Origin: Nitrosomonas sp. HPC101
Lineage (GTDB): Bacteria; Pseudomonadota; Gammaproteobacteria; Burkholderiales; Nitrosomonadaceae
Assembly: GCF_009833125.1 (NCBI RefSeq)
Contig: NZ_QRCC01000001.1
Span: 62,001 to 126,000 of the forward strand
Reading direction: 5' to 3'
DNA: 64,000 nucleotides
Shown here: positions 1 to 64,000 of the stretch, in pieces
How the letters are laid out: every line of letters starts with the position of its first letter
Numbering within the stretch: the stretch's first letter is position 1
The notes under the pieces: generated by a model
What the model was told of the DNA's origin: nothing
Database searches by the model: none
The model's input: only the letters and a program-made list of their open reading frames with translations
Made by a program: the position numbers and the translations under genes

Positions 1-1
1 C

Positions 2-1699
2 ACAGGAACGCGGGAATTGATTGCCGATGATTTTATCTACCAGATCAAGCGGCTGGCCCACCCTCGGTTACACTCCCCGATCTTTGGTTTAATGGCGGAT
101 TACATCGTAGGGCTGAATGAATACGCTGATGTTCTGAGAAACCAGGATAAAACCCAGCCTGAAAACAGCTTTCTGGATCTACGAAAATTTCCTCTGGACG
201 GAGTCGAACGGGTAGACAACTACACGTATCGCATCCGCATTAAAGGCAAATATCCACAATTTATCTACTGGCTGACGATGGCATTTTTTGCACCGGTTCC
301 ATGGGAAGCCGATCACTTCTTCTCACAACCCGGTATGGCTGAAAAGAATTTCACGCTTGACTGGTATCCGGTAGGAACCGGTCCGTACATGCTGACCGAA
401 AACAACCCGAATCGGATTATGGTACTGGAACGTAACCCTAATTTCAGAGGGGAATACTATCCGGATGAAGGCATGCCGGAAGATATGGAAAACGATTTAT
501 TACGCGATGCCGGAAAACCACTGCCATTTATTGACAAAATTGTGTTCAGCCGTGAAAAGGAGAGCATCCCTTATTGGAATAAATTTCTGCAAGGCTATTA
601 TGACGCCTCCAGCATTGGCTCAGACAGTTTTGATCAGGCTGTGCAGATAACCGGTCAGGGTGAAGCAACCATCACTGAAGAAATGAAGGCACAAGGTATT
701 CGTCTTGGAACAGCAGTCGCCCCATCCACCTACTACATGGGGTTTAATATGCTCGATCCCGTAGTAGGTGGCCGTACTCCAGAGGAAAAAGCTTCTGCAC
801 GCAAGCTGCGCCAGGCCATTTCCATTGCAGTTGATTATGAAGAATTTTTGTCTATTTTCGCGAATGGCCGTGGCATCGCTGCGCAGGGCCCTATCCCGCC
901 AGGGATCGAGGGTCACCATGAAGGCAGCGAAGGCATGAACCCAATCGTCTACGAATGGCATCATGGGGAAGCGCAACGCAAACCAATCAAACAGGCACAA
1001 ACATTGCTTGCTGAAGCCGGTTATCCTGGGGGCATCAGCCGCAAAACCGGCAAGCCACTGGTGCTGTATTACGATGTTACTGCCCGCAGCGCGGATGACA
1101 AATCAATTCTGGACTGGATGCGTATGCAATTTCGAAAACTCAATATCCAGCTGGTAGTGCGCAGCACCGACTACAATCGCTTCCAGGACAAGATACGTAA
1201 GGGAAATGCACAGATTTTTGAATGGGGCTGGAACGCAGATTACCCGGATCCGGAGAATTTCCTGTTTCTGTTGTACGGGCCACAGCGCAAAGTGGGTAAC
1301 AGTGGCGAAAATGCCGCCAACTATGACAATGCCGAATACAACCGGCTGTTCGAACAAATGAAAAACATGGAACATGGCCCGCAGCGCGTACAAATTATTG
1401 ACCGAATGATCACCATTTTACGGAAAGATGCTCCGTGGCTATGGGGCTACCATCCTAAAGATTTTGCCTTGTACCATTCCTGGTACCAAAATGTAAAACC
1501 CAACAGAATGGCCTATAACACGCTCAAATATTACCGGATAGATCCCAAGCTGCGCGACCGGAAACGTTATGAATGGAACACGCCTGTAATATGGCCAATT
1601 GGCACGGGAATAGTACTGCTGGCAGTTGTTCTGTTGCCGGCGTGGATTACCTACCGTCGCAAGGAGCAGCGCCGGGTGTTACAAAAACAGACAGCTTGA
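2..1699 (+). CDS. Peptide-type ABC transporter solute-binding protein (family 5), 5' end cut by the window
   Basis: This is the C-terminal part of a family 5 (DppA/OppA-like) extracellular solute-binding protein, which captures peptides or similar ligands for an ABC importer. The reading frame is open from base 2, so the real start and signal peptide lie outside the window; the TTG at 17 is only an internal codon. Typical family features are visible: a YPVGTGPY segment, the LRQAISIAVDYEEF helix and a WGWNADYPDPENF stretch. Unusually, the last 40 residues form a hydrophobic helix (IWPIGTGIVLLAVVLLPAWI) followed by a basic tail, so the protein seems anchored to the membrane by its C-terminus. 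The permease gene follows after 17 bases. The ligand cannot be deduced. Confidence 0.85.
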   Translation, partial: TGTRELIADDFIYQIKRLAHPRLHSPIFGLMADYIVGLNEYADVLRNQDKTQPENSFLDLRKFPLDGVERVDNYTYRIRIKGKYPQFIYWLTMAFFAPVPWEADHFFSQPGMAEKNFTLDWYPVGTGPYMLTENNPNRIMVLERNPNFRGEYYPDEGMPEDMENDLLRDAGKPLPFIDKIVFSREKESIPYWNKFLQGYYDASSIGSDSFDQAVQITGQGEATITEEMKAQGIRLGTAVAPSTYYMGFNMLDPVVGGRTPEEKASARKLRQAISIAVDYEEFLSIFANGRGIAAQGPIPPGIEGHHEGSEGMNPIVYEWHHGEAQRKPIKQAQTLLAEAGYPGGISRKTGKPLVLYYDVTARSADDKSILDWMRMQFRKLNIQLVVRSTDYNRFQDKIRKGNAQIFEWGWNADYPDPENFLFLLYGPQRKVGNSGENAANYDNAEYNRLFEQMKNMEHGPQRVQIIDRMITILRKDAPWLWGYHPKDFALYHSWYQNVKPNRMAYNTLKYYRIDPKLRDRKRYEWNTPVIWPIGTGIVLLAVVLLPAWITYRRKEQRRVLQKQTA

Positions 1700-1716
1700 T
1701 TTAAGCTTGCGTAATT

Positions 1717-2694
1717 ATGCTAAATTACATTATTCGACGGTTGTTTTATGCGATTCCGATTCTTGTCGGTGTCAATCTCATCACATTTTCACTCTTTTTC
1801 GTGGTTAACACGCCTGATGATATGGCACGCATGCATCTGGGAACAAAACACGTTACAGAGGAAGCCGTATGGAAATGGAAGCAGGAACATGGTTACAACA
1901 AACCCCTGCTCTACAACGAAACAGCTCACGGAATCAAACAACTCACCGATACAATTTTTTTTGAAAAGTCCGTTTCGATGTTTGTTTTCGATTTTGGTCG
2001 CGCCGACGATGGACGCGATATCACACATGAAATCCAGTCACGCATGTGGCCCAGTCTGGCAATTGCGCTACCTGTATTTCTATTGGGTTTGCTGTTCTAC
2101 ATTACCTTTGCCCTGATAATGGTTTTTTTCCGAGCCACCTACGTCGATTTCTGGGGGGTTATCCTGTGCGTTATGCTCATGTCCATCTCCAGCCTGTTTT
2201 ATATCATTGCCGGGCAGTTCCTGATCGGGAAGCTATGGCATCTGGTACCGATATCCGGATTTGGCAACGGGTTGGATGCCATTCGTTTTCTTCTGTTACC
2301 GATTATTGTGGGCGTCATCAGCAGCGCCGGTGCCAATACACGCTGGTATCGCACCCTTTTCCTGGAAGAAATCAACAGGGAATATGTACGCACCGCCCGG
2401 GCCAAAGGATTATCGGAAAATATTGTACTGTTCAGGCATGTTCTCAAGAATGCAATGATACCTATACTGACTGGAGCGGTTGTCGTCATTCCCCTGTTAT
2501 TTCTTGGAGGATTAATTACTGAATCATTCTTTGGTATTCCAGGACTGGGTAGTTACACCATTGATGCCATTCAATCACAGGATTTTGCAGTAGTACGCGC
2601 AATGGTGTTTCTAGGGTCATTGCTGTATATCGCAGGATTAGTACTAACGGATATTTCCTATACTCTGGCAGATCCGAGAGTACGATTGGAATAA
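1717..2694 (+). CDS. ABC transporter permease, DppB/OppB family
   Basis: Inner-membrane permease of a peptide/nickel-type ABC importer, 325 residues, the usual length for DppB-like proteins. It opens with the typical MLNYIIRRLFYAIPILVGV helix and has about six hydrophobic segments. The cytoplasmic EAA loop that docks the ATPase is visible near residues 222-250 (REYVRTARAKGLSENIV). It lies 17 bases after the solute-binding protein and is presumably co-transcribed. No DppC-type second permease and no ATPase follow; the next gene is an unrelated diguanylate cyclase, so the partners must be upstream of the window or elsewhere. Confidence 0.9.
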   Translation: MLNYIIRRLFYAIPILVGVNLITFSLFFVVNTPDDMARMHLGTKHVTEEAVWKWKQEHGYNKPLLYNETAHGIKQLTDTIFFEKSVSMFVFDFGRADDGRDITHEIQSRMWPSLAIALPVFLLGLLFYITFALIMVFFRATYVDFWGVILCVMLMSISSLFYIIAGQFLIGKLWHLVPISGFGNGLDAIRFLLLPIIVGVISSAGANTRWYRTLFLEEINREYVRTARAKGLSENIVLFRHVLKNAMIPILTGAVVVIPLLFLGGLITESFFGIPGLGSYTIDAIQSQDFAVVRAMVFLGSLLYIAGLVLTDISYTLADPRVRLE

Positions 2695-2834
2695 TCATTT
2701 TTCCTGTAGTTTTACCGCTTTTCTTTTCTGGAAAAAGGACAATATCTATTTAATTGACGCGATACACCGGATATATCAGGCATGTACATCCAAGTTACAT
2801 GGTTTTTATCACTTTATTTATGGTTTAGCGCATC

Positions 2835-4487
2835 TTGAGACCGGTTCTGTACAGTATAAAAGGCAAGATTGTAATTTTTGCCGTGATTGCCACCTTGCTG
2901 CCCACAACCGGTCTCGGCTTATTGTCGTTCAAGCAGAACGAAATGCTGATCAGCGACAGCATTACTCGTGAATTACGCACACTCACCGACAATATCAACC
3001 GTCAGCTGAATCAATGGGTAGAAGAGAATACACTTACCATCCGCGCATTATCGACATCCAGCCCTGTTATTGAAGGATTAACCACTTTAAAACAGTTTTC
3101 GAACGACAAGAATAGCGATGCCATAAAGCAAACGCAATTCGTTATGGCCAGTTATTTGCGCTCGGTACAGGTGAAGCTGGACGAAATACTTGAATTAACT
3201 GTTTTCGACGATCACCGGAAAATTGTGGCAAGTAGTGCCAGTACGCCTGAAGTACGTGAATCCCCTGAACAATGGACTCATACTTCCCTTACCTCGGGAA
3301 CCATCGCAATCCTTCCTGCCTGGAATGAACGTTATGCTACGGCAACCGTCAGTTTCGTTTACCCGGTACTGTCGTATGACAGCCGATTAATCGGCGCCAT
3401 CGCTGCCACCTTGGATTTAGGAGCCTTCAAAAACAAACTGACTGAAATCAAAAAATTTTCGTCAAGTGAAATCGTCATACTGAACCAGAATGGTAAAGTA
3501 CTGCTGGGCAGCGCTCCTGGTGTTGATCATCAGGCAGCACTCAGTCCACATCAATGGGAATTAATCCAGATGTTTGAAGAATCCATATCCTATGATGGAT
3601 TGTCTTACCCTAAAGCAATCGGCCTGGCCTACGCATCAGAAAGCATCCCGGTAACAATTCTGGTAGAGCAGGATCACAGTGCTATACAAGCTGCATGGAT
3701 AAAACTACGTAATCGTTTTCTTGAGTTTGTCGGCATGTTTATCATTATCGTAACCAGCGTAGCTTTGTATATGGGGCGTTCTATCGTTATACCACTGAAG
3801 CAGCTGATCAATGCAGTCAAGGGAATTGTGGAAGGCAATCTGGATATTCATCTGCCCGCCAAGCGGAAAGACGAGGTGGGTCAGTTGACCAACATGTTCA
3901 ATCAAATGACCGACGCATTACGCAACAAACATGCGGAAATCATAGCGGCCAATCAGGCCATGCAACGACAAAACCAGCTACTGCAGAAACTTTCGATAAC
4001 AGATGGTCTGACAGGTCTGTATAACCGTACGAGGCTCGATACCATCCTGTCAGAACAGTTAGCCAGATTCAAACGTCATGATCGCCCCTTCTGCCTGTTA
4101 ATGATAGACATTGATTATTTCAAAACCATAAATGATAAACTTGGCCATATCGTGGGAGATAGAATTTTGGTCGCAGTAGCTTCCGTTTTACTGAAGTCAA
4201 TCAGAACGATAGACTATGCCGCACGTTTTGGAGGCGATGAATTCATGGTTATCCTGACTGAAACCAACTCCGGTGCAGCGATCAAAACAGCGGAACGGAT
4301 CCGGACCGCAGCCAGTGCTGCCTGTCTTTCATTCAAAGAACACCCGATTCAGATTACGCTGAGCATTGGTATTGCCCAGAGCCGTCACGACGATACAACA
4401 CCGAATGATCTGATTGCACGCGCAGATGCAGCACTGTATGAAGCCAAGGAATCGGGACGTGACCGGGTATGCTGTATCGACACATAA
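2835..4487 (+). CDS. Membrane diguanylate cyclase with periplasmic sensor, HAMP and GGDEF domains
   Basis: Makes the second messenger cyclic di-GMP from two GTP. It has an N-terminal membrane helix (residues about 11-30), a periplasmic sensor region of about 250 residues that looks like a Cache-type fold, a second helix around 295-315, a HAMP linker, a short coiled coil and a C-terminal GGDEF domain. The catalytic GGDEF is intact at residues 466-470. An RxxD inhibitory site (RTID) sits exactly five residues upstream, so product feedback inhibition is expected. The frame starts at a TTG; no better ATG precedes the first helix, so the start is uncertain. It stands alone between the ABC importer and cbpA. 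The sensed signal is unknown. Confidence 0.88.
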   Translation: MRPVLYSIKGKIVIFAVIATLLPTTGLGLLSFKQNEMLISDSITRELRTLTDNINRQLNQWVEENTLTIRALSTSSPVIEGLTTLKQFSNDKNSDAIKQTQFVMASYLRSVQVKLDEILELTVFDDHRKIVASSASTPEVRESPEQWTHTSLTSGTIAILPAWNERYATATVSFVYPVLSYDSRLIGAIAATLDLGAFKNKLTEIKKFSSSEIVILNQNGKVLLGSAPGVDHQAALSPHQWELIQMFEESISYDGLSYPKAIGLAYASESIPVTILVEQDHSAIQAAWIKLRNRFLEFVGMFIIIVTSVALYMGRSIVIPLKQLINAVKGIVEGNLDIHLPAKRKDEVGQLTNMFNQMTDALRNKHAEIIAANQAMQRQNQLLQKLSITDGLTGLYNRTRLDTILSEQLARFKRHDRPFCLLMIDIDYFKTINDKLGHIVGDRILVAVASVLLKSIRTIDYAARFGGDEFMVILTETNSGAAIKTAERIRTAASAACLSFKEHPIQITLSIGIAQSRHDDTTPNDLIARADAALYEAKESGRDRVCCIDT

Positions 4488-4711
4488 ACGCTCTGGCTGA
4501 CTTAACCCAAATGATCCATCAGGGTGCAAAAAATGATGAAACACGTTGCGAGACAGCTTTACTAGGAGGGAAGGTCCATAACCGGACCTATGGACATCGG
4601 GCAAGCAGCCAAAATAGCCGCAAATAGATCATCACTGCCCGCGCAAACAGCAGGTGCCGTCTAACAAATTATTCGGGTCCAATATAACCACTTTGCCCAG
4701 ACACATTAAAA

Positions 4712-5656
4712 ATGGAATACAAGGATTACTATCAGATCATGGGCATCCAGCGTGATGCAACGCAAGATGCTATCAAACGCACATATCGCAAACTGGCGCG
4801 CAAGTACCACCCTGATGTCAGCAAGGAACCGGAAGCCGAAGCACGCTTCAAAGAAATCGGGGAAGCATATGAAGTGCTGAAGGATCCTGAAAAGCGAGCT
4901 GCTTACGACCGCCTGGGCACACGCTGGAAAAGCGGACAGGAATTTCAGCCCCCGCCGGAATGGAACCAGGGGTTTGAGTTTCATGGAGGCGAATTCGCAC
5001 AATCAGCCGCCTCGCAGTTCAGCAGTTTTTTTGAGGCGTTGTTTGGGAGAAACCAGCACAACCACCAGCGTGGCCATCAGGGGTTTAACCTGCAAGGAGA
5101 AGATTCCCATGCAAAAATTTCAATAGATCTTGAAGATTCTTTCCATGGCGGCGTTCGCAGCCTGACTCTGCAACATATGGAACCTGGCCCTGATGGGCGA
5201 CCACATGTCCGGGAACGTACATTGAATGTTCGTATCCCCAAAGGGATACAACAGGGACAGCATATCCGGCTGGCTGGCCAGGGAAGTCCCGGAGCAGGTC
5301 ACGGCAAAGCGGGAGATCTATACCTTGAAATCATATTCAAGTCTCATCCGTACTTTAGTGTGGAAGGCAAAGATATTTTGCTGGAATTGCCTGTTGCTCC
5401 CTGGGAAGCCGCGCTGGGCACTACCATCCCGATTCCAACTCCCGCTGGCAAGGTTGATCTTAAAATCCCGATTAACTCTCGCCCAGGACAAAAGTTGCGT
5501 CTGAAAGGCCGAGGCATTCCAGCTTCATCACCAGGTGATTTGTATGTAGTCTTGCAGATTGTTTTACCCCCTGCTGATAATGAACAAGCTCGAGCGCTTT
5601 ATCGCGAGATGGAGCAGAAACTTGCATTCAATCCACGCGCCGGATTCAATATCTGA
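4712..5656 (+). CDS. cbpA: Curved DNA-binding protein CbpA, DnaJ family co-chaperone
   Basis: J-domain co-chaperone that stimulates DnaK and, in E. coli, also binds curved DNA in stationary phase. The J domain covers residues 1-70 with the HPD motif (KYHPDVS). A Gly/Phe-containing linker follows, then the two C-terminal substrate-binding beta domains from about residue 130. The four CxxCxGxG zinc-finger repeats of true DnaJ are absent, which points to CbpA; 314 residues fits CbpA (about 306). The next gene, eight bases downstream, encodes its modulator CbpM, which confirms the assignment. Confidence 0.93.
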   Translation: MEYKDYYQIMGIQRDATQDAIKRTYRKLARKYHPDVSKEPEAEARFKEIGEAYEVLKDPEKRAAYDRLGTRWKSGQEFQPPPEWNQGFEFHGGEFAQSAASQFSSFFEALFGRNQHNHQRGHQGFNLQGEDSHAKISIDLEDSFHGGVRSLTLQHMEPGPDGRPHVRERTLNVRIPKGIQQGQHIRLAGQGSPGAGHGKAGDLYLEIIFKSHPYFSVEGKDILLELPVAPWEAALGTTIPIPTPAGKVDLKIPINSRPGQKLRLKGRGIPASSPGDLYVVLQIVLPPADNEQARALYREMEQKLAFNPRAGFNI

Positions 5657-5664
5657 TATACCTG

Positions 5665-5967
5665 ATGCATATGGAACATGACATACTAAATGGCACTATT
5701 CTTGAGGAAAATAAGGAAATTTCGCTGCCAGAGCTTTGCCAGGTCTGTAAGGTCGATGCTGAGTGGGTGATAGCACTGGTGCATGAAGGCATTCTTGAGC
5801 CCATTGGGACTGGGCCGGAGTACTGGTTTTTCAGCAGAATTGCACTGCGGCGGGCGTTGATTGTTAACCGCTTGCAACATGACCTGGACATCAATCTGGC
5901 AGGTGCTGCACTGGTGGTGGAGTTACTGGAAGAGCGAGATACTCTGCTTGCCAGGATAAATTTGTAA
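5665..5967 (+). CDS. cbpM: CbpA modulator CbpM
   Basis: Small MerR-like helical protein of 100 residues. CbpM binds the J domain of CbpA and blocks both its co-chaperone and DNA-binding activities. The family pattern is visible: an ISLPELCQVCKVDAEWVIALVHEGILEP helix-turn-helix segment, then the helical LVNRL..DLDINLAGAALVVELLEERD region. It follows cbpA by eight bases, the standard cbpAM operon. A second ATG at 5671 (MEHD) is an alternative start. Confidence 0.9.
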   Translation: MHMEHDILNGTILEENKEISLPELCQVCKVDAEWVIALVHEGILEPIGTGPEYWFFSRIALRRALIVNRLQHDLDINLAGAALVVELLEERDTLLARINL

Positions 5968-6030
5968 TAATTTATAGAGCAGAATTATATTAACGGTATT
6001 GAAAATGATCCCATACAATACCCGACCACT

Positions 6031-6903
6031 ATGTCCAACGATAATACCCAGTTAAAAATTCGTATCCGGCTGGATCAGCCAGTTAATTACCCTGCTATTG
6101 AACAGGATTCATCAGAACTGGCGGAAGAATCTCTGCTACCAACCACCCCTCCTGTTTATATATATAACTGGTCCAGGATCATTGGAGTGTCACTGCTACT
6201 CCTACTTGTATTAGCAGCAATTTTCTGGCTTGTTTCAGAGAGTATGTCCAGCAGCGATGAAGCAGTTGAGATAAATCCGGCTGAAACATCCTTATCGACA
6301 ACGCTTCCGGCCAGCTCTGATATCCTCTCTGCTGTACCAGCACAACCTGCGCCAGCCACCGAATTTTTGCCGGATCAACCCGCTGGCAGCAATCCGGAAT
6401 CTGATGAATTTTCCGGTGCACATACCAAATCCGGGTACATTGAGAACATACCCAATGCAACAACGTCTGATTCAATTTCTTCAACCGTACCGGCTCCACC
6501 CATCAGACCTGAGTTCAAACCGGAATCCCCTGCTTCTCAGCTCCCTCAAAACGAGATGCAAGACATCAAGCATCCTGCTGGTCTGGTCAATGCACAGCTG
6601 ACTTCAAATATCCGACAGAGAGCCCCGCTTGATAACATCGGCAGAATTTCTCTCGCAGGGAAACCAAGTAGGCCAATCTTTCTTTTTCTACACTTCAACA
6701 AATTCAAAGGTGGCAAAGTATTTGTCAATTGGTATTACCGTGACAAACGCGTTGCCAGGGTGATGCTTCCAATTGGCGACAGCGATTGGCGTACTTATTC
6801 CAGCAAGGTACTTAATCAGAACAGATTGGGCTCGTGGCGCGCTACAGCCACGGATCAATCAGATAAACTGCTTGCTGAATTCAAATTCAAAGTAACACGT
6901 TAA
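6031..6903 (+). CDS. DUF2914 domain protein, single-pass membrane
   Basis: Protein of 290 residues of unknown function. An N-terminal cytoplasmic stretch of about 45 residues is followed by one membrane helix (ISLLLLLVLAAIFWLV region, about 52-70). A Pro/Ser/Ala-rich low-complexity linker of about 120 residues comes next, then a compact C-terminal domain (from about 195) with FLFLHFNKFKGGKVFVNWYY and WRTYSSKVL blocks that I recognise as DUF2914. The domain is therefore probably periplasmic. It lies 15 bases before the Nudix gene and may be co-transcribed with it. Confidence 0.75.
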   Translation: MSNDNTQLKIRIRLDQPVNYPAIEQDSSELAEESLLPTTPPVYIYNWSRIIGVSLLLLLVLAAIFWLVSESMSSSDEAVEINPAETSLSTTLPASSDILSAVPAQPAPATEFLPDQPAGSNPESDEFSGAHTKSGYIENIPNATTSDSISSTVPAPPIRPEFKPESPASQLPQNEMQDIKHPAGLVNAQLTSNIRQRAPLDNIGRISLAGKPSRPIFLFLHFNKFKGGKVFVNWYYRDKRVARVMLPIGDSDWRTYSSKVLNQNRLGSWRATATDQSDKLLAEFKFKVTR

Positions 6904-6918
6904 TCATATTTTTCAGAC

Positions 6919-7458
6919 ATGAAATTCTGTAGCGAATGTGGCAGTAAAGTTATTTTACGTATCCCGGAAGGAGATACGCTGCCACGATATATCTGCCCAG
7001 ACTGCCATGCTATTCATTATCAAAATCCGAAGGTAATTGTCGGCTGTATTCCGGAATGGGAAAACAAGATTCTATTATGCAAGCGTGCAATTGCGCCTCA
7101 TCGAGGTAAATGGACCTTGCCCGCAGGATTCATGGAAAACAATGAAACCCTGATTCAGGGTGCAACACGGGAAACACTTGAAGAAGCCAATGCTCGAGTG
7201 GAAATTCAAGAACTCTATGCAATCTACAGCCTGCCGCATATCAGCCAGGTTTATCTTTTATTTCGAGCAAAATTACTGGATATTGATTTTTCTCCAGGAA
7301 TTGAAAGCCTGGAAGTCAGGCTTTTTGAAGAACAGCAAATTCCCTGGAATGATATTGCTTTTCGTGTGATTCATGACCCGCTAAAACGTTACCTAAAAGA
7401 ACGTCATCATGGACTGCTTGAGCCACACATGGGCATAATCGACAAGCATCAGGATTGA
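6919..7458 (+). CDS. Nudix hydrolase with N-terminal zinc ribbon
   Basis: Nudix (NDP-X) pyrophosphatase of 179 residues. The N-terminus holds a zinc ribbon with two cysteine pairs (CSEC at residues 4-7, CPDC at 26-29), an arrangement shared with NADH pyrophosphatase-like enzymes. The Nudix box spans about residues 73-95: G, then E after five residues, then RETLEE with the metal-binding glutamates. The conserved glycine after EE is replaced by asparagine (EEANAR), a departure from the GX5EX7REUXEEXGU pattern. The substrate cannot be predicted. It ends 57 bases before the tRNA start. Confidence 0.85.
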   Translation: MKFCSECGSKVILRIPEGDTLPRYICPDCHAIHYQNPKVIVGCIPEWENKILLCKRAIAPHRGKWTLPAGFMENNETLIQGATRETLEEANARVEIQELYAIYSLPHISQVYLLFRAKLLDIDFSPGIESLEVRLFEEQQIPWNDIAFRVIHDPLKRYLKERHHGLLEPHMGIIDKHQD

Positions 7459-7475
7459 TCCCGTAAAATTATTGT

Positions 7476-7503
7476 TTGACTAAAATCAGCCTTGCTTTAT
7501 AAT
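7476..7503 (+). promoter_or_regulatory. Sigma-70 promoter of the initiator tRNA gene
   Basis: A near-consensus -35 box TTGACT (7476-7481) and a perfect -10 box TATAAT (7498-7503) are separated by 16 bases. Transcription would start near 7510, about six bases before the mature tRNA. Position and strength fit a constitutive tRNA promoter. Confidence 0.85.
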
Positions 7504-7515
7504 ATTAGGTTCAGT

Positions 7516-7592
<77 letters not shown>

Positions 7593-8414
7593 AACGTATC
7601 TACCAATCGGTAGTACATCACAAGCCAAACATCCAGCTAAGGTTCGCTGCAATTGATTCTTTTCTATCGTTTCGTTGTGGTTAAGAATCTGCCAGGCTGC
7701 TCCATCTGTCAGAACGTCATCTTTAGAAATGCAGATAAAATGTACTCATTCGCAGGACGTGTCGATTATTTGCGAAATTTCAGTCACCTGAATACTTATC
7801 GCACAACCGCTTGCTGCGTGGGAGCTGTTTATACTCAAGGCATTCGGTAACGGCTAACGAAAGAAATCCCTGCTACTTGGGAGTGGCACAGGGATTGAAA
7901 GGCCTTTTGCTCGCAGGAGGGAACTAAGGCTGTGAGAGAACCAATCACGCAACCATACTAACCTTCAAATATTTCTAGCATATGACATCGACAGAAATTT
8001 ACTATGGGTTTGCAGCAGGAGGCCTCGGCCCGCCAGACATTTTATAAGCAAGAGACTCAACTCTGTTCATCGGACTGTCCAACATAAATGAACGATGATC
8101 GTGTTGTGACGCAAATAAGCAATAAAGGTAGCACTCTTTCATAGCGCCAGGCATGCAACTCCACTTTCTTGCCGAATTTTGCCTGAACTGACTGTTACAT
8201 TCCACCCGCAAAACACAGTGTGCAGCCATACAGGACTTTATCAGAGGGCCCCTAGTGTTTTTCGGAGTTTCCTGCACCGTTGATAGCCGAAGATTTCTGT
8301 ACAAATCAAAGGCTGTCAGGAAAGTTTACAAGCAGAAAATTATTTCTGCCGAACCATTTCCACAAATCAATAAATTCCATTTTATATCAATAACATATAC
8401 TATTAATGCAGCCT
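7593..8414 (+). other. 822-base stretch with no convincing gene
   Basis: Short open frames exist here (for example 7653-7850 plus and 8002-8304 minus) but none has a good ribosome binding site or a recognisable product. The only local structure noted is an 8-base inverted repeat (7865-7872 with 7889-7896) able to form a hairpin. The region may hold decayed sequence or long upstream regulatory DNA for the PEP-CTERM gene. Confidence 0.5.
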
Positions 8415-8430
8415 TGGCATGCAATGTGCT
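8415..8430 (+). promoter_or_regulatory. Sigma-54 (RpoN) type promoter upstream of the PEP-CTERM gene
   Basis: The sequence TGGCATGCAATGTGCT keeps the GG and GC doublets at the exact sigma-54 spacing and matches TGGCACR-N4-TTGCW at most positions. It lies 100 bases upstream of the ATG at 8531. RpoN promoters driven by the PrsK/PrsR two-component system are typical of PEP-CTERM/exosortase genes, so the location fits. The element is recognised by eye only. Confidence 0.65.
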
Positions 8431-8530
8431 TCCTATCAATCATGATTGTTCAAGATCAATGCTTACTCCAGCTGTTGGTATTGACACGATGTATTAAAAA
8501 TAAAAACTTTTGATTGAAAGGAGATTTACC

Positions 8531-9346
8531 ATGCAAAAAGCATTTATTGCAGCAGCCTTATTTGCCGCAATCGGAACAGTTCATGCTGACCCGGTTACAC
8601 TGACCCTCACGTCTACACTCGGAAATGGAACTACAGGAACCCTTCCCCATAATTCATCCTGGTCAGGAAACCCATGGAATCAGGGAAAACCCATTCAGGG
8701 AAACGTATACGCAGGAGAATTCAAGTTTAAAACAGATGAAGGACTGGATTTTTATGCGTTTTGTGCCGATATTTTTCATGCCCTAAAATCTGGAACAACA
8801 TACCAAATGGATGCTCTGACAGCGGGAAGTGTTGCTGGTATTAGTTCTTGGGAAATTGCCCGGATTGGTTATCTGTTTGATAACTATGGCGGCCACCTCA
8901 ACGATTCGGCAAATGGAAAAGAATTAACGGCATTCCAGCTCACATTGTGGGAAATTCTGTTTGAAAATAATGGTAGCCAGCACACAAACCCGCTTGCGAA
9001 AGGGAATTTCAAAGTAACAGGATTTGGTGATGCAGATGATCTGGCAAATACCTGGATAAAAAATATCTATGAAAATGCTGAAAATGGAACAGAAAGTGAG
9101 TTGTATGATTTGTTTTTCCTGACATCGAGTTCTACTTGCATTAGCAAATATACAAGTGGTACTAAAAAGGGACAATGTCAAAAATGGTTACAAGATTCAC
9201 AAAACCTGATTTCCTGGGCAAGCAAACCAGAAAATCCACAAGATCCGGCAGAAATTCCAAATGAAGTCCCCGAACCAATGCCACTGCTTCTTCTGATCGC
9301 CGGTTTACTGGCACTGGGATTCACCAGAAAGCTGCGCTGCTGTTGA
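8531..9346 (+). CDS. PEP-CTERM sorting domain protein (secreted)
   Basis: Secreted protein of 271 residues with a signal peptide (MQKAFIAAALFAAIGTVHA) and a C-terminal sorting signal. That signal is a VPEP motif, a hydrophobic helix (MPLLLLIAGLLALGF) and a basic end (TRKLRCC). The signal is read by exosortase, which cleaves and relocates the protein, often into exopolysaccharide. I chose the ATG at 8531 because a GGAG ribosome site lies a few bases upstream and the signal peptide begins exactly there. The mature part has two cysteines near residues 200-220 and no domain I recognise. A sigma-54-like promoter precedes it. Confidence 0.88.
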   Translation: MQKAFIAAALFAAIGTVHADPVTLTLTSTLGNGTTGTLPHNSSWSGNPWNQGKPIQGNVYAGEFKFKTDEGLDFYAFCADIFHALKSGTTYQMDALTAGSVAGISSWEIARIGYLFDNYGGHLNDSANGKELTAFQLTLWEILFENNGSQHTNPLAKGNFKVTGFGDADDLANTWIKNIYENAENGTESELYDLFFLTSSSTCISKYTSGTKKGQCQKWLQDSQNLISWASKPENPQDPAEIPNEVPEPMPLLLLIAGLLALGFTRKLRCC

Positions 9347-9573
9347 AGAACTTCTGAAGACTGTCTGCGTTACCATTTCTGTGACAAAATTTGGTTCAAA
9401 ACGCTTATTTATGATGCATAATCCCTGCTTCTTCACCAACTTTTTTGCCTCGAACTGATGGTATATTAATTGATACTATTCACAGTGTTGATTGAACCTG
9501 TTTTCCATGAAGAAATCTCAACGGAAGCACATCAGTTTGAGTCAAGGAATCATGACGGGAGACCACTATCATC

Positions 9574-9915
9574 ATGGCAGGTATAAAAGAACAAATTGAA
9601 AACAGCCTGCAGTTGCTGCAGCCGCAGTTTCTGGAAGTGGTCAACGAAAGTAATCATCATGCTGTACCCGCTGGATCTGAATCTCATTTCAAGGTAACGA
9701 TCGTTGCGGAAGTATTCAACAGCAAACCACTGGTAGCTCGCCATCGTCTGGTCAACACCACGTTGACACCAGAAATTATCAACTCGATTCACGCGCTGGC
9801 ACTGCATACACTGACACCCGCAGAGTGGCAGGCGCGCAGCGAAACAGCACGCAAATCCCCGCCTTGTCGCGGCGGTTCGAACACAGAAGAACGGGTTGGA
9901 GCACGGAAGGAATAA
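9574..9915 (+). CDS. BolA family protein
   Basis: BolA-like protein of 113 residues. BolA proteins work with monothiol glutaredoxins in iron-sulfur handling and in morphology and stress regulation. The core is clear: the N-terminal helix IKEQIENSLQLLQP, the VVNESNHH segment, FKVTIVAEVFNSKPLVARHRLVN containing the conserved RHR, and IHALALHTLTPAEWQ. The 20-residue tail after that is basic and not conserved. In many betaproteobacteria a short BolA gene sits beside murA; here murA is about 35 kb away, so this is the longer type. No operon partner is obvious. Confidence 0.9.
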   Translation: MAGIKEQIENSLQLLQPQFLEVVNESNHHAVPAGSESHFKVTIVAEVFNSKPLVARHRLVNTTLTPEIINSIHALALHTLTPAEWQARSETARKSPPCRGGSNTEERVGARKE

Positions 9916-9966
9916 CCTCCTGTTTCACCCAGCCCGGTTTTTCCAGAAAAATCCAGGAAAATAGTC

Positions 9967-10590
9967 ATGCATACACTCTTACGATTAAATTTTTCGACAC
10001 TTGCGATGCTGTTAATCAGTACTGCGTTATTGAGTGGCTGCGGCTACAATACATTGCAGACCACCGATGAGCAGGTTCAATCGAACTGGTCGGAAGTACT
10101 CAACCAGTATCAGCGACGGGCGGATCTGATTCCGAATCTGGTCAGTACGGTAAAAGGCTTTGCTGCCCAGGAAAAGGAAGTGCTGCTGGGTGTAACACAG
10201 GCCCGCTCAAAAGCGGGTAGTATTCAGGCAACTCCGGAATTGCTTAATGATCCGGCAGCTTTTGCTCGGTTTCAGAGTGCACAGGACACACTGACCGGCG
10301 CATTGACACGATTGCTGGCAGTAGCGGAAAACTATCCGGAACTGAAATCCAATAACAATTTCCGCGATTTGCAGGCACAGCTGGAAGGAACAGAGAACCG
10401 CATTGCTGTTGCCCGTAATCGCTATATCAAAGCAGTGCAGGAATACAACGTAACAGTGCGCTCGTTTCCGAGCAACCTGACCGCGAAGTTATTCGGATTC
10501 CAGACCAAGCCCAATTTCACAGTAGAAAATGAACAGGCAATTTCCACTCCGCCTGTTGTAGATTTCAGCGCACCGGCAGCCACTCAATAG
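9967..10590 (+). CDS. LemA family lipoprotein
   Basis: LemA-like envelope protein of 207 residues. The N-terminus is a lipoprotein signal ending in a lipobox (LLSGC), so it should be lipid-anchored. The typical LemA helical core follows: QVQSNWSEVLNQYQRRADLIPNLVSTVKGFAAQEKEVL, then the AENYPELKSNNNFRDLQAQLEGTENRIAVARNRYIKAVQEYN block. It is followed after 19 bases by two TPM-domain genes, a widespread lemA-ygcG gene set. The function of the set is not well known. Confidence 0.92.
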   Translation: MHTLLRLNFSTLAMLLISTALLSGCGYNTLQTTDEQVQSNWSEVLNQYQRRADLIPNLVSTVKGFAAQEKEVLLGVTQARSKAGSIQATPELLNDPAAFARFQSAQDTLTGALTRLLAVAENYPELKSNNNFRDLQAQLEGTENRIAVARNRYIKAVQEYNVTVRSFPSNLTAKLFGFQTKPNFTVENEQAISTPPVVDFSAPAATQ

Positions 10591-10609
10591 ATTGGCCAGA
10601 TAAGCAGAG

Positions 10610-11491
10610 ATGTTGATTTTATTTACAAGAATCAAACGATACAGCAGTTTACTGTTTATTGCTCTGCTGTGTACTGTTGCTACCGGGGTACAGGCCGATA
10701 TTGCCATTCCTCCGCTTAAATCACACGTTACTGATCTGTCCGGAACGCTCTCGCAAGCAGAAATCACACAGCTGGAACAACAGCTGGCTGGTTTCGAGAC
10801 CCAGAAAGGCAGTCAGATCGCTATATTAGTCGTTCCGACCACACACCCCGAAACCATCGAGCAATATTCGATACGGGTAGCTGAAACGTGGAAGCTTGGC
10901 CGTAAAGATATCGATGACGGCGTATTGCTGCTGGTTGCAAAAAACGACAGAACCCTGCGTATCGAAACGGGTTACGGACTTGAAGGTGTGCTGCCGGATA
11001 TTCTTGCCCGACGTATTATTGACCAGGGAATCATTCCTGAATTCAGGCAAGGCAATTTTTTTGGCGGATTGCAGACAGGCGTCAATCAGATTATCAGCGT
11101 AATTAAAGGTGAACCTCTGCCCACCCCCACACAACATGGGCAATCGGCTGGAGCAGGATTTATTCTGGAAAATATCATTCCTGTTTTATTTGTCATACTG
11201 ATGTTGGGCAGAGTGCTGCAAACCACATTCGGAAAAATGGCAGGCGCAGCGATCACCGGTGGTATCGCAGGTTTGCTGATCTGGCTGATTTCTTCCTCAC
11301 TGCCGATCGCCGCCCTGATTGCCATTGTGGCATTTGTCATCGGCCTGTTTGAACAAACGGGAAGAATTATCCACCAGGGCGGATACAGGAATGGATACCG
11401 GAACTGGCCGAGAGGAGGGGGGCTAGGTGGCGGTGGATTCCGGGGTGGAGGAGGTGGTTTTGGCGGTGGCGGCGCCTCGGGAAGATGGTAA
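10610..11491 (+). CDS. TPM domain protein, YgcG family
   Basis: Protein of 293 residues with a signal peptide (residues 1-30), an extracytoplasmic TPM_phosphatase domain at about 35-165 (HVTDLSGTLSQAEITQLEQQLAGFE, then RIETGYGLEGVLPD), two or more membrane helices at about 180-250, and a glycine-rich C-terminus ending in GGGGASGRW. This matches YgcG/Psb32-like proteins that accompany LemA. It follows lemA by 19 bases and is probably in the same transcript. Confidence 0.9.
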   Translation: MLILFTRIKRYSSLLFIALLCTVATGVQADIAIPPLKSHVTDLSGTLSQAEITQLEQQLAGFETQKGSQIAILVVPTTHPETIEQYSIRVAETWKLGRKDIDDGVLLLVAKNDRTLRIETGYGLEGVLPDILARRIIDQGIIPEFRQGNFFGGLQTGVNQIISVIKGEPLPTPTQHGQSAGAGFILENIIPVLFVILMLGRVLQTTFGKMAGAAITGGIAGLLIWLISSSLPIAALIAIVAFVIGLFEQTGRIIHQGGYRNGYRNWPRGGGLGGGGFRGGGGGFGGGGASGRW

Positions 11492-11514
11492 TGAGAATTT
11501 GTTCAAAATTTCAA

Positions 11515-11612
11515 TTAAGGGATGCAGTGCAAGACAAGATTGAACAAGAAAGCGGAGCGTACTCGAAGTATGTGAGCATTTTAAGTTCAATTTCAATGCG
11601 CCCTTCAGTGAG
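11515..11612. repeat. REP-like imperfect palindrome between two TPM genes
   Basis: The left arm includes ATTGAAC at about 11540 and the right arm includes GTTCAAT at about 11585; the centre is GCGTACTCGAAGTATGTG. The arms are partly complementary over roughly 30 bases, so the region can fold into a long imperfect hairpin. The style (GGAGCGTACT..AGTAYGTGAGCAT) resembles repeated intergenic palindromes of betaproteobacteria. No other copy was noticed in this window. Confidence 0.5.
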
Positions 11613-11638
11613 ATATTGAACAGATTTTGAGGAAAAAT

Positions 11639-12139
11639 ATGGATTCTATGCGTATCCTCCGGCATCTCATCACGGGCCAGTCAGCGCTAAAGCGTGCATT
11701 TCCACCTACCACGCTGACAGTAATCGAACAGGCTATTGCGCACTCTGAAACCCTGCATGGCGGTGAAATTGTCTTCGCGATGGAAGCCTCACTCGATCTG
11801 CCCCTGCTGCTGCAGAAGCAGATTGCTCGTGAACGGGCCATCGACGTATTTTCCCTGCTACGGGTATGGGATACCGAATACAATAATGGTGTGCTGATTT
11901 ATCTGTTGATGGCAGATCATGATGTGGAAATCGTAGCGGATCGGGGCATTCATGCCAAAGTCGACCAAACCGTCTGGGAAACGGCATGTACTACCATGAA
12001 AACTGCCTTTGGACACGGGCAATTCGAGCAAGGTGTGCTTGCCGGAATCGATCTGTCAACCCGGGTTTTACAGCAGTTTTTCCCGACCAGCACCCATCAA
12101 AGGAAAAGTGAGCTCCCCGACAGACCAGTAGTACTGTAA
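11639..12139 (+). CDS. TPM domain protein, short form
   Basis: Protein of 166 residues made almost entirely of a TPM-type domain (HGGEIVFAMEASLDLP, NNGVLIYLLMADHDVEIVADRGIHAKV). There is no signal peptide or membrane helix, so unlike its neighbour it looks soluble and cytoplasmic. I chose ATG 11639 because GAGGAA lies just before it; a TTG at 11627 in the same frame is less likely. It is the third gene of the LemA/TPM set and is separated from the second by the REP-like palindrome. Confidence 0.85.
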   Translation: MDSMRILRHLITGQSALKRAFPPTTLTVIEQAIAHSETLHGGEIVFAMEASLDLPLLLQKQIARERAIDVFSLLRVWDTEYNNGVLIYLLMADHDVEIVADRGIHAKVDQTVWETACTTMKTAFGHGQFEQGVLAGIDLSTRVLQQFFPTSTHQRKSELPDRPVVL

Positions 12140-12352
12140 TCAATCCAAACAACCAGATTATATAACCCCGCAAAACTGAAACAATACGAACCGATCTCGA
12201 TATGGCTGTTTCATCGCTGGTAAAGCTATAATATCACTTGTCTTTGCTGCTCCTGCCCGCACTCAAGTCTGTATAAAAACGAAAAACCGCCAGATGGCAG
12301 CATCGCTGAAAACGATTCACAAGCATATTAAAAAACTCCAAGGCAGGTCACT

Positions 12353-12928
12353 CTGGCTACTCGGCAAGAACTTTCTGATTTTCTAAGCGAAGTTGAGCTG
12401 CGTGCATACAAGCAGGCATTATTCGCCGTACAGGATGAACACATTGCACTGGACATTGTGCAGGATTCAATGATGAAGCTGACGGAAAAATATGCACATA
12501 AATCGCTTGCCGAACTCCCTCTGCTGTTTCAACGCATTCTGCAAAATACTATTCGTGATTTTTACCGGCGGCAGAAATCACGTTCACTCTGGGTAACCCT
12601 GTTTTCAGCATTCACACCTGCCTTGGGCGAAAAAAACACTGAATATTCCGATCTCCCCGAATCACTACTGGTAGTGCAGGATTTTAGCTATAAGAACAAT
12701 CCTGGTATTGCAGCGGAACAATCCGAGCTCATCGAGTTGATCAGCAAGGCGCTGGAAACTTTGCCGCCACGTCAACGGGAAGCCTTCCTGCTGCGTTACT
12801 GGGAAGAGATGGATGTATCCGAAACCGCCAAAGTCATGGATTGCTCGGAGGGCAGCGTAAAGACACATTGTTCTCGTGCCACACACACACTTGCTGCTCT
12901 GTTGGAAAGTAAAGGAGTCAAACAATGA
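12353..12928 (+). CDS. RNA polymerase sigma-70 family factor (ECF-like)
   Basis: Sigma factor with a region 2 part and a clear C-terminal region 4 helix-turn-helix (LPPRQREAFLLRYWEEMDVSETAKVMDCSEGSVKTH). The first ATG/GTG-type start, at 12458, would cut off region 2. The frame stays open upstream to a stop at 12329 and encodes conserved-looking sequence (ATRQELSDFLSEVELRAYKQ). The best start is a CTG at 12353 with AAGGCAGG at 12340-12347, so the start codon appears non-canonical. It overlaps the next gene by four bases (ATGA), typical of a sigma factor coupled to its regulator. Confidence 0.85.
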   Translation: MATRQELSDFLSEVELRAYKQALFAVQDEHIALDIVQDSMMKLTEKYAHKSLAELPLLFQRILQNTIRDFYRRQKSRSLWVTLFSAFTPALGEKNTEYSDLPESLLVVQDFSYKNNPGIAAEQSELIELISKALETLPPRQREAFLLRYWEEMDVSETAKVMDCSEGSVKTHCSRATHTLAALLESKGVKQ

Positions 12929-13623
12929 ATGAAGAGGAAAAAACAGGAAGAATCATAGCAAATCTGTTGGATCACAGTCTGAATGACGCGACTCCGGGTA
13001 CCCGCTATCGATTGCAGGCAGCACGCAGGGCTGCTCTGGAACGTTACCAGTCAACAGAAGTACTGCATGCAGGCACCGGCATTTCAACCCAGAGCGGCTA
13101 TCACTGGTTTTCCGCACATGCTGGTAGATTGCTGCTGACAGCCAGCCTGCTGCTTTTCCTTGCGATCCACAGCTATTGGCAAGTGAATAACGGGATCGAT
13201 GATAATATTATGCTCGCTCCGCTAATCCTGATCGAGGATCCTCATGCCGGATCACAGGAAATTAAAAATGCTGATAATGATTATGAAGCAGCTGATGAAG
13301 CTGATGAAACTGCTGAAAATACTGTTTCCGGTGAGGATGCTGATCATGGCAATTACGGTGGAGAAACCAATACAGCTGACACCTCAGAAACCGAGGCCGA
13401 TACCGGCGATACGGCAGATTTCGATGAAATTACCCGCCCCTTTAACCCTGCCGAGATTCAAGATACTGAAAATACAACCGTCCCAATCAACGCGGCTCAG
13501 GATTCAGTAACTGAAGACAACACGGATATTACCCGCGATTATTTGCAAGATGCTAAAGAAAACATTACCGATTCCCATGATGCAGAAAATACCTGGGATT
13601 CAACTACCACAATTGATGAATGA
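12925..13623 (+). CDS. DUF3619-like membrane protein, probable partner of the adjacent sigma factor
   Basis: Protein of 232 residues. The first 65 residues resemble DUF3619 (GRIIANLLDHSLNDATPGTRYRLQAARRAALERY), a family found directly after such sigma factors in betaproteobacteria. One membrane helix follows at about 70-90 (LLLTASLLLFLAIHSYW). The remaining 140 residues are a low-complexity tail extremely rich in Asp, Glu, Thr and Asn. A role as membrane anti-sigma factor is inferred from position and the ATGA overlap only. The DUF3106 and RDD genes that often come next are missing; a terminator follows instead. Confidence 0.65.
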   Translation: MNEEEKTGRIIANLLDHSLNDATPGTRYRLQAARRAALERYQSTEVLHAGTGISTQSGYHWFSAHAGRLLLTASLLLFLAIHSYWQVNNGIDDNIMLAPLILIEDPHAGSQEIKNADNDYEAADEADETAENTVSGEDADHGNYGGETNTADTSETEADTGDTADFDEITRPFNPAEIQDTENTTVPINAAQDSVTEDNTDITRDYLQDAKENITDSHDAENTWDSTTTIDE

Positions 13624-13655
13624 TGCATTTCTCCAGTAATCTGCAGAATAAATAA

Positions 13656-13696
13656 CTGAAGAAAATGGCCGGATTCAATCCGGCCATTTTCTTCAG
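13656..13696. terminator. Perfect 41-base palindrome, rho-independent terminator
   Basis: Two 20-base arms are exact reverse complements around a single central base. A-rich sequence leads in and TTTT follows the GC-rich core (ATGGCCGGATT / AATCCGGCCAT), so it can stop transcription from either side. It closes the sigma factor operon just before the cyanophycin operon. Confidence 0.85.
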
Positions 13697-13755
13697 GTGG
13701 ATGTACTGTTCCAGCAGCCGCTCTTTCCGTATTACGCCCAACTTTTTTGTGATCA

Positions 13756-16068
13756 ATGCAATCCAATACCGGTGATCTACCTCATACAACCTTTCCTGAT
13801 TTTCCATCACGCTGGCAAACACAGATTAATTCCACACTCAGCGAGCATGAACAGATTCATGCCTGGCTGGAAATCGATCTCGACAACCGATTGAATTTTT
13901 CATCGGGGCTGGTAGTGATTACCGCACACCGCGTTCTCGCCAGAATGGCAAACGATGAAAATTGGCAGGAATGGCTTTGTCGGGAGGATATGAAACTGAC
14001 TTGTCAGGATCACGCCGGCGTTTACAGTATCGAATTGTCCGATACCCACGCACGGCTTGCTTGCTGGCATTGCACACTGGGCAGGCATCAGGCGGTGGAT
14101 CAACTGATTTCCTGTTTTTCCCGACTGATTGCCACGCATACCGTTCGGCCGAATACTGCTGCGGCAGAATCAGCCGGAAGCAAAGCCCCAGATGATACAT
14201 CGGCTTCAATGGATAATGGCGAACGTTCCTCAGCTAGCGATCAGGAAGCAATCACTGCCCCTCCCTCCAGCTGGACGCTGTTCCGCCTCTGGCGTTTTGC
14301 CAGACCATACAGATGGCAGTTGTTTACCGGTTTCATGCTGATGTTGGGCAGCACTGCAGCTGCACTAGTACCACCCTACCTGACCATGCCATTGATGGAC
14401 AATGTGCTGATTCCGTATCAAAACGGTCACCCGATTGATGTCGATCAAGTGACGCTTTATCTATCTGGCCTGCTGGCAGCGGCAATAGTAGCCTGGATAC
14501 TGGGCTGGGCACGCACCTATACGCTGGCCAAAGTATCAGAGCGCATTGGTGCGGATTTGCGAACCACAACCTACGAACATCTGCTCAAACTGTCACAAGC
14601 CTATTTCGGCGGCAAACGTACCGGCGACCTGATGGCGCGTATCGGCGCGGAAACCGATCGGATCAATCTGTTTCTTTCGCTCAATCTGCTCGATTTTGCC
14701 ACTGATGTGCTCATGATCACCCTGACTGTCGTCATCCTGGTATCGATTGATCCATGGCTGGCGCTCGTCACTCTGCTCCCTTTGCCGATCATCGGCTGGC
14801 TGATTCATCTGGTTCGTGACCGGTTGCGTGTCGGTTTTGAAAAAACCAATCGGGTCTGGGCCGAAGTCAACAACGTCCTGGCAGATACCTTACCTGGCAT
14901 TCGCGTGGTCAAGGCATTTGCGCAGGAAAAAAGGGAGATCGAGCGTTTTCGTACAGTCAATCGGCGCAATGTGGAAATCAATGATCGTGTCAATAAAGTC
15001 TGGGCGCTGTTTACGCCTACGGTAACACTACTAACAGAATGCGGTCTGCTGGTCGTCTGGATTTTTGGTATCTGGCAGGTATCGCAGGATCACATCACCG
15101 TGGGCGTGCTCACTGCTTTCCTGGCCTACATCAGCCGCTTCTATCTGCGGCTGGATTCAATGAGCCGAATTGTCTCGGCCACACAAAAGGCAGCAGCCGG
15201 CACCAAACGGATTTTCGATATTCTCGATCACGTTTCCAGTGTTCCTGAACCGGTAAAACCTGTTTATCTGCCAGCGATGAAAGGTCATATCGAATTGCAT
15301 AACGTCAGTTTTCGTTATGGAACTCGCTGGGTGATCCAAAACCTTGATTTCACGATTGAATCTGGTGAGATGATCGGACTGGTCGGGCACAGCGGCTCAG
15401 GCAAAAGCACGCTCATCAACCTGATTTGCCGCTTTTATGATGTCACCGATGGTTCCATTCTGATCGATGGTGTCGATGTCCGTACGCTTCCCATCGCAGA
15501 ATATCGAAAACATATCGGGCTGGTACTGCAGGAACCTTTTCTTTTTTTCGGCACCATTGCCGAGAATATCGCCTATGGCAACCCTGCTGCTTCCCGCAAG
15601 GAAATCATCGCAGCAGCACGTGCGGCCCATGCTCATGAATTCATTCTGCGTCTGCCTTATGGTTATGATTCCCTGGTGGGAGAACGCGGTCAGGCATTGT
15701 CTGGCGGTGAAAGGCAACGGATTTCCATCGCCCGGGCACTACTGATCGATCCGCGTATCCTGATACTGGATGAAGCCACGTCGTCAGTCGATACCCAAAC
15801 CGAGCAGGAAATCCAGAGCGCGCTCGATAACCTCGTCTCCGGCCGGACAACCATTGCAATCGCTCATCGTCTGTCAACCTTGCAGGAAGCAAGCCGGCTG
15901 GTTGTACTGGATCACGGCAGAATCGTGGAAACGGGAAGCCACGAAGAGCTGATGGCTCGCCAGGGACACTATTATCAGTTGTATCAATCCCAGTCGCGTA
16001 GTAGCAATGATGAAAACCGATCTGATACAGCCGAGAAAACCATGGATATCCGGAGCAACCGTGTATGA
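13756..16068 (+). CDS. Cyanophycin-associated ABC transporter, fused permease/ATPase
   Basis: Exporter-type ABC protein of 770 residues. An N-terminal extension of about 160 residues has no clear family. The six-helix ABC transmembrane domain spans about 180-480 and the nucleotide-binding domain about 510-745. Visible motifs are Walker A (GHSGSGKST), the signature (LSGGERQR), Walker B (ILILDEATS) and the switch His (IAHRLS). The following DUF1854 and cyanophycin synthetase genes identify it as the ABC protein regularly found with cyanophycin genes. What it transports is unknown. It overlaps the next gene by four bases. Confidence 0.88.
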   Translation: MQSNTGDLPHTTFPDFPSRWQTQINSTLSEHEQIHAWLEIDLDNRLNFSSGLVVITAHRVLARMANDENWQEWLCREDMKLTCQDHAGVYSIELSDTHARLACWHCTLGRHQAVDQLISCFSRLIATHTVRPNTAAAESAGSKAPDDTSASMDNGERSSASDQEAITAPPSSWTLFRLWRFARPYRWQLFTGFMLMLGSTAAALVPPYLTMPLMDNVLIPYQNGHPIDVDQVTLYLSGLLAAAIVAWILGWARTYTLAKVSERIGADLRTTTYEHLLKLSQAYFGGKRTGDLMARIGAETDRINLFLSLNLLDFATDVLMITLTVVILVSIDPWLALVTLLPLPIIGWLIHLVRDRLRVGFEKTNRVWAEVNNVLADTLPGIRVVKAFAQEKREIERFRTVNRRNVEINDRVNKVWALFTPTVTLLTECGLLVVWIFGIWQVSQDHITVGVLTAFLAYISRFYLRLDSMSRIVSATQKAAAGTKRIFDILDHVSSVPEPVKPVYLPAMKGHIELHNVSFRYGTRWVIQNLDFTIESGEMIGLVGHSGSGKSTLINLICRFYDVTDGSILIDGVDVRTLPIAEYRKHIGLVLQEPFLFFGTIAENIAYGNPAASRKEIIAAARAAHAHEFILRLPYGYDSLVGERGQALSGGERQRISIARALLIDPRILILDEATSSVDTQTEQEIQSALDNLVSGRTTIAIAHRLSTLQEASRLVVLDHGRIVETGSHEELMARQGHYYQLYQSQSRSSNDENRSDTAEKTMDIRSNRV

Positions 16069-16532
16069 ACCTATTTGATTGCAAACTAAGCCGGAACGTC
16101 TTTGGCAAACTGACCATCATGACACAAAATCAGATTCCCGAAGAGGTGGTGCCTGTGCGCGCATTCCCGATCACCGCTGCCGGTGAAGGTATTGCACTGG
16201 TCGACAACCAGGGTCATGAAGTCGTCTGGATAGACAATTTGGCTGAATTACCCGCAACAGAACGTATTCTGATTGAACAGGAGCTTGTCAGCCGCGAATT
16301 CATGCCCGAAATAAAGTGTATTGACAGCGTTTCTAGTTTCGCCACACCCAGCACCTGGCAGGTACAGACGGATCGGGGAGAAACCTGTTTTATTCTCAAA
16401 GGTGAGGAAGATATCCGTCGACTGTCACCCACTACCCTGCTGATTACTGACAGTTGCGGTATCCATTTTCTGATTCGTGACCGGTCAGCACTGGATCGCC
16501 ATAGCAATAAATTGCTGGATCGTTTTCTTTAA
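16065..16532 (+). CDS. DUF1854 protein, cyanophycin-associated
   Basis: Protein of 155 residues that I recognise as the DUF1854 family found in cyanophycin gene clusters. Characteristic stretches are VVPVRAFPITAAGEGIALVD near residues 28-47, GHEVVWIDNLAELP, and the end GIHFLIRDRSALDRHSNKLLDRFL. The start at 16065 (MNLFDCKLSRNVFGKL) overlaps the stop of the ABC gene as ATGA and keeps the conserved N-terminus; ATG 16119 would remove it. No catalytic motif is visible and the role is unknown. Confidence 0.85.
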   Translation: MNLFDCKLSRNVFGKLTIMTQNQIPEEVVPVRAFPITAAGEGIALVDNQGHEVVWIDNLAELPATERILIEQELVSREFMPEIKCIDSVSSFATPSTWQVQTDRGETCFILKGEEDIRRLSPTTLLITDSCGIHFLIRDRSALDRHSNKLLDRFL

Positions 16533-16620
16533 ACCGTTTTTTTAATATCTGCGTTTTTGCTGTAAACCGATTTGGCATATCCTGCGTTAATTGGAGAGTG
16601 TACATTCAGATCATCCCTTC

Positions 16621-18921
16621 ATGTCAACGCATACTGCAATTCATACCGAACCCGCTGTTCACAGTAGCAAAGATCTCAAATTTCTTGAAATACGTCATCT
16701 GAACGGTCCCAATATGTGGACATATCACCCGGTTCTGGAAGCCATCGTCGATATTGGCGAGCTTGAGAACTACCCCTCGGATACAATTCCCGGTTTTTAT
16801 GAACATCTGTCATCGTGGCTACCCTCACTGATTGAGCATCGCTGCAGTTATGGCGAACATGGTGGCTTTTTGCGCCGGGTGCAGGAAGGAACCTGGCCCT
16901 GCCATATTCTTGAACATGTCACACTTGAATTGCAGAATCTTGCCGGAATGCGAGGTGGATTTGGCCGAGCACGTGAAACCTCGACTCCCGGGATATATAA
17001 GGTGGTCGTCAGCGCGTGGCATCAGGGAATAACGCTCAAGGCACTGCATTTGGCGCGGGAACTGGTACTGGCCGCAATGGGATTCGATCGGATACAAGCC
17101 GCCTACGATGTGCAGGATGCTCTCGGACAGTTGCGTGACATGATCGATTCGCACTGGATCGGCCCTTCAACCGCCTGCATCGTCGATGCTGCTGCCACGC
17201 ATAACATCCCGGCGATCCGTCTACTGGACAAAGGCAATCTCATTCAACTGGGGCAAGGATCATGCAGCCGCTATATCTGGACAGCGGAAACGGATCGGAC
17301 CACCGCCATTGCTGAAAGCATTTCGCGTGACAAGACATTGACCAAATCACTGTTACGCGCCTGCGGCGTGCCCGTCCCGGAAGGGCGTATCGCGACCGAT
17401 CCAACCGATGCCTGGCTGGCCGCCGAAGCCATCGGTTTTCCTGTCGTGCTCAAACCCGGCGACGGCAATCATGGACGTGGCGTTTTTATCGAGCTGAACA
17501 CTCGCGAGGAAATCGAATCCGCTTTCCCGGCTGCGCTGCGGGAAGGCAGCGATGTATTGATTGAGCGCTATATTCCTGGAATCGAACATCGCCTGCTTAT
17601 CGTTGGTGGGCAACTTGTAGCCGCTGCACGGGGAGATTCGGTTTTCGTGACAGGAGATGGTATTTCCAGCATCGCACAACTGATAGAAGAACAGATCAAT
17701 TCCGATCCACGCCGGGGCAGCACTGAAAATCATCCCCTCAATCTCATCAAGCTGGGCGATACAGTCAAAGTGGAACTTGCACATCAGGGTTTCACCTGTG
17801 ATTCCATTCCCCCCGCTGATTTAGCAGTACGGATACAGCGCAACGGTAATCACGCAATCGATGTTACCGACGACGTCCATCCAACCACGGCTGCCCTGGC
17901 TGCCCTGGCAGCACGAATCGTCGGCTTGGACATTGCCGGAATTGATCTGGTGGCGGGGGATATCTCACGACCGCTTGCCGAGCAGGGCGGCGCTATTGTT
18001 GAGGTCAATGCCGGCCCCGGGCTGTTGATGCATATCAAACCTGCCATCGGCAAACCGCGACCGGTGGGCGAGGCGATTATCAATCACCTGTTTCCTGATC
18101 AGGATCAGGGTCGCATCCCCATCGTTGGCATTGCTGGTAGTCACGGCAAAACCATGATTGCTCGTTTTGTTGCCCATTTATTCATGCTTTCAGGCAAACG
18201 CACCGGATTAGCATGCAGCAGTGGGCTTTACCTTGATCATAAAAAGATCGATCACAATGACTGTGCCAATTACAGTTCGGCGCGTCGTATCCTGATGAAT
18301 CGCACCGTTGAAGCTGCTGTATTCGAAAACGGGTTCAACACCATGCTTAAAGAAGGTTTGGCGTATGACAGTTGTCAGGTCGGAATCGTTACCCGAATCG
18401 AACCCGCATTACATCTTGATCATCAGTGGATTGAAACGTCTGAACAGGTTTTCAAGGTACTGAGAACCCAGGTTGATGTGGTTTCTCCGACCGGGGGCAA
18501 AAAAGACGATATTTTGCCGGGAGTTGCACTCTCAACCGGTGTCGCCATTCTGAATGCCGAGGATCCCATGCTGGTTCAGATGGCGGATTTATGTCAGGGC
18601 GAAGTCATTTATATCAGTTGTGATCCTGCCCTGCCTGTAATCAGCATCCATCGGCGGGAAGGCACCGGCCCCACCCACGGCAAGCGGGCTGTTACCGTGT
18701 GTAACCAGGAAATCCTGTTAATGGATGGCTTTGCTGAAACACTGCTTGTCCGGCTGGATGAATTGCAGGCAGAAACCGGCAATTATGCCGTGGAAACGGT
18801 ACATCTTCTGGCAGGCATTGGCGCGGGCTGGGCACTGGGCATGTCATCCGATCTCATCAGAACCGGCCTGACCGTATTCCTGCAGGATCAAGCAAGCCAT
18901 CCACTCTCGAAGGTTAGATAA
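16621..18921 (+). CDS. cphA': Cyanophycin synthetase-like protein, shorter first paralog
   Basis: First of two tandem cyanophycin synthetase paralogs; 766 residues from ATG 16621. It has the N-terminal cyanophycin domain, an ATP-grasp domain at about 200-480 (FPVVLKPGDGNHGRGVFIEL) and a Mur-ligase-like domain from about 500. Its P-loop reads GSHGKTM rather than the GTNGKTT of the next gene, and the C-terminal Mur domain is largely missing, so the second ligase activity may be changed or lost. Known short paralogs differ in substrate (for example dipeptide joining by cyanobacterial CphA2), but which applies here cannot be read from sequence. The partner cphA follows after 16 bases. Confidence 0.85.
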   Translation: MSTHTAIHTEPAVHSSKDLKFLEIRHLNGPNMWTYHPVLEAIVDIGELENYPSDTIPGFYEHLSSWLPSLIEHRCSYGEHGGFLRRVQEGTWPCHILEHVTLELQNLAGMRGGFGRARETSTPGIYKVVVSAWHQGITLKALHLARELVLAAMGFDRIQAAYDVQDALGQLRDMIDSHWIGPSTACIVDAAATHNIPAIRLLDKGNLIQLGQGSCSRYIWTAETDRTTAIAESISRDKTLTKSLLRACGVPVPEGRIATDPTDAWLAAEAIGFPVVLKPGDGNHGRGVFIELNTREEIESAFPAALREGSDVLIERYIPGIEHRLLIVGGQLVAAARGDSVFVTGDGISSIAQLIEEQINSDPRRGSTENHPLNLIKLGDTVKVELAHQGFTCDSIPPADLAVRIQRNGNHAIDVTDDVHPTTAALAALAARIVGLDIAGIDLVAGDISRPLAEQGGAIVEVNAGPGLLMHIKPAIGKPRPVGEAIINHLFPDQDQGRIPIVGIAGSHGKTMIARFVAHLFMLSGKRTGLACSSGLYLDHKKIDHNDCANYSSARRILMNRTVEAAVFENGFNTMLKEGLAYDSCQVGIVTRIEPALHLDHQWIETSEQVFKVLRTQVDVVSPTGGKKDDILPGVALSTGVAILNAEDPMLVQMADLCQGEVIYISCDPALPVISIHRREGTGPTHGKRAVTVCNQEILLMDGFAETLLVRLDELQAETGNYAVETVHLLAGIGAGWALGMSSDLIRTGLTVFLQDQASHPLSKVR

Positions 18922-18937
18922 TTTAAGGAAAGTATCC

Positions 18938-21514
18938 ATGAAGGTATTACAGGTTCGTGCACTGCGGGGCCCCAATGTCTGGAGTAAACATACCGCCATC
19001 GAAGTCACGCTGGATCTGGGGCAAAATGAATACACGCCTGCCCGTATTGCCACCCTGGAAGCACATTTGCATCACTGCTTTCCGGATATCACACAACTAC
19101 AGCCGATTGATTGGCAGGAAACAACACCAGCCACTATTCTGCTCTTTATCGCACTGCGACTGCAGAAACAGGCTGGCTGCCCGGTGAGCTTCGGACGTGT
19201 AGCCAAAATGGCAGAGCCAAACACTTGTCGTATCGTCGTGGAATATACCGAGGAAGCTGTTGGAAGACTGGCATTTGAAGAGGCGCTTGCGTTATATCAG
19301 GCAGCACTGGAGGCTATTCCGTTCAATGTAACCGAAATAATAACCCGTTTGCATGCGTTGTATGAGGATGTTCGCCTTGGACCCAGCACAAACGCTATTG
19401 TGCAGGCTGCTGTCAGACGCAACATTCCTTATCGTCGTCTGACTGATGGCAGTCTGGTTCAATTTGGCTGGGGAAGCCGGCAGAGACGTATTCTAGCATC
19501 CGAAAGTGATCAAACCAGTGTAGTGGCAGAATCCGTTGTGCAAGACAAGGATCTTACCAAGATACTGTTACACGCAGCTGGCATTCCCGTTCCGGCCGGA
19601 CGACCAGTTGCCAATGCTAACGATACCTGGGCAGCGGCCTGCGAAATCGGTGCACCTGTCGTTGTCAAGCCGCAGGATGGGAACCATGGTAGAGGCGTTA
19701 CGGCTAATCTCACTGACCGTGACCAGATAAAAGCGGCCTATCATGTTGCAGCAGAGGAAAGTAGCAATGTACTGGTCGAGCGTTATATCAGCGGATGTGA
19801 TTACCGGTTACTGGTCGTGGGCGACAAGCTGGTTGCAGCCGCGAGACGCGATCCACCTCAGGTAATGGGAGATGGTATTCACAGCATTGCCTGGCTGGTG
19901 AACCAGATCAATAGCAACCCGTTGCGCAGCGAAGGGCATGCAAACCTGCTGACCAAAATTCATCTGGATGAAATTTCTCTGATGCATCTTGCATCGCAGG
20001 GATTGAACGCTATGTCCATCCCCCAGGAGGGCAGACAAGTCATATTGCGTAACAATGCTAATCTATCCACCGGAGGCACCGCAACGGATGTCACGGATGC
20101 AGTTCACCCTGCTATTGCTGATTGCGCAGTGATGGCTGCCCAAATGGCTGGTATTGATATTTGTGGTATCGATGTCATATGCAACAACATCTCGCATCCG
20201 CTGGAAGAACAAGGGGGGGCAATCATTGAAATTAACGCCGCTCCAGGTTTGCGCATGCATCTGCAACCTTCATACGGCAAACCACGCGCAGTGGGAGAAG
20301 CAATCATCAATCATTTGTTTGCACCGGACGAGGATGCTCGTATTCCGGTTATTGCAGTAACCGGCACTAATGGAAAAACCACTACGGTGCGTTTGATTGC
20401 CAATATGCTGGAAAACAGTCGGTTACGAGTAGGTATTGCCTGTACCGATGGTGTATTTGTGAATGGCCAGTGTGTGGATACCGGCGATTGCAGCGGCCCT
20501 CAGAGTGCCAGGAATATTCTGTTCCACCCCGATGTGGATGCTGCAGTACTGGAAACCGCACGCGGCGGTATTCTGCGCGAAGGGTTGGGTTTTGATTACT
20601 GCAATGTAGCCGTTGTCACGAATATTGGCCGGGGAGATCATCTTGGTCTGGCCAATATCAATACAGCCGAGGAATTGGCTGCTGTCAAACGCACCATCGT
20701 GGAGAACGTCAATCCGGAGAAAGGTGTTGCCGTGTTGAACGCGGATGATCCTCTGGTTCTGGACATGGCAAACCATTGCCCGGGTAGCGTCACATTTTTT
20801 TCCTGCAATTGCCGCCACCCGGTGATTCTGGAACAGCGTATCCAAGGCAAACGTGTGATCTATCTGGAAAAACAACAGATTGTTGTGGCTGAAGCCGGAA
20901 CCGAACGACGGATACCGCTCGATAAAATCCGGTTGACGAAGAATGGCATGATCAGCTTCCAGATCGAAAATGTTATGGCAGCCATCGGCGCAGGATTGGC
21001 ATCCGGTCTGGACTGGATAACTATTTGTGCCGGATTGAGCGATTTTGTCAGTGATACGCAGACTGTTCCAGGCAGATTCAATCTGTTCAATTACCGTGAA
21101 GCCACGCTGATTGCAGATTACGGGCACAACCCGGATGCGATGGAAGCGCTGGTATGTGCGATTGACCATATCCCGGCCAAGAAACGTACCGTTGTCATCA
21201 GTGCAGCAGGTGATCGCCGGAATGAAGACATTCGGCTACAAACCCGGATTCTGGGGGATGTGTTCGATGAGGTTGTTCTGTTTCAGGATCAATGCCAGCG
21301 CGGACGTGCCGATGGCGAAGTACTTGGGTTGCTGCGAGAAGGTCTGGAGAATGCGAAACGTGTACGCAAGGTCAGTGAAATTCATGGTGAATTCAAAGCA
21401 ATCGATATTGCATTGACCAACCTGGAAGCCGGAGAACTTTGCCTTATTCTGATCGATCAGGTGGAACAGGCGCTGGGATACATTCACTCCCGCATTGCCA
21501 CTGCCACGGTCTGA
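18938..21514 (+). CDS. cphA: Cyanophycin synthetase
   Basis: Builds the nitrogen reserve polymer cyanophycin (poly-aspartate backbone with arginine side chains) with ATP. The 858 residues carry the full domain set: N-terminal domain, ATP-grasp at about 210-470 (APVVVKPQDGNHGRGVT) and a Mur ligase domain with intact P-loop (VTGTNGKTTTVRL). A complete C-terminal Mur domain ends the protein (ADYGHNPDAMEALV, SAAGDRRNED). An AAGGAA ribosome site lies 7 bases before ATG 18938. No cyanophycinase gene is seen in the window. In an ammonia oxidiser such a reserve is plausible nitrogen storage (inference). Confidence 0.95.
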   Translation: MKVLQVRALRGPNVWSKHTAIEVTLDLGQNEYTPARIATLEAHLHHCFPDITQLQPIDWQETTPATILLFIALRLQKQAGCPVSFGRVAKMAEPNTCRIVVEYTEEAVGRLAFEEALALYQAALEAIPFNVTEIITRLHALYEDVRLGPSTNAIVQAAVRRNIPYRRLTDGSLVQFGWGSRQRRILASESDQTSVVAESVVQDKDLTKILLHAAGIPVPAGRPVANANDTWAAACEIGAPVVVKPQDGNHGRGVTANLTDRDQIKAAYHVAAEESSNVLVERYISGCDYRLLVVGDKLVAAARRDPPQVMGDGIHSIAWLVNQINSNPLRSEGHANLLTKIHLDEISLMHLASQGLNAMSIPQEGRQVILRNNANLSTGGTATDVTDAVHPAIADCAVMAAQMAGIDICGIDVICNNISHPLEEQGGAIIEINAAPGLRMHLQPSYGKPRAVGEAIINHLFAPDEDARIPVIAVTGTNGKTTTVRLIANMLENSRLRVGIACTDGVFVNGQCVDTGDCSGPQSARNILFHPDVDAAVLETARGGILREGLGFDYCNVAVVTNIGRGDHLGLANINTAEELAAVKRTIVENVNPEKGVAVLNADDPLVLDMANHCPGSVTFFSCNCRHPVILEQRIQGKRVIYLEKQQIVVAEAGTERRIPLDKIRLTKNGMISFQIENVMAAIGAGLASGLDWITICAGLSDFVSDTQTVPGRFNLFNYREATLIADYGHNPDAMEALVCAIDHIPAKKRTVVISAAGDRRNEDIRLQTRILGDVFDEVVLFQDQCQRGRADGEVLGLLREGLENAKRVRKVSEIHGEFKAIDIALTNLEAGELCLILIDQVEQALGYIHSRIATATV

Positions 21515-21515
21515 C

Positions 21516-21556
21516 AAAAAAAGAACCATCTGAATTCTACATCCTTCAGGTGGTTC
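21516..21556 (-). terminator. Rho-independent terminator of the nirK operon
   Basis: Read on the minus strand, a 12-base stem (GAACCACCTGAA with TTCAGATGGTTC, one G-U pair) and a 10-base loop are followed by seven T. It lies between the convergent ends of cphA and nirK and suits nirK best, though the stem can also act on cphA transcripts. Confidence 0.85.
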
Positions 21557-21620
21557 CTTCGTTACTGCTCATCACAACTGCTGCAATACGAAACTAGAGA
21601 AGCATTTCGTTGTGAGTGGC

Positions 21621-22565
21621 TTACCTAATCAGGATATTGTCACCCTTGCCAGCTTCCGGATCAGCATCGTCGCTGAACATGATGACAGCAATTGCACCGG
21701 ACAGCGCATGATGCATAGCGTGATCAACGATTGCGTTAGCACCTTCAACCGGCGAAATCAGGTCTAAAGTTGCCGCATCACCGGGTCCAATCGTATAGGA
21801 TTGCAGAGCATGCTGAACATTCTTGGGATTCCCGCTGGCGTAGACATTTTCCCAGATCCCGGCGATAGGATGCAGTGAGGAAAACTCGTTGGGACCAGCG
21901 TTGACGAAGTAAATACGTACCCGCTCACCCGGTTTAGCCTGCAACCAACGCGTAGCTTCAGCATCATGCACCGGGCTGTACTTGAAAATACCACCATTGA
22001 AAACAACATTAGCCCACTTGTTTTTCATCATGGCTGTTTTATCGTCCGGATTTTCATAGTGCTCGGCCTGGATCAGCACATATTCACGATCCGCCTTGGG
22101 TAAAGCATTTTCATCCTTCGGATCGACGATAATGACGCCGTACATTCCACGGGCGATATGCTGAATCATCGGATCTGAGCCGCAGTGATAGAAATACACA
22201 CCAGGATTGTCCGCAGTAAAAGTGAATTTTTTTGTTTCGCCTGGTTTGACAGAATCAAAGTCCCCTACGACGTCCACTCTGGCAGCATGAAAATCCATGC
22301 TGTGTGAGTTTTTGTTACCTTCCTCATTGACCAGAGAGAATTCGATTGTGTCACCTTCAGTAATGCGCACAACCGGGCCCGGCACAACACCGCCAAACGT
22401 CCAGGCATGATAGGTACTGCCCTTGTTATCGTAAGGCACGTCTTTTTCTACGGCATGAATCGTTACCGGTACCGTTTTGGCTACAGCTGCTGCATGGAAT
22501 CCTGACAGAGCAACACTGGCAGCCAACGCGACAAAACTTGCATTAAACAGTTGCTTATATTTCAT
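21621..22565 (-). CDS. nirK: Copper-containing nitrite reductase
   Basis: Periplasmic enzyme reducing nitrite to nitric oxide. A signal peptide covers residues 1-29. Two cupredoxin domains carry the copper ligands: HSMDFHAA near residue 88 (type 1 His, catalytic Asp and type 2 His) and FYHC followed by SDPMIQHIARGM (type 2 His, then type 1 Cys, His and Met). LHPIAG and VDHAMHHA in the second domain supply the remaining histidines. It is the last gene of the ncgA-ncgB-ncgC-nirK block, an order known from Nitrosomonas europaea, where the cluster is under NsrR control and protects against nitrite. Confidence 0.95.
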   Translation of the reverse strand: MKYKQLFNASFVALAASVALSGFHAAAVAKTVPVTIHAVEKDVPYDNKGSTYHAWTFGGVVPGPVVRITEGDTIEFSLVNEEGNKNSHSMDFHAARVDVVGDFDSVKPGETKKFTFTADNPGVYFYHCGSDPMIQHIARGMYGVIIVDPKDENALPKADREYVLIQAEHYENPDDKTAMMKNKWANVVFNGGIFKYSPVHDAEATRWLQAKPGERVRIYFVNAGPNEFSSLHPIAGIWENVYASGNPKNVQHALQSYTIGPGDAATLDLISPVEGANAIVDHAMHHALSGAIAVIMFSDDADPEAGKGDNILIR

Positions 22566-22607
22566 TTTATTCTATTTCCTCTACTTTATTTACAGATCCA
22601 ATTTGGA

Positions 22608-22997
22608 TTAATTTGAACCACACTTACAAATATGACGCAGATAAGCAGTCAGCTGATCAATTTCTTCATCGCTGAAAATCTCTCCCCATGCTGGCATTAA
22701 TACTGACTTGTTGGCAGCAAGACCTCCTTTTTTAAGTACTTCGGCAATCTCTTCCAAGGGAATATCGCCCATCCCTTTCGGATCACTGTGATCACGCGGC
22801 TGAACTGACATATAGGTACTATTGAGACCGTTACCATCACGATTCATACCATGACACTGCACACAATATGTATCGTAGAGACGTTCCGCATGTTTGAACT
22901 GATCATCATCCGCTGCAATAGCCGGATTGGAAAAAGAACACAGGGAAATAAGAGTAATTCCCGCAAGTTGTGAAATAATACGATTGATATTCATCAT
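22608..22997 (-). CDS. ncgC: Periplasmic monoheme cytochrome c of the nirK cluster
   Basis: Class I cytochrome c of 129 residues with a signal peptide (residues 1-28) and one heme site CVQCH at 45-49. A downstream LMPAWGEIF segment supplies the axial Met. It probably passes electrons to or from NirK or the multicopper oxidase. Its start overlaps the stop of ncgB by four bases, so the two are translationally coupled, and nirK starts 42 bases further on. Confidence 0.92.
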   Translation of the reverse strand: MMNINRIISQLAGITLISLCSFSNPAIAADDDQFKHAERLYDTYCVQCHGMNRDGNGLNSTYMSVQPRDHSDPKGMGDIPLEEIAEVLKKGGLAANKSVLMPAWGEIFSDEEIDQLTAYLRHICKCGSN

Positions 22998-23695
22998 TTA
23001 GCCTCCTTCTTTCCACTCAGTTGAACGATATAACTGGTGAGGTTCTGCAGATCCTGCTCGGAAATTGCGAGTTTCGGCATCCAGACGCCTTTGTCGATTT
23101 TCTGTGGATCCTTGGTATAGCTATAAATAAAATCAGGTTGCAGGCGTTCACCCGCTGTCTGCAGCTCTGGCCCTGACAAACCACCTTTTCCATCACCAGT
23201 CGAATGGCAGGCAGAACAACCACGGAGTTTCACAAAGAGCATTTTTGCCATCGGTGATGCTTTTTTGTCTTTGTCGAACTTCCCTGTTTCGATCAGCCCT
23301 TCCGGTCCGGTCAGTGCCATCAGTGCATCAGCGGCGGCCTCAGCATCAGCCTGTGTCAGTTTCATATGGTCTATAAGCGTGGATTCATCCACAACATCTG
23401 CCTTTTCACCCTTTTTAATATGGGTACGATAGAACACACCGGACGGCCGGATTCTAACCGGATCCTGCAACCATTTCACCAGCCACGGTTTGTTGAATTT
23501 AACCCCGGCATAATAAAGATCCGGTCCCTTACGTTCCCATATGTGATCCAGGGTAACTTTTTCAGGCTGCGTCAGCGCATGGCAGGAAGCGCATTGTGAC
23601 TGCAGTATTGCGGAACCGTCCGCAGCAAAAGTCGTCACCGATGATGCAAGAAACCCCGCACCGATTATCGCCGCAAGCAAATGGGCTTTTATCAT
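22994..23695 (-). CDS. ncgB: Periplasmic diheme cytochrome c of the nirK cluster
   Basis: Cytochrome c of 233 residues with a signal peptide (residues 1-25) and two heme sites, CASCH at 35-39 and CSACH at 160-164, one per domain. Likely Met ligands lie in the VWMPKLAISEQDL region of the second domain. It is the second gene of the cluster, 34 bases after ncgA and overlapping ncgC. Its exact redox partner is not visible from sequence. Confidence 0.92.
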   Translation of the reverse strand: MIKAHLLAAIIGAGFLASSVTTFAADGSAILQSQCASCHALTQPEKVTLDHIWERKGPDLYYAGVKFNKPWLVKWLQDPVRIRPSGVFYRTHIKKGEKADVVDESTLIDHMKLTQADAEAAADALMALTGPEGLIETGKFDKDKKASPMAKMLFVKLRGCSACHSTGDGKGGLSGPELQTAGERLQPDFIYSYTKDPQKIDKGVWMPKLAISEQDLQNLTSYIVQLSGKKEAK

Positions 23696-23729
23696 ATTTT
23701 CTCTCCTTTGATTGCATTACATATACACA

Positions 23730-24791
23730 TCATTCTTCGATGAGTTCCCCTTTGAAGACGTCGGAATTATGCATTCCGAAATCTTTTTTCAGAGATTCCT
23801 CATAGTAAAAATCAGGTACAAATTTCTTATTTTTCCATACATAGAAATCATAATCGCGCCCGACTTCTTCATACTCAATTGTCGTCATGATTCCACCGTC
23901 AACTTTGTTTCCATTAGTGGTATGTGTATCAACGTGGTCATGTATCATCCATAAACCGGGGTTATCCATTTCAATGAACACGTCATAACGTTCACCCGGA
24001 CCGACAAGAACGGTATCTCCCTTGATCGGATTGGCCAGAGGAAATCCATCCTTGAACACGATTTGTGAGATGTGCCCGTGAGTATGTATAGAATGGACCT
24101 GATCCCCTGCACCAAAGAGACGGAGCCGTATAACATCTCCTTTTTTGACGCGTATTGGCTGTGTTTCAGGGAAAGATTTGCCATTGATGGTGTAGTAATC
24201 GAATACATCTCCAGGAATACCACCTTCACCCGGTTTATGCGCCCACGCTGATACCCAGTCGGAAAACATCATGATGTAGTCTTTAGTTACCCTTTTTTCG
24301 ATCGGGAGAGGATTCTTGGGTTCCACGATGAAAGGCCCCCACATACCACGCATGGTCACGTGCTCATTTACGTTAACGTGACAGTGATACCACATGGTAC
24401 CGGAAGGTTCTGCCTTGAATTTGTACGTGAATGTTTCCCCTGGCTCTACTGCATGCTGAGTAGCATGAGGAACACCATCATTCTGCCAGGTGCCATGCTG
24501 CAACATACCATGCCAGTGAATAGTATGGGTCAGGGTGGTCATATTGGTTAGGTTTACCGTGATATCATCCCCTTCCTTGACATGAATGAGAGGGGCAGGA
24601 ACCTGACCATTGTAAGCAAAAGTGTGGAAATCCCTGTTGCCGACCAGAACAATCCGGGTATCTTCGATTGTCATATCGAATTCATGTTTTTCGGCCCAGC
24701 TTGTTGCAGGAATCATTACCAGCGCATACAGTCCAAAAATAATGCCGGTAATAAACCGATAATGCCAAAGTATCGAATTTGAATTTCTCAT
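23730..24791 (-). CDS. ncgA: Two-domain multicopper oxidase (blue copper oxidase)
   Basis: Exported oxidase of 353 residues with a signal peptide (residues 1-32). Domain 1 has HTIHWHG and the WYHCHVNVNEHVTMRGM block, so the type 1 copper (Cys, His, Met) is in the N-terminal domain. Domain 2 has HSIHTHGH and MIHDHVDTH, which has no Cys and only trinuclear-site ligands. This places it in the type C two-domain class, as described for the N. europaea enzyme, which forms trimers with copper clusters between subunits. An AAGGA site precedes ATG 24791. First gene of the cluster, divergent from nsrR. Confidence 0.94.
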   Translation of the reverse strand: MRNSNSILWHYRFITGIIFGLYALVMIPATSWAEKHEFDMTIEDTRIVLVGNRDFHTFAYNGQVPAPLIHVKEGDDITVNLTNMTTLTHTIHWHGMLQHGTWQNDGVPHATQHAVEPGETFTYKFKAEPSGTMWYHCHVNVNEHVTMRGMWGPFIVEPKNPLPIEKRVTKDYIMMFSDWVSAWAHKPGEGGIPGDVFDYYTINGKSFPETQPIRVKKGDVIRLRLFGAGDQVHSIHTHGHISQIVFKDGFPLANPIKGDTVLVGPGERYDVFIEMDNPGLWMIHDHVDTHTTNGNKVDGGIMTTIEYEEVGRDYDFYVWKNKKFVPDFYYEESLKKDFGMHNSDVFKGELIEE

Positions 24792-24910
24792 AAACCATGT
24801 CCTTTTAGTGTATATTTAATACGCCTTGATGCATAAGGCTCTCTTAGACACTGCGGCAACGCCTCATCACAACTATCATCAATTATTGGCGACTCCCTCC
24901 TTGTAGCGAC

Positions 24911-24935
24911 AAAGATATCTTTTAAATATATCTTT
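24911..24935. promoter_or_regulatory. Candidate NsrR operator
   Basis: A 25-base near-perfect palindrome: AAAGATAT at 24911-24918 mirrors ATATCTTT at 24928-24935 around an A/T-rich centre. It resembles known NsrR boxes (AAGATGYATTT with its mirror image) and lies between the divergent ncgA and nsrR genes, 119 bases upstream of the ncgA start and 157 before nsrR. It could control one or both. Confidence 0.75.
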
Positions 24936-25091
24936 ATGCGAATTTTACTTGCATCAATTCAATTGTCAATAACTTTCATCGGAAGCCGATGAAATGATCA
25001 GCCCGGAGCTTCCGATATCTGCACTTTCTGGCTGAAATAAAACGTGGGGATATGTCATTATCCACGCCTATTACTAAAGGGGGTATACCTC

Positions 25092-25547
25092 ATGAAAATG
25101 ACGAATTACAGCGATTACGCTTTGCGCATCCTGATTTATCTCGGTTTAAAGAGAGAGAGATTGTCTACCATTACTGAAATTGCTGATTGCTATCACATTT
25201 CACGTAATCATGTCGTCAAGATCGTGCACCACCTGGGTCAGCTTGGTTACCTGGATACAATGCGCGGAAAACACGGCGGTATTCGTCTGGCACGAGCACC
25301 TGAGACAATTAATATCGGAGAAGTAATACGCCAAACGGAAGCTTCCATGGAGCTTGTTGAATGCTTCAGTGATCAGAATGCATGCATTATTTGCGATAGT
25401 TGTGTGTTGCGTTCAATAATCTCGGACGCACTTTTGGCATTCATGACTGTACTGGATGGCTATACTCTGGCTGATCTGATGATTCCCAGACGTCAGCTGA
25501 AGAAACAGCTGCAAGTCACGGAAATGGCCAACAATCTGGCAGATTAA
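25092..25547 (+). CDS. nsrR: Rrf2-family regulator NsrR
   Basis: Transcription repressor of 151 residues whose iron-sulfur cluster senses nitric oxide (and nitrite effects in Nitrosomonas). The N-terminal winged helix (MKMTNYSDYALRILIYL, TITEIADCYHISRNHVVKIVHHLGQLGY) is typical. The cluster cysteines lie at about 93-107 (ECFSDQNACIICDSC). I chose ATG 25092, preceded by AAAGGGGG, over an upstream in-frame start at 25044. It is divergent from ncgA. Its stop overlaps the stop of convergent tamB by four bases. Confidence 0.93.
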   Translation: MKMTNYSDYALRILIYLGLKRERLSTITEIADCYHISRNHVVKIVHHLGQLGYLDTMRGKHGGIRLARAPETINIGEVIRQTEASMELVECFSDQNACIICDSCVLRSIISDALLAFMTVLDGYTLADLMIPRRQLKKQLQVTEMANNLAD

Positions 25548-28500
25548 TCAAACTGAAAATTATAAAACAGATCAACCGCGCTATCATCTCCCGCCCGGGT
25601 CACTACTGAAACTTGAGGAAACAAACTATAGGTCAGCTTGGCGACTCCGGCCGATGAAGAAGTCAATCCATGTTCAAAACTCAGATAGGCGCGTGATGAA
25701 AGCCGTTTACCGATCATGCCTACTTGGTCGGTTAACGAACCGCCCTCCTGCTGCCGGATCGAGAAATCATCAATACCCAGACCCTGGGTAATACTGTCCA
25801 GGACGCCTTCATCTGATCCGCCCAGAATACTGCCAGCAGCATTCAACAATAATCCGCTATCCAAACCACTCTTATCGGCAGGCCGCCCCAATACAATCCA
25901 GGACAGCTTCTCAAGATCAGGAACCTCCGGCTGCGATATCAGCTTGATTTTAGGGTGTCTGACGGTGCCGGTAACTTCCACTCCTGCTTCAACGCCCAAG
26001 CCACCGCGTACAGCCAGAACATTGAGGCCCGGATTATCAAGTGGTCCATCAAAATTGACAATACCACGCCGCACTTGTAACTGCTGGCCATAGGCTTCAA
26101 AGCGGGTGTCACGCGTAGCAATGGTTCCCGTTGCACTGAGTAATTGTCCAGGTTCACTGTGCAGATGCAGCTGCCCGGCCAACCGCCCTTCCAATCCGGA
26201 AGCACGCAAAAAGAATCGTTCCCCAAAATCCAGCGTTGCATCCAGATTCATTTTCAAAGCCTGTGATTCCGGCTTGGAATCTGTTCTGCCCGTAATGATG
26301 ACATCATCTGCCAGGCCAGGCGTTCCGGCCTTAGGCTGCTTGATAAAACCGATATCTGTCATGAGTTCTCCGGTGATATCGAGCGCTTGATCCTTGAAAC
26401 CAATCACACTGTTTCCGGAAACAACAATCCAGCGATCTTCCTGCTGCGCAACAGGCAGATGATCCAATTCAATCGTCAGATTGCTTTGCTGACTGTGAAT
26501 ATCTACACCACCACTTGCATGCAGATGACCAGATTTTTGCTCCAGTTCCAATCCTTTAAGCAACTTATCCTTAGAAGGTTTTTCAAGCGGAGCAGTAAAA
26601 TCAAGTGTTTCAAGTGCAATTCTGTCCTGATTGAAATCCACTAAGAGCTTGCCTTCTTTTAACTGCAATCCCTGATCCAGTAATGCAATTGCCAACGTGT
26701 CCCCTGTCACCTTGCCTTGCAACTCGGGTTGTTCCAGTGTTCCTGTCACCCGTGCATGCGCAGTCAAGCGCCCTTCGCTGCGCAGATTGTCGCCTGCCAA
26801 CGAACCGATCCAGGCAAGATCAGGCAGATTCAGTTGCAGATCGCCATTCAAGGGAGCATTTTTACGAATTTCCCAGGCGGCACCGACTGGCTGCAGCGGG
26901 ATACTGATCCTTGCAGTGGTTTCACCGACATGCTCTCCGCGAACGGCCAGCTGTCCATTCAGATTATTATTTTCAGCCAGCAGATTAAGTGTGAGCGCTT
27001 GCAAACCCAGCGCAAAGGGAGATTCTGTGGGCAGGATGAAGTCTCCTTTTTCCCGCTGTATGCGCAAGTGCCCGGCCAATTGCTGATCAGCCGTAAATTG
27101 CCAGCTTCCACCAAGTTTCAGCGGTTCGGTACTTTCCGGAGGCAATCCGCCTGACCGCAACGCAATGCCGGAAAAATCACCCTGGGTAGACCAGCGTTTG
27201 GGTGTCCACTGCGCATCCTGAATATCGATTTCACCTGCTGCAACCGCGATGCGAGCATGCCCCAGCTTAACCGCTTCCGGACTGATCCGGATGCTTGGCT
27301 GGGTCATCAGATCAAAGGGTACCGCGCCGGTCACAGCAAGTTTCTCAATGACCCCATCCCATTGAAAACGTTGCATGTCTCCGGATCGGGCAATTAATCC
27401 GCCTCTTGCCTGGAACCGTGCCTCGGTTGCCTGATCGATCTGGCTTGTCAGTAACAGCTGATGCTGAGCCTGTGTACCGCTCAACCCGATTGACAGTTTC
27501 TGCAAGCGTGTCTCCGTGCCTTCCTGATACATTCCTGTCTGAAGATCAAGTTGGACGGCAGTACCGCGCAAGCTCCCCCTGGCATCAAGATGAGCAAGCT
27601 GATGCTCATCACGAAAATTGAAATGATTTGAATCAAGCTCAAACGCCACATCCGGATGATCAACGATGCCGCTCAGCTCGATATGAGAGCGAATGTCTCC
27701 CTGCAAACCAAATCCTAGCTGAGCGAGCTTGGGCGCGGCCAGTATCACGGACAAACGATCTTCCGGATGACCCAGCACCCCCTTGATTTCGAGTTGATTG
27801 TCACCCAGACGTAAACGGGCGTCACTTTTGATCCGACCGGATTGCAGCAGAGCAAAAGCACCTTGACCGGTAATCGGCTGATTGGCAAAGCGGCTGGGGT
27901 CAAATGCAAAATCGATATTGGCGGCAGGCTGCGGGGCAAGCTGGCCTGCCAGCTTGAATGTTGCGTTCAGATTGGAAGGCGACACATCGGCAAAGGCAGA
28001 AACATCGAACTGTCTGAGCAATCCTTCAAAAGTAAACGGTTGTGACTCATCCAGTTGTAAAGTGCCATGTCCTGACATACTCGAATCACCATGCGTCAGA
28101 TCGAGTTTCTCGATGGTAATGGCTGAGGCCACACGCATCAGAGCCATATCCATGTTCATTTTCAAGGTTTCATCACGGAGTTTGATCCACCCCTGCTGGG
28201 AATCCTGATTACCTGAAAAATACAAATTCCCGGATAGATTGGCCGGGTGCAGGTTACTTTTCAAGGAAGCTGGATTCAATCGCCGGACCTGAATATCTGC
28301 CTGTCCCGTCCTGGTGCTGATTTGCCAGTTGGCCTTTCCTGTCAGACTGCCAGGTACTGCTTCCTGCTCAGACAAACGCAGTGCAATATCATCCAGATGA
28401 ATTTCATCACCCGTCCATAAAAGCTGCACACGTGCCTCTTTCAGCGGAATACCTTCCTGATCCAGCGGACGAGCCTGCGTATTGCTGATAGCAATATGAC

Positions 28501-29437
28501 CCGTGAGTTGTCCGGCCTGCTTTTGCTCCAATCGGCTGATAAAACTCAGATCAGCCTTGGGCAAATCTCCGGAAAACACATTGGGATCCAGGCCGTTGAA
28601 TACCAGATTGGCATTCAGCAATGGTAATTCATCAAAAGGGTGAATGGTGAATATGCCATGACCATCCAGCTTGCCATCCCTTACAGTCAATGCAGCCCGC
28701 ACTTTCTGCAGATTACCGGCCAGATGAACTGCTGCATAGCCAGATCTGTCCCTGGTATTGGCAGCATCTGCCCAATTGTAAAATACCAATTGTGAAGTCA
28801 GGTCAAACGGTGGATCCGGGGCAATCTGCAGGTTGCCCGCTATTTTTCCCTGCTCCAGTTCAAGTGCCAATGTTTGCAGACGATGACGCTTGCCATCACT
28901 ATCCAGCCGCAAGGCAAGATCAGTGACAACCAGATCTGGCTGGTCGTTACCCAATGTATAAGTCTTCAGCGAGCGGATACCCAGTTTCTCGATCACCATG
29001 CTGACTGGAAGTGAAAGGCTTTCGGGTTGCTGAATTGGTTCTTCATCTTCAGAAGGTGCACTATGTACTTCTACGGATTGAATCATCAGTGCCTCGATCA
29101 ACAAATTCCCCGTCAGCAAATGCTGTGGTTGCCAGCGGAAAGTCATATCTTCGACTCTGGCAACCAGTTCATCGCTTTGATAAGCAATCGTTCCAGCATG
29201 AACGGTATGATGCAGGCTGCCGGAGACATCGGAAAATGTCAGCGCCCCTCCCGTGGCCCGGGCAGCAGTCGCAAGCAACCAGTGCAAGCCGACAGAAGTG
29301 AAAGTCAGCCAGTAAATGCCTCCTGCCACAATCAGTATCAGCGCCGCCAGTATTCCTGATAGCCACCTCCCGAAATGCCACGCAGATTTCACAGAAGGTT
29401 GCGGTGCCGGATTTTCGTTATCTGCCTGATGATCCAT
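25544..29437 (-). CDS. tamB: Translocation and assembly module protein TamB
   Basis: Giant inner-membrane-anchored periplasmic protein of 1297 residues (E. coli TamB has 1259). With TamA it spans the envelope and helps place autotransporters, and probably phospholipids, in the outer membrane. A single helix at about 28-50 anchors it. The body is a long repetitive beta structure of ~30-residue units, and the C-terminal DUF490/TamB domain is clear (RDTRFEAYGQQLQVRRGIVNFDGPLDNPGLNV). ATG 29437 lies one base after the tamA stop, indicating coupled translation; open frame upstream of it is just tamA antiframe. Confidence 0.93.
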   Translation of the reverse strand: MDHQADNENPAPQPSVKSAWHFGRWLSGILAALILIVAGGIYWLTFTSVGLHWLLATAARATGGALTFSDVSGSLHHTVHAGTIAYQSDELVARVEDMTFRWQPQHLLTGNLLIEALMIQSVEVHSAPSEDEEPIQQPESLSLPVSMVIEKLGIRSLKTYTLGNDQPDLVVTDLALRLDSDGKRHRLQTLALELEQGKIAGNLQIAPDPPFDLTSQLVFYNWADAANTRDRSGYAAVHLAGNLQKVRAALTVRDGKLDGHGIFTIHPFDELPLLNANLVFNGLDPNVFSGDLPKADLSFISRLEQKQAGQLTGHIAISNTQARPLDQEGIPLKEARVQLLWTGDEIHLDDIALRLSEQEAVPGSLTGKANWQISTRTGQADIQVRRLNPASLKSNLHPANLSGNLYFSGNQDSQQGWIKLRDETLKMNMDMALMRVASAITIEKLDLTHGDSSMSGHGTLQLDESQPFTFEGLLRQFDVSAFADVSPSNLNATFKLAGQLAPQPAANIDFAFDPSRFANQPITGQGAFALLQSGRIKSDARLRLGDNQLEIKGVLGHPEDRLSVILAAPKLAQLGFGLQGDIRSHIELSGIVDHPDVAFELDSNHFNFRDEHQLAHLDARGSLRGTAVQLDLQTGMYQEGTETRLQKLSIGLSGTQAQHQLLLTSQIDQATEARFQARGGLIARSGDMQRFQWDGVIEKLAVTGAVPFDLMTQPSIRISPEAVKLGHARIAVAAGEIDIQDAQWTPKRWSTQGDFSGIALRSGGLPPESTEPLKLGGSWQFTADQQLAGHLRIQREKGDFILPTESPFALGLQALTLNLLAENNNLNGQLAVRGEHVGETTARISIPLQPVGAAWEIRKNAPLNGDLQLNLPDLAWIGSLAGDNLRSEGRLTAHARVTGTLEQPELQGKVTGDTLAIALLDQGLQLKEGKLLVDFNQDRIALETLDFTAPLEKPSKDKLLKGLELEQKSGHLHASGGVDIHSQQSNLTIELDHLPVAQQEDRWIVVSGNSVIGFKDQALDITGELMTDIGFIKQPKAGTPGLADDVIITGRTDSKPESQALKMNLDATLDFGERFFLRASGLEGRLAGQLHLHSEPGQLLSATGTIATRDTRFEAYGQQLQVRRGIVNFDGPLDNPGLNVLAVRGGLGVEAGVEVTGTVRHPKIKLISQPEVPDLEKLSWIVLGRPADKSGLDSGLLLNAAGSILGGSDEGVLDSITQGLGIDDFSIRQQEGGSLTDQVGMIGKRLSSRAYLSFEHGLTSSSAGVAKLTYSLFPQVSVVTRAGDDSAVDLFYNFQFD

Positions 29438-29438
29438 A

Positions 29439-31256
29439 TCAGAATGCCACTGCAATGGAAAAATGTACCCGTAATGTGCCGGTATCATGCCGCCTGGCCA
29501 GATCAAGCGCAAAAGGGCCGGCCGGACTGCGCCAGCGTGCACCGACACCATAACCCACTGCCAGATCAAATTCCTTCCATTTATCCGCTGCATCACCGAT
29601 ATCCGTAAATACAGCGCCCCCCCAATCGTTCGTGAACCAGTGCACATACTCTGCTGTCCCGGTTGCAAGAACACGCCCGCCAACAATGGCATTTCCTTCA
29701 CGCACGCCGAGACTCAGAAAATCATACCCACGAATGGATTGAATTCCCCCCGCACGAAACAGGTATTCCTGCGGAATCCCTTGACGCGAAGAAGCCAGGG
29801 TATAACCCGCTTCTGCACGAAAATAGAGCGTATCCCGCCGACCGATCGGCAGCCAATGCTGATGCCGCAGATAGCTACGGATAAAACTCCGGTCAGACAG
29901 TGCATAGCTGGAACCGCCCCCCAGCCGCGCCTCCGAAATAAAGCCGCGGCGAACATTCACCGGATCGTCAATATCGTGATAGCGATACCACGAGTCCAGA
30001 GCCAGAGTCTCATTCACGGTTTTAGGTGCACCGGAAGGTTCCCGTTCCTCACGCTGCCAGTTGACTCCCACCTGCAAAATGGAATGGGTCGTGGTTCGTA
30101 TTCTGGAAAAATCCACACGCTGATTGAAGGTTTTCAGATTCTTGATATCGGTCATCTCAACACGCACCCCGGATGAATACCGGTAACGATTGGCATCGGG
30201 CAAGGTGTCTATTCTCGTGGAAAAAGTCTGGCGTTTTTGTTCCAGGCGCAGCAGACTGCTCAGATTCCAGGCGCGTCCAAGGAAATTATAATCACGATAA
30301 TTGATTTCACCACGTGCACCGTTGTTGGAGCTGTAGCCAATGCCTGCACCAAATTGTTTAGATTTTGCCTCGGTCAATGTGACGATCACCGGCACAGCCT
30401 CGTGCAAAGCTGGATCCGGTTTGATCGTCACAGCAGCCGCATTGAATAGCTTGCCATTCTGCAACGCCACCTGAAAAGCCAGCAACTGATCCCGGCGATA
30501 GGGATCACCTGGACGAAAAGGTGCGCTGTTTTGAATCACATCCGGCCGATAACGCTCCAGTCCGGTAATCTGCAATTCGCCATAACGGTATGCCGGGCCG
30601 GAATCGATGATGATTGACAACGTTGCCTGGGCAGTATCCGGATCCACTTTTGCCTGGCTTTCGACGATACGGGCAGTAGCAAAATCTCTGCTCGCCACAC
30701 TGGAAAGCAAAGCAGATTTGGCATCTTCCCAGCGTGCACTGCGAAAAATCTTTCCTGGCTTCAGCGGCCACTCAGCGCGTAACTGTTCTACACGAGCACG
30801 GTACACGGGTTCATCCGTCGCCAATGCTCCCTGGAATTCGATTGCCACGGCAGCTACACGCGTGCGTGGGCCTGGCTTAACACGCAACTCATATGCCTTG
30901 GCTTTACCGTTTCCCTTTTTCTTGTCAAATTCAACTTCAGGGGTGAAATAACCTTCCGTTGCCAGCAGCTCAACAGATTCCTGTCTGATTTTGCGCGCAT
31001 ACGCTGCCAGATCAATTTCATCCTTGAATGGTTTGGGTGGAAGCGTAATATATTTTTCCAGCAGTTTTTTAGCAGTAGATGGTGCGATAATCGCCACCTC
31101 AACAGGATCCGGCTTCTTTTCCATTTTCGCCTCTTTTCCAGTAGCGGAAGCTGCCAGGACAATTCCGCAACAGGACAAATACAATAGGCCGGACAGCAGT
31201 AATACGGCATTCCAATTATATTTTCCCTGATGGAAAACCTCTTTCAGCCATTTCAT
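29439..31256 (-). CDS. tamA: Outer-membrane translocation and assembly module protein TamA
   Basis: Omp85-family outer-membrane barrel of about 605 residues. An N-terminal signal-like helix (WNAVLLLSGLLYLSCCGIVLA) is followed by POTRA domains (about 60-290) and a 16-strand surface-antigen barrel ending in the outer-membrane-type aromatic residue (IAVAF). The barrel contains GGIQSIRGYDFLSLG, the lid-lock region typical of Omp85 proteins. The frame is open to 31400; I prefer ATG 31256 (MKWLKEVF) because the signal follows, although no strong ribosome site is visible. Operon with tamB, one base apart. Confidence 0.9.
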   Translation of the reverse strand: MKWLKEVFHQGKYNWNAVLLLSGLLYLSCCGIVLAASATGKEAKMEKKPDPVEVAIIAPSTAKKLLEKYITLPPKPFKDEIDLAAYARKIRQESVELLATEGYFTPEVEFDKKKGNGKAKAYELRVKPGPRTRVAAVAIEFQGALATDEPVYRARVEQLRAEWPLKPGKIFRSARWEDAKSALLSSVASRDFATARIVESQAKVDPDTAQATLSIIIDSGPAYRYGELQITGLERYRPDVIQNSAPFRPGDPYRRDQLLAFQVALQNGKLFNAAAVTIKPDPALHEAVPVIVTLTEAKSKQFGAGIGYSSNNGARGEINYRDYNFLGRAWNLSSLLRLEQKRQTFSTRIDTLPDANRYRYSSGVRVEMTDIKNLKTFNQRVDFSRIRTTTHSILQVGVNWQREEREPSGAPKTVNETLALDSWYRYHDIDDPVNVRRGFISEARLGGGSSYALSDRSFIRSYLRHQHWLPIGRRDTLYFRAEAGYTLASSRQGIPQEYLFRAGGIQSIRGYDFLSLGVREGNAIVGGRVLATGTAEYVHWFTNDWGGAVFTDIGDAADKWKEFDLAVGYGVGARWRSPAGPFALDLARRHDTGTLRVHFSIAVAF

Positions 31257-31398
31257 GCGAATGAAATAACATTCGAACATACACCACAAACACATCGTCT
31301 GCTTGCCTTGGATGCGCGTATAAATTTTCAGAGTGAAAGGGAAATTCATGAATAGCCGACTGCGGTAAGTAGCGAGCATTTTACAATAAGAGAACAAC

Positions 31399-32079
31399 AT
31401 GTTTGTATCAAGACCATTCCAGCCAGACTGTCGTCATTGCCCTCGCCTGGCACAGCATCTGGATCAGATTAAAATCGACCATCCTGACTATCATGCCCGA
31501 CCAGTCGCCTCTTTTGGCGATCTCCCGGCAAAATTACTGATTGTTGGTCTTGCGCCAGGCCTGCATGGTGCCAACCGAACCGGCCGCCCGTTTACCGGCG
31601 ACTATGCGGGTATCCTGCTGTATAAAACGCTGTATAAATTTGGTTTTGCCAGTCATTACGAATCACTTGCCGCTGACGATGCGCTCCGCCTGATCGATTG
31701 CCGGATTACCAATGCGGTCAAATGCCTGCCACCCGCCAACAAACCTCTGCCGGCAGAAATCCGACAATGCAATCCTTTTTTGGCTGCAGAACTGAATGAT
31801 TTCGCTAAAAATGGCGGACAGGCTGTGCTGGCGCTGGGCACTGTTGCTCATCAGGCCGTGCTGATGGCACTGAAATGTCGCAATGCTGATTTCCCCTTCA
31901 GTCATGGCGCCATTCATTCTATACCGGTCGGGCTAAGGCTCTATGACAGCTACCATTGCAGTCGCTACAACACTCAAACTCGACGCCTGACTGAAACCAT
32001 GTTTGAACAGATTTTCGATAAAATCTGCCGGGATACAGCAGCTGTCAATCCTCCCTCATCACCTCCATCGGCAAAATAG
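31399..32079 (+). CDS. Uracil-DNA glycosylase, family 5 (UdgB type)
   Basis: DNA repair enzyme of 226 residues that removes uracil, and in this family also hypoxanthine and other deaminated bases, from DNA. The family 5 motif GLAPGLHGANRTGRPFTGD is clear at about 50-68, and the second motif appears as HCSRYNTQTRRLT near 190. Cysteines CRHC (16-19) and a later NAVKCLPP suggest the usual iron-sulfur cluster. It is divergent from tamA across about 140 bases. The last 25 residues are Pro/Ser-rich and poorly conserved. Confidence 0.88.
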   Translation: MFVSRPFQPDCRHCPRLAQHLDQIKIDHPDYHARPVASFGDLPAKLLIVGLAPGLHGANRTGRPFTGDYAGILLYKTLYKFGFASHYESLAADDALRLIDCRITNAVKCLPPANKPLPAEIRQCNPFLAAELNDFAKNGGQAVLALGTVAHQAVLMALKCRNADFPFSHGAIHSIPVGLRLYDSYHCSRYNTQTRRLTETMFEQIFDKICRDTAAVNPPSSPPSAK

Positions 32080-32248
32080 GCATACGGGAGTTGCCAGCGT
32101 AGCGCGGACGCATGAGGAATACGCCCCAATGTCTGCTATACCAGCAACGATAAACCACCGGCCCGCCACGCTTTGATATGCAATCTCCATTGTTGCGATG
32201 ATATCGCCAGTTATCCTCCTGGAAACAACTGAAGACAACTGTAATCAT
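32045..32248 (-). CDS. Possible small protein of unknown function
   Basis: A 67-codon frame on the minus strand overlapping the 3' end of the glycosylase gene by 35 bases. The peptide is rich in Trp, Tyr, Arg and Gly (GGPVVYRCWYSRHWGVF, RPRYAGNSRMPILP), which looks more protein-like than chance. There is no convincing ribosome binding site (only a purine-poor AAATAAAGA before the ATG) and I do not recognise a family. Held at low confidence. Confidence 0.25.
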   Translation of the reverse strand: MITVVFSCFQEDNWRYHRNNGDCISKRGGPVVYRCWYSRHWGVFLMRPRYAGNSRMPILPMEVMRED

Positions 32249-32361
32249 TCTTTATTTTTAGACGGCAAGGACAAAGCTTGCGCATAAGCAGGCATCCGGG
32301 AATGAATCAGTCTGGCAATACCGGCTTATTGCAATTGTTTTGAATTCTTCATGGCTATCTG

Positions 32362-33834
32362 TCAGAGCATAGGAGCCAGGAGACTTACTGCTCGTGATGA
32401 AAGCTTCTTATAGAGAGGGAGCGCCTCCATATCTGAATAGCTGAGTTTTTGCGAAGTGAGCATATCTTCTCTCAAGGCCAACTCTAACTGGCGATTGAGC
32501 CCCTGGTCTTTTACCAAAGCAGCAATCTCAAAGTTCAGAAAAAATGATCTCGAATCCAGGTTCATTGAGCCAATCATCGAGATATCATCATCGATCAGCA
32601 AAGTCTTTTGATGCAGGAATCCGCTGTTGTACTGGTAGAACTCCACCCCCACTTTAAGCAGTTTTTCCAGGTAGACCTTCGAAGCAAGTTTTACCCAGCG
32701 GTTATCACTCGGTCCCGGTACTATGATTTTAACCTCAACACCTCTTAAAACCGCCAGGGTTAAAGCATCCATCAATCCTTCTGGAGGAACGAAATAAGGG
32801 GTTGTCATCCAGATTCTATTTGTGGCTGATTTTATCAACTCCAGATGAGCCAGCGAACAAGCCTCAATATGATCCGCCGGGCCCGTGTGCAACACCAGTG
32901 CATCACTCCCTTCGGTTGCATAGTCACCTGGCCAGTCCAGCTCTAAAATCTCTTCGCGAATCCAGTACCAGTCTTTCATGAAGGCTATCTGAGCGGCCAT
33001 TGCGCCGGGACCCGCCAGCTTCACGTGGGTATCGCGCCACGCTCCCAGTCGGGGATTATTTCCCAGATACTCATCGCCTACATTATAGCCACCAACGAAC
33101 ACAACTCTTCCGTCGATCACAACATTCTTGCGATGATTGCGAAAATTAACCTGGAAATGGGCAAACCATCCTTTTATTGAGAAAAAGTAGCTGGACCGAA
33201 TGCCAGCCGCACTCATTTTCTCAATGATTCTTTTATGAATATTACCGTTGCTGCCGACTTTGTCACACAGGAAATAAACCCGCACGCCAGAACTCGCCTT
33301 CTGAATCAGAAGATCGATGAAGCGGGTTCCGATTTCATCCGCTTTAAAAATATAAAACTGAACCAGTATGTAATGTCGGGCTGCTTCGATCTCTGCAAAC
33401 ATCGATGAAAATGTCTGCTCTCCACTCAGCAGCAGCTCGGCTTTATTGTATTTCAGGAAGCCGGGCTGTGCCGTTTGGGCAGTGATCGCATCAAAAGCCC
33501 TTAAATTCCAGGGTGCAGGGGCTTGAAAGGCAGAGGCGCTTTCCAGTTCCGCAAGTTTTGCTTCTGCTGTTTTATCATGTTCTTTCCGGTCTTTGATATA
33601 GCCAATGAATCGATTACGTCCAAAAACCAGAAAGAGTGGAACTGCGATAAAAGGAAAACTGACAAGAGCTATAATCCAGGCAGTCGTTCCCTGGGGAGTC
33701 CGTGTACGCCATAGCGCCAGAATAGCGCAGCCTAACCCCGCCAGATAAAACAGCGGTGTAATGACATAAAAGATTAACTCCAGCGGCCAGTCGGCAATGA
33801 GCTGTTTAATTGAAATTGAAACTTCAGCAGCCAT
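32362..33834 (-). CDS. cls: Cardiolipin synthase, phospholipase D family
   Basis: Inner-membrane enzyme that joins two phosphatidylglycerols into cardiolipin. It is 490 residues long with two N-terminal membrane helices (ELIFYVITPLFYLAGLGCAILALW, TTAWIIALVSFPFIAVPLFLVFG). Two HKD-type catalytic motifs are seen: HRKNVVIDGRVVFVGGYN near 227 and HQKTLLIDDDISMIGSMN near 405. I chose ATG 33834; a TTG three codons upstream is an alternative. It stands alone. Confidence 0.92.
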   Translation of the reverse strand: MAAEVSISIKQLIADWPLELIFYVITPLFYLAGLGCAILALWRTRTPQGTTAWIIALVSFPFIAVPLFLVFGRNRFIGYIKDRKEHDKTAEAKLAELESASAFQAPAPWNLRAFDAITAQTAQPGFLKYNKAELLLSGEQTFSSMFAEIEAARHYILVQFYIFKADEIGTRFIDLLIQKASSGVRVYFLCDKVGSNGNIHKRIIEKMSAAGIRSSYFFSIKGWFAHFQVNFRNHRKNVVIDGRVVFVGGYNVGDEYLGNNPRLGAWRDTHVKLAGPGAMAAQIAFMKDWYWIREEILELDWPGDYATEGSDALVLHTGPADHIEACSLAHLELIKSATNRIWMTTPYFVPPEGLMDALTLAVLRGVEVKIIVPGPSDNRWVKLASKVYLEKLLKVGVEFYQYNSGFLHQKTLLIDDDISMIGSMNLDSRSFFLNFEIAALVKDQGLNRQLELALREDMLTSQKLSYSDMEALPLYKKLSSRAVSLLAPML

Positions 33835-33843
33835 TCTTTCCAA

Positions 33844-34234
33844 TATCCTTTACTCGTATCAGCCCGCCCTTTGTGTGGGAATTTCCTGTTTTTTTATATC
33901 CTGCGAAGATGGCGACCTGAAATGGTTTTTAAGAAACCTCCGATTAAAAATCCTTTGCACATGCCCGGGAATGGAGATGCCTCATTTTAACAGACAGCTT
34001 TTTACTCAAACTCAAGCAGTATCAACTGTGAGAAAGGATTGCAGTTTATCGCGGTTTGATTTTTCTCATTCGGTTTTTCCTTTCAAATTGTTGAAAACAA
34101 ATATATCGGCCCCAAATATCGACGGAATGGCCTGGTGATAACTTATTCATCGAGGTTACCAGAGGCGGATAAACGATTCGCTGTGGTGTCCAGATCCGAT
34201 TGACGCCCGAATTACATCTTGATACATTCAACGC
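33844..34234. other. Intergenic stretch without a supported gene
   Basis: About 390 bases between cls and the phenolic-oxidation genes. Short frames on both strands lack ribosome sites and recognisable products. The right end leads into the inverted repeat at 34235. Confidence 0.5.
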
Positions 34235-34269
34235 ATCTATAGAAAGAGGCATTTAGGATTTCTATAGAT
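34235..34269. promoter_or_regulatory. 11-base inverted repeat, candidate operator of the phenolic-oxidation unit
   Basis: ATCTATAGAAA (34235-34245) and its exact reverse complement TTTCTATAGAT (34259-34269) flank a 13-base spacer, ending 38 bases before the ATG at 34308. Centre-to-centre distance is 24 bases, suiting a dimeric or tetrameric regulator. No regulator gene is adjacent. Confidence 0.5.
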
Positions 34270-34307
34270 TCCTCTGTGAGATCGTTACCTGACAGGAGTC
34301 TGTGAAA

Positions 34308-34931
34308 ATGGCTACTCGCCGACAATTCCTTCAGGGCTCGCTAGCTGCAGCGGGTCTTGCCATGGCGACCGATACCCTTGCCGATAGCCGGATCCTTGCA
34401 GCGATGCAAGATCCTGCTAAAGATTGCCTCAAACTGGAAGCCGCACTGTTCGAGCCTGCACACGCATACAGCGCAGCGTTTGGCGCCGCCGCCCGGCGCA
34501 TGGGTTTGCCCGCCTTTGCCATCGACCATGACATCACACCAGTCTGGCTGCATGTGGTACAACTCTGGCGCAACATGCCGGTTGCGATTGGAGGGCTGAC
34601 CTCGCAGACGCCACTCCTGCTGCTCGAACAATCGGCACGCGATTACGGGCTGCGGGTAAGGTTTCGTGGCGAACATCACCCTGCCGGGCAAAACATGGTC
34701 AGCCACTTGCTGGAAGGGCCCGGCGACATTCTCCATGCCTTTGAGGCCGGAACGATCCACGGAGCTGATTATGGCACCTGTATGGCGCATGCCCTCATCC
34801 ACTGCCCCATGGCCACCAGCCATCAGCAAACTGCGCGGCTGCAGATCACCACAACTGCGAACGACCGCACTGAGCTGGCACCACTGTACTCTTGGATCAT
34901 GGTCCCTCGTGAACAAGGAACAACCACATGA
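34308..34931 (+). CDS. Tat-signal protein of unknown function, linked to a VAO-type oxidase
   Basis: Protein of 207 residues that begins with a twin-arginine export signal (ATRRQFLQGSLAAAGLAMATDTLA), so it should be exported folded. I recognise no domain. It has several His-rich spots (GEHHPAGQN, ALIHCPMATSHQQ) and ends with WIMVPREQG. I chose ATG 34308 because AGGAG lies nine bases upstream; GTG 34302 is too close to it. It overlaps the flavoprotein gene by four bases (ATGA), so the two are tightly coupled and probably work together in the periplasm. Possibly an assembly factor or accessory subunit. Confidence 0.7.
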   Translation: MATRRQFLQGSLAAAGLAMATDTLADSRILAAMQDPAKDCLKLEAALFEPAHAYSAAFGAAARRMGLPAFAIDHDITPVWLHVVQLWRNMPVAIGGLTSQTPLLLLEQSARDYGLRVRFRGEHHPAGQNMVSHLLEGPGDILHAFEAGTIHGADYGTCMAHALIHCPMATSHQQTARLQITTTANDRTELAPLYSWIMVPREQGTTT

Positions 34932-36574
34932 AGCTTCCCTTTGATGTAAGCCAAACCAGCTTCGACGCTGCAGTGCAGGAATTCCGCAAGATCGTCGGCA
35001 CCGAGTGGGTCTTCACCGGTAGCGAAGACGTAGCACTGTATCGCGATGCATATTCGCTGATATGGGATGAAGCACACGAACTGGTACCATCCGGCGCCAT
35101 CGCCCCTGCCTCCACTGAAGAAGTACAAGCTGTGGTGCGCATCGCCAACCGCTACCGGCTGCCTCTTTTCCCCATTTCCACCGGCAAGAATCTGGGCTAC
35201 GGCGGCTCGGCACCCAACATGACCGGCACATTCATCGTCGACCTTAAGCGGATGAATCGCATCATCGAGGTCGATGACCGCAGAAACTTCTGTATTGTCG
35301 AACCCGGCGTGTCGTACTTTGATCTGTACAACCATATTCAAAAGCATGGCAAGCGGCTGATGATGGACATTCCCGATCCAGGCTGGGGCAGTCCGCTTGG
35401 CAACGCGCTCGACCATGGCGTCGGCTACACCTAGATGAACTACCGTGACCACTTCGGTTCGCATTGCGGTATGGAAGTGGTACTGCCGGACGGCGAAATC
35501 ATGCGCACGGGCATGGCAGCCGTACCAGGTGCCGAAACCTGGGCTGAGAACAAGTACGGCTATGGCGCTTATGTCGATGGACTGTTTGCTCAGGCAAACT
35601 TCGGTATCGTCACCAGAATGGGCTTTTGGATGCAACCCGCGCCGGATCATTTCCTTTCTGCCATGGTCAGGGTGCCCCGCTATCGCGACCTGGCCGCATT
35701 GATCGATGGCGTCAACCTCATGGAAGACCAGGGCCTGGTCGGCCATCCGCGCTACTCCTGCCCGATGGACCCGCTGATCCTGCAGATGGAGCCGGAGGTG
35801 TACAAACCCACGCCGGAGCTGATGCAGCTCAACAGCCAGCCGGGTGGCGCCAGCGTGGAGAAATACGAAGCATATGCACGTAAGCAGGGACATGAGTTCT
35901 GGAATGTATTGCTTAACTTTTACGGCCCGAAGGAAACCATCTACGCAAGCTGGGCTTATGCACAAAAGCTGTTTGGAACTATTCCCGGCGTGAAGTTCGA
36001 GGAAATTGAGAACTATCCGGATCCCTTGCGAAACCAGAAAGCTACTTCCGGAGCTCGACACAAGGTGGCACTGGGCATCCCCAATATGTCGATTTTCTCC
36101 ATCGGTGCACGCTCAGCCGCGATGCCGCAACCCAGTGACGGTCACGTCTGGTTCTCGCCCATCATTGCCCGCTCCGGTGAATCTTTCATGCGTGCGCATG
36201 AAGTATTCAGCAAGGCGGCGCGCGAGCTGAATATCACCTCTGCTCCGATTGGCGTCACAAACGTGCCCCAGACCTGGCAATACCGCACCTATGTGTATCT
36301 ATTTCCGGTGTTCGTCTCGCGTTCGAACAAGGAGCACAATCGCAAAGCGGTGCAGGATTTCCACAACCTGATCCGAATCGCCGCCGATCACGGCTGGACA
36401 GAATACCGTACAGCACCGTCGTTCCAGAATGCTGTAGCAGGAACATATTCATTCAACAACAACATTCTCATGCGCTTCCAGGAGCAGCTGAAAGACACCA
36501 TCGACCCGGAAGGTATCATGGCGCCGGGCCGGGGCGGCATCTGGCCACGCCGATACCGGGAGAACAAGTCATGA
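34928..36574 (+). pseudogene. VAO/p-cresol-methylhydroxylase-like flavoprotein, interrupted by an in-frame TAG
   Basis: FAD-dependent oxidase/dehydrogenase of the vanillyl-alcohol oxidase family, which oxidises para-alkyl phenols. The first half (168 codons) carries the FAD-binding fold (FPISTGKNLGYGGSAPN, FCIVEPGVSYFDLYNHI, DHGVGYT). A TAG at 35432-35434 interrupts the frame where relatives usually have Pro. The same frame then continues for 379 codons (MNYRDHFGSHCGMEVVLPDGE to MAPGRGGIWPRRYR). The full product would be about 548 residues, normal for the family. TAG is directly followed by ATG, so reinitiation as a split protein is conceivable, but no ribosome site is visible. The next gene encodes a cytochrome c, as in PchF/PchC pairs. 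Confidence 0.85.
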
Positions 36575-36936
36575 AAAATATAACCTCCTCGCTTGCACTG
36601 GTATTCATGCTGCTTGCGCCTCTTGCGTCCTCAGCGCAATCACCCGCACCGGCTGTGGATGAAACCCTGCTACGGCGAGGCAATGAACTGTATCAGTACT
36701 GGTGTGCCACTTGCCACGGTCGTGGTCCGGGCCATCCGGGCACACAGGCGCTGGAAACCCGCTACGGCGGCGCACTGCCTGCTGTACTCGAAGATCGGCC
36801 CAACCTCACTCCGGATTTTGTTGGGGCATTCGTGCGCAATGGGATTTCCATCATGCCGTTCTTCCGCAAGACAGAGATCAACGACGAGGAATTGGCCGCC
36901 ATTGGTGCCTACCTCTCACATACCCCAATTAAATAA
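36571..36936 (+). CDS. Cytochrome c subunit paired with the VAO-type flavoprotein
   Basis: Small secreted cytochrome c of 121 residues with a signal peptide (residues 1-22) and one heme site CATCH at 45-49; the axial Met is in ISIMPFF. Such PchC-like cytochromes accept electrons from the flavoprotein subunit of p-cresol methylhydroxylase. The start overlaps the flavoprotein stop by four bases, supporting a two-subunit complex. The gene is intact although its partner has a stop codon. Confidence 0.85.
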
Positions 36937-36967
36937 CCGGCTGCAAAATCATAGTAGATATACCATC

Positions 36968-37714
36968 ATGATCCTTGAAAACAAAACTGCTATCGTCACG
37001 GGTGCCGCTTCCGGACTGGGTCGCGGCATTGCCCTGAAACTGGCCGAAGAAGGTGCCAATATCGTCATCGCCGATATTGATGAGGAAGGCGGCAACACAA
37101 CCCTGGAAGCCATTCGCGCGCTCGGCCGAGAAGCCATCGTAGTAATCGGCGATGTCTCTGATCCCGAATACCATGTCGAAATCATCAATCGTACTAAGGA
37201 AGCTTATGGCCGCCTGGATATCGCAGTTAACAATGCCGGTATCAGCCACAATTTCGCCCCGACCGCCGAGATTCCGCTTGCAACGTGGGATCGGGTGATC
37301 CGCATCAATCTGTCTGGCGTGTTCTATGGTGTGCGTGTGCAGATCCCGGCCATGCTTGAGACGGGCGGCGGCGTAATCGTGAACATGTCCAGCATTGCCG
37401 GTGCAGTAGGTTTTCCGGGCCTGTCACCGTATACCGCCGCCAAACATGGCGTGGTGGGACTGACAAAAAATATCGCTGTGGATTACGGCACACAGGGCAT
37501 TCGCGCCAACGCAGTGGGTCCCGGTTTCATCAAAACCGAACTGATCGACTACGTACCAGCCGAGCAACGTGCCACGCTGGAAGACGTGCACGCCATGCGC
37601 CGGCTGGGAGAAGTAGAAGAGGTTGCTGAACTGGTCCTGTTCCTTGCCAGCCCGCGGTCCACCTTCATCACCGGGGCCTACTATCCTGTTGATGGCGGCA
37701 TGCTCGCCCGCTGA
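36968..37714 (+). CDS. Short-chain dehydrogenase/reductase
   Basis: Classical SDR oxidoreductase of 248 residues: the cofactor motif TGAASGLG (11-18), an acidic residue after strand 2 (VIADID) that favours NAD, NNAG near 88, catalytic Ser in NMSS and YTAAK. The ATG at 36968 opens the Rossmann fold correctly. It lies 31 bases after the cytochrome gene and may oxidise the alcohol formed by the flavoprotein, although the substrate is not readable. Confidence 0.88.
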
Positions 37715-37874
37715 AGTATCGTGTCGACGCACCTTCATCAGTATCAAGGTAAATATAATACATGCTGCCTTGATGCACCGTATACAGGGGTATACTTAAA
37801 TTTCTGCAAAACTATCTGCGTTGTCATATTGCGTTACCTGCCTCTTAACTATCACCTGATGGAGTAGACTAACC

Positions 37875-38474
37875 ATGAACACTGAAAACACTGGAAATAT
37901 TGCAAACACTGAAGAAAAACAGCTGGCAGGTATTTTCGCCCGCAACTGGTGGCTCATCCTGCTGCGTGGTTTTTTCGCCATCATATTCGGCTTCCTGACC
38001 TGGTTTCAACCCGGAATATCGCTCACAGCACTGGTATTTCTCTTTGGTGCTTATGCCATAGCAGATGGTGCCATCGGTACCTGGATCGCCATTAAAGGAC
38101 GTAAGGAGCATGATGACTGGTGGGTCCTGCTTCTCTGGGGGCTCCTCGGCATTGTTGTTGGGATCCTGACCTTTCTGGCGCCGAGTATTACCACGCTGAT
38201 ACTCCTGTTCTATATCGCAATCTGGGCGATTTCCACAGGTGTTCTGGAAATAGTAGCTGCGATCCGCCTGCGAAAAGAGATAAAGGGCGAGTGGCTGCTC
38301 ATTCTTGGTGGCCTCATATCCATCGCATTCGGCGTATTTCTCATCGTGGAACCAAGCGTAGGCGTTCTCGCGGTGCTGTGGATGATTGCGGCATATGCTG
38401 TCCTCTTCGGGATCCTTCTCGTTGCTCTGGCACTCAGGGTACGCACCCACAATAAGCAGTCAAAGAGCTCATAA
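37875..38474 (+). CDS. HdeD family membrane protein
   Basis: Integral membrane protein of 199 residues with six hydrophobic helices in three similar pairs, the DUF308/HdeD pattern (WWLILLRGFFAIIFGFLTWFQP, then WVLLLWGLLGIVVGILTFLAP, then WLLILGGLISIAFGVFLIVEP). E. coli HdeD is linked to acid resistance; the biochemical role is unknown. It has a GATGGAG sequence before the ATG and stands alone. Confidence 0.88.
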   Translation: MNTENTGNIANTEEKQLAGIFARNWWLILLRGFFAIIFGFLTWFQPGISLTALVFLFGAYAIADGAIGTWIAIKGRKEHDDWWVLLLWGLLGIVVGILTFLAPSITTLILLFYIAIWAISTGVLEIVAAIRLRKEIKGEWLLILGGLISIAFGVFLIVEPSVGVLAVLWMIAAYAVLFGILLVALALRVRTHNKQSKSS

Positions 38475-38802
38475 AAAGGAAATACCAGCACTGTAGATCA
38501 GTAATATGTGCGATCACGCGATAAATCTGCACAGGCAGGTGATGCGATAAAACAGAATCAGCCAATCCCAGTGGCCGGAGAGTCCCGAGAGTGGCCCGGT
38601 CACCACATCACCCGCCATGCTGATCCGTAGTGAACAGTTCAACGAGGAACAATCAAACAAACTGAAAAATACAATGTAGAGACACGAAACTATTACCTGG
38701 AATCCTCTATCTTTGGTTGTCTGTTTGTGACTGCCCGCGTAAGAAACAGGGATTAGTACATCACATTCCCCTCAGTCAACGTCAGACATATAAAAACAGA
38801 AT
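38475..38802. other. 328-base intergenic stretch, nothing recognised
   Basis: No open frame with a ribosome site, no clear terminator or repeat. It lies between two small membrane-protein genes in the same orientation. Confidence 0.5.
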
Positions 38803-39135
38803 ATGGAAATAGTAAAAACTTTCGGTCTTTTCGTTATCACGGCAGCAGCAGAAATTGTTGGTTGCTACCTACCGTATCTATGGCTCAAGCAAGATCGGTC
38901 AATTTGGCTGTTAATTCCCGCAGCAATCAGTCTGGCTACTTTTGTCTGGCTGCTCACACTGCATCCACATGCTGCGGGACGTGTCTATGCAGCGTATGGC
39001 GGAGTTTACGTCAGTGTCGCCCTGATGTGGTTGTGGCTCGTGGATTCGGTCCGACCAACATTGACTGACTGGGTGGGAGTTAGTGCCGTGCTTCTCGGTA
39101 TGCTAATCATCATGTTCGGCCCGCGAAATGTTTAA
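38803..39135 (+). CDS. UPF0060 (YnfA) family membrane protein
   Basis: Small membrane protein of 110 residues with four helices: [44 protein letters not shown], the [20 protein letters not shown] helix, and the final [19 protein letters not shown]. This is the YnfA/UPF0060 signature. The family resembles small multidrug-resistance transporters, but transport by this member is not shown. Confidence 0.92.
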
Positions 39136-39253
39136 TCGATGCCTGTTTGGATACAAGCTACGCCGCGTTTGTACCACGCCACCTGGTCAAAACTTGAGGA
39201 TTTATTCTGAACTCAGCGTAATTACTGTTCTCACCTTCTAAGGAACCAACATC

Positions 39254-40267
39254 ATGAAAGCTGTTGTCGTTCGCTCACCCGGCGGCCTTGACCATCTTGA
39301 AATTCGTGATCTGCCGGACCCCGGGGCACCTAGGCCAGGGCAGATACGAGTAAAACTCCATGCCACGTCGCTGAATTATCATGACTTGCTGGTGGCCAAT
39401 GGCGGCATGCCCACGGCTGATGGTCGGATCCTCATGGCCGATGCTGCAGGCGTGGTCGAGGCGGTTGGTGAAGGGGTGATGGAGTTCAAGACAGGTGATG
39501 CAGTCGTATCCTGCTTTTTCCCGCAGTGGCGGGATGGCTTGCCGTTTGCCGGTGTCACCCGCTTTGCAGAAACACCGGGCGACGGCATCGATGGTTTTGC
39601 CTGCGAATATGCGGTACGGCAGGCTTCCGCCTTTACGCTGGCGCCCCGCGGCTGGCGTCACGCTGAAGCCGCCACCATTACGACCGCAGGGTTGACGGCC
39701 TGGCGGGCACTGATCGTCAACGGTTCACTCAAGGCGGGCGAGAAGGTTCTGCTGCTGGGCACCGGCGGGGTATCGATCGCCGCCCTGCAACTTGCCAAAA
39801 CCATGGGCGCCGAAGTGCTGCAGACCTCATCTTCGAACGAAAAGCTCAAACGTGCCAGCGCACTGGGAGCTGATCACACCATCAACTACAGAGAAACGCC
39901 AGAATGGGGTCAGAAGGTGCTGGAACTGACACGCGGGCATGGCGCTGATCACGTGGTCGAGGTAGGTGGTCCGGGCACTCTGGCTCAATCCATTACGGCG
40001 ATCAGTCCCGGCGGTCACATCGCCCTGATTGGTGTACTGACAGGACAGCAAGGCATGGTTCCCACGCTGCAACTGATGGCCAGGCAAGCAAGAATACAGG
40101 GTCTGATTGTCGGCAGCCGCCGCCAGCAGCAGGATTATGTGGCCGCGCTGGAACAAAATGATATACGCCCCATCATTGACCGCAGCTTTGCGCTGGAAGA
40201 ACTGGCCGATGCTTTTCGCATGCAACAGGACAATCGGCACTTCGGCAAAATCGTGGTTGAATGGTAA
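39254..40267 (+). CDS. NAD(P)-dependent alcohol dehydrogenase/quinone oxidoreductase (MDR family)
   Basis: Medium-chain dehydrogenase/reductase of 337 residues. The N-terminal GroES-like domain is followed by a Rossmann domain with GTGGVSIAALQLAKTMGAEV near 170. The Cys/His zinc ligands of classical alcohol dehydrogenases are not seen around LNYHDLLVANG, so it is closer to zinc-free quinone-reductase-like members. AAGGA lies upstream of ATG 39254. It starts a run of oxidoreductase genes, but orientation changes after it. Confidence 0.88.
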   Translation: MKAVVVRSPGGLDHLEIRDLPDPGAPRPGQIRVKLHATSLNYHDLLVANGGMPTADGRILMADAAGVVEAVGEGVMEFKTGDAVVSCFFPQWRDGLPFAGVTRFAETPGDGIDGFACEYAVRQASAFTLAPRGWRHAEAATITTAGLTAWRALIVNGSLKAGEKVLLLGTGGVSIAALQLAKTMGAEVLQTSSSNEKLKRASALGADHTINYRETPEWGQKVLELTRGHGADHVVEVGGPGTLAQSITAISPGGHIALIGVLTGQQGMVPTLQLMARQARIQGLIVGSRRQQQDYVAALEQNDIRPIIDRSFALEELADAFRMQQDNRHFGKIVVEW

Positions 40268-40341
40268 CGAACCGCCCCAACCCGGCCTAGTGCATTATTG
40301 GAATGAGGTACTCATCCGAATGCTTCCCGGTTCAACAGGAT

Positions 40342-41241
40342 TCACGACTTTATTCTCACGGGTGAGTCCGGATCAGGTGGCAGCGGTATAAAACTATCAT
40401 GATCGAGATCGGGCAGTTTCATGCGCCCGGCTCGCCAGTCAGCCTTGGCCTGCTCGAGCCGAGCCTTCGAGGATGAAACAAAATTCCAGTCGATGAAACG
40501 CTGCCCCGGAGATTCGCCGCCCACCGCTATGACAATCGACTGGACCAGAGCCGTAACCGTTATCGGCTGACCGGATGAGAGCACCAGCATCTGTCCGGCC
40601 TCGAAACGCCGGTTATTCACCTCGATCGCACCCGTGATAACATAGAGTGCGCGCTCGGGATATTCAGCAGGCAGCTGCGTTCGCGCACCGGCGGCAAGCG
40701 CCCAATGCAGATAGAACAGCGGAGAATGTGTCTTGACGGCGGCGCGAAGACCCAGTGCCTCACCCGCCACGAGCCGACCCTGAATGCCTGTTTCGTCGAA
40801 AGTCGGAAGATCGTTCAGATCATAATGAGCAAAAGTGGGAGCACATTCTTCATCGGCATCCGGCAAAGCAACCCAAGCCTGGATACCATGGGCCCGCCCA
40901 CCCTCACGGCGCGCACGTTCAAACCGTTCACTGTGGGTGATGCCTCTGCCCGCCGTCATCCAGTTAACCTCACCCGGGCGGATTACCTGCTCAGAGCCAA
41001 CGCTGTCACGATGCATAATCTCGCCCTCGAACAAATAGGTGAGCGTCGAAAGCCCAATATGGGGGTGAGGGAGAACGTCCAGATCATCGGGAATACCGGC
41101 GGGTAGTTCAACCGGCCCGATATGATCAAAGAAGATGAAAGGCCCGACCATCCGCCGTTTCGCAAAAGGCAGCACACGTCCTACTTCGAATCCGCCCGGT
41201 GCCAGGCGCCGGCGGCGCTGATCGATTACCAGCTCAATCAT
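40342..41241 (-). CDS. Pirin family protein
   Basis: Bicupin protein of 299 residues. The conserved N-terminal pirin cupin is visible: FIFFDHIGPVELPAG, then HPHIGLSTLTYLFEG with metal-binding histidines, then HRDS and GITHSERF. The C-terminal pirin domain follows from about residue 180. Bacterial pirins include quercetin dioxygenases and metabolic regulators, so function is open. ATG 41241 (MIELVIDQRRRR) is preceded by AGGA and matches family starts. Likely co-transcribed with the aldo/keto reductase 54 bases upstream. Confidence 0.9.
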   Translation of the reverse strand: MIELVIDQRRRRLAPGGFEVGRVLPFAKRRMVGPFIFFDHIGPVELPAGIPDDLDVLPHPHIGLSTLTYLFEGEIMHRDSVGSEQVIRPGEVNWMTAGRGITHSERFERARREGGRAHGIQAWVALPDADEECAPTFAHYDLNDLPTFDETGIQGRLVAGEALGLRAAVKTHSPLFYLHWALAAGARTQLPAEYPERALYVITGAIEVNNRRFEAGQMLVLSSGQPITVTALVQSIVIAVGGESPGQRFIDWNFVSSSKARLEQAKADWRAGRMKLPDLDHDSFIPLPPDPDSPVRIKS

Positions 41242-41295
41242 TCCTATGTTCTCCAATAAGATTGTGAGAAAGCGCAAAGACAGCACCCGCAACGG

Positions 41296-42237
41296 TTATT
41301 GGCTGGCGGTTTCCAGCTTTTCAACCGCTGCGGCGGGCAACGATAGTTCGGCGGCGCCCAGGATGTCGTCGAGCTGTGTCAGGCTGGAGGCGCTGGCAAT
41401 TGGCGCCGTGAGATTTGGGCGGCCCATCAGCCAGGCAAGCGCGACTTGGGCAGGCGTAGCCGATACATCAACGGCAACCTGGCGCAGCACGTCCAGCAGC
41501 TTCAGCCCGCGCCCGTCGAAATAGCCTCGCAGAAAGTCTTCACGCGCCCTGCCCTTCAGGTCTTCTACACTGTGATACTTGCCGGTAAGAAAGCCGCTGG
41601 CCAGCGAAAAATAACTAACCACGCCCAGTTCGTGTGCCTGCGCCACGCCCGCGAGCTCAGACTCGAAGTCGGCGCGGTCGTAGAGATTGTATTGCGGCTG
41701 AATAACCTCGTAGCGCGGCAGGTGCTGCTCCTTCGAAGTCGCCAGCGCCTCGCGCAGACGTTCGGCACCGTAGTTGGAAGCACCGAGCGCACGCACCTTG
41801 CCGGCTTCCATCAGCTTGCCGAAGGCGCCCAGGGTTTCAGCCAGCGGCACGTCAGTATCGTCAATGTGGGCAAAATAGACGTCAATGTAATCGGTTTTCA
41901 GGCGCCTGAGCGAATCGTCTATGGCGACGGCGATGTTGGCGGCCGACAGGCCCTTGTGCGGCTTCCACATGCCGACTTTGGTCATCAGCACCACATCGTC
42001 GCGGCGGCCGCGTCTGGCCAGCCAGTTGCCGATAACGGTTTCCGATTCACCACCGGACAGACCGGAGCCCCAGGCCGAATAAACGTCGGCGGTGTCGATA
42101 GCGTTGAAGCCACGCTCGACGAAGCGATCGAGCAGCTTGAACGAAGTGGCTTCATCGATGGTCCAGCCGAACACGTTGCCACCGAAGACCAGTGGGACGA
42201 TTTCAAGGGCAGTACGGCCAAGTTGACGTTTTTTCAT
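41296..42237 (-). CDS. Aldo/keto reductase
   Basis: NADPH-dependent aldo/keto reductase of 313 residues. The TIM-barrel pattern is clear: FGGNVFGWTID, GFNAIDTADVYSAW with catalytic Asp and Tyr, VLMTKVG with Lys, and DVYFAHIDD with His. ASNYGAERL and the LTAPIASASSLTQLDD cofactor loop follow. ATG 42237 (MKKRQLGRTALEI) has GAGGAA upstream and is the family start. Followed by the pirin gene on the same strand. Confidence 0.92.
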   Translation of the reverse strand: MKKRQLGRTALEIVPLVFGGNVFGWTIDEATSFKLLDRFVERGFNAIDTADVYSAWGSGLSGGESETVIGNWLARRGRRDDVVLMTKVGMWKPHKGLSAANIAVAIDDSLRRLKTDYIDVYFAHIDDTDVPLAETLGAFGKLMEAGKVRALGASNYGAERLREALATSKEQHLPRYEVIQPQYNLYDRADFESELAGVAQAHELGVVSYFSLASGFLTGKYHSVEDLKGRAREDFLRGYFDGRGLKLLDVLRQVAVDVSATPAQVALAWLMGRPNLTAPIASASSLTQLDDILGAAELSLPAAAVEKLETASQ

Positions 42238-42808
42238 GATCAATTCCTCAATGTTCGTTGAAGGTTCAATCGCCAATATTATCAGGCGATGATTTCCATC
42301 GATGCCGCCATTCATGCGCTGCGTCGGTGGTAGCGCTGACCTGTCTGTGGGACGCTGCGGTTAGCGACTTTATCCAGATCCGCGAATCATCCGAGCAGGC
42401 TGGACGGATGATTCCAGGCCAAGCCAATATCGCCGGTGGAGGTTGTCGACAAACAGAAAAATCAGGCAGCCTGCACCGGGCAGCCACAAAATTCACCGTA
42501 TCACATTTCATCGTCATCGAATTCAGGCAGCACAGGTATCGCGCCCCAAATTGTTCTTGACAAACTGCGATGGTTGATTAATCAGTGTACCATTGATCTC
42601 AGGAACGTTATTGCGGTCTTCACGCTGTCCGTCCCACCAACGGAACTTGTAGGATCAGCCTCGTTGGCTGCGATGGAAACCATCCTCTGGACAGCGCCCA
42701 CAAACGAACAAAACATCAGGCTGCAGCAGGTTCTCGATGGCAGAAAGACGTTATCACCCGGGGTTGCCGTCGTCATGGGCGGTATTATTTATACACAGGA
42801 GCCTAACA
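42238..42808. other. 571-base divergent intergenic region without a recognised gene
   Basis: Lies between the starts of two divergent genes and must carry both promoters. Frames such as 42436-42921 run across it but have no convincing start and no recognisable family. I see no clear operator or repeat. Confidence 0.5.
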
Positions 42809-43423
42809 ATGAAAATTACAGTTATCGGAGCAACAGGGATGATTGGATCAAGGGTTGTTGCAGAAGCGGCCAGCAGGGGGCATACCGTCACCGCCATGAG
42901 CCGATCCGGAGCAATGCCTGACGGTGCCTCACAAGCCAAAGCCATTGAATTCAGTGACACCGTGAGCATTGTGCAGGAAATTAACGCAGCCGATGCAACC
43001 GTCATCGCTATTTCACCCGATCGTGCCGGCGGGCCGCATGAACCGCTCATAGAGGCGCATCGCAATCTTATTGCTGCGAAGCCACAGAGGAGGCTGCTGG
43101 TAGTGGGTGGAGCCGGTTCTCTTGAAGTGAATGGCGTCCCTCTCAAAGATAGCCCTGAATTTCCGGCAGCCTATTACAAAGAAGCAGCTACGCTTTCAGA
43201 GGTGCTGGATGCGTACCGGTCATCTAATGGACTTTCCTGGACCATGCTTTCCCCCGCCCCGATGATTGCACCTGGACAGCGCACGGGCGTTTATCTGACA
43301 GGATCCGACATTCCCGCTGGAAACACTATCAGCGCAGAAGATTTTGCGGTTGCAGTTGTCGACGAGCTCGAAAAGCCGTCCCATACAGGGCGGCGATTCA
43401 CTGTTGCCAACCCAAATCAATGA
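42809..43423 (+). CDS. NAD(P)-binding oxidoreductase, atypical SDR/NmrA-like
   Basis: Protein of 204 residues with a Rossmann start (MKITVIGATGMIGSRVVAEAASRGH) and the VVGGAGSLEV and WTMLSPAP segments of the atypical SDR group with NmrA-like or flavin-reductase-like members. AGGAG precedes ATG 42809 at good spacing, which decides the start over an upstream in-frame codon at 42737. Substrate unknown. Confidence 0.85.
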   Translation: MKITVIGATGMIGSRVVAEAASRGHTVTAMSRSGAMPDGASQAKAIEFSDTVSIVQEINAADATVIAISPDRAGGPHEPLIEAHRNLIAAKPQRRLLVVGGAGSLEVNGVPLKDSPEFPAAYYKEAATLSEVLDAYRSSNGLSWTMLSPAPMIAPGQRTGVYLTGSDIPAGNTISAEDFAVAVVDELEKPSHTGRRFTVANPNQ

Positions 43424-43557
43424 AATAACTACGAAAGATGAATATCCCTTTGCCGGAGCATTGCAACATAGTCTCGCTGCACGCCACTGGTTCGACTGGA
43501 TCCGCCTCGACCTGATATTCTGCATGCTTCCGCTTGACGATACAAAGGAGTTCAACA

Positions 43558-43617
43558 ATGGTAATCGGTAATACAGTCCAACGCGGCACTCGCCGGAGGG
43601 ATAAAGATGAATCTTGA
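43558..43617 (+). CDS. Very short ORF with a strong ribosome site, possible gene remnant
   Basis: AAAGGAG (43544-43550) precedes an ATG that reads only 19 codons (MVIGNTVQRGTRRRDKDES). The beginning VIGNTVQRG resembles the start of small conserved proteins that continue with a VYVYDEKG-type repeat, so this may be the stump of a deleted gene. It overlaps the start of the next gene and could also act as its translational leader. Confidence 0.3.
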   Translation: MVIGNTVQRGTRRRDKDES

Positions 43618-43849
43618 AGTCCTGCGCAACTTCCTCTTGTGGTGCACAGTTATCAACTACGGAATTTTGCTCGTGTGGTTTCTGTTCTTCATGTTCGCGC
43701 GTGAATGGATGCAGCGCTTACACGGCAGGTGGTTTCACCTGTCCCCTGAAAGATTCGACGCTCTTCACTACGCGGGGATGTCCGTTTACAAGATAGGAAT
43801 ACTGCTGCTCAACCTGGTGCCGTATATCGTTCTATCCATCATTGGCTGA
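43607..43849 (+). CDS. DUF6868 family small membrane protein
   Basis: Protein of 80 residues with two hydrophobic helices (LWCTVINYGILLVWFLFFMFA and GMSVYKIGILLLNLVPYIVLSIIG) around a short polar loop (HGRWFHLSPERFDALHY). I recognise the DUF6868 pattern; function unknown. A GGAGG sequence lies just before the ATG. Confidence 0.75.
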   Translation: MNLEVLRNFLLWCTVINYGILLVWFLFFMFAREWMQRLHGRWFHLSPERFDALHYAGMSVYKIGILLLNLVPYIVLSIIG

Positions 43850-43856
43850 AGGCGAG

Positions 43857-43975
43857 ATGATTCTGACCGGCATACCATGCGTATTCACGGCCAGATGTAT
43901 TTTTGTGTTGAGCCCCCTTTATCCGGCTTATATCCTGATTGCCACCTGTGCCCCGCTGGTATGGGGGTGAACTTT
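43857..43975 (-). mobile_element. IS5-like transposase remnant, minus strand
   Basis: Translating the minus strand in shifting frames gives pieces of an IS5-family transposase: KVHPHTSGA, then NQDISRIKG, then GLNTKIHLAVNTHGMPVRI. At least two frame changes separate these blocks and both ends of the gene are missing, so it is dead. No inverted terminal repeats were found by eye. Confidence 0.7.
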
Positions 43976-44167
43976 ACAATGGCCGGCATCATCAGTCATA
44001 CATTATCCGGAATATCATGTCTGTGATGTGACTGCGTCATATTGAAAACCTTTTGGTTCTTAAAAATCATACTCTTAATCTCATGGCTACACTATCTGGC
44101 GATCATCACGCTTCTTCCTGCGATGCGGCTCATGGAGGAGGAGAACTCCTGATCAGAAGTTCTCAAT

Positions 44168-44257
44168 GTCATGCTCAAGCGTTGGATTGTTGAGCGTAGC
44201 TTTGCCCGGCAATTTATCCATATGACCTCCTGGCTCTGCTACTCAAACAGGTTCTGA
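44168..44257 (+). mobile_element. IS5-like transposase C-terminal remnant, plus strand
   Basis: The plus strand reads LKRWIVERSFA, matching the region around the last catalytic Glu of IS5-type transposases, then jumps directly to QFIHMTSWL and a stop at 44255. The stretch normally between these blocks is deleted. Opposite orientation to the nearby minus-strand piece means at least two insertions or an inversion. Confidence 0.65.
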
Positions 44258-44401
44258 GGGAAAAATACGCTGAATCGTCACAAAAATACAGATTTTCTGT
44301 CTGAAAACTTGCCATCCTCCATTCTTTCTGGTATTGATGGCAGGTTTCTTTTCCTCAACCCTATAATTATAAAACGCACTATCCGAAGGAGTTTGTTAAG
44401 A

Positions 44402-44827
44402 ATGGGTAAACAACTGGAATCAAACGCCATTCCCCCTTATGAACCCAAAACAGGTGAGGAGTACATGAGCCCGGAGCAGCTGGCTCATTTCCGGAAAATA
44501 CTGGAAGTCCAGCGGGCTGAACTTAGTAAGGAAATAGATCGTACCGTGCATGTCATGCAGGAAGGATCCACGATCTTTGCTGACCCGGCTGACCGAGCCA
44601 CCCAGGAATCCGATATGGCACTGGAGCTACGCAGTCGGGATCGCGAGCGCAAGCTGATCAAGAAAATTGGTGACATCATTACCAAAATTGATGAAGGCGA
44701 GTACGGTTATTGCGAAAAATGCGGTATCGAAATCGGCCTGAAACGACTGGAGGCCAGACCAACAGCAACACTTTGTATCGACTGCAAAACCCTGGATGAA
44801 ATCCGGGAAAAGCAAGTTGCCAAATAA
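44402..44827 (+). CDS. dksA: RNA polymerase-binding transcription factor DksA
   Basis: DksA-type regulator of 141 residues that enters the RNA polymerase secondary channel and, with ppGpp, adjusts transcription during starvation. The coiled coil carries the acidic tip DPADRA, needed for activity. The C-terminal zinc finger has all four cysteines (CEKCGIEIGLKRLEARP then CIDC). ATG 44402 is chosen; a TTG at 44393, nearer to AGGAG, is possible. A weak hairpin follows. Confidence 0.93.
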   Translation: MGKQLESNAIPPYEPKTGEEYMSPEQLAHFRKILEVQRAELSKEIDRTVHVMQEGSTIFADPADRATQESDMALELRSRDRERKLIKKIGDIITKIDEGEYGYCEKCGIEIGLKRLEARPTATLCIDCKTLDEIREKQVAK

Positions 44828-44857
44828 CACCCGTATTGACATGATCTGATCATTACA

Positions 44858-44886
44858 CACGATTCCGGCACCCCACCGGGATCGTG
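44858..44886 (+). terminator. Hairpin after dksA, weak terminator
   Basis: An 11-base stem (CACGATTCCGG with CCGGGATCGTG, one G-U pair) and a 7-base loop lie 30 bases after the dksA stop. A TTTT stretch follows only after about ten bases, so termination would be imperfect. Confidence 0.45.
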
Positions 44887-44990
44887 ATCACATCCTTTTA
44901 CCCTCCCTGTTTTCCATCAAGTTACAGATCCGCAGAAGCCAGCACCATAATGGCGGATTAACAAGCCACAGCTCAACACTTGATCTAATC

Positions 44991-46307
<1,317 letters not shown>

Positions 46308-46332
46308 CTATCGTACTATCCAGGGAGTCAGA

Positions 46333-46722
46333 ATGAGCAAATTTATTATCCAGACCAACGATGCCCCACAAGCGATTGGCACCTATTCGCAGGCTGTTCG
46401 CGTGACGGACGGTGAGACCGTTTACCTTTCCGGCCAGATTGGGCTCGATCCGGTCAGCATGGAAATGGTGTCAGGAATCGATGCACAGATCGAGCAAGTC
46501 ATTGCCAATCTCAAGGCAGTCATCACTGCCAGTGGTGGCAGTTTGGCCGATGTGGTCAAACTGAACGTTTATCTGACTGACCTGGGTAATTTCTCCCGGG
46601 TCAATGAAATCATGGGCAAGCATTTCAGCCAACCGTACCCCGCGCGTGCAGCCATTGGTGTGGCAGCCTTGCCGCGCGGCGCGCTGGTGGAGATAGATGC
46701 CGTGGTGGTACTGGATAAATGA
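46333..46722 (+). CDS. ridA: RidA family reactive intermediate deaminase
   Basis: Enzyme of 129 residues that hydrolyses reactive enamine/imine intermediates such as those released by PLP enzymes. Family features: IGTYSQAV near the start, [11 protein letters not shown], the conserved [23 protein letters not shown] with catalytic Arg and Glu. CAGGGAG precedes ATG 46333, which fixes the start. recG follows after 30 bases. Confidence 0.95.
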
Positions 46723-46752
46723 CCCTGTTTACCGTTCACGCTCTTTTTTCCA

Positions 46753-48810
46753 TTGGCCACTCAAGCTTTCGATTCTCTGGATGAGACGCTACGCAGGAAG
46801 CTTGAAAAACTTGGCCTGTTCAGCGATTTCGATCTGGTTTTACACTTGCCGCTGCGCTATGAGGATGAAACACGACTGTCGCCCATCAGTGAAGCAGCTC
46901 CTGGGAATACAGTACAAATAGAAGGGACTGTTATCGGGCAGGAGGTGTTGATTCGCCCTCGGCGGCAGCTCATCTGCCGGATAAATGATGACAGTGGCAC
47001 GCTTTGTTTGCGCTTTTTAAGTTTTTACGCTAACCAGATAACCCGCTGGCCACCGGGCACACGGCTGCGTGTGCTGGGCGAAGTGCGCGCCGGTTTTTAC
47101 GGGATGGAGATGGTGCATCCAAAATGCCGGGTGGTGCGTGACAACATGGCGCTGGCAACCTCCTTGACACCGGTTTATCCGGTAACGGCTGGATTACCGC
47201 AGCGCACACTGGTACGGCTGATCACACAAGCTTTCGAGCGCTTACGCAGAAAGCAGCTTCTGCAGGAAATCCTGCCAGCAGCGATCCTGTCTGCCTGCCA
47301 GCTTCCCACATTCGAAGAAAGTTTGTCCACACTGCATTGCCCACCGGCTGAAATATCCCTTGCAAGCTTGCAGCAACGCTCCCATCCGGCCTGGAGCCGG
47401 ATCAAATTCGACGAATTACTGGCTCAGCAGATTTCCCTGCGCTGTCATTACCACCAGCGGCACAGCCAGCGGGCACCTGCTTTGTCACAACGATCTGATT
47501 TGCGGCAGGCATTACTGGAAAAGCTGCCATTTAACCTGACCGCGGCGCAACACAGGGTGGCAGCTGAGATCAGCAAAGATCTTGCACAGCCCTATCCTAT
47601 GCAACGGCTGTTACAGGGGGACGTGGGCAGCGGAAAAACAATTGTGGCGGCACTGGCGGCGTTGCAGTCAATCGGGCATGGTTATCAGGCTGCCATTATG
47701 GCACCGACAGAAATTCTGGCCGAGCAACATTTCAGGAAGTTATCCAGCTGGCTGGCGCCGCTCGGCATAGAGATGGGATGGTTGTCCGGCAGTCAGAAAA
47801 AAAGCTTGCGCAGCCAGACACTGGAAAAAGTAACAAATGGTACAGTCATGCTCGTCGTCGGAACGCATGCGCTGTTTCAGGAAACGGTTCAGTTCAAACG
47901 ACTTGGGCTGGTGATTATCGATGAACAGCATCGTTTCGGTGTGGGTCAGCGACTGGCGCTGCGTATGAAAGGAGGAAACGAAGGCTCAATACCACACCAA
48001 TTGATGATGAGCGCTACACCGATTCCACGAACGCTTTCAATGAGCTACTTTGCCGATCTGGATGTTTCTGTCATCGATCAATTGCCACCTGGCAGAGCGC
48101 CGATAATAACCAGGCTGATTGACAATAACCGGCGCGAAGAAATTGTTGCGCGCATCCGGGAAGCCTGTCTGGAAGGCCGCCAGGCATACTGGGTCTGCCC
48201 GCTGATCGAGGAATCTGAAGCGTTGCAACTGAAAACGGCAGTGGCAACCCACGAAACATTGAGTCAGGTTTTCCCAGAGTTGAAAATTGCGCTCATTCAT
48301 GGCCGGCTGAGCAGTGATGAAAAATCCACAATTATGGCGGAATTCAGCCAGGGAGAAATACAACTGCTGGTTGCCACCACTGTGATCGAAGTGGGCGTGG
48401 ATGTGCCTAACGCTTCGTTAATGGTGATCGAGCATGCTGAACGGATGGGATTGTCGCAACTGCATCAGCTGCGCGGACGGATCGGCCGCGGAGCCGCCAC
48501 TGGTGTGTGTGTCCTGATGTATCAGCAGCCACTGTCCGCAGTAGCACGTAAACGATTGCAGATCATTTTCGAGCACACCGACGGATTCGAAATTGCACGT
48601 CAGGATCTGCTGCTGCGTGGCCCCGGAGAATTCCTCGGTACTCGACAAAGTGGCGTACCCTTGTTACGGTTTGCCAATCTGGAAGAAGATATCGGTCTGC
48701 TTGAAATAGCACGCAACGCTGCCGAGGACATGTTGCGCGATCATCCACATGCAGCGCAGCGCCACATGCAGCGCTGGTTGGGAAAAAGAGAGGATTATCT
48801 GCGCGTGTAG
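46753..48810 (+). CDS. recG: ATP-dependent DNA helicase RecG
   Basis: Branch-migrating helicase that remodels stalled replication forks and R-loops. It has 685 residues, the usual length. An OB-fold wedge domain lies at about 50-150. The helicase core has Walker A (LLQGDVGSGKT), the DEQH box in IIDEQHRFGVGQRLALR, MSATPIPRTL, and the C-terminal TRG-type segment QLRGRIGRG. The frame begins with a TTG at 46753; no ATG fits the conserved N-terminus. The end overlaps convergent rapZ by 16 bases. Confidence 0.95.
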   Translation: MATQAFDSLDETLRRKLEKLGLFSDFDLVLHLPLRYEDETRLSPISEAAPGNTVQIEGTVIGQEVLIRPRRQLICRINDDSGTLCLRFLSFYANQITRWPPGTRLRVLGEVRAGFYGMEMVHPKCRVVRDNMALATSLTPVYPVTAGLPQRTLVRLITQAFERLRRKQLLQEILPAAILSACQLPTFEESLSTLHCPPAEISLASLQQRSHPAWSRIKFDELLAQQISLRCHYHQRHSQRAPALSQRSDLRQALLEKLPFNLTAAQHRVAAEISKDLAQPYPMQRLLQGDVGSGKTIVAALAALQSIGHGYQAAIMAPTEILAEQHFRKLSSWLAPLGIEMGWLSGSQKKSLRSQTLEKVTNGTVMLVVGTHALFQETVQFKRLGLVIIDEQHRFGVGQRLALRMKGGNEGSIPHQLMMSATPIPRTLSMSYFADLDVSVIDQLPPGRAPIITRLIDNNRREEIVARIREACLEGRQAYWVCPLIEESEALQLKTAVATHETLSQVFPELKIALIHGRLSSDEKSTIMAEFSQGEIQLLVATTVIEVGVDVPNASLMVIEHAERMGLSQLHQLRGRIGRGAATGVCVLMYQQPLSAVARKRLQIIFEHTDGFEIARQDLLLRGPGEFLGTRQSGVPLLRFANLEEDIGLLEIARNAAEDMLRDHPHAAQRHMQRWLGKREDYLRV

Positions 48811-49661
48811 TACGGGTTATATTCTGCCAGACCACGATGACGTACCAGAACATGGGCGGCATCACGAAAATGTAATGCGAGCTTTTCGGCAAAATAAACC
48901 GAACGGTGTTGCCCACCGGTACAACCGATGGCAACCGTGAGATAGGCCCGGTTATCCTGCATATAAACAGGTAACCAAGTATCAAGAAAACGGCTGATAT
49001 CACCCAGCATCTTTATAGCATTCGGCTGGCCTTCCATAAATCGGATGACTTCCGGATCGTGACCGGTGAGTTCCTTGAGCTGTGGATCATAAAAAGGGTT
49101 GGGCAGGCAGCGAATATCGAACACCAGGTCCGCATCCAGCGGAATACCATATTTATAGCCAAATGACTGGAACATGAGCGTTAACTGGGAGGGATCCCGG
49201 CTATCCGAGATAAAATCCCTGATAAAGGCTCGCAGCACATTGGGCCTTAACGCGCTGGTGTCGATATGATGTCCGAGATTTGATACGGTTGCCAATACCT
49301 CACGCTCATGCTGGATAGCTTCCTCCAGGGTGATATTTTTGTCGCTCAGAGGATGCCTGCGGCGTGTTTCAGAGAAGCGTTGTATCAGCGTATCCGTGCG
49401 TGTATCCAGAAATATGAATTCTGTCCGGATGCTTTTGTCGATCATTTTGAACTGCCAAGGCAGCACAGTAATGCTATCGCCGCTACGCATATCAATTGCC
49501 ACTGCAACATGCGAGTGACGCTGCGTTTGCAGGTGATTGATAAGGATGACGAGTAGTGATGCGGGAAGATTATCGACGCAGTAATAGCCGGAATCTTCCA
49601 GCGCTTTAAGTGCAATCGATTTTCCAGAACCAGACAACCCGCTGATAATGATAATTTGCAT
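48795..49661 (-). CDS. rapZ: RNase adapter RapZ (YvcJ family nucleotide-binding protein)
   Basis: Protein of 288 residues. The N-terminal Walker A (GLSGSGKS, residues 8-15) binds nucleotide. The C-terminal domain has FGYKYGIPLDADLVFDIRCLPNPFY and AIGCTGGQHRSVYFAEKL. In enterobacteria RapZ guides RNase E to the GlmZ small RNA and so controls amino-sugar synthesis for the cell wall; in betaproteobacteria the target is less clear. Nearby murA shares the cell-wall theme. Convergent with recG. Confidence 0.94.
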   Translation of the reverse strand: MQIIIISGLSGSGKSIALKALEDSGYYCVDNLPASLLVILINHLQTQRHSHVAVAIDMRSGDSITVLPWQFKMIDKSIRTEFIFLDTRTDTLIQRFSETRRRHPLSDKNITLEEAIQHEREVLATVSNLGHHIDTSALRPNVLRAFIRDFISDSRDPSQLTLMFQSFGYKYGIPLDADLVFDIRCLPNPFYDPQLKELTGHDPEVIRFMEGQPNAIKMLGDISRFLDTWLPVYMQDNRAYLTVAIGCTGGQHRSVYFAEKLALHFRDAAHVLVRHRGLAEYNPYYTRR

Positions 49662-49847
49662 AGCTTGGAGTATAGCAAAGCAGATAATCCGGGAGTGTCT
49701 GCAAAAGCAGCTTTTATTTTAAATCCAGTCGTTCATCGCTTCCGACCACCTCAAAGTTCGCATGAACACTGGCCTGTGCCACTGCGATAGGATGCATTCA
49801 ACTGCCGGATCAGATTTATTTGCATAAAACAATTGGTGAATTCAACA

Positions 49848-50396
49848 ATGAATAAGGCTTTTATCAAAGAAAATGATGGTGAAGAAACGCTAGATGACAC
49901 ACCACAGCTGCCGCAGGGAGTAAAAAACTATATTACGCCAGGCGGTTATCAGCGACTGAAGGATGAGTTTGATCAGTTATGGAAGGTAGAGCGCCCGGAG
50001 CTGGTCAGGATCGTATCCTGGGCGGCATCAAACGGTGATCGCTCGGAAAATGGCGACTACATTTATGGCAAGCGACGCTTGCGTGAAATTGATCGCCGTT
50101 TGCGATTTTTATCCAAACGGATGGACGCTGCAGAAATCATCGATCCACTACAACGCGGTGAATGCGACCAGGTATTTTTTGGCGCAACGGTAACGGTGCG
50201 TGATGCACAAGGCAATGAACAAACCTACAGCATCGTCGGCATGGATGAAATCGAGCCTGCCCAAGGCCGCATCAGCTGGATTTCGCCGCTGGCCAGAGCA
50301 TTGCTGAAAGCACGTGAGGGTGATGAAGTGTCATTACACACGCCAGGAGGCCTGGAAACGCTGGAAGTAATGGAAATTCGTTATGAGCTGTTGTGA
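49848..50396 (+). CDS. greB: Transcription elongation factor GreB
   Basis: Rescues backtracked RNA polymerase by stimulating cleavage of the transcript end. It has 182 residues from ATG 49848, slightly longer than E. coli GreB (158) because of a polar N-terminal extension. The N-terminal coiled coil keeps the acidic tip in NGDRSENGDYIYGKRRLREID, which separates GreB (GDRSENGDY) from GreA. The C-terminal FKBP-like domain ends with EVMEIRYEL. It is the last housekeeping gene before the defence island. Confidence 0.93.
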   Translation: MNKAFIKENDGEETLDDTPQLPQGVKNYITPGGYQRLKDEFDQLWKVERPELVRIVSWAASNGDRSENGDYIYGKRRLREIDRRLRFLSKRMDAAEIIDPLQRGECDQVFFGATVTVRDAQGNEQTYSIVGMDEIEPAQGRISWISPLARALLKAREGDEVSLHTPGGLETLEVMEIRYELL

Positions 50397-50530
50397 TATA
50401 TGTGAAACTGAAGAAAAGCTGGCACCATTCAGAATCGAGGTATACCACCTGAACCGGGCGCTCACATCATTGCGATATGCGCAGAAAGTAGTGAAGGATA
50501 TGGAAGGCATAAGCGGCTAACTATTTACTA

Positions 50531-53500
50531 CTACTTCACCACCTCCATCAACTTTCCGAAGCTGTCGACCACGTCGTACCTGACGTTTTCCGGGGCGAAG
50601 CGGCGGTTCATCTCATCGAAGAACTTGCGGGCGCATTTGATCTTGGTTTTCTCGATTTCACGAAGATCCATCGACGACATGGAACCTTTGGTTTCCGCCA
50701 CGAAATAGATGTGCTTGACCGCGCCTTCCTTGAAGCTGATCGCCCAGTCGGGGTTGTAGTCACCGACCGGTGTGGGAATCAGGAAGCCGCGTGGCAACTT
50801 GGCGTAGACCACTACCTCGTTAGCTGTATCCAGCTCTTTTACAAACTCCCGTTCCACCTTCGAGTCGGTCACCACATAGTCATAGATATGCCGCTGGAGC
50901 TTGTCACCGGCATTGCTGAAGTCCTGTTTGGATTGTCCAGCAGTGAAGATATCCAGATCGAACGTGTCCTCGACCGGATCGTAGGCCAGATGTTCGATGA
51001 TGACGGTCGCCTTCTGCTCGTTGATCAGGCGTACCGCCTCGGCAATGAAACTCTCCGGATTGGTCTTGAACTGCGCAAAGACAGCGGCGTTGATCCCCTT
51101 GAGGATTTCCGTCACCGTCCTGCGTGTCAGCTGCGTGCCCTCGGCCAGCTTGCCGATCAGGTCGTATTTGACCGCTGAGTGGATCGACTGCTTGTTGTAT
51201 TCGATCTCTGTTTCGGAAATCTTGAAGCTATCTCCGCGTTTGAGTGCCTCATCGGTTACCTGGTCAATCTGCTCACCTGCCTGGATGGTGTACTGCAACG
51301 GCGTGACGTGCAGGCTGGCGTCCAGCTCCTTGACCGCCTTCAGCACCAGTTCATCCGAGTCAAAGTCAACGCTGTAGGCCGCCTTACGGTTGATGCGGCT
51401 CCACAGCGCCTTGAACTCCTGCTTGTCGAAGTTGGCGTTGAGCGGGTTTTTCTTCGGCTTGCGGTCGTCACTGATGTCGGGCAGCTGGCTTTCGCTAAAT
51501 ACACTGTCGATAAGCTGGAACACTTGATCGTTGTATGGCTGCAATTCCTCCGGTAGCTCCGCCAAGGCCCCGTCTTTCTTGGCCTGATGGTACTTCTCGG
51601 TGATGGCGCGCTTCTTATCCACATAGCCGTTCTGGATCAGATAGAACTCAATATCCGTCGCCTGATCGTCCGACACCGTAAGTGGCCCTTCAGCCGTGCT
51701 CAATGTCTTGCCAGTGAAGTACGCTTTGTCGGCGACCCTCGGCCTCGCCGACAGCGACTTGCTGATGTCGTCCTGCAGCGCTGCCACAAAATTTTTGTAG
51801 CTCTCGCTGGCCACTACCGTCAGCACGTTCACATCATGCACCGTTGCCGGGTGATCCATCCGGTCGCCATTCTGATTGATCGATAGACGCAGGCCTCGGC
51901 CCACTTCCTGGCGGCGCGTGACTTCGTTGTTGTAATCCGGCTGTTTGAGGAAGCAAAATTACAAACACGTTGGGGTTGTCCCAGCCCTCCCGCAGGGCCG
52001 AATGCGAAAAGATAAAACGCACCGGCTCGGCAAGCGACAGCAGCCGTTCCTTGTCCTTCAGGATCAGATCATAGGCGTCTACATCATCGGAGAGGCCGGC
52101 GTTCTCGCCGCGCTTGGCAACCGTGGGGTCGGCCAGTCGCTTGGTCTTCTTGTCGATGGAGAAGTAGCCGCTGTGAGTTTTATCTGCCGCAATACCCTTT
52201 AGGTATTTGATGTAAGGCGTTTCATCCAGATCAAGTATCTCGTTGAGGTACAGGTTGTACTCCTCTTCGAAGACACGGGCGTACTCGCCTTTCTCGTCGG
52301 CCACGGAATAGTCCCGGTACTTGGCCACCTCATCAATAAAGAACAGGGTGAGCACTTTTATGCCCTGCAAGAACAGCACCTGCTCCTTGTCGAAATGCGC
52401 CTTGATCGCTTCCCGAATCTGGATGCGTCGCAGGGCCGCTTCGGTCACGTCGCCGGTGGCATCACCCACCGTCAGTTCCACGCCATTGGTGAAGCTCAGG
52501 GTATCGGTATTGGCATTGATATCCGAAACGACAAAGCCATCGCGATATTGATCGAGCCCATTAGACAGCTCGAACAGGTTGTCGCCTTTGCCCAGCTTGC
52601 GCACCACGCGCTTGATGTTACCGCCCGCCAGCTTCTGTTCGAACTCCACCCGTACCTCGGGCGGTTTCTTGCTGGAAATCTCGACGGATTGCAGGTACAG
52701 ATAGCCTGCCGTGCCCGCCAGCCCCTTTACCGCAATACCGCGCACGGCGATCTTCTTCACCAGCTTCTGGTTGTAGGCGTCCAGTGCATCCAGCCGGTGA
52801 ATCTTGTTATGGGTGGTCTTGTGGGTGGCCGAATAGCGCAACACCATCAGCGGCTTAAAATTGACCAGCGAATCCAATGTCTTACCGCCTTCCATCTTCT
52901 GCGGCTCGTCCAGAATCAGGATCGGACGGTTGGCACTGATCACGTCGATGGGTCTGCGCGACTGGAAGTCGTCCAGCTCCTCGTAAATGCGCCGGTTGTC
53001 CTTGCCGGTGGCATTGAACGCCTGCACGTTGATCACCATCACGTTGATGCCGGCATCCGACGAAAAACTTTCCAGGTGGTGCAATTGCTTGGAGTTGTAG
53101 ATGAAAAACCGCGCCTTCTTCTGGTAAGTCTGTAGGAAGTGCTCAGCGGTAATCGCCAGCGACTTGGCCACACCCTCGCGGATCGCGATGCTGGGCACCA
53201 CGATGATGAACTTGCTCCAGCCATACAGCTTGTTCAGTTCGAAAATGGTCTTGATGTAGCAGTAGGTCTTGCCCGTGCCGGTTTCCATCTCCACGTCCAG
53301 ATTCACGCGGGCGATCTTGGTTTTGGCCAGCGCGTCGGAAACGGGCAGGTTCTGTTGGTGCTGTACCTGCTGGATGTTGTCGAGCAGGGTTGCATCCGGC
53401 AGCACCAGATCGGCATTTTTGAAGCCCGCGTCGGAAAACAAGCTGTCGGTCTTCGCCTTGGCTTTGCCGGGGTCGATGCGGTAGCTGATCGCCTCGCTGG

Positions 53501-53585
53501 AGGCCGGCGGCTGCCCCTTGAAGCAGTCGACCACCGCCTGCACGGCGGCAGTCTGGTAGGCCTGGTTTTTAAACTTGAGTTTCAT
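50531..53585 (-). pseudogene. Type III-like restriction enzyme helicase/nuclease subunit (Res), frameshifted
   Basis: Large restriction subunit split by one frameshift. The N-terminal part has the SF2 helicase core: Walker [10 protein letters not shown] near 99, [16 protein letters not shown] and the [16 protein letters not shown] motif. The C-terminal part continues with EVGRGLRLS and ends with a PDDEXK-like nuclease (DWAISF..FVAETKG). The shift lies at a run of four A (51955-51958); three would restore one frame of about 1017 residues ([19 protein letters not shown]). As it stands the protein stops shortly after the helicase. Overlaps the DUF1016 gene by four bases. Confidence 0.88.
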
Positions 53586-54670
53586 GCGTTACCACCTTTT
53601 AGTTCTTCTTCAATATCCTCAATACTCGGCAAGCTGCTTTGCAGGGTTTGCGGTAACGCACGGGTCAGTTCAAAACCAGATACCCCAATGGGTTTGGTCA
53701 TATCACGCAGGGCATACTCGGCCAGCACGCGATCAGGCTGCTGGCACAGGATCAAGCCAATGGTTTGGCCATCGGTTTCGTGGCGCAGCAGATCATCGAC
53801 CACGCTGCAATAGAAGTTCACCTTTCCCGCATACTCAGGCTTGAAGTCACCGCGCTTGAGCTCAACTACCACATAGCGGCGCAGCTTCAAGTGATAGAAG
53901 AGCAAATCGACATAAAAATCCTTACCTGCCACTTCCAGATGATACTGGCGGCCCACGAAGGCAAACCCCTGCCCGAGTTCCAGAAGAAATTTTTCCAGAT
54001 GCGCGATCAACCCGGTTTCCAGCTCCCGCTCATGGAAACCTGCTTCCAGTGTGAGAAAGTCAAACAGGTAAGGGTCTTTCAGCGTTTGCTGGGCCAGATC
54101 CGAGTCAGGGGATGACAACAGCTGGGTAAAGTTGGTCACTGCGTTGCCCAAACGCTCATTGGCAATAGACTCAATCTGCATCAATAAAATATTACGGCTC
54201 CAGCCATGTTCGATGGCTGCCTGCATATACCAACGCCGCGTAGGCAAGTCTTTAACCTTGGCCATCAGCTCGGCATGGTGCCCCCAGGGCAAGGCACACA
54301 GCAGCTCAGCCGGGAAAAGTGCCACGGGCTGTGGCACTTCCAGACTCGGCCCCGTTTGTGCCACAGGCTGTGGCACAAATTGCAGATGCGGATATTCCCG
54401 GTAAAACGCCAGCATCCGCTTGATATTGCGCTCGGAAAAGCCCTTTTCCTCCGGCAATTCATTGTGTAGATCGCGGGCCAGTGTGGGAATCACTCCCGAG
54501 CCCCAGCCTTCCTGGTGCTGGCGAGCGTCGATCAGCGCACCAATCTCCCAGTACAGCCGGATCAGCTCGGCGTTGACGGCCATCACCGCCCGTGTCTGAG
54601 CGTGGCGAATCCGCTGTTTAATGTCGGTCAGCACCTGCCGGTAAGAGGCATCATGAGTAAGCTTTGTCAT
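53582..54670 (-). CDS. DUF1016 family PDDEXK nuclease (YhcG-like)
   Basis: Protein of 362 residues. The N-terminal winged-helix region ([29 protein letters not shown]) and the C-terminal PDDEXK nuclease domain ([25 protein letters not shown] with Asp and ExK) define DUF1016/YhcG. Between them a short insert encodes VPQPVA twice from two DNA palindromes. Such genes are often found inside restriction-modification loci. It sits between mod and res, eight bases after mod and overlapping res. Confidence 0.88.
54319..54376. repeat. Two palindromic 19-base repeats inside the DUF1016 gene
   Basis: GTGCCACGGGCTGTGGCAC (54319-54337) and GTGCCACAGGCTGTGGCAC (54358-54376) differ by one base; each is an inverted repeat with 7-base arms. 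Both encode PQPVA in the DUF1016 protein, in the same frame, 39 bases apart (13 codons). Confidence 0.85.
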
Positions 54671-54678
54671 GGGCGGCC

Positions 54679-56568
54679 TCAGATGCTCTTCACTTCGGTG
54701 CCTGGCGAGAGCAGCTTGAAGATCTGTTCTACGTTGATCTTGACAGCGCTGTCCTTGAACCCGGCATCGCGGAACACCACGCGCAGCGGCTGTTGTTTGG
54801 CCAGTTCCTTGACGAAGGCTTCGTCGATACCGCCGTGGGCGTCAAAGCAGGCGGCGAGCGCGTCGCCGTCCACGAAGAACACATCCTTGCCCTGGATGGG
54901 CTTTTTCTCGATGGGCAGGGCGAGATCAACGCCCCAGTCCAGCATCACCTGGAACAGCAGATCTTCCGCCGTGCGGTCAGGCTTGATGTTGTCTACGAAC
55001 AGATCGAGATTGGCCTTGTCCAGCGAGTCGGGAGAGTAATACACATCGGCCATGTTGGACGTGTCGATCTTGAGGACGCGGAAACCGATGTCTTTGTCCC
55101 AGTTTTCGTGGCTGGTATCTTCGAGAACCTTTTTTCCAATGCGGCGGATTCGCTCCTTACTCACTTCGGCAATACTCGTGAACCCTTGCTTCTCAGCCAC
55201 AGAACCTGTCGCTGGCGATTCGGCGATTTGAACAGAAATGCAACGACGATTACCTCCATCCTCCTTATTCTGCTGAAGAACCGCAGCAGCCGTTGAACAT
55301 GAGCCAGCAAAAAAATCGACAATTATCTCATTGCCTTGACCAGTTGTTCCAATTCCCAGTATTCGCTGAATAAGTCTCGTGGGCTTTGGAGTGTCAAATA
55401 CCGCTGCACCAAACAACTCCTTAATTTCTGCGCCGCCATCATCGGTCGTTCCGCTAGATTTGTAATCCCAGACGTCAACTGGAACCATACCACCAGTCTG
55501 GTCAGACAAATATATCTTGAGCCTCGGATATTCCGCATCTCCATCTTTAGCCCAGTAGAGCCTGTTTTCTGCTACATGCTGTTTGTGCTCTGTTTGAGAG
55601 TATTTCCAGGCATGGGTCGGATGATGAACAATCGCACCAGTGATAGGATTCTTAATTCCATATACGAGGTTCGGACGAGCCTCCTTGGTTGCGGGGTTGA
55701 CATATGAAGATGTAATCCATGCGCCTCGTGGATCATTGTCTGGGTTACGGTATCCTGAATCGGCCTTTTCAGAACGTTTTTCCTTGATAATATCCAGAGA
55801 CTCCGAACACCGAAAGACAAGAATGTTGTCCTTCAATGAATAAAACCTCTTGGCATTATTCGATCTGGTGTACCGTTTTTCCCATGCAATCTGCGCCACA
55901 AAATTTGTGGCCCCAAAAATTTCATCACAACAATGACGCAGGCTAGCCACCTCACCATCGTCAATGGTGATAAATATCAAACCATCATCTCGCAGCAGGT
56001 TTCGAGCGAGGCGCAGCCGGGAATACATCATGGTTAGCCAATCGGAATGGAATCGTCCATTTGCTGCGGTATTGGCAGCCAGTCGATTTCCATCTTCATC
56101 CACTTGATTCGAGCGGCGCAGGTATTCACCTGCATCCTCAGCAAAGTCATCTTCGTAGATGAAGTCATTGCCCGTGTTGTACGGCGGGTCAATGTAGATC
56201 ATCTTCACCTTGCCCAGATACGTCTCCTGCAACAGCTTCAACGCATCCAGGTTGTCGCCTTCGATGAACAGGTTCTTCGTCGTATCGAAGTCCACGCTCT
56301 CTTCACGGCAAGGTCGAAGCGTCTTGGCAATCGGCGCATTGGCCGTCAACAACGCCTCGCGCTTGCCCGGCCAGTTCAGGTGATACCGCTCCTGCGGTCC
56401 TTCGACGATGACGCTGGACAGTTCCTGCCTGAGCTGGTCGAAATCCACCGCCAGCCGCACACTGCCATCCTCGCCCCGCGCCTCAGTCACACAGCCCGGA
56501 AACATCTCGCGGATGCGGGCGATGTTGTCCTCAGTCAGGTTGGGGGAGTGCATTTTCAATTTATCCAT
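54679..56568 (-). CDS. Type III-like site-specific DNA methyltransferase (Mod)
   Basis: Adenine or cytosine amino-methyltransferase of 629 residues, most like beta-class type III Mod proteins. The catalytic DPPY sits in MIYIDPPYNTGNDF at about 131-144. The later cofactor motif reads DFFAGSCSTAAAV; Cys in place of a glycine also occurs in relatives as I recall, so I do not treat it as a defect. The target sequence is unknown. It remains intact while the Res subunit is frameshifted, which is the safe direction of decay. Follows DUF2130 after 61 bases, the largest gap in the island. Confidence 0.9.
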   Translation of the reverse strand: MDKLKMHSPNLTEDNIARIREMFPGCVTEARGEDGSVRLAVDFDQLRQELSSVIVEGPQERYHLNWPGKREALLTANAPIAKTLRPCREESVDFDTTKNLFIEGDNLDALKLLQETYLGKVKMIYIDPPYNTGNDFIYEDDFAEDAGEYLRRSNQVDEDGNRLAANTAANGRFHSDWLTMMYSRLRLARNLLRDDGLIFITIDDGEVASLRHCCDEIFGATNFVAQIAWEKRYTRSNNAKRFYSLKDNILVFRCSESLDIIKEKRSEKADSGYRNPDNDPRGAWITSSYVNPATKEARPNLVYGIKNPITGAIVHHPTHAWKYSQTEHKQHVAENRLYWAKDGDAEYPRLKIYLSDQTGGMVPVDVWDYKSSGTTDDGGAEIKELFGAAVFDTPKPTRLIQRILGIGTTGQGNEIIVDFFAGSCSTAAAVLQQNKEDGGNRRCISVQIAESPATGSVAEKQGFTSIAEVSKERIRRIGKKVLEDTSHENWDKDIGFRVLKIDTSNMADVYYSPDSLDKANLDLFVDNIKPDRTAEDLLFQVMLDWGVDLALPIEKKPIQGKDVFFVDGDALAACFDAHGGIDEAFVKELAKQQPLRVVFRDAGFKDSAVKINVEQIFKLLSPGTEVKSI

Positions 56569-56629
56569 TACTCAATCTCTTCTTAAACAGGCGTTCTCGG
56601 CCTTGACATGACAACAGGCTGCATGCGCC

Positions 56630-58039
56630 TTATTCGTCATCCTCGCCTTCTGATTTCTTTAATTCTGAAAACCGGGCTTTCATGGTGGGGTTGCCATGAG
56701 TCAATTTCTTGATCGTCACGTCCTGTGCCTTGTTGTTGGCCAGGCGTAGATTGCGATCGGTGCTCAGCAAAGCATCCTTGGTTTTCTGCAGATGATCAAT
56801 CGACTTGTCAATCTCTTCTATAGCCTTCGTGAATTGTCTGGAAGCAAGATCGTAGTTTCTCTCAAACCCTGTCTTGAATGCCTCCAGCTTGCCTTCAAAA
56901 TTGGTGATGTCGATATTCTGAGCTTTGACCAGTGCCAGTTCCGACTTGTAAGCCAGGGACTTCATCGCCGCGTTGCGCAACAAGGTGATGATTGGAATGA
57001 AGAACTGTGGCCGGATAACGTACATCTTTGGGTATCTATGGAATACGTCGACGATTCCGGTGTTATACAACTCGCTCTCAGGTTCGAGTAGGGAAACCAG
57101 AATGGCGTATTCGCAGCCCTTCTCTACGCGATCCTTATCCAGCTCCCTCAAGAAGTCTTCGTTCTTCTTCTTGGTCGCCGTTTCATCGCTTTCATTCTTC
57201 ATCTCAAACATGATGGAGACGATTTCAGTGCCGTCCTCGTCCATATCGCGGAAAATATAGTCGCCTTTACTACCGCTGCGAGCGTCATTGTCTTTCTCGA
57301 AGTACGCTCGCGGAAAGGCTGTGGCGCGAATCCGGTTAAACTCGGTTTCGCAGTGTTGCTCCAAGGTTTCGCCGACCATTTTGGTCGATAGTCTGGCCTT
57401 CATGTCTCGGAGACGCTCGATGGCGTCATCTCGATCCTTGATCTGCGTCTCGTACCGTTCTTTCAGCGACTTTTCGGCAAGATTCTTTTCTAGTTCGATT
57501 CGCTGCAAATTATTCTTCAACTCATCGCGTTCTTTTTCGACAAGGCTGACGGCTTCGGTAACTGCCAGCTTTTGTGTGATGCTACTGGCTTCAAGCTTGG
57601 TTTTCAGTTCCTGAATCTCCGCTTCTTTCGCTGCGGTGGTTTTCTGTAGCTCGTTAACCAGCTTGGCCTCTGCCAGTTCCGTTGCTGCTTGCTGGCTACG
57701 CCTGACCTTCTCCAGCTCATTGGAAAGTGCATCACGCTCTTTTTCCACTGCGCTCAATGCTTCTGTAACAGCGAGTTTTCGCGCAACCTCAGCGGCATCA
57801 AGGCGGGCCTTTAGCTCCTGGAGTTCGGCATCTTTAGTAGCAGCTTCTTTTTGCAGCTCGCTGGCAATCTTGGCCTGCGCAAGTTCAATGGCATTACGCT
57901 TGTCCTGTTCGGCCAACTCCAACCGCTCATGCAGTTGCTTCTCAAAATCACTGTCGCGCACTTGCTTCAGAATGTCCGCGTAGCCAGCTTCATCAATCTT
58001 GAATGCCTTGCCGCAGTGAGGGCAGATGATTTCGTGCAT
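56630..58039 (-). CDS. DUF2130 coiled-coil protein with nuclease-like domain
   Basis: Protein of 469 residues. It opens with a one-pair zinc-binding-like motif (CPHCGKAF, 6-13). A long coiled coil at about 35-215 contains a tandem duplication with a period near 69 residues (AKIASELQK.. at 56 and AKLVNELQK.. at 125, both ending LAVTEA..VEKERD). The DUF2130 domain follows ([25 protein letters not shown]), whose D..ExK spacing is compatible with a PDDEXK fold. A second coiled coil ends the protein. Function unknown. It lies two bases after the OLD gene. Confidence 0.85.
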
Positions 58040-58041
58040 AG

Positions 58042-59922
58042 TTATTCTCCCTTCGCCTTGGCCAGTATTTGCAGCAACATTTCGGGCACTTCACCTTCTG
58101 CCCTGAGCGTTGCCGTACGGTATGCGAGTTGATTTTTTGAGAGCTGAATACCCGTTTCAGTTTCGACGTTCTCACATGCGATAAACCACTCTGGCCAGTT
58201 TTCCGACAAGAACGACTCAAGGTGATCCTCGAAAATTGCCACTTCATCGGTTACGTTCGCAGAAGGAAAGTCCTCTTCTGGAAGGCCGAAATATTTCAAC
58301 AGCAGTCGGTTTGGTTTTGCATGGCTCGTGCGCTCCGATTCTATTTTTTCTTGTGCTTTTCCATTGGCTATGGCGCGAGCTTCGAATCCACCATCTGAAT
58401 CAAAGAGCGCATAAGCTGGAACCCCAATTGAAGACAGGATCGCATGCGCCAGAGGAATTGATGATTTTCCGTTTACGGAGACAATGGAGACACCGGCCGT
58501 TTCGAGTGAGCCCACCAGCGACCTATCGCCAATCCCATGGAACACGGAAGATTCGGTAGTTCCCTCAACAAGGAACGCTCGGTTCGCGAACAGAGCTATG
58601 GCAAGCTGATCGGCAACGTTATGATCAAGCCGACGGTCGACCACATCACCATCGACAACTCCCTGAAGCCTAGCCTTTACATCAGCAATTGTTGCATAGT
58701 GAACAGAAACGACAGGAGTCTCATCAGTCGATCTCGTCAGCCGCCTGACTTGATCAAAATGACGCGCTTCAAGAAAGTATGGGCTATGCGTTGCATAAGT
58801 TACTTGGATACGTTTTTCTGCATCCTCGGCCAACGAGCGGAGCACCTTTGCAAAGGCTTGTGCCTGGATTGGATGCTGAAAGAGTTCAGGTTCTTCAATT
58901 GCCAGGCAAATCACCCCTTCAGCTGACGCTGCACCAGACTGCGCCAAGAGCTGGAGTGTTGAAATCAGAATTGTGCGTTGAAAGCCATGACCTTGCCGCT
59001 CTACTGCGGTCTCGGTTGTACCATCAAGCACAGCTACTTCGAACGTCGTTTTCGGAGCCTTAAGCTCTACGTCTGCGGGAGAAACTGTTACGGAGCGGCC
59101 CGGCGAGTACGACGCGACAACCTCATTTAACTGAGCCGTGATGCCATCAAGCTGTTCTTTGAACTTCTCTTCATAAACTTGCTGTTGCTTCGCACGCGAC
59201 TCCTCAACGATCTTCGCAATTTCCTCGTCAGCTGCGGCACGATCAACCGAACGCTCAAGAATCCTGCCAATGATGCTCGACTTACCGTCAATAGACTCTT
59301 CGCTTGCACGAAGATCGGCGGTAACCAAGACGAAGTCGAAGAGACCGCTCATCTTGCCGCCGCTGTTGAAGCCGAAAAAGTTGGTTTGCAGTGCTTCAGG
59401 TGCATCGACAAGCTGATCTGTGTGATCTGCTTCCCATGCTGTCATTGCTTGCTCAACGGCTGCGCCGCTGGTGGCCGCAGGTAGCTCTAGGTCTGGTCGA
59501 TCACGCCGAAGCGAGGCGTACAAATCTTTCTTTGCTGTAGCGTTGCCTGCCGCCTTAATCGCATTGAAATCTGGAAAACCCTTTGCGTTAGCAGAGAGAA
59601 TATCGGAGCCGTCAGGTGATCGACGCTTCCAAGCTGTAAACGTGGCTGCGCCTTCCGGTGCATACTTGCCAAGCGCCTCGCGATCTTTTTCTGTGAGGTC
59701 AGAAAATGTGATCTGGACTTCGATGTCTTCGTCGATCGCTCCAAATGAGCAGTCTTTCTCTGTCAGTGAGCCAGGTTTACCATTGAAAAACCAATCAAGC
59801 GCACGAAGCACGGTGGACTTGCCTGCCCCATTCGGCCCGATAAAGGTTGTAACAGAGTCAAAGGGAATGGTTACGTCTTTCAACGTGCGGAAGTTCTTAA
59901 TTCGGGCGGATTGGATTTTCAT
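58042..59922 (-). CDS. OLD-family ATPase with TOPRIM nuclease domain
   Basis: Overcoming-lysogenization-defect type nuclease of 626 residues. An SMC/RecF-like ATPase domain has Walker [10 protein letters not shown] near 30-38 and the late EEPELFQHP Walker B at about 345. A C-terminal TOPRIM domain follows, with [12 protein letters not shown] (catalytic Glu) and [11 protein letters not shown] proteins cut DNA using metal ions and are used in phage defence, alone or with partners such as GajB. No GajB-like helicase of that kind is adjacent; the neighbours are DUF4391 and DUF2130. Confidence 0.9.
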
Positions 59923-59929
59923 TTTGGTT

Positions 59930-60616
59930 TCAGCTCCTTGAACCGGTCATCTGTGCTTCTTTGAGTTCGTTTAATTCAGTTTTTAGCTTCCGCAGTTCGG
60001 CATTGAGCTCCACCTTACGGTTGAACTGTTTTTCCTTGGCCAGCCGCGCCGACGCTTTCTCCACTTCTCGCTGCTTGGCTTGTACTCGCTCCACACGGGC
60101 GACCAGTTCAGCCAGTGTTTCCTGTGGTCTCGCTGGCAAAGGGACCAGGCGCTGCAGCAGTTGCTCGTACAGCCCGCCCAGATGCAGGGCCAGCGGCATG
60201 GCGGTGCGTTCGCTATCCATTGGCAGCCAGTCAGTTGCAAAGTAGTCCGAGAGCACCCAGCGGCTGGCATCGGCTTCGTTCGGGCGCTTGTAGGCGGCGA
60301 CCACCTGCGTTCTACCATCGAAGGTCAGCTCGAACACGATGGGGAACGGGATGGCCCCGTCGATGCAACGCAGCACATCGCAGTGCAGTTCCGGCGTTTT
60401 GAGCTGGATGCTGAAAATCTGAATTTCCGGCACGCCAGGGTGCGCGGGCAGATGCACCGTCTCGGGGGCCAGTTTGTACTGCCAGACGATCTGTTCCACC
60501 TGTTTGACGAACAGGTCTTTGAGCCGGGTGTTGGCCCCGCTGTGCTCGTAGATTTTGTTCTTGGGCAGCACGCGCCCGAAGGCGGCCTGCTTGGGGTAGG
60601 CGATCAGCGCGCTCAT
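59930..60616 (-). CDS. DUF4391 domain protein
   Basis: Protein of 228 residues that I recognise as DUF4391: it opens with LIAYPKQAAFGRVLPKNKIYEH and has VEQIVWQYKLAPETVHLP, FELTFDGRTQVVAAYKR and a C-terminal basic/acidic coiled coil (residues about 165-220). It regularly accompanies SNF2-type helicases in restriction-like loci, and here overlaps the helicase end by four bases, so the products may form a complex. No enzymatic motif is visible. Confidence 0.85.
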   Translation of the reverse strand: MSALIAYPKQAAFGRVLPKNKIYEHSGANTRLKDLFVKQVEQIVWQYKLAPETVHLPAHPGVPEIQIFSIQLKTPELHCDVLRCIDGAIPFPIVFELTFDGRTQVVAAYKRPNEADASRWVLSDYFATDWLPMDSERTAMPLALHLGGLYEQLLQRLVPLPARPQETLAELVARVERVQAKQREVEKASARLAKEKQFNRKVELNAELRKLKTELNELKEAQMTGSRS

Positions 60617-63600
60617 CCGGCCTCCTGAATCACGAGGAAGCTGATGAGTTCAAAGTCGTCCAGCCCGGAGATGGTGCCTGTGAGCGCCGTCGTCTTGCCG
60701 CCGGTGAACAGGCTATCCAGATCCTTTTCCTCCTTAACCTCGATCATCGAGCGAATGGCCTTTCCCAGCAGGTCGGAGTAGGGCTGCATCTTGCGGCCAT
60801 CCGCCGTTTCCTGATTGAAGCGCTGGAAGGCCTCGACGATGGGTTTATCCTGCCCCTTGCAGCAGCTACGCACCAGATCAAGCAGACGTTTTACCTCGGT
60901 GTGATCGTGGATGACTTCACCCTCGCGGTTGATGTAGACGAGGTAGTACGGGTGCAAGCGGTTGTGCTGGTTGATGCTGATCTCAGCGTTGCGATTGCGC
61001 AGCGTAAAAATCGCACCCGGCAACAGCCCCATCTCGAGTCTGGCAGGCACGACGGCGTGCATGCCGTTGGGCACGTTGCTCAATTCGCCGTGGTCCTTGA
61101 CGTAGTTGAGCAAGTCCATGCGGAAGTCGTTCAGGCCCAGATCGGTGATGGAAACGCCGGTCTTCAGGTCTTCCAACTCAATGACTTCTTCTTGCAGGCG
61201 GCGCAGTTGCTCCTTGCGGTAGGACACGTCGTTGGCCTGCGCTGACAGCACGTTGTCGTCGCCGGTGGCGGTCACGTCGGCGATCATCATTCGGCTCTCG
61301 ACGCGCTCTTTCAGGTTGATGTACTCGTCGAGCGAAATGTCCGGCCAGTAGTTGACCAACTGGATGCTGCTGTTGGGCGAGCCGATGCGATCCACCCGGC
61401 CAAAGCGCTGGATGATGCGCACCGGGTTTGGATGTCGTAGTTGATCAGGTAGTCGCAGTCCTGCAGGTTCTGGCCTTCGGAGATGCAGTCGGTGCCGATC
61501 AGCAGATCGACTTCGTGCGGTTCGTCCGGCAGCACCACGGCCTTTTCCTTGGAGCGTGGCGAGAATAGGGTGAGCAGTTCCTGAAAGTCGTAGCTGCGCT
61601 TGTGTGTGCCGCTTTTGATGGTGGATTGCGGCGCACCCTTGCCGGTGACCTTGGCAGTGTGGATGGAGAGATTGGCCAGCAGCTCCGGTGCGAGGTTGGC
61701 GTACAGGTAATCGGCGGTGTCGGCAAAAGCGGTGAAGATCAGCACCTTCCGGTTGCCGGGGTTGATGGGGTTGGCAATCTTGTCCAACACATGCGCCTTG
61801 AGGTGCTGCAACTTGGCGTCGTCGGGCGGCGTGATCTTGTTCATCGAGGCCAGCAGCGCATCGATGATCTGCAAGTCGGCCTTGAGTTCGTGCGCCCAGG
61901 ATGGCAAGTCCATGTCGGCGAGACTGATCTTGATCTTGCCGCCGATGCTTCCAAACCCGTCGCCGCCCTCGTCGCCGGGCATAGTCAGGTCGTCGTCCTC
62001 GGCATCCAGCCCCTCCAGCACTTCGGTGAGGTCGCCCACCGTGGCCGCGCCGCCGGATTGATTGAACGCGGCGATCTTGGCGAGCGTGGCTTCGTTGTTC
62101 TTTCGCAGCGAGTGCAGGGTGAGGCGGAACGACTGCACCGAGCTTTCAAGGCGCTTGAGCAGGTTGACCGTCATCAGGGCCTGAAGGCTCTTTTCGCGGT
62201 CGGCCTGGCGCAGCGTGCCTTTGCTGCCCACCTTGGTGTCGTAGATTTCTTCGTACTTCTTCAGACGGCTGGGCAGGATGTAGCTGATGGGCGCGTACAC
62301 GGCCAGCTTGAGCAGGGACAGTTGCTCGAAGATCTCGTTGAAGCCCAGAACGTCCGCCCGCTCGGTCAATGGGCAGTGAAACGACAGCGGTTTGCGGCGC
62401 TCGGGGAATTGGCCGATGTCCTTGGTATCGTAGAAGGTCTGGATGTGCTTACGCGAGCGTGCGATGGTGACGCTGTCGAGCAGCTCGAAGAAGTCGAAGT
62501 CCAGCGAATCCAGAATCGCACGAGCGGTGCGCTCCTCCGGCGGCAGCTTTGACCACGCGTTGAAGGCTGCTTGAGCGCCCCGGAAAATCTCCTCGACGCT
62601 TCTGCCCGTGCGCAGTTTCTTCGTGAGGTTCTCGGAGTCGCCTTCGTAGGCCAGGGCGAGTTGGTTGCGTAAATCGGTAAAGCGGTTGTTGACCGGCGTG
62701 GCGGACAGCATCAGCACCTTGGTCTTCACCCCTTCCTGGATCACCTTGCGCATCAGCTTCTGGTAGCGCGTTTCCTTGTCCTTGTAGGCGTCGTTGTTGC
62801 GGAAGTTGTGCGACTCATCGATGACCACGAGGTCGTAATTGCCCCAGTTGATCCGGTTCAGCGGCGTGCCGAAAGACTCGCCGCTGGTGCGGGAGAGATC
62901 GGTGTAGCAAAGGACGTCGTAGCTGAATCGGTCGCGGGCGAAGATATTGGTTTTGAGGTTGCGGTTGTAATTGAGCCAGTTGTCCGCCAGCTTCTTGGGG
63001 CAGAGCACCAGTACCGAGCGATTGCGCAGCTCGTAATACTTGACGACGGCCAGCGCGGTGAAGGTTTTGCCCAAGCCGACGCTATCGGCCAGGATGCAAC
63101 CGCTGTAGGTTTCCAGCTTGTTGATGATCCCGGTGGCGGCATCCTTCTGGTAGTTGAAGAGCTTGTTCCAGATCAGGGTGTCCTGGTAGCTGGTGCGGTC
63201 GTTGGGCAGGACGTCCTCGTCGATGTCGTCGAGAAACTCGTTGAAGATGTTGTAGAGCATCAGGAAGTAGATACCCCCGGGTGAGTTCTCCTGGTAGACC
63301 GAGGCGATGTGCTCGCAGATCTGTGTGGTCACATCTTCCAGCTTTTCGGGGTCGTTCCAGATCTGGTCAAACAGGCTCAGGTACGTGGCCGCAAAGGGCG
63401 CCTCGTCCATCTTGTTGACGAGGTTAGAGACGGCGTTGCCTTGCTGGTAGCCGAGATCGACAGCGGTGAACCCGTGCAGGGGCATGTAGGCCGTGTCGGT
63501 GCTGCCAGTCTGCACGCACGCGAACTGCTGCATCGGTGCTTTGGTGCGGTTGCTGCGGAACTTGGCCTTGCGCCGTATCCAGTCGGCGCACTCCTTGGCC

Positions 63601-63911
63601 ACTGCCCGCTGGGTGAGCTTGTTGCGAAGCTGGATTTCAAACTCGCTGCCGTAGAGGCTGCGCTCGCGGTCGAGCTTGGGGATGTGGAACTCCTTGCGCT
63701 CCTTGCGAATCTTGTCGCTGACCTCGTTGGCCACAAAGGTGGGCGAGGTGAAGATGAAGTTCAGCTCATCGATCTTCTCCAGCTCGGCTTTCAACGCCTC
63801 GAAGGCGTACATCGAAAAGCACGATGCGGCGACCTTGAGCCGTGCCCCTGGCCGGAGGGTTTGCTTGAGGTCATCGCCCAGCAAGCGGCTGATGTTGTCG
63901 ATCAGTTCCAT
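60613..63911 (-). pseudogene. SNF2-type helicase with N-terminal PLD-like domain, frameshifted
   Basis: Large SF2 helicase, about 1100 residues if repaired. From ATG 63911 (MELIDNISRLLGDDLKQ) it has a phospholipase-D-like N-terminal domain. The helicase core follows: Walker A ILADSVGLGKT, DESHNFRN, MLSATPVNN and TDCISEGQNLQDCDYLINYDI. At 61428/61429 the minus-strand sequence reads GACATCCAAACCCGG where the usual IHWNPVRI would need four more bases, so the frame breaks. The C-terminus (IIQRFGRVDRIGSPN onward) continues in another frame to 60613. The helicase would lose motif VI. The start overlaps the upstream HTH gene stop by one base. Confidence 0.87.
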
Positions 63912-64000
63912 CAGTCGCCTGCCCCCGAATCCTTGTTGATCAGATTGGCGGCAATCCACTCATCCAGGTCTCTGCGACGGAAGCGCCACGTGCCGCCCAG
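63911..64000 (-). CDS. Helix-turn-helix (excisionase-like) DNA-binding protein, C-terminal end only
   Basis: The window edge cuts this gene; the visible 29 residues read LGGTWRFRRRDLDEWIAAN and end at a TGA (63913-63911). The GTWRFRRRDLDEWI pattern is typical of excisionase/MerR-like helix-turn-helix domains. Its stop overlaps the helicase ATG (TGATG), so it is the first visible gene of the island operon and a likely regulator of it. Confidence 0.7.
   Translation of the reverse strand: MGGTWRFRRRDLDEWIAANLINKDSGAGD

Follow-up and report, generated by a model that had tools for sequence, protein, structure and literature searches.

A probable recent nonsense mutation in the flavoprotein gene of a p-alkylphenol methylhydroxylase-type cluster of Nitrosomonas sp. 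HPC101

Background

The closest described relatives of the locus considered here are flavoproteins of the p-cresol methylhydroxylase (PCMH) type with solved structures, namely PDB 9h40 and the PchF-type entries 1dii and 1wve. A further point of comparison is BpfAB of Sphingobium yanoikuyae DN12, which PMC12724174 describes as active in bisphenol F conversion and which, going by that description, also pairs a PCMH-like flavoprotein gene with an adjoining cytochrome c gene. Our literature search found no publication joining p-cresol methylhydroxylase and Nitrosomonas. The present analysis concerns a stretch of 64,000 nucleotides from Nitrosomonas sp. HPC101 (contig NZ_QRCC01000001.1, positions 62,001 to 126,000; hereafter the window), which contains a cluster of this type. 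When its flavoprotein frame is translated through an internal stop codon, the product is similar over its full length to 9h40, 1dii and 1wve, and the likeness includes an adjoining cytochrome c gene. It differs from these systems in several respects: 1) the flavoprotein frame is interrupted by a TAG codon; 2) a short-chain dehydrogenase (SDR) gene lies downstream; and 3) the gene upstream has no family match. The host genome encodes subunit A of ammonia monooxygenase (378.6 bits), identifying the organism as an ammonia oxidiser.

Results and discussion

Architecture of the interrupted locus

The PCMH-type frame occupies 34928-36574 of the forward strand, from an ATG at 34928 to a TGA at 36572-36574, and its sole interruption is the TAG at 35432-35434, which divides the product into pieces of 168 and 379 residues and is directly followed by an ATG codon (35435-35437). 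The frame is joined to both neighbors by ATGA overlaps, with the upstream gene at 34928-34931 and with the cytochrome c gene at 36571-36574 (Table 1). An earlier sequence-only reading had described the in-frame TAG followed by ATG in an otherwise open frame, as well as the ATGA coupling on both sides, and both descriptions were borne out.

Table 1. Features of the cluster and its upstream border (positions in the window)
Feature	Position	Strand	Remarks
Degenerate end of a presumed IS3-type element	33972..34092	.	Just upstream of the cluster; from congener DNA matches and alignment
Upstream gene, 207 aa, N-terminus presumed twin-arginine-like	34308..34931	+	Overlaps the flavoprotein start by ATGA
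Flavoprotein part 1, 168 aa	34928..35434	+	Stops at TAG inside the FAD-binding domain; PF01565 and PDB matches
Premature TAG codon	35432..35434	+	TGG in Nitrobacter vulgaris and Candidimonas
Flavoprotein part 2, 379 aa	35435..36574	+	ATG is an internal Met codon, common to the Nitrobacter copy
Cytochrome c partner, intact	36571..36936	+	PF13442, PF00034; ATGA overlap with the flavoprotein
Short-chain dehydrogenase (SDR), intact	36968..37714	+	PF13561, PF00106; 90% aa identity to the Nitrobacter cluster SDR

Translated with tryptophan at the stop, the frame matched 9h40 with an E-value of 2.1e-170 and p-cresol methylhydroxylase 1dii with 2.2e-78. Taken separately, both pieces align in register with 9h40 chain A: residues 3-168 of the first cover its positions 2-167, and residues 2-376 of the second its positions 170-547. 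The PF01565 match spans residues 54-166 in the first piece and 54-195 once the frame is read through. Of its 142 residues, 115 precede the stop, so that the FAD domain is complete in neither piece. The read-through frame thus combines a FAD_binding_4 domain with full-length similarity to solved PCMH/VAO-type members, and the adjoining cytochrome c gene places it with PCMH rather than VAO, but 34928-36574 is not the unbroken reading frame expected of such a flavoprotein. A structure prediction for the read-through frame, built on 11 sequences, had a mean pLDDT of 67.6 with values below 50 at residues 148-180, and is therefore silent on the split site.

The product of the upstream gene, whose N-terminus bears what we take to be a twin-arginine-like motif, matched nothing in Pfam or NCBIfam at E 0.001. 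A homologue precedes the flavoprotein gene in Candidimonas (40% amino acid identity) and, in frameshifted form, in Nitrobacter, and it is possibly an unrecognised partner of the flavoprotein. The degenerate element end that borders the cluster, presumably of the IS3 type, has DNA matches of 72-85% in several congeners, in some cases at the start of a contig, and at one matching end (L094) there is a transposase ORF with rve and HTH_21 domains; no repeats were found within 33700-34350. The cluster has a G+C content of 56.9% against 51.1% for the window. An Rfam search of the whole window returned a single tRNA, at 7516-7589. The gene 5' of the cluster is of the phospholipase-D type, where Candidimonas has a plastocyanin/azurin-family gene. 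The host also has a second PCMH-type flavoprotein frame, on contig 10, which is open and merely 28% identical over the second half.

The cluster in Nitrobacter vulgaris and Candidimonas

Nitrobacter vulgaris Ab1 carries the same four genes in a consistent order over two contigs (L066 and L020), with amino acid identities to the window of 90% for the second half of the flavoprotein, 90% for the SDR and 72% for the cytochrome. It is broken in another way than the window: a repeat element follows codon 33 of the flavoprotein gene, and the upstream gene is frameshifted. The breaks fall at L020 1-130 and L066 870-1698: codons 1-33, 25 of which encode the same residue as in the window, form the end of a contig of 3149 bases, and a second contig opens at about codon 134 of the gene. 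The stretch between, from codon 34 to about codon 134, was not found among the contigs of this assembly, from which short contigs may be absent. The 99 bases that follow codon 33 are present in three identical copies, all located at contig ends, a pattern that a transposable element would produce; this element end was absent from the viral contigs searched. The main text of PMC13101473, on the closed genome of N. vulgaris MLSD-S22, makes no mention of cresol, aromatic or pseudogene.

Candidimonas sp. SYP-B2681 (L021) shares with the window the upstream gene, the flavoprotein gene and the cytochrome c gene, all of them open, and differs in having the azurin-family gene upstream and no SDR directly downstream. 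This plastocyanin/azurin-family gene (L021 3385-3834) lies directly 5' of the cluster, and its product is a plausible electron acceptor.

Origin of the stop codon

At the site of the stop, N. vulgaris (90% amino acid identity) has TGG-ATG and Candidimonas (72%) has TGG-GGC. As both nearest relatives have TGG, the TAG of the window is a single transition away, as expected of a nonsense pseudogene, and the Nitrobacter sequence implies that the ATG after the stop is an inherited methionine codon older than the stop itself. We collected 32 distinct homologous loci, excluding three entries (L060, L062 and L079) that repeat places already counted. In 30 of them the site is occupied by a residue and in the other two by an alignment gap, and a stop codon is found in none; the residues are P in 21, Y in three, W in two, and M, V, A and C in one each. 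The structurally characterized 9h40 has alanine at this position and the PCMH-type congeners have proline, whereas the two nearest relatives of the window have tryptophan. The earlier expectation of proline at the stop hence holds for the more distant homologues and fails for the two nearest ones, and we reject proline as the ancestral residue. A paralogue in the genome G018 that had been considered as a second TAG case was also discarded, its 518-residue frame being open with proline at the site.

In light of these observations, we consider it likely that a p-alkylphenol methylhydroxylase-type cluster, acquired horizontally, lost the function of its flavoprotein subunit to a recent nonsense mutation from tryptophan TGG to amber TAG. 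The borrowed cluster, acquired by an ammonia oxidiser, would have comprised the unknown Tat-like gene, the flavoprotein, the cytochrome c and the short-chain dehydrogenase; a single TGG to TAG transition would then end translation at the stop, and the two pieces would fail to rebuild the enzyme. Ribosomes that end at the TAG may restart at the adjoining ATG and so keep the cytochrome translated, which would be incidental. Horizontal acquisition followed by decay appears to be the simplest account of the locus. Of the three options put forward in the sequence-only reading, it is the recent nonsense mutation that the TGG of both nearest relatives favors, and read-through and a reinitiation-based split enzyme found little support.

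The direct abutment of stop and start, the past constraint on the second half, and the frequency ascribed to reinitiation in prokaryotes in a review (PMC5972666) all lend some appeal to a working flavoprotein of two chains, produced when ribosomes terminate at the TAG and reinitiate at the adjoining ATG. We nevertheless regard this as improbable: a gene split that had become functional would be expected to be kept in relatives and to have gained its start codon together with the split, but no stop occurs at any of the 30 loci, the ATG is the ancestral methionine codon already present after TGG in Nitrobacter, and the break falls inside the FAD-binding domain. The adjacency itself is only mildly unlikely, as five of the 48 possible single-transition nonsense changes in this gene, or roughly one in ten, precede an ATG, at three codons including the observed one. 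The most elaborate form of the two-chain explanation, in which one mutation before a methionine codon created an enzyme of two chains, with reinitiation in tandem, assembly on FAD together with the cytochrome, and selection on the second half, seems to us highly improbable.

Translation at the stop

The predicted strength of the ribosome-binding site adds a further point against the two-chain enzyme. ATG 35435 scores a mere -1.7 kcal/mol, as against -8.1 for the upstream gene, -4.9 for the flavoprotein and -7.4 for the cytochrome, and several internal ATG codons outscore it. The SDR start, at just -0.4 kcal/mol, makes this score a weak measure, and initiation at ATG 35435 is compatible with a poor score, that of the SDR being lower still.

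Ribosomes pass through stop codons at a low basal level as a general matter, and the frame is otherwise perfect; some full-length enzyme might thus arise by read-through of the TAG. Against this, no tRNA with a CUA anticodon was present among the 41 tRNAs that the Rfam tRNA model recovered and ARAGORN typed, release factor RF1 is encoded in the host genome (526.7 bits), and TAG serves as an ordinary terminator, ending four of 43 window ORFs picked by eye. On the same grounds we reject genetic recoding or suppression, and we hold read-through to be an improbable source of active enzyme.

Selection and age of the lesion

The part of the flavoprotein gene after the stop has been under strong purifying selection. 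Over the 379 codons that follow the stop, comparison with Nitrobacter by the Nei-Gojobori method, with dS near saturation, gave dN 0.054, dS 1.41 and omega 0.039; the corresponding omega values are 0.042 for the intact SDR and 0.102 for the intact cytochrome. Ahead of the stop, 34 codons could be compared, with 15 synonymous and no non-synonymous differences. Against Candidimonas, omega is 0.125 before the stop and 0.096 after it, at a dS of about 2, so that in the Nei-Gojobori comparisons as a whole dS is close to saturation or beyond it. Polarised with Candidimonas as outgroup, the residue changes after the stop number 12 for the window lineage and 13 for the Nitrobacter lineage, and a further 15 could be assigned to neither. 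Hence, neither the omega of 0.039 nor the 12 against 13 changes gives any sign in the flavoprotein of a second lesion, additional decay or a relaxation of constraint.

The divergence thus built up almost entirely under constraint, which leaves three possibilities for the stop: a very recent origin, an error, or tolerance. The lack of further decay would follow equally from a very recent mutation, from a sequencing error, or from a split enzyme that works. That a lone codon deviates in an otherwise perfect and strongly constrained frame free of further decay would fit a population whose gene is intact, the TAG being a minor strain variant or an error of sequencing or assembly. We think this explanation unlikely, though less so than read-through or a two-chain enzyme, given that the cluster is also broken in N. 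vulgaris and survives as a fragment in another Nitrosomonas genome (below), which makes a real lesion plausible.

Distribution of the cluster among nitrifiers

Scoring three first-look candidates per genome, we found the full cluster in one of 85 genomes of the genus, that of the window itself. Among the other 84, 17 contain short matches of 31 to about 460 bases, all to the flavoprotein gene except one. The exception is a 128-base SDR fragment in the genome G007 (L056 1501-1628) that is 88% identical to the SDR of the window and lies just upstream of a glutathione-S-transferase-type gene, in a different frame; it is probably the remnant of such a cluster. Wider scans recovered, at E 1e-60, one genome out of 399 in the order, again that of the window; at E 1e-50, two out of 398 in the phylum (that of the window and G604); and one of nine genomes of the genus Nitrobacter. 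An exact peptide-pattern search of genome contigs yielded five loci.

No other copy of the TAG site was found in viral contigs, in plasmids or in the genus, order and phylum scans. The viral-contig scan returned nothing for the site, and the 30 plasmid records matched were all of 60-80% identity, none reaching 80% query coverage. A comparison of 11 kb around the cluster with 60 relatives and the host's own genome resolved no empty insertion site, single flank genes matching in many of them.

As a nonsense pseudogene, the flavoprotein of the window is ordinary. Of mild wider interest is that a p-alkylphenol-oxidising cluster is common to an ammonia oxidiser and to the nitrite oxidiser N. vulgaris, with the flavoprotein broken differently in each. 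In this small sample of two cases and one fragment, such a pattern would point to nitrifiers having gained and lost an aromatic-oxidation trait more than once. A single contig of the genome G604 carries two PCMH-like flavoprotein genes (L080 and L081) at a short distance from each other, both with about 41% identity to the second half of the window's flavoprotein.
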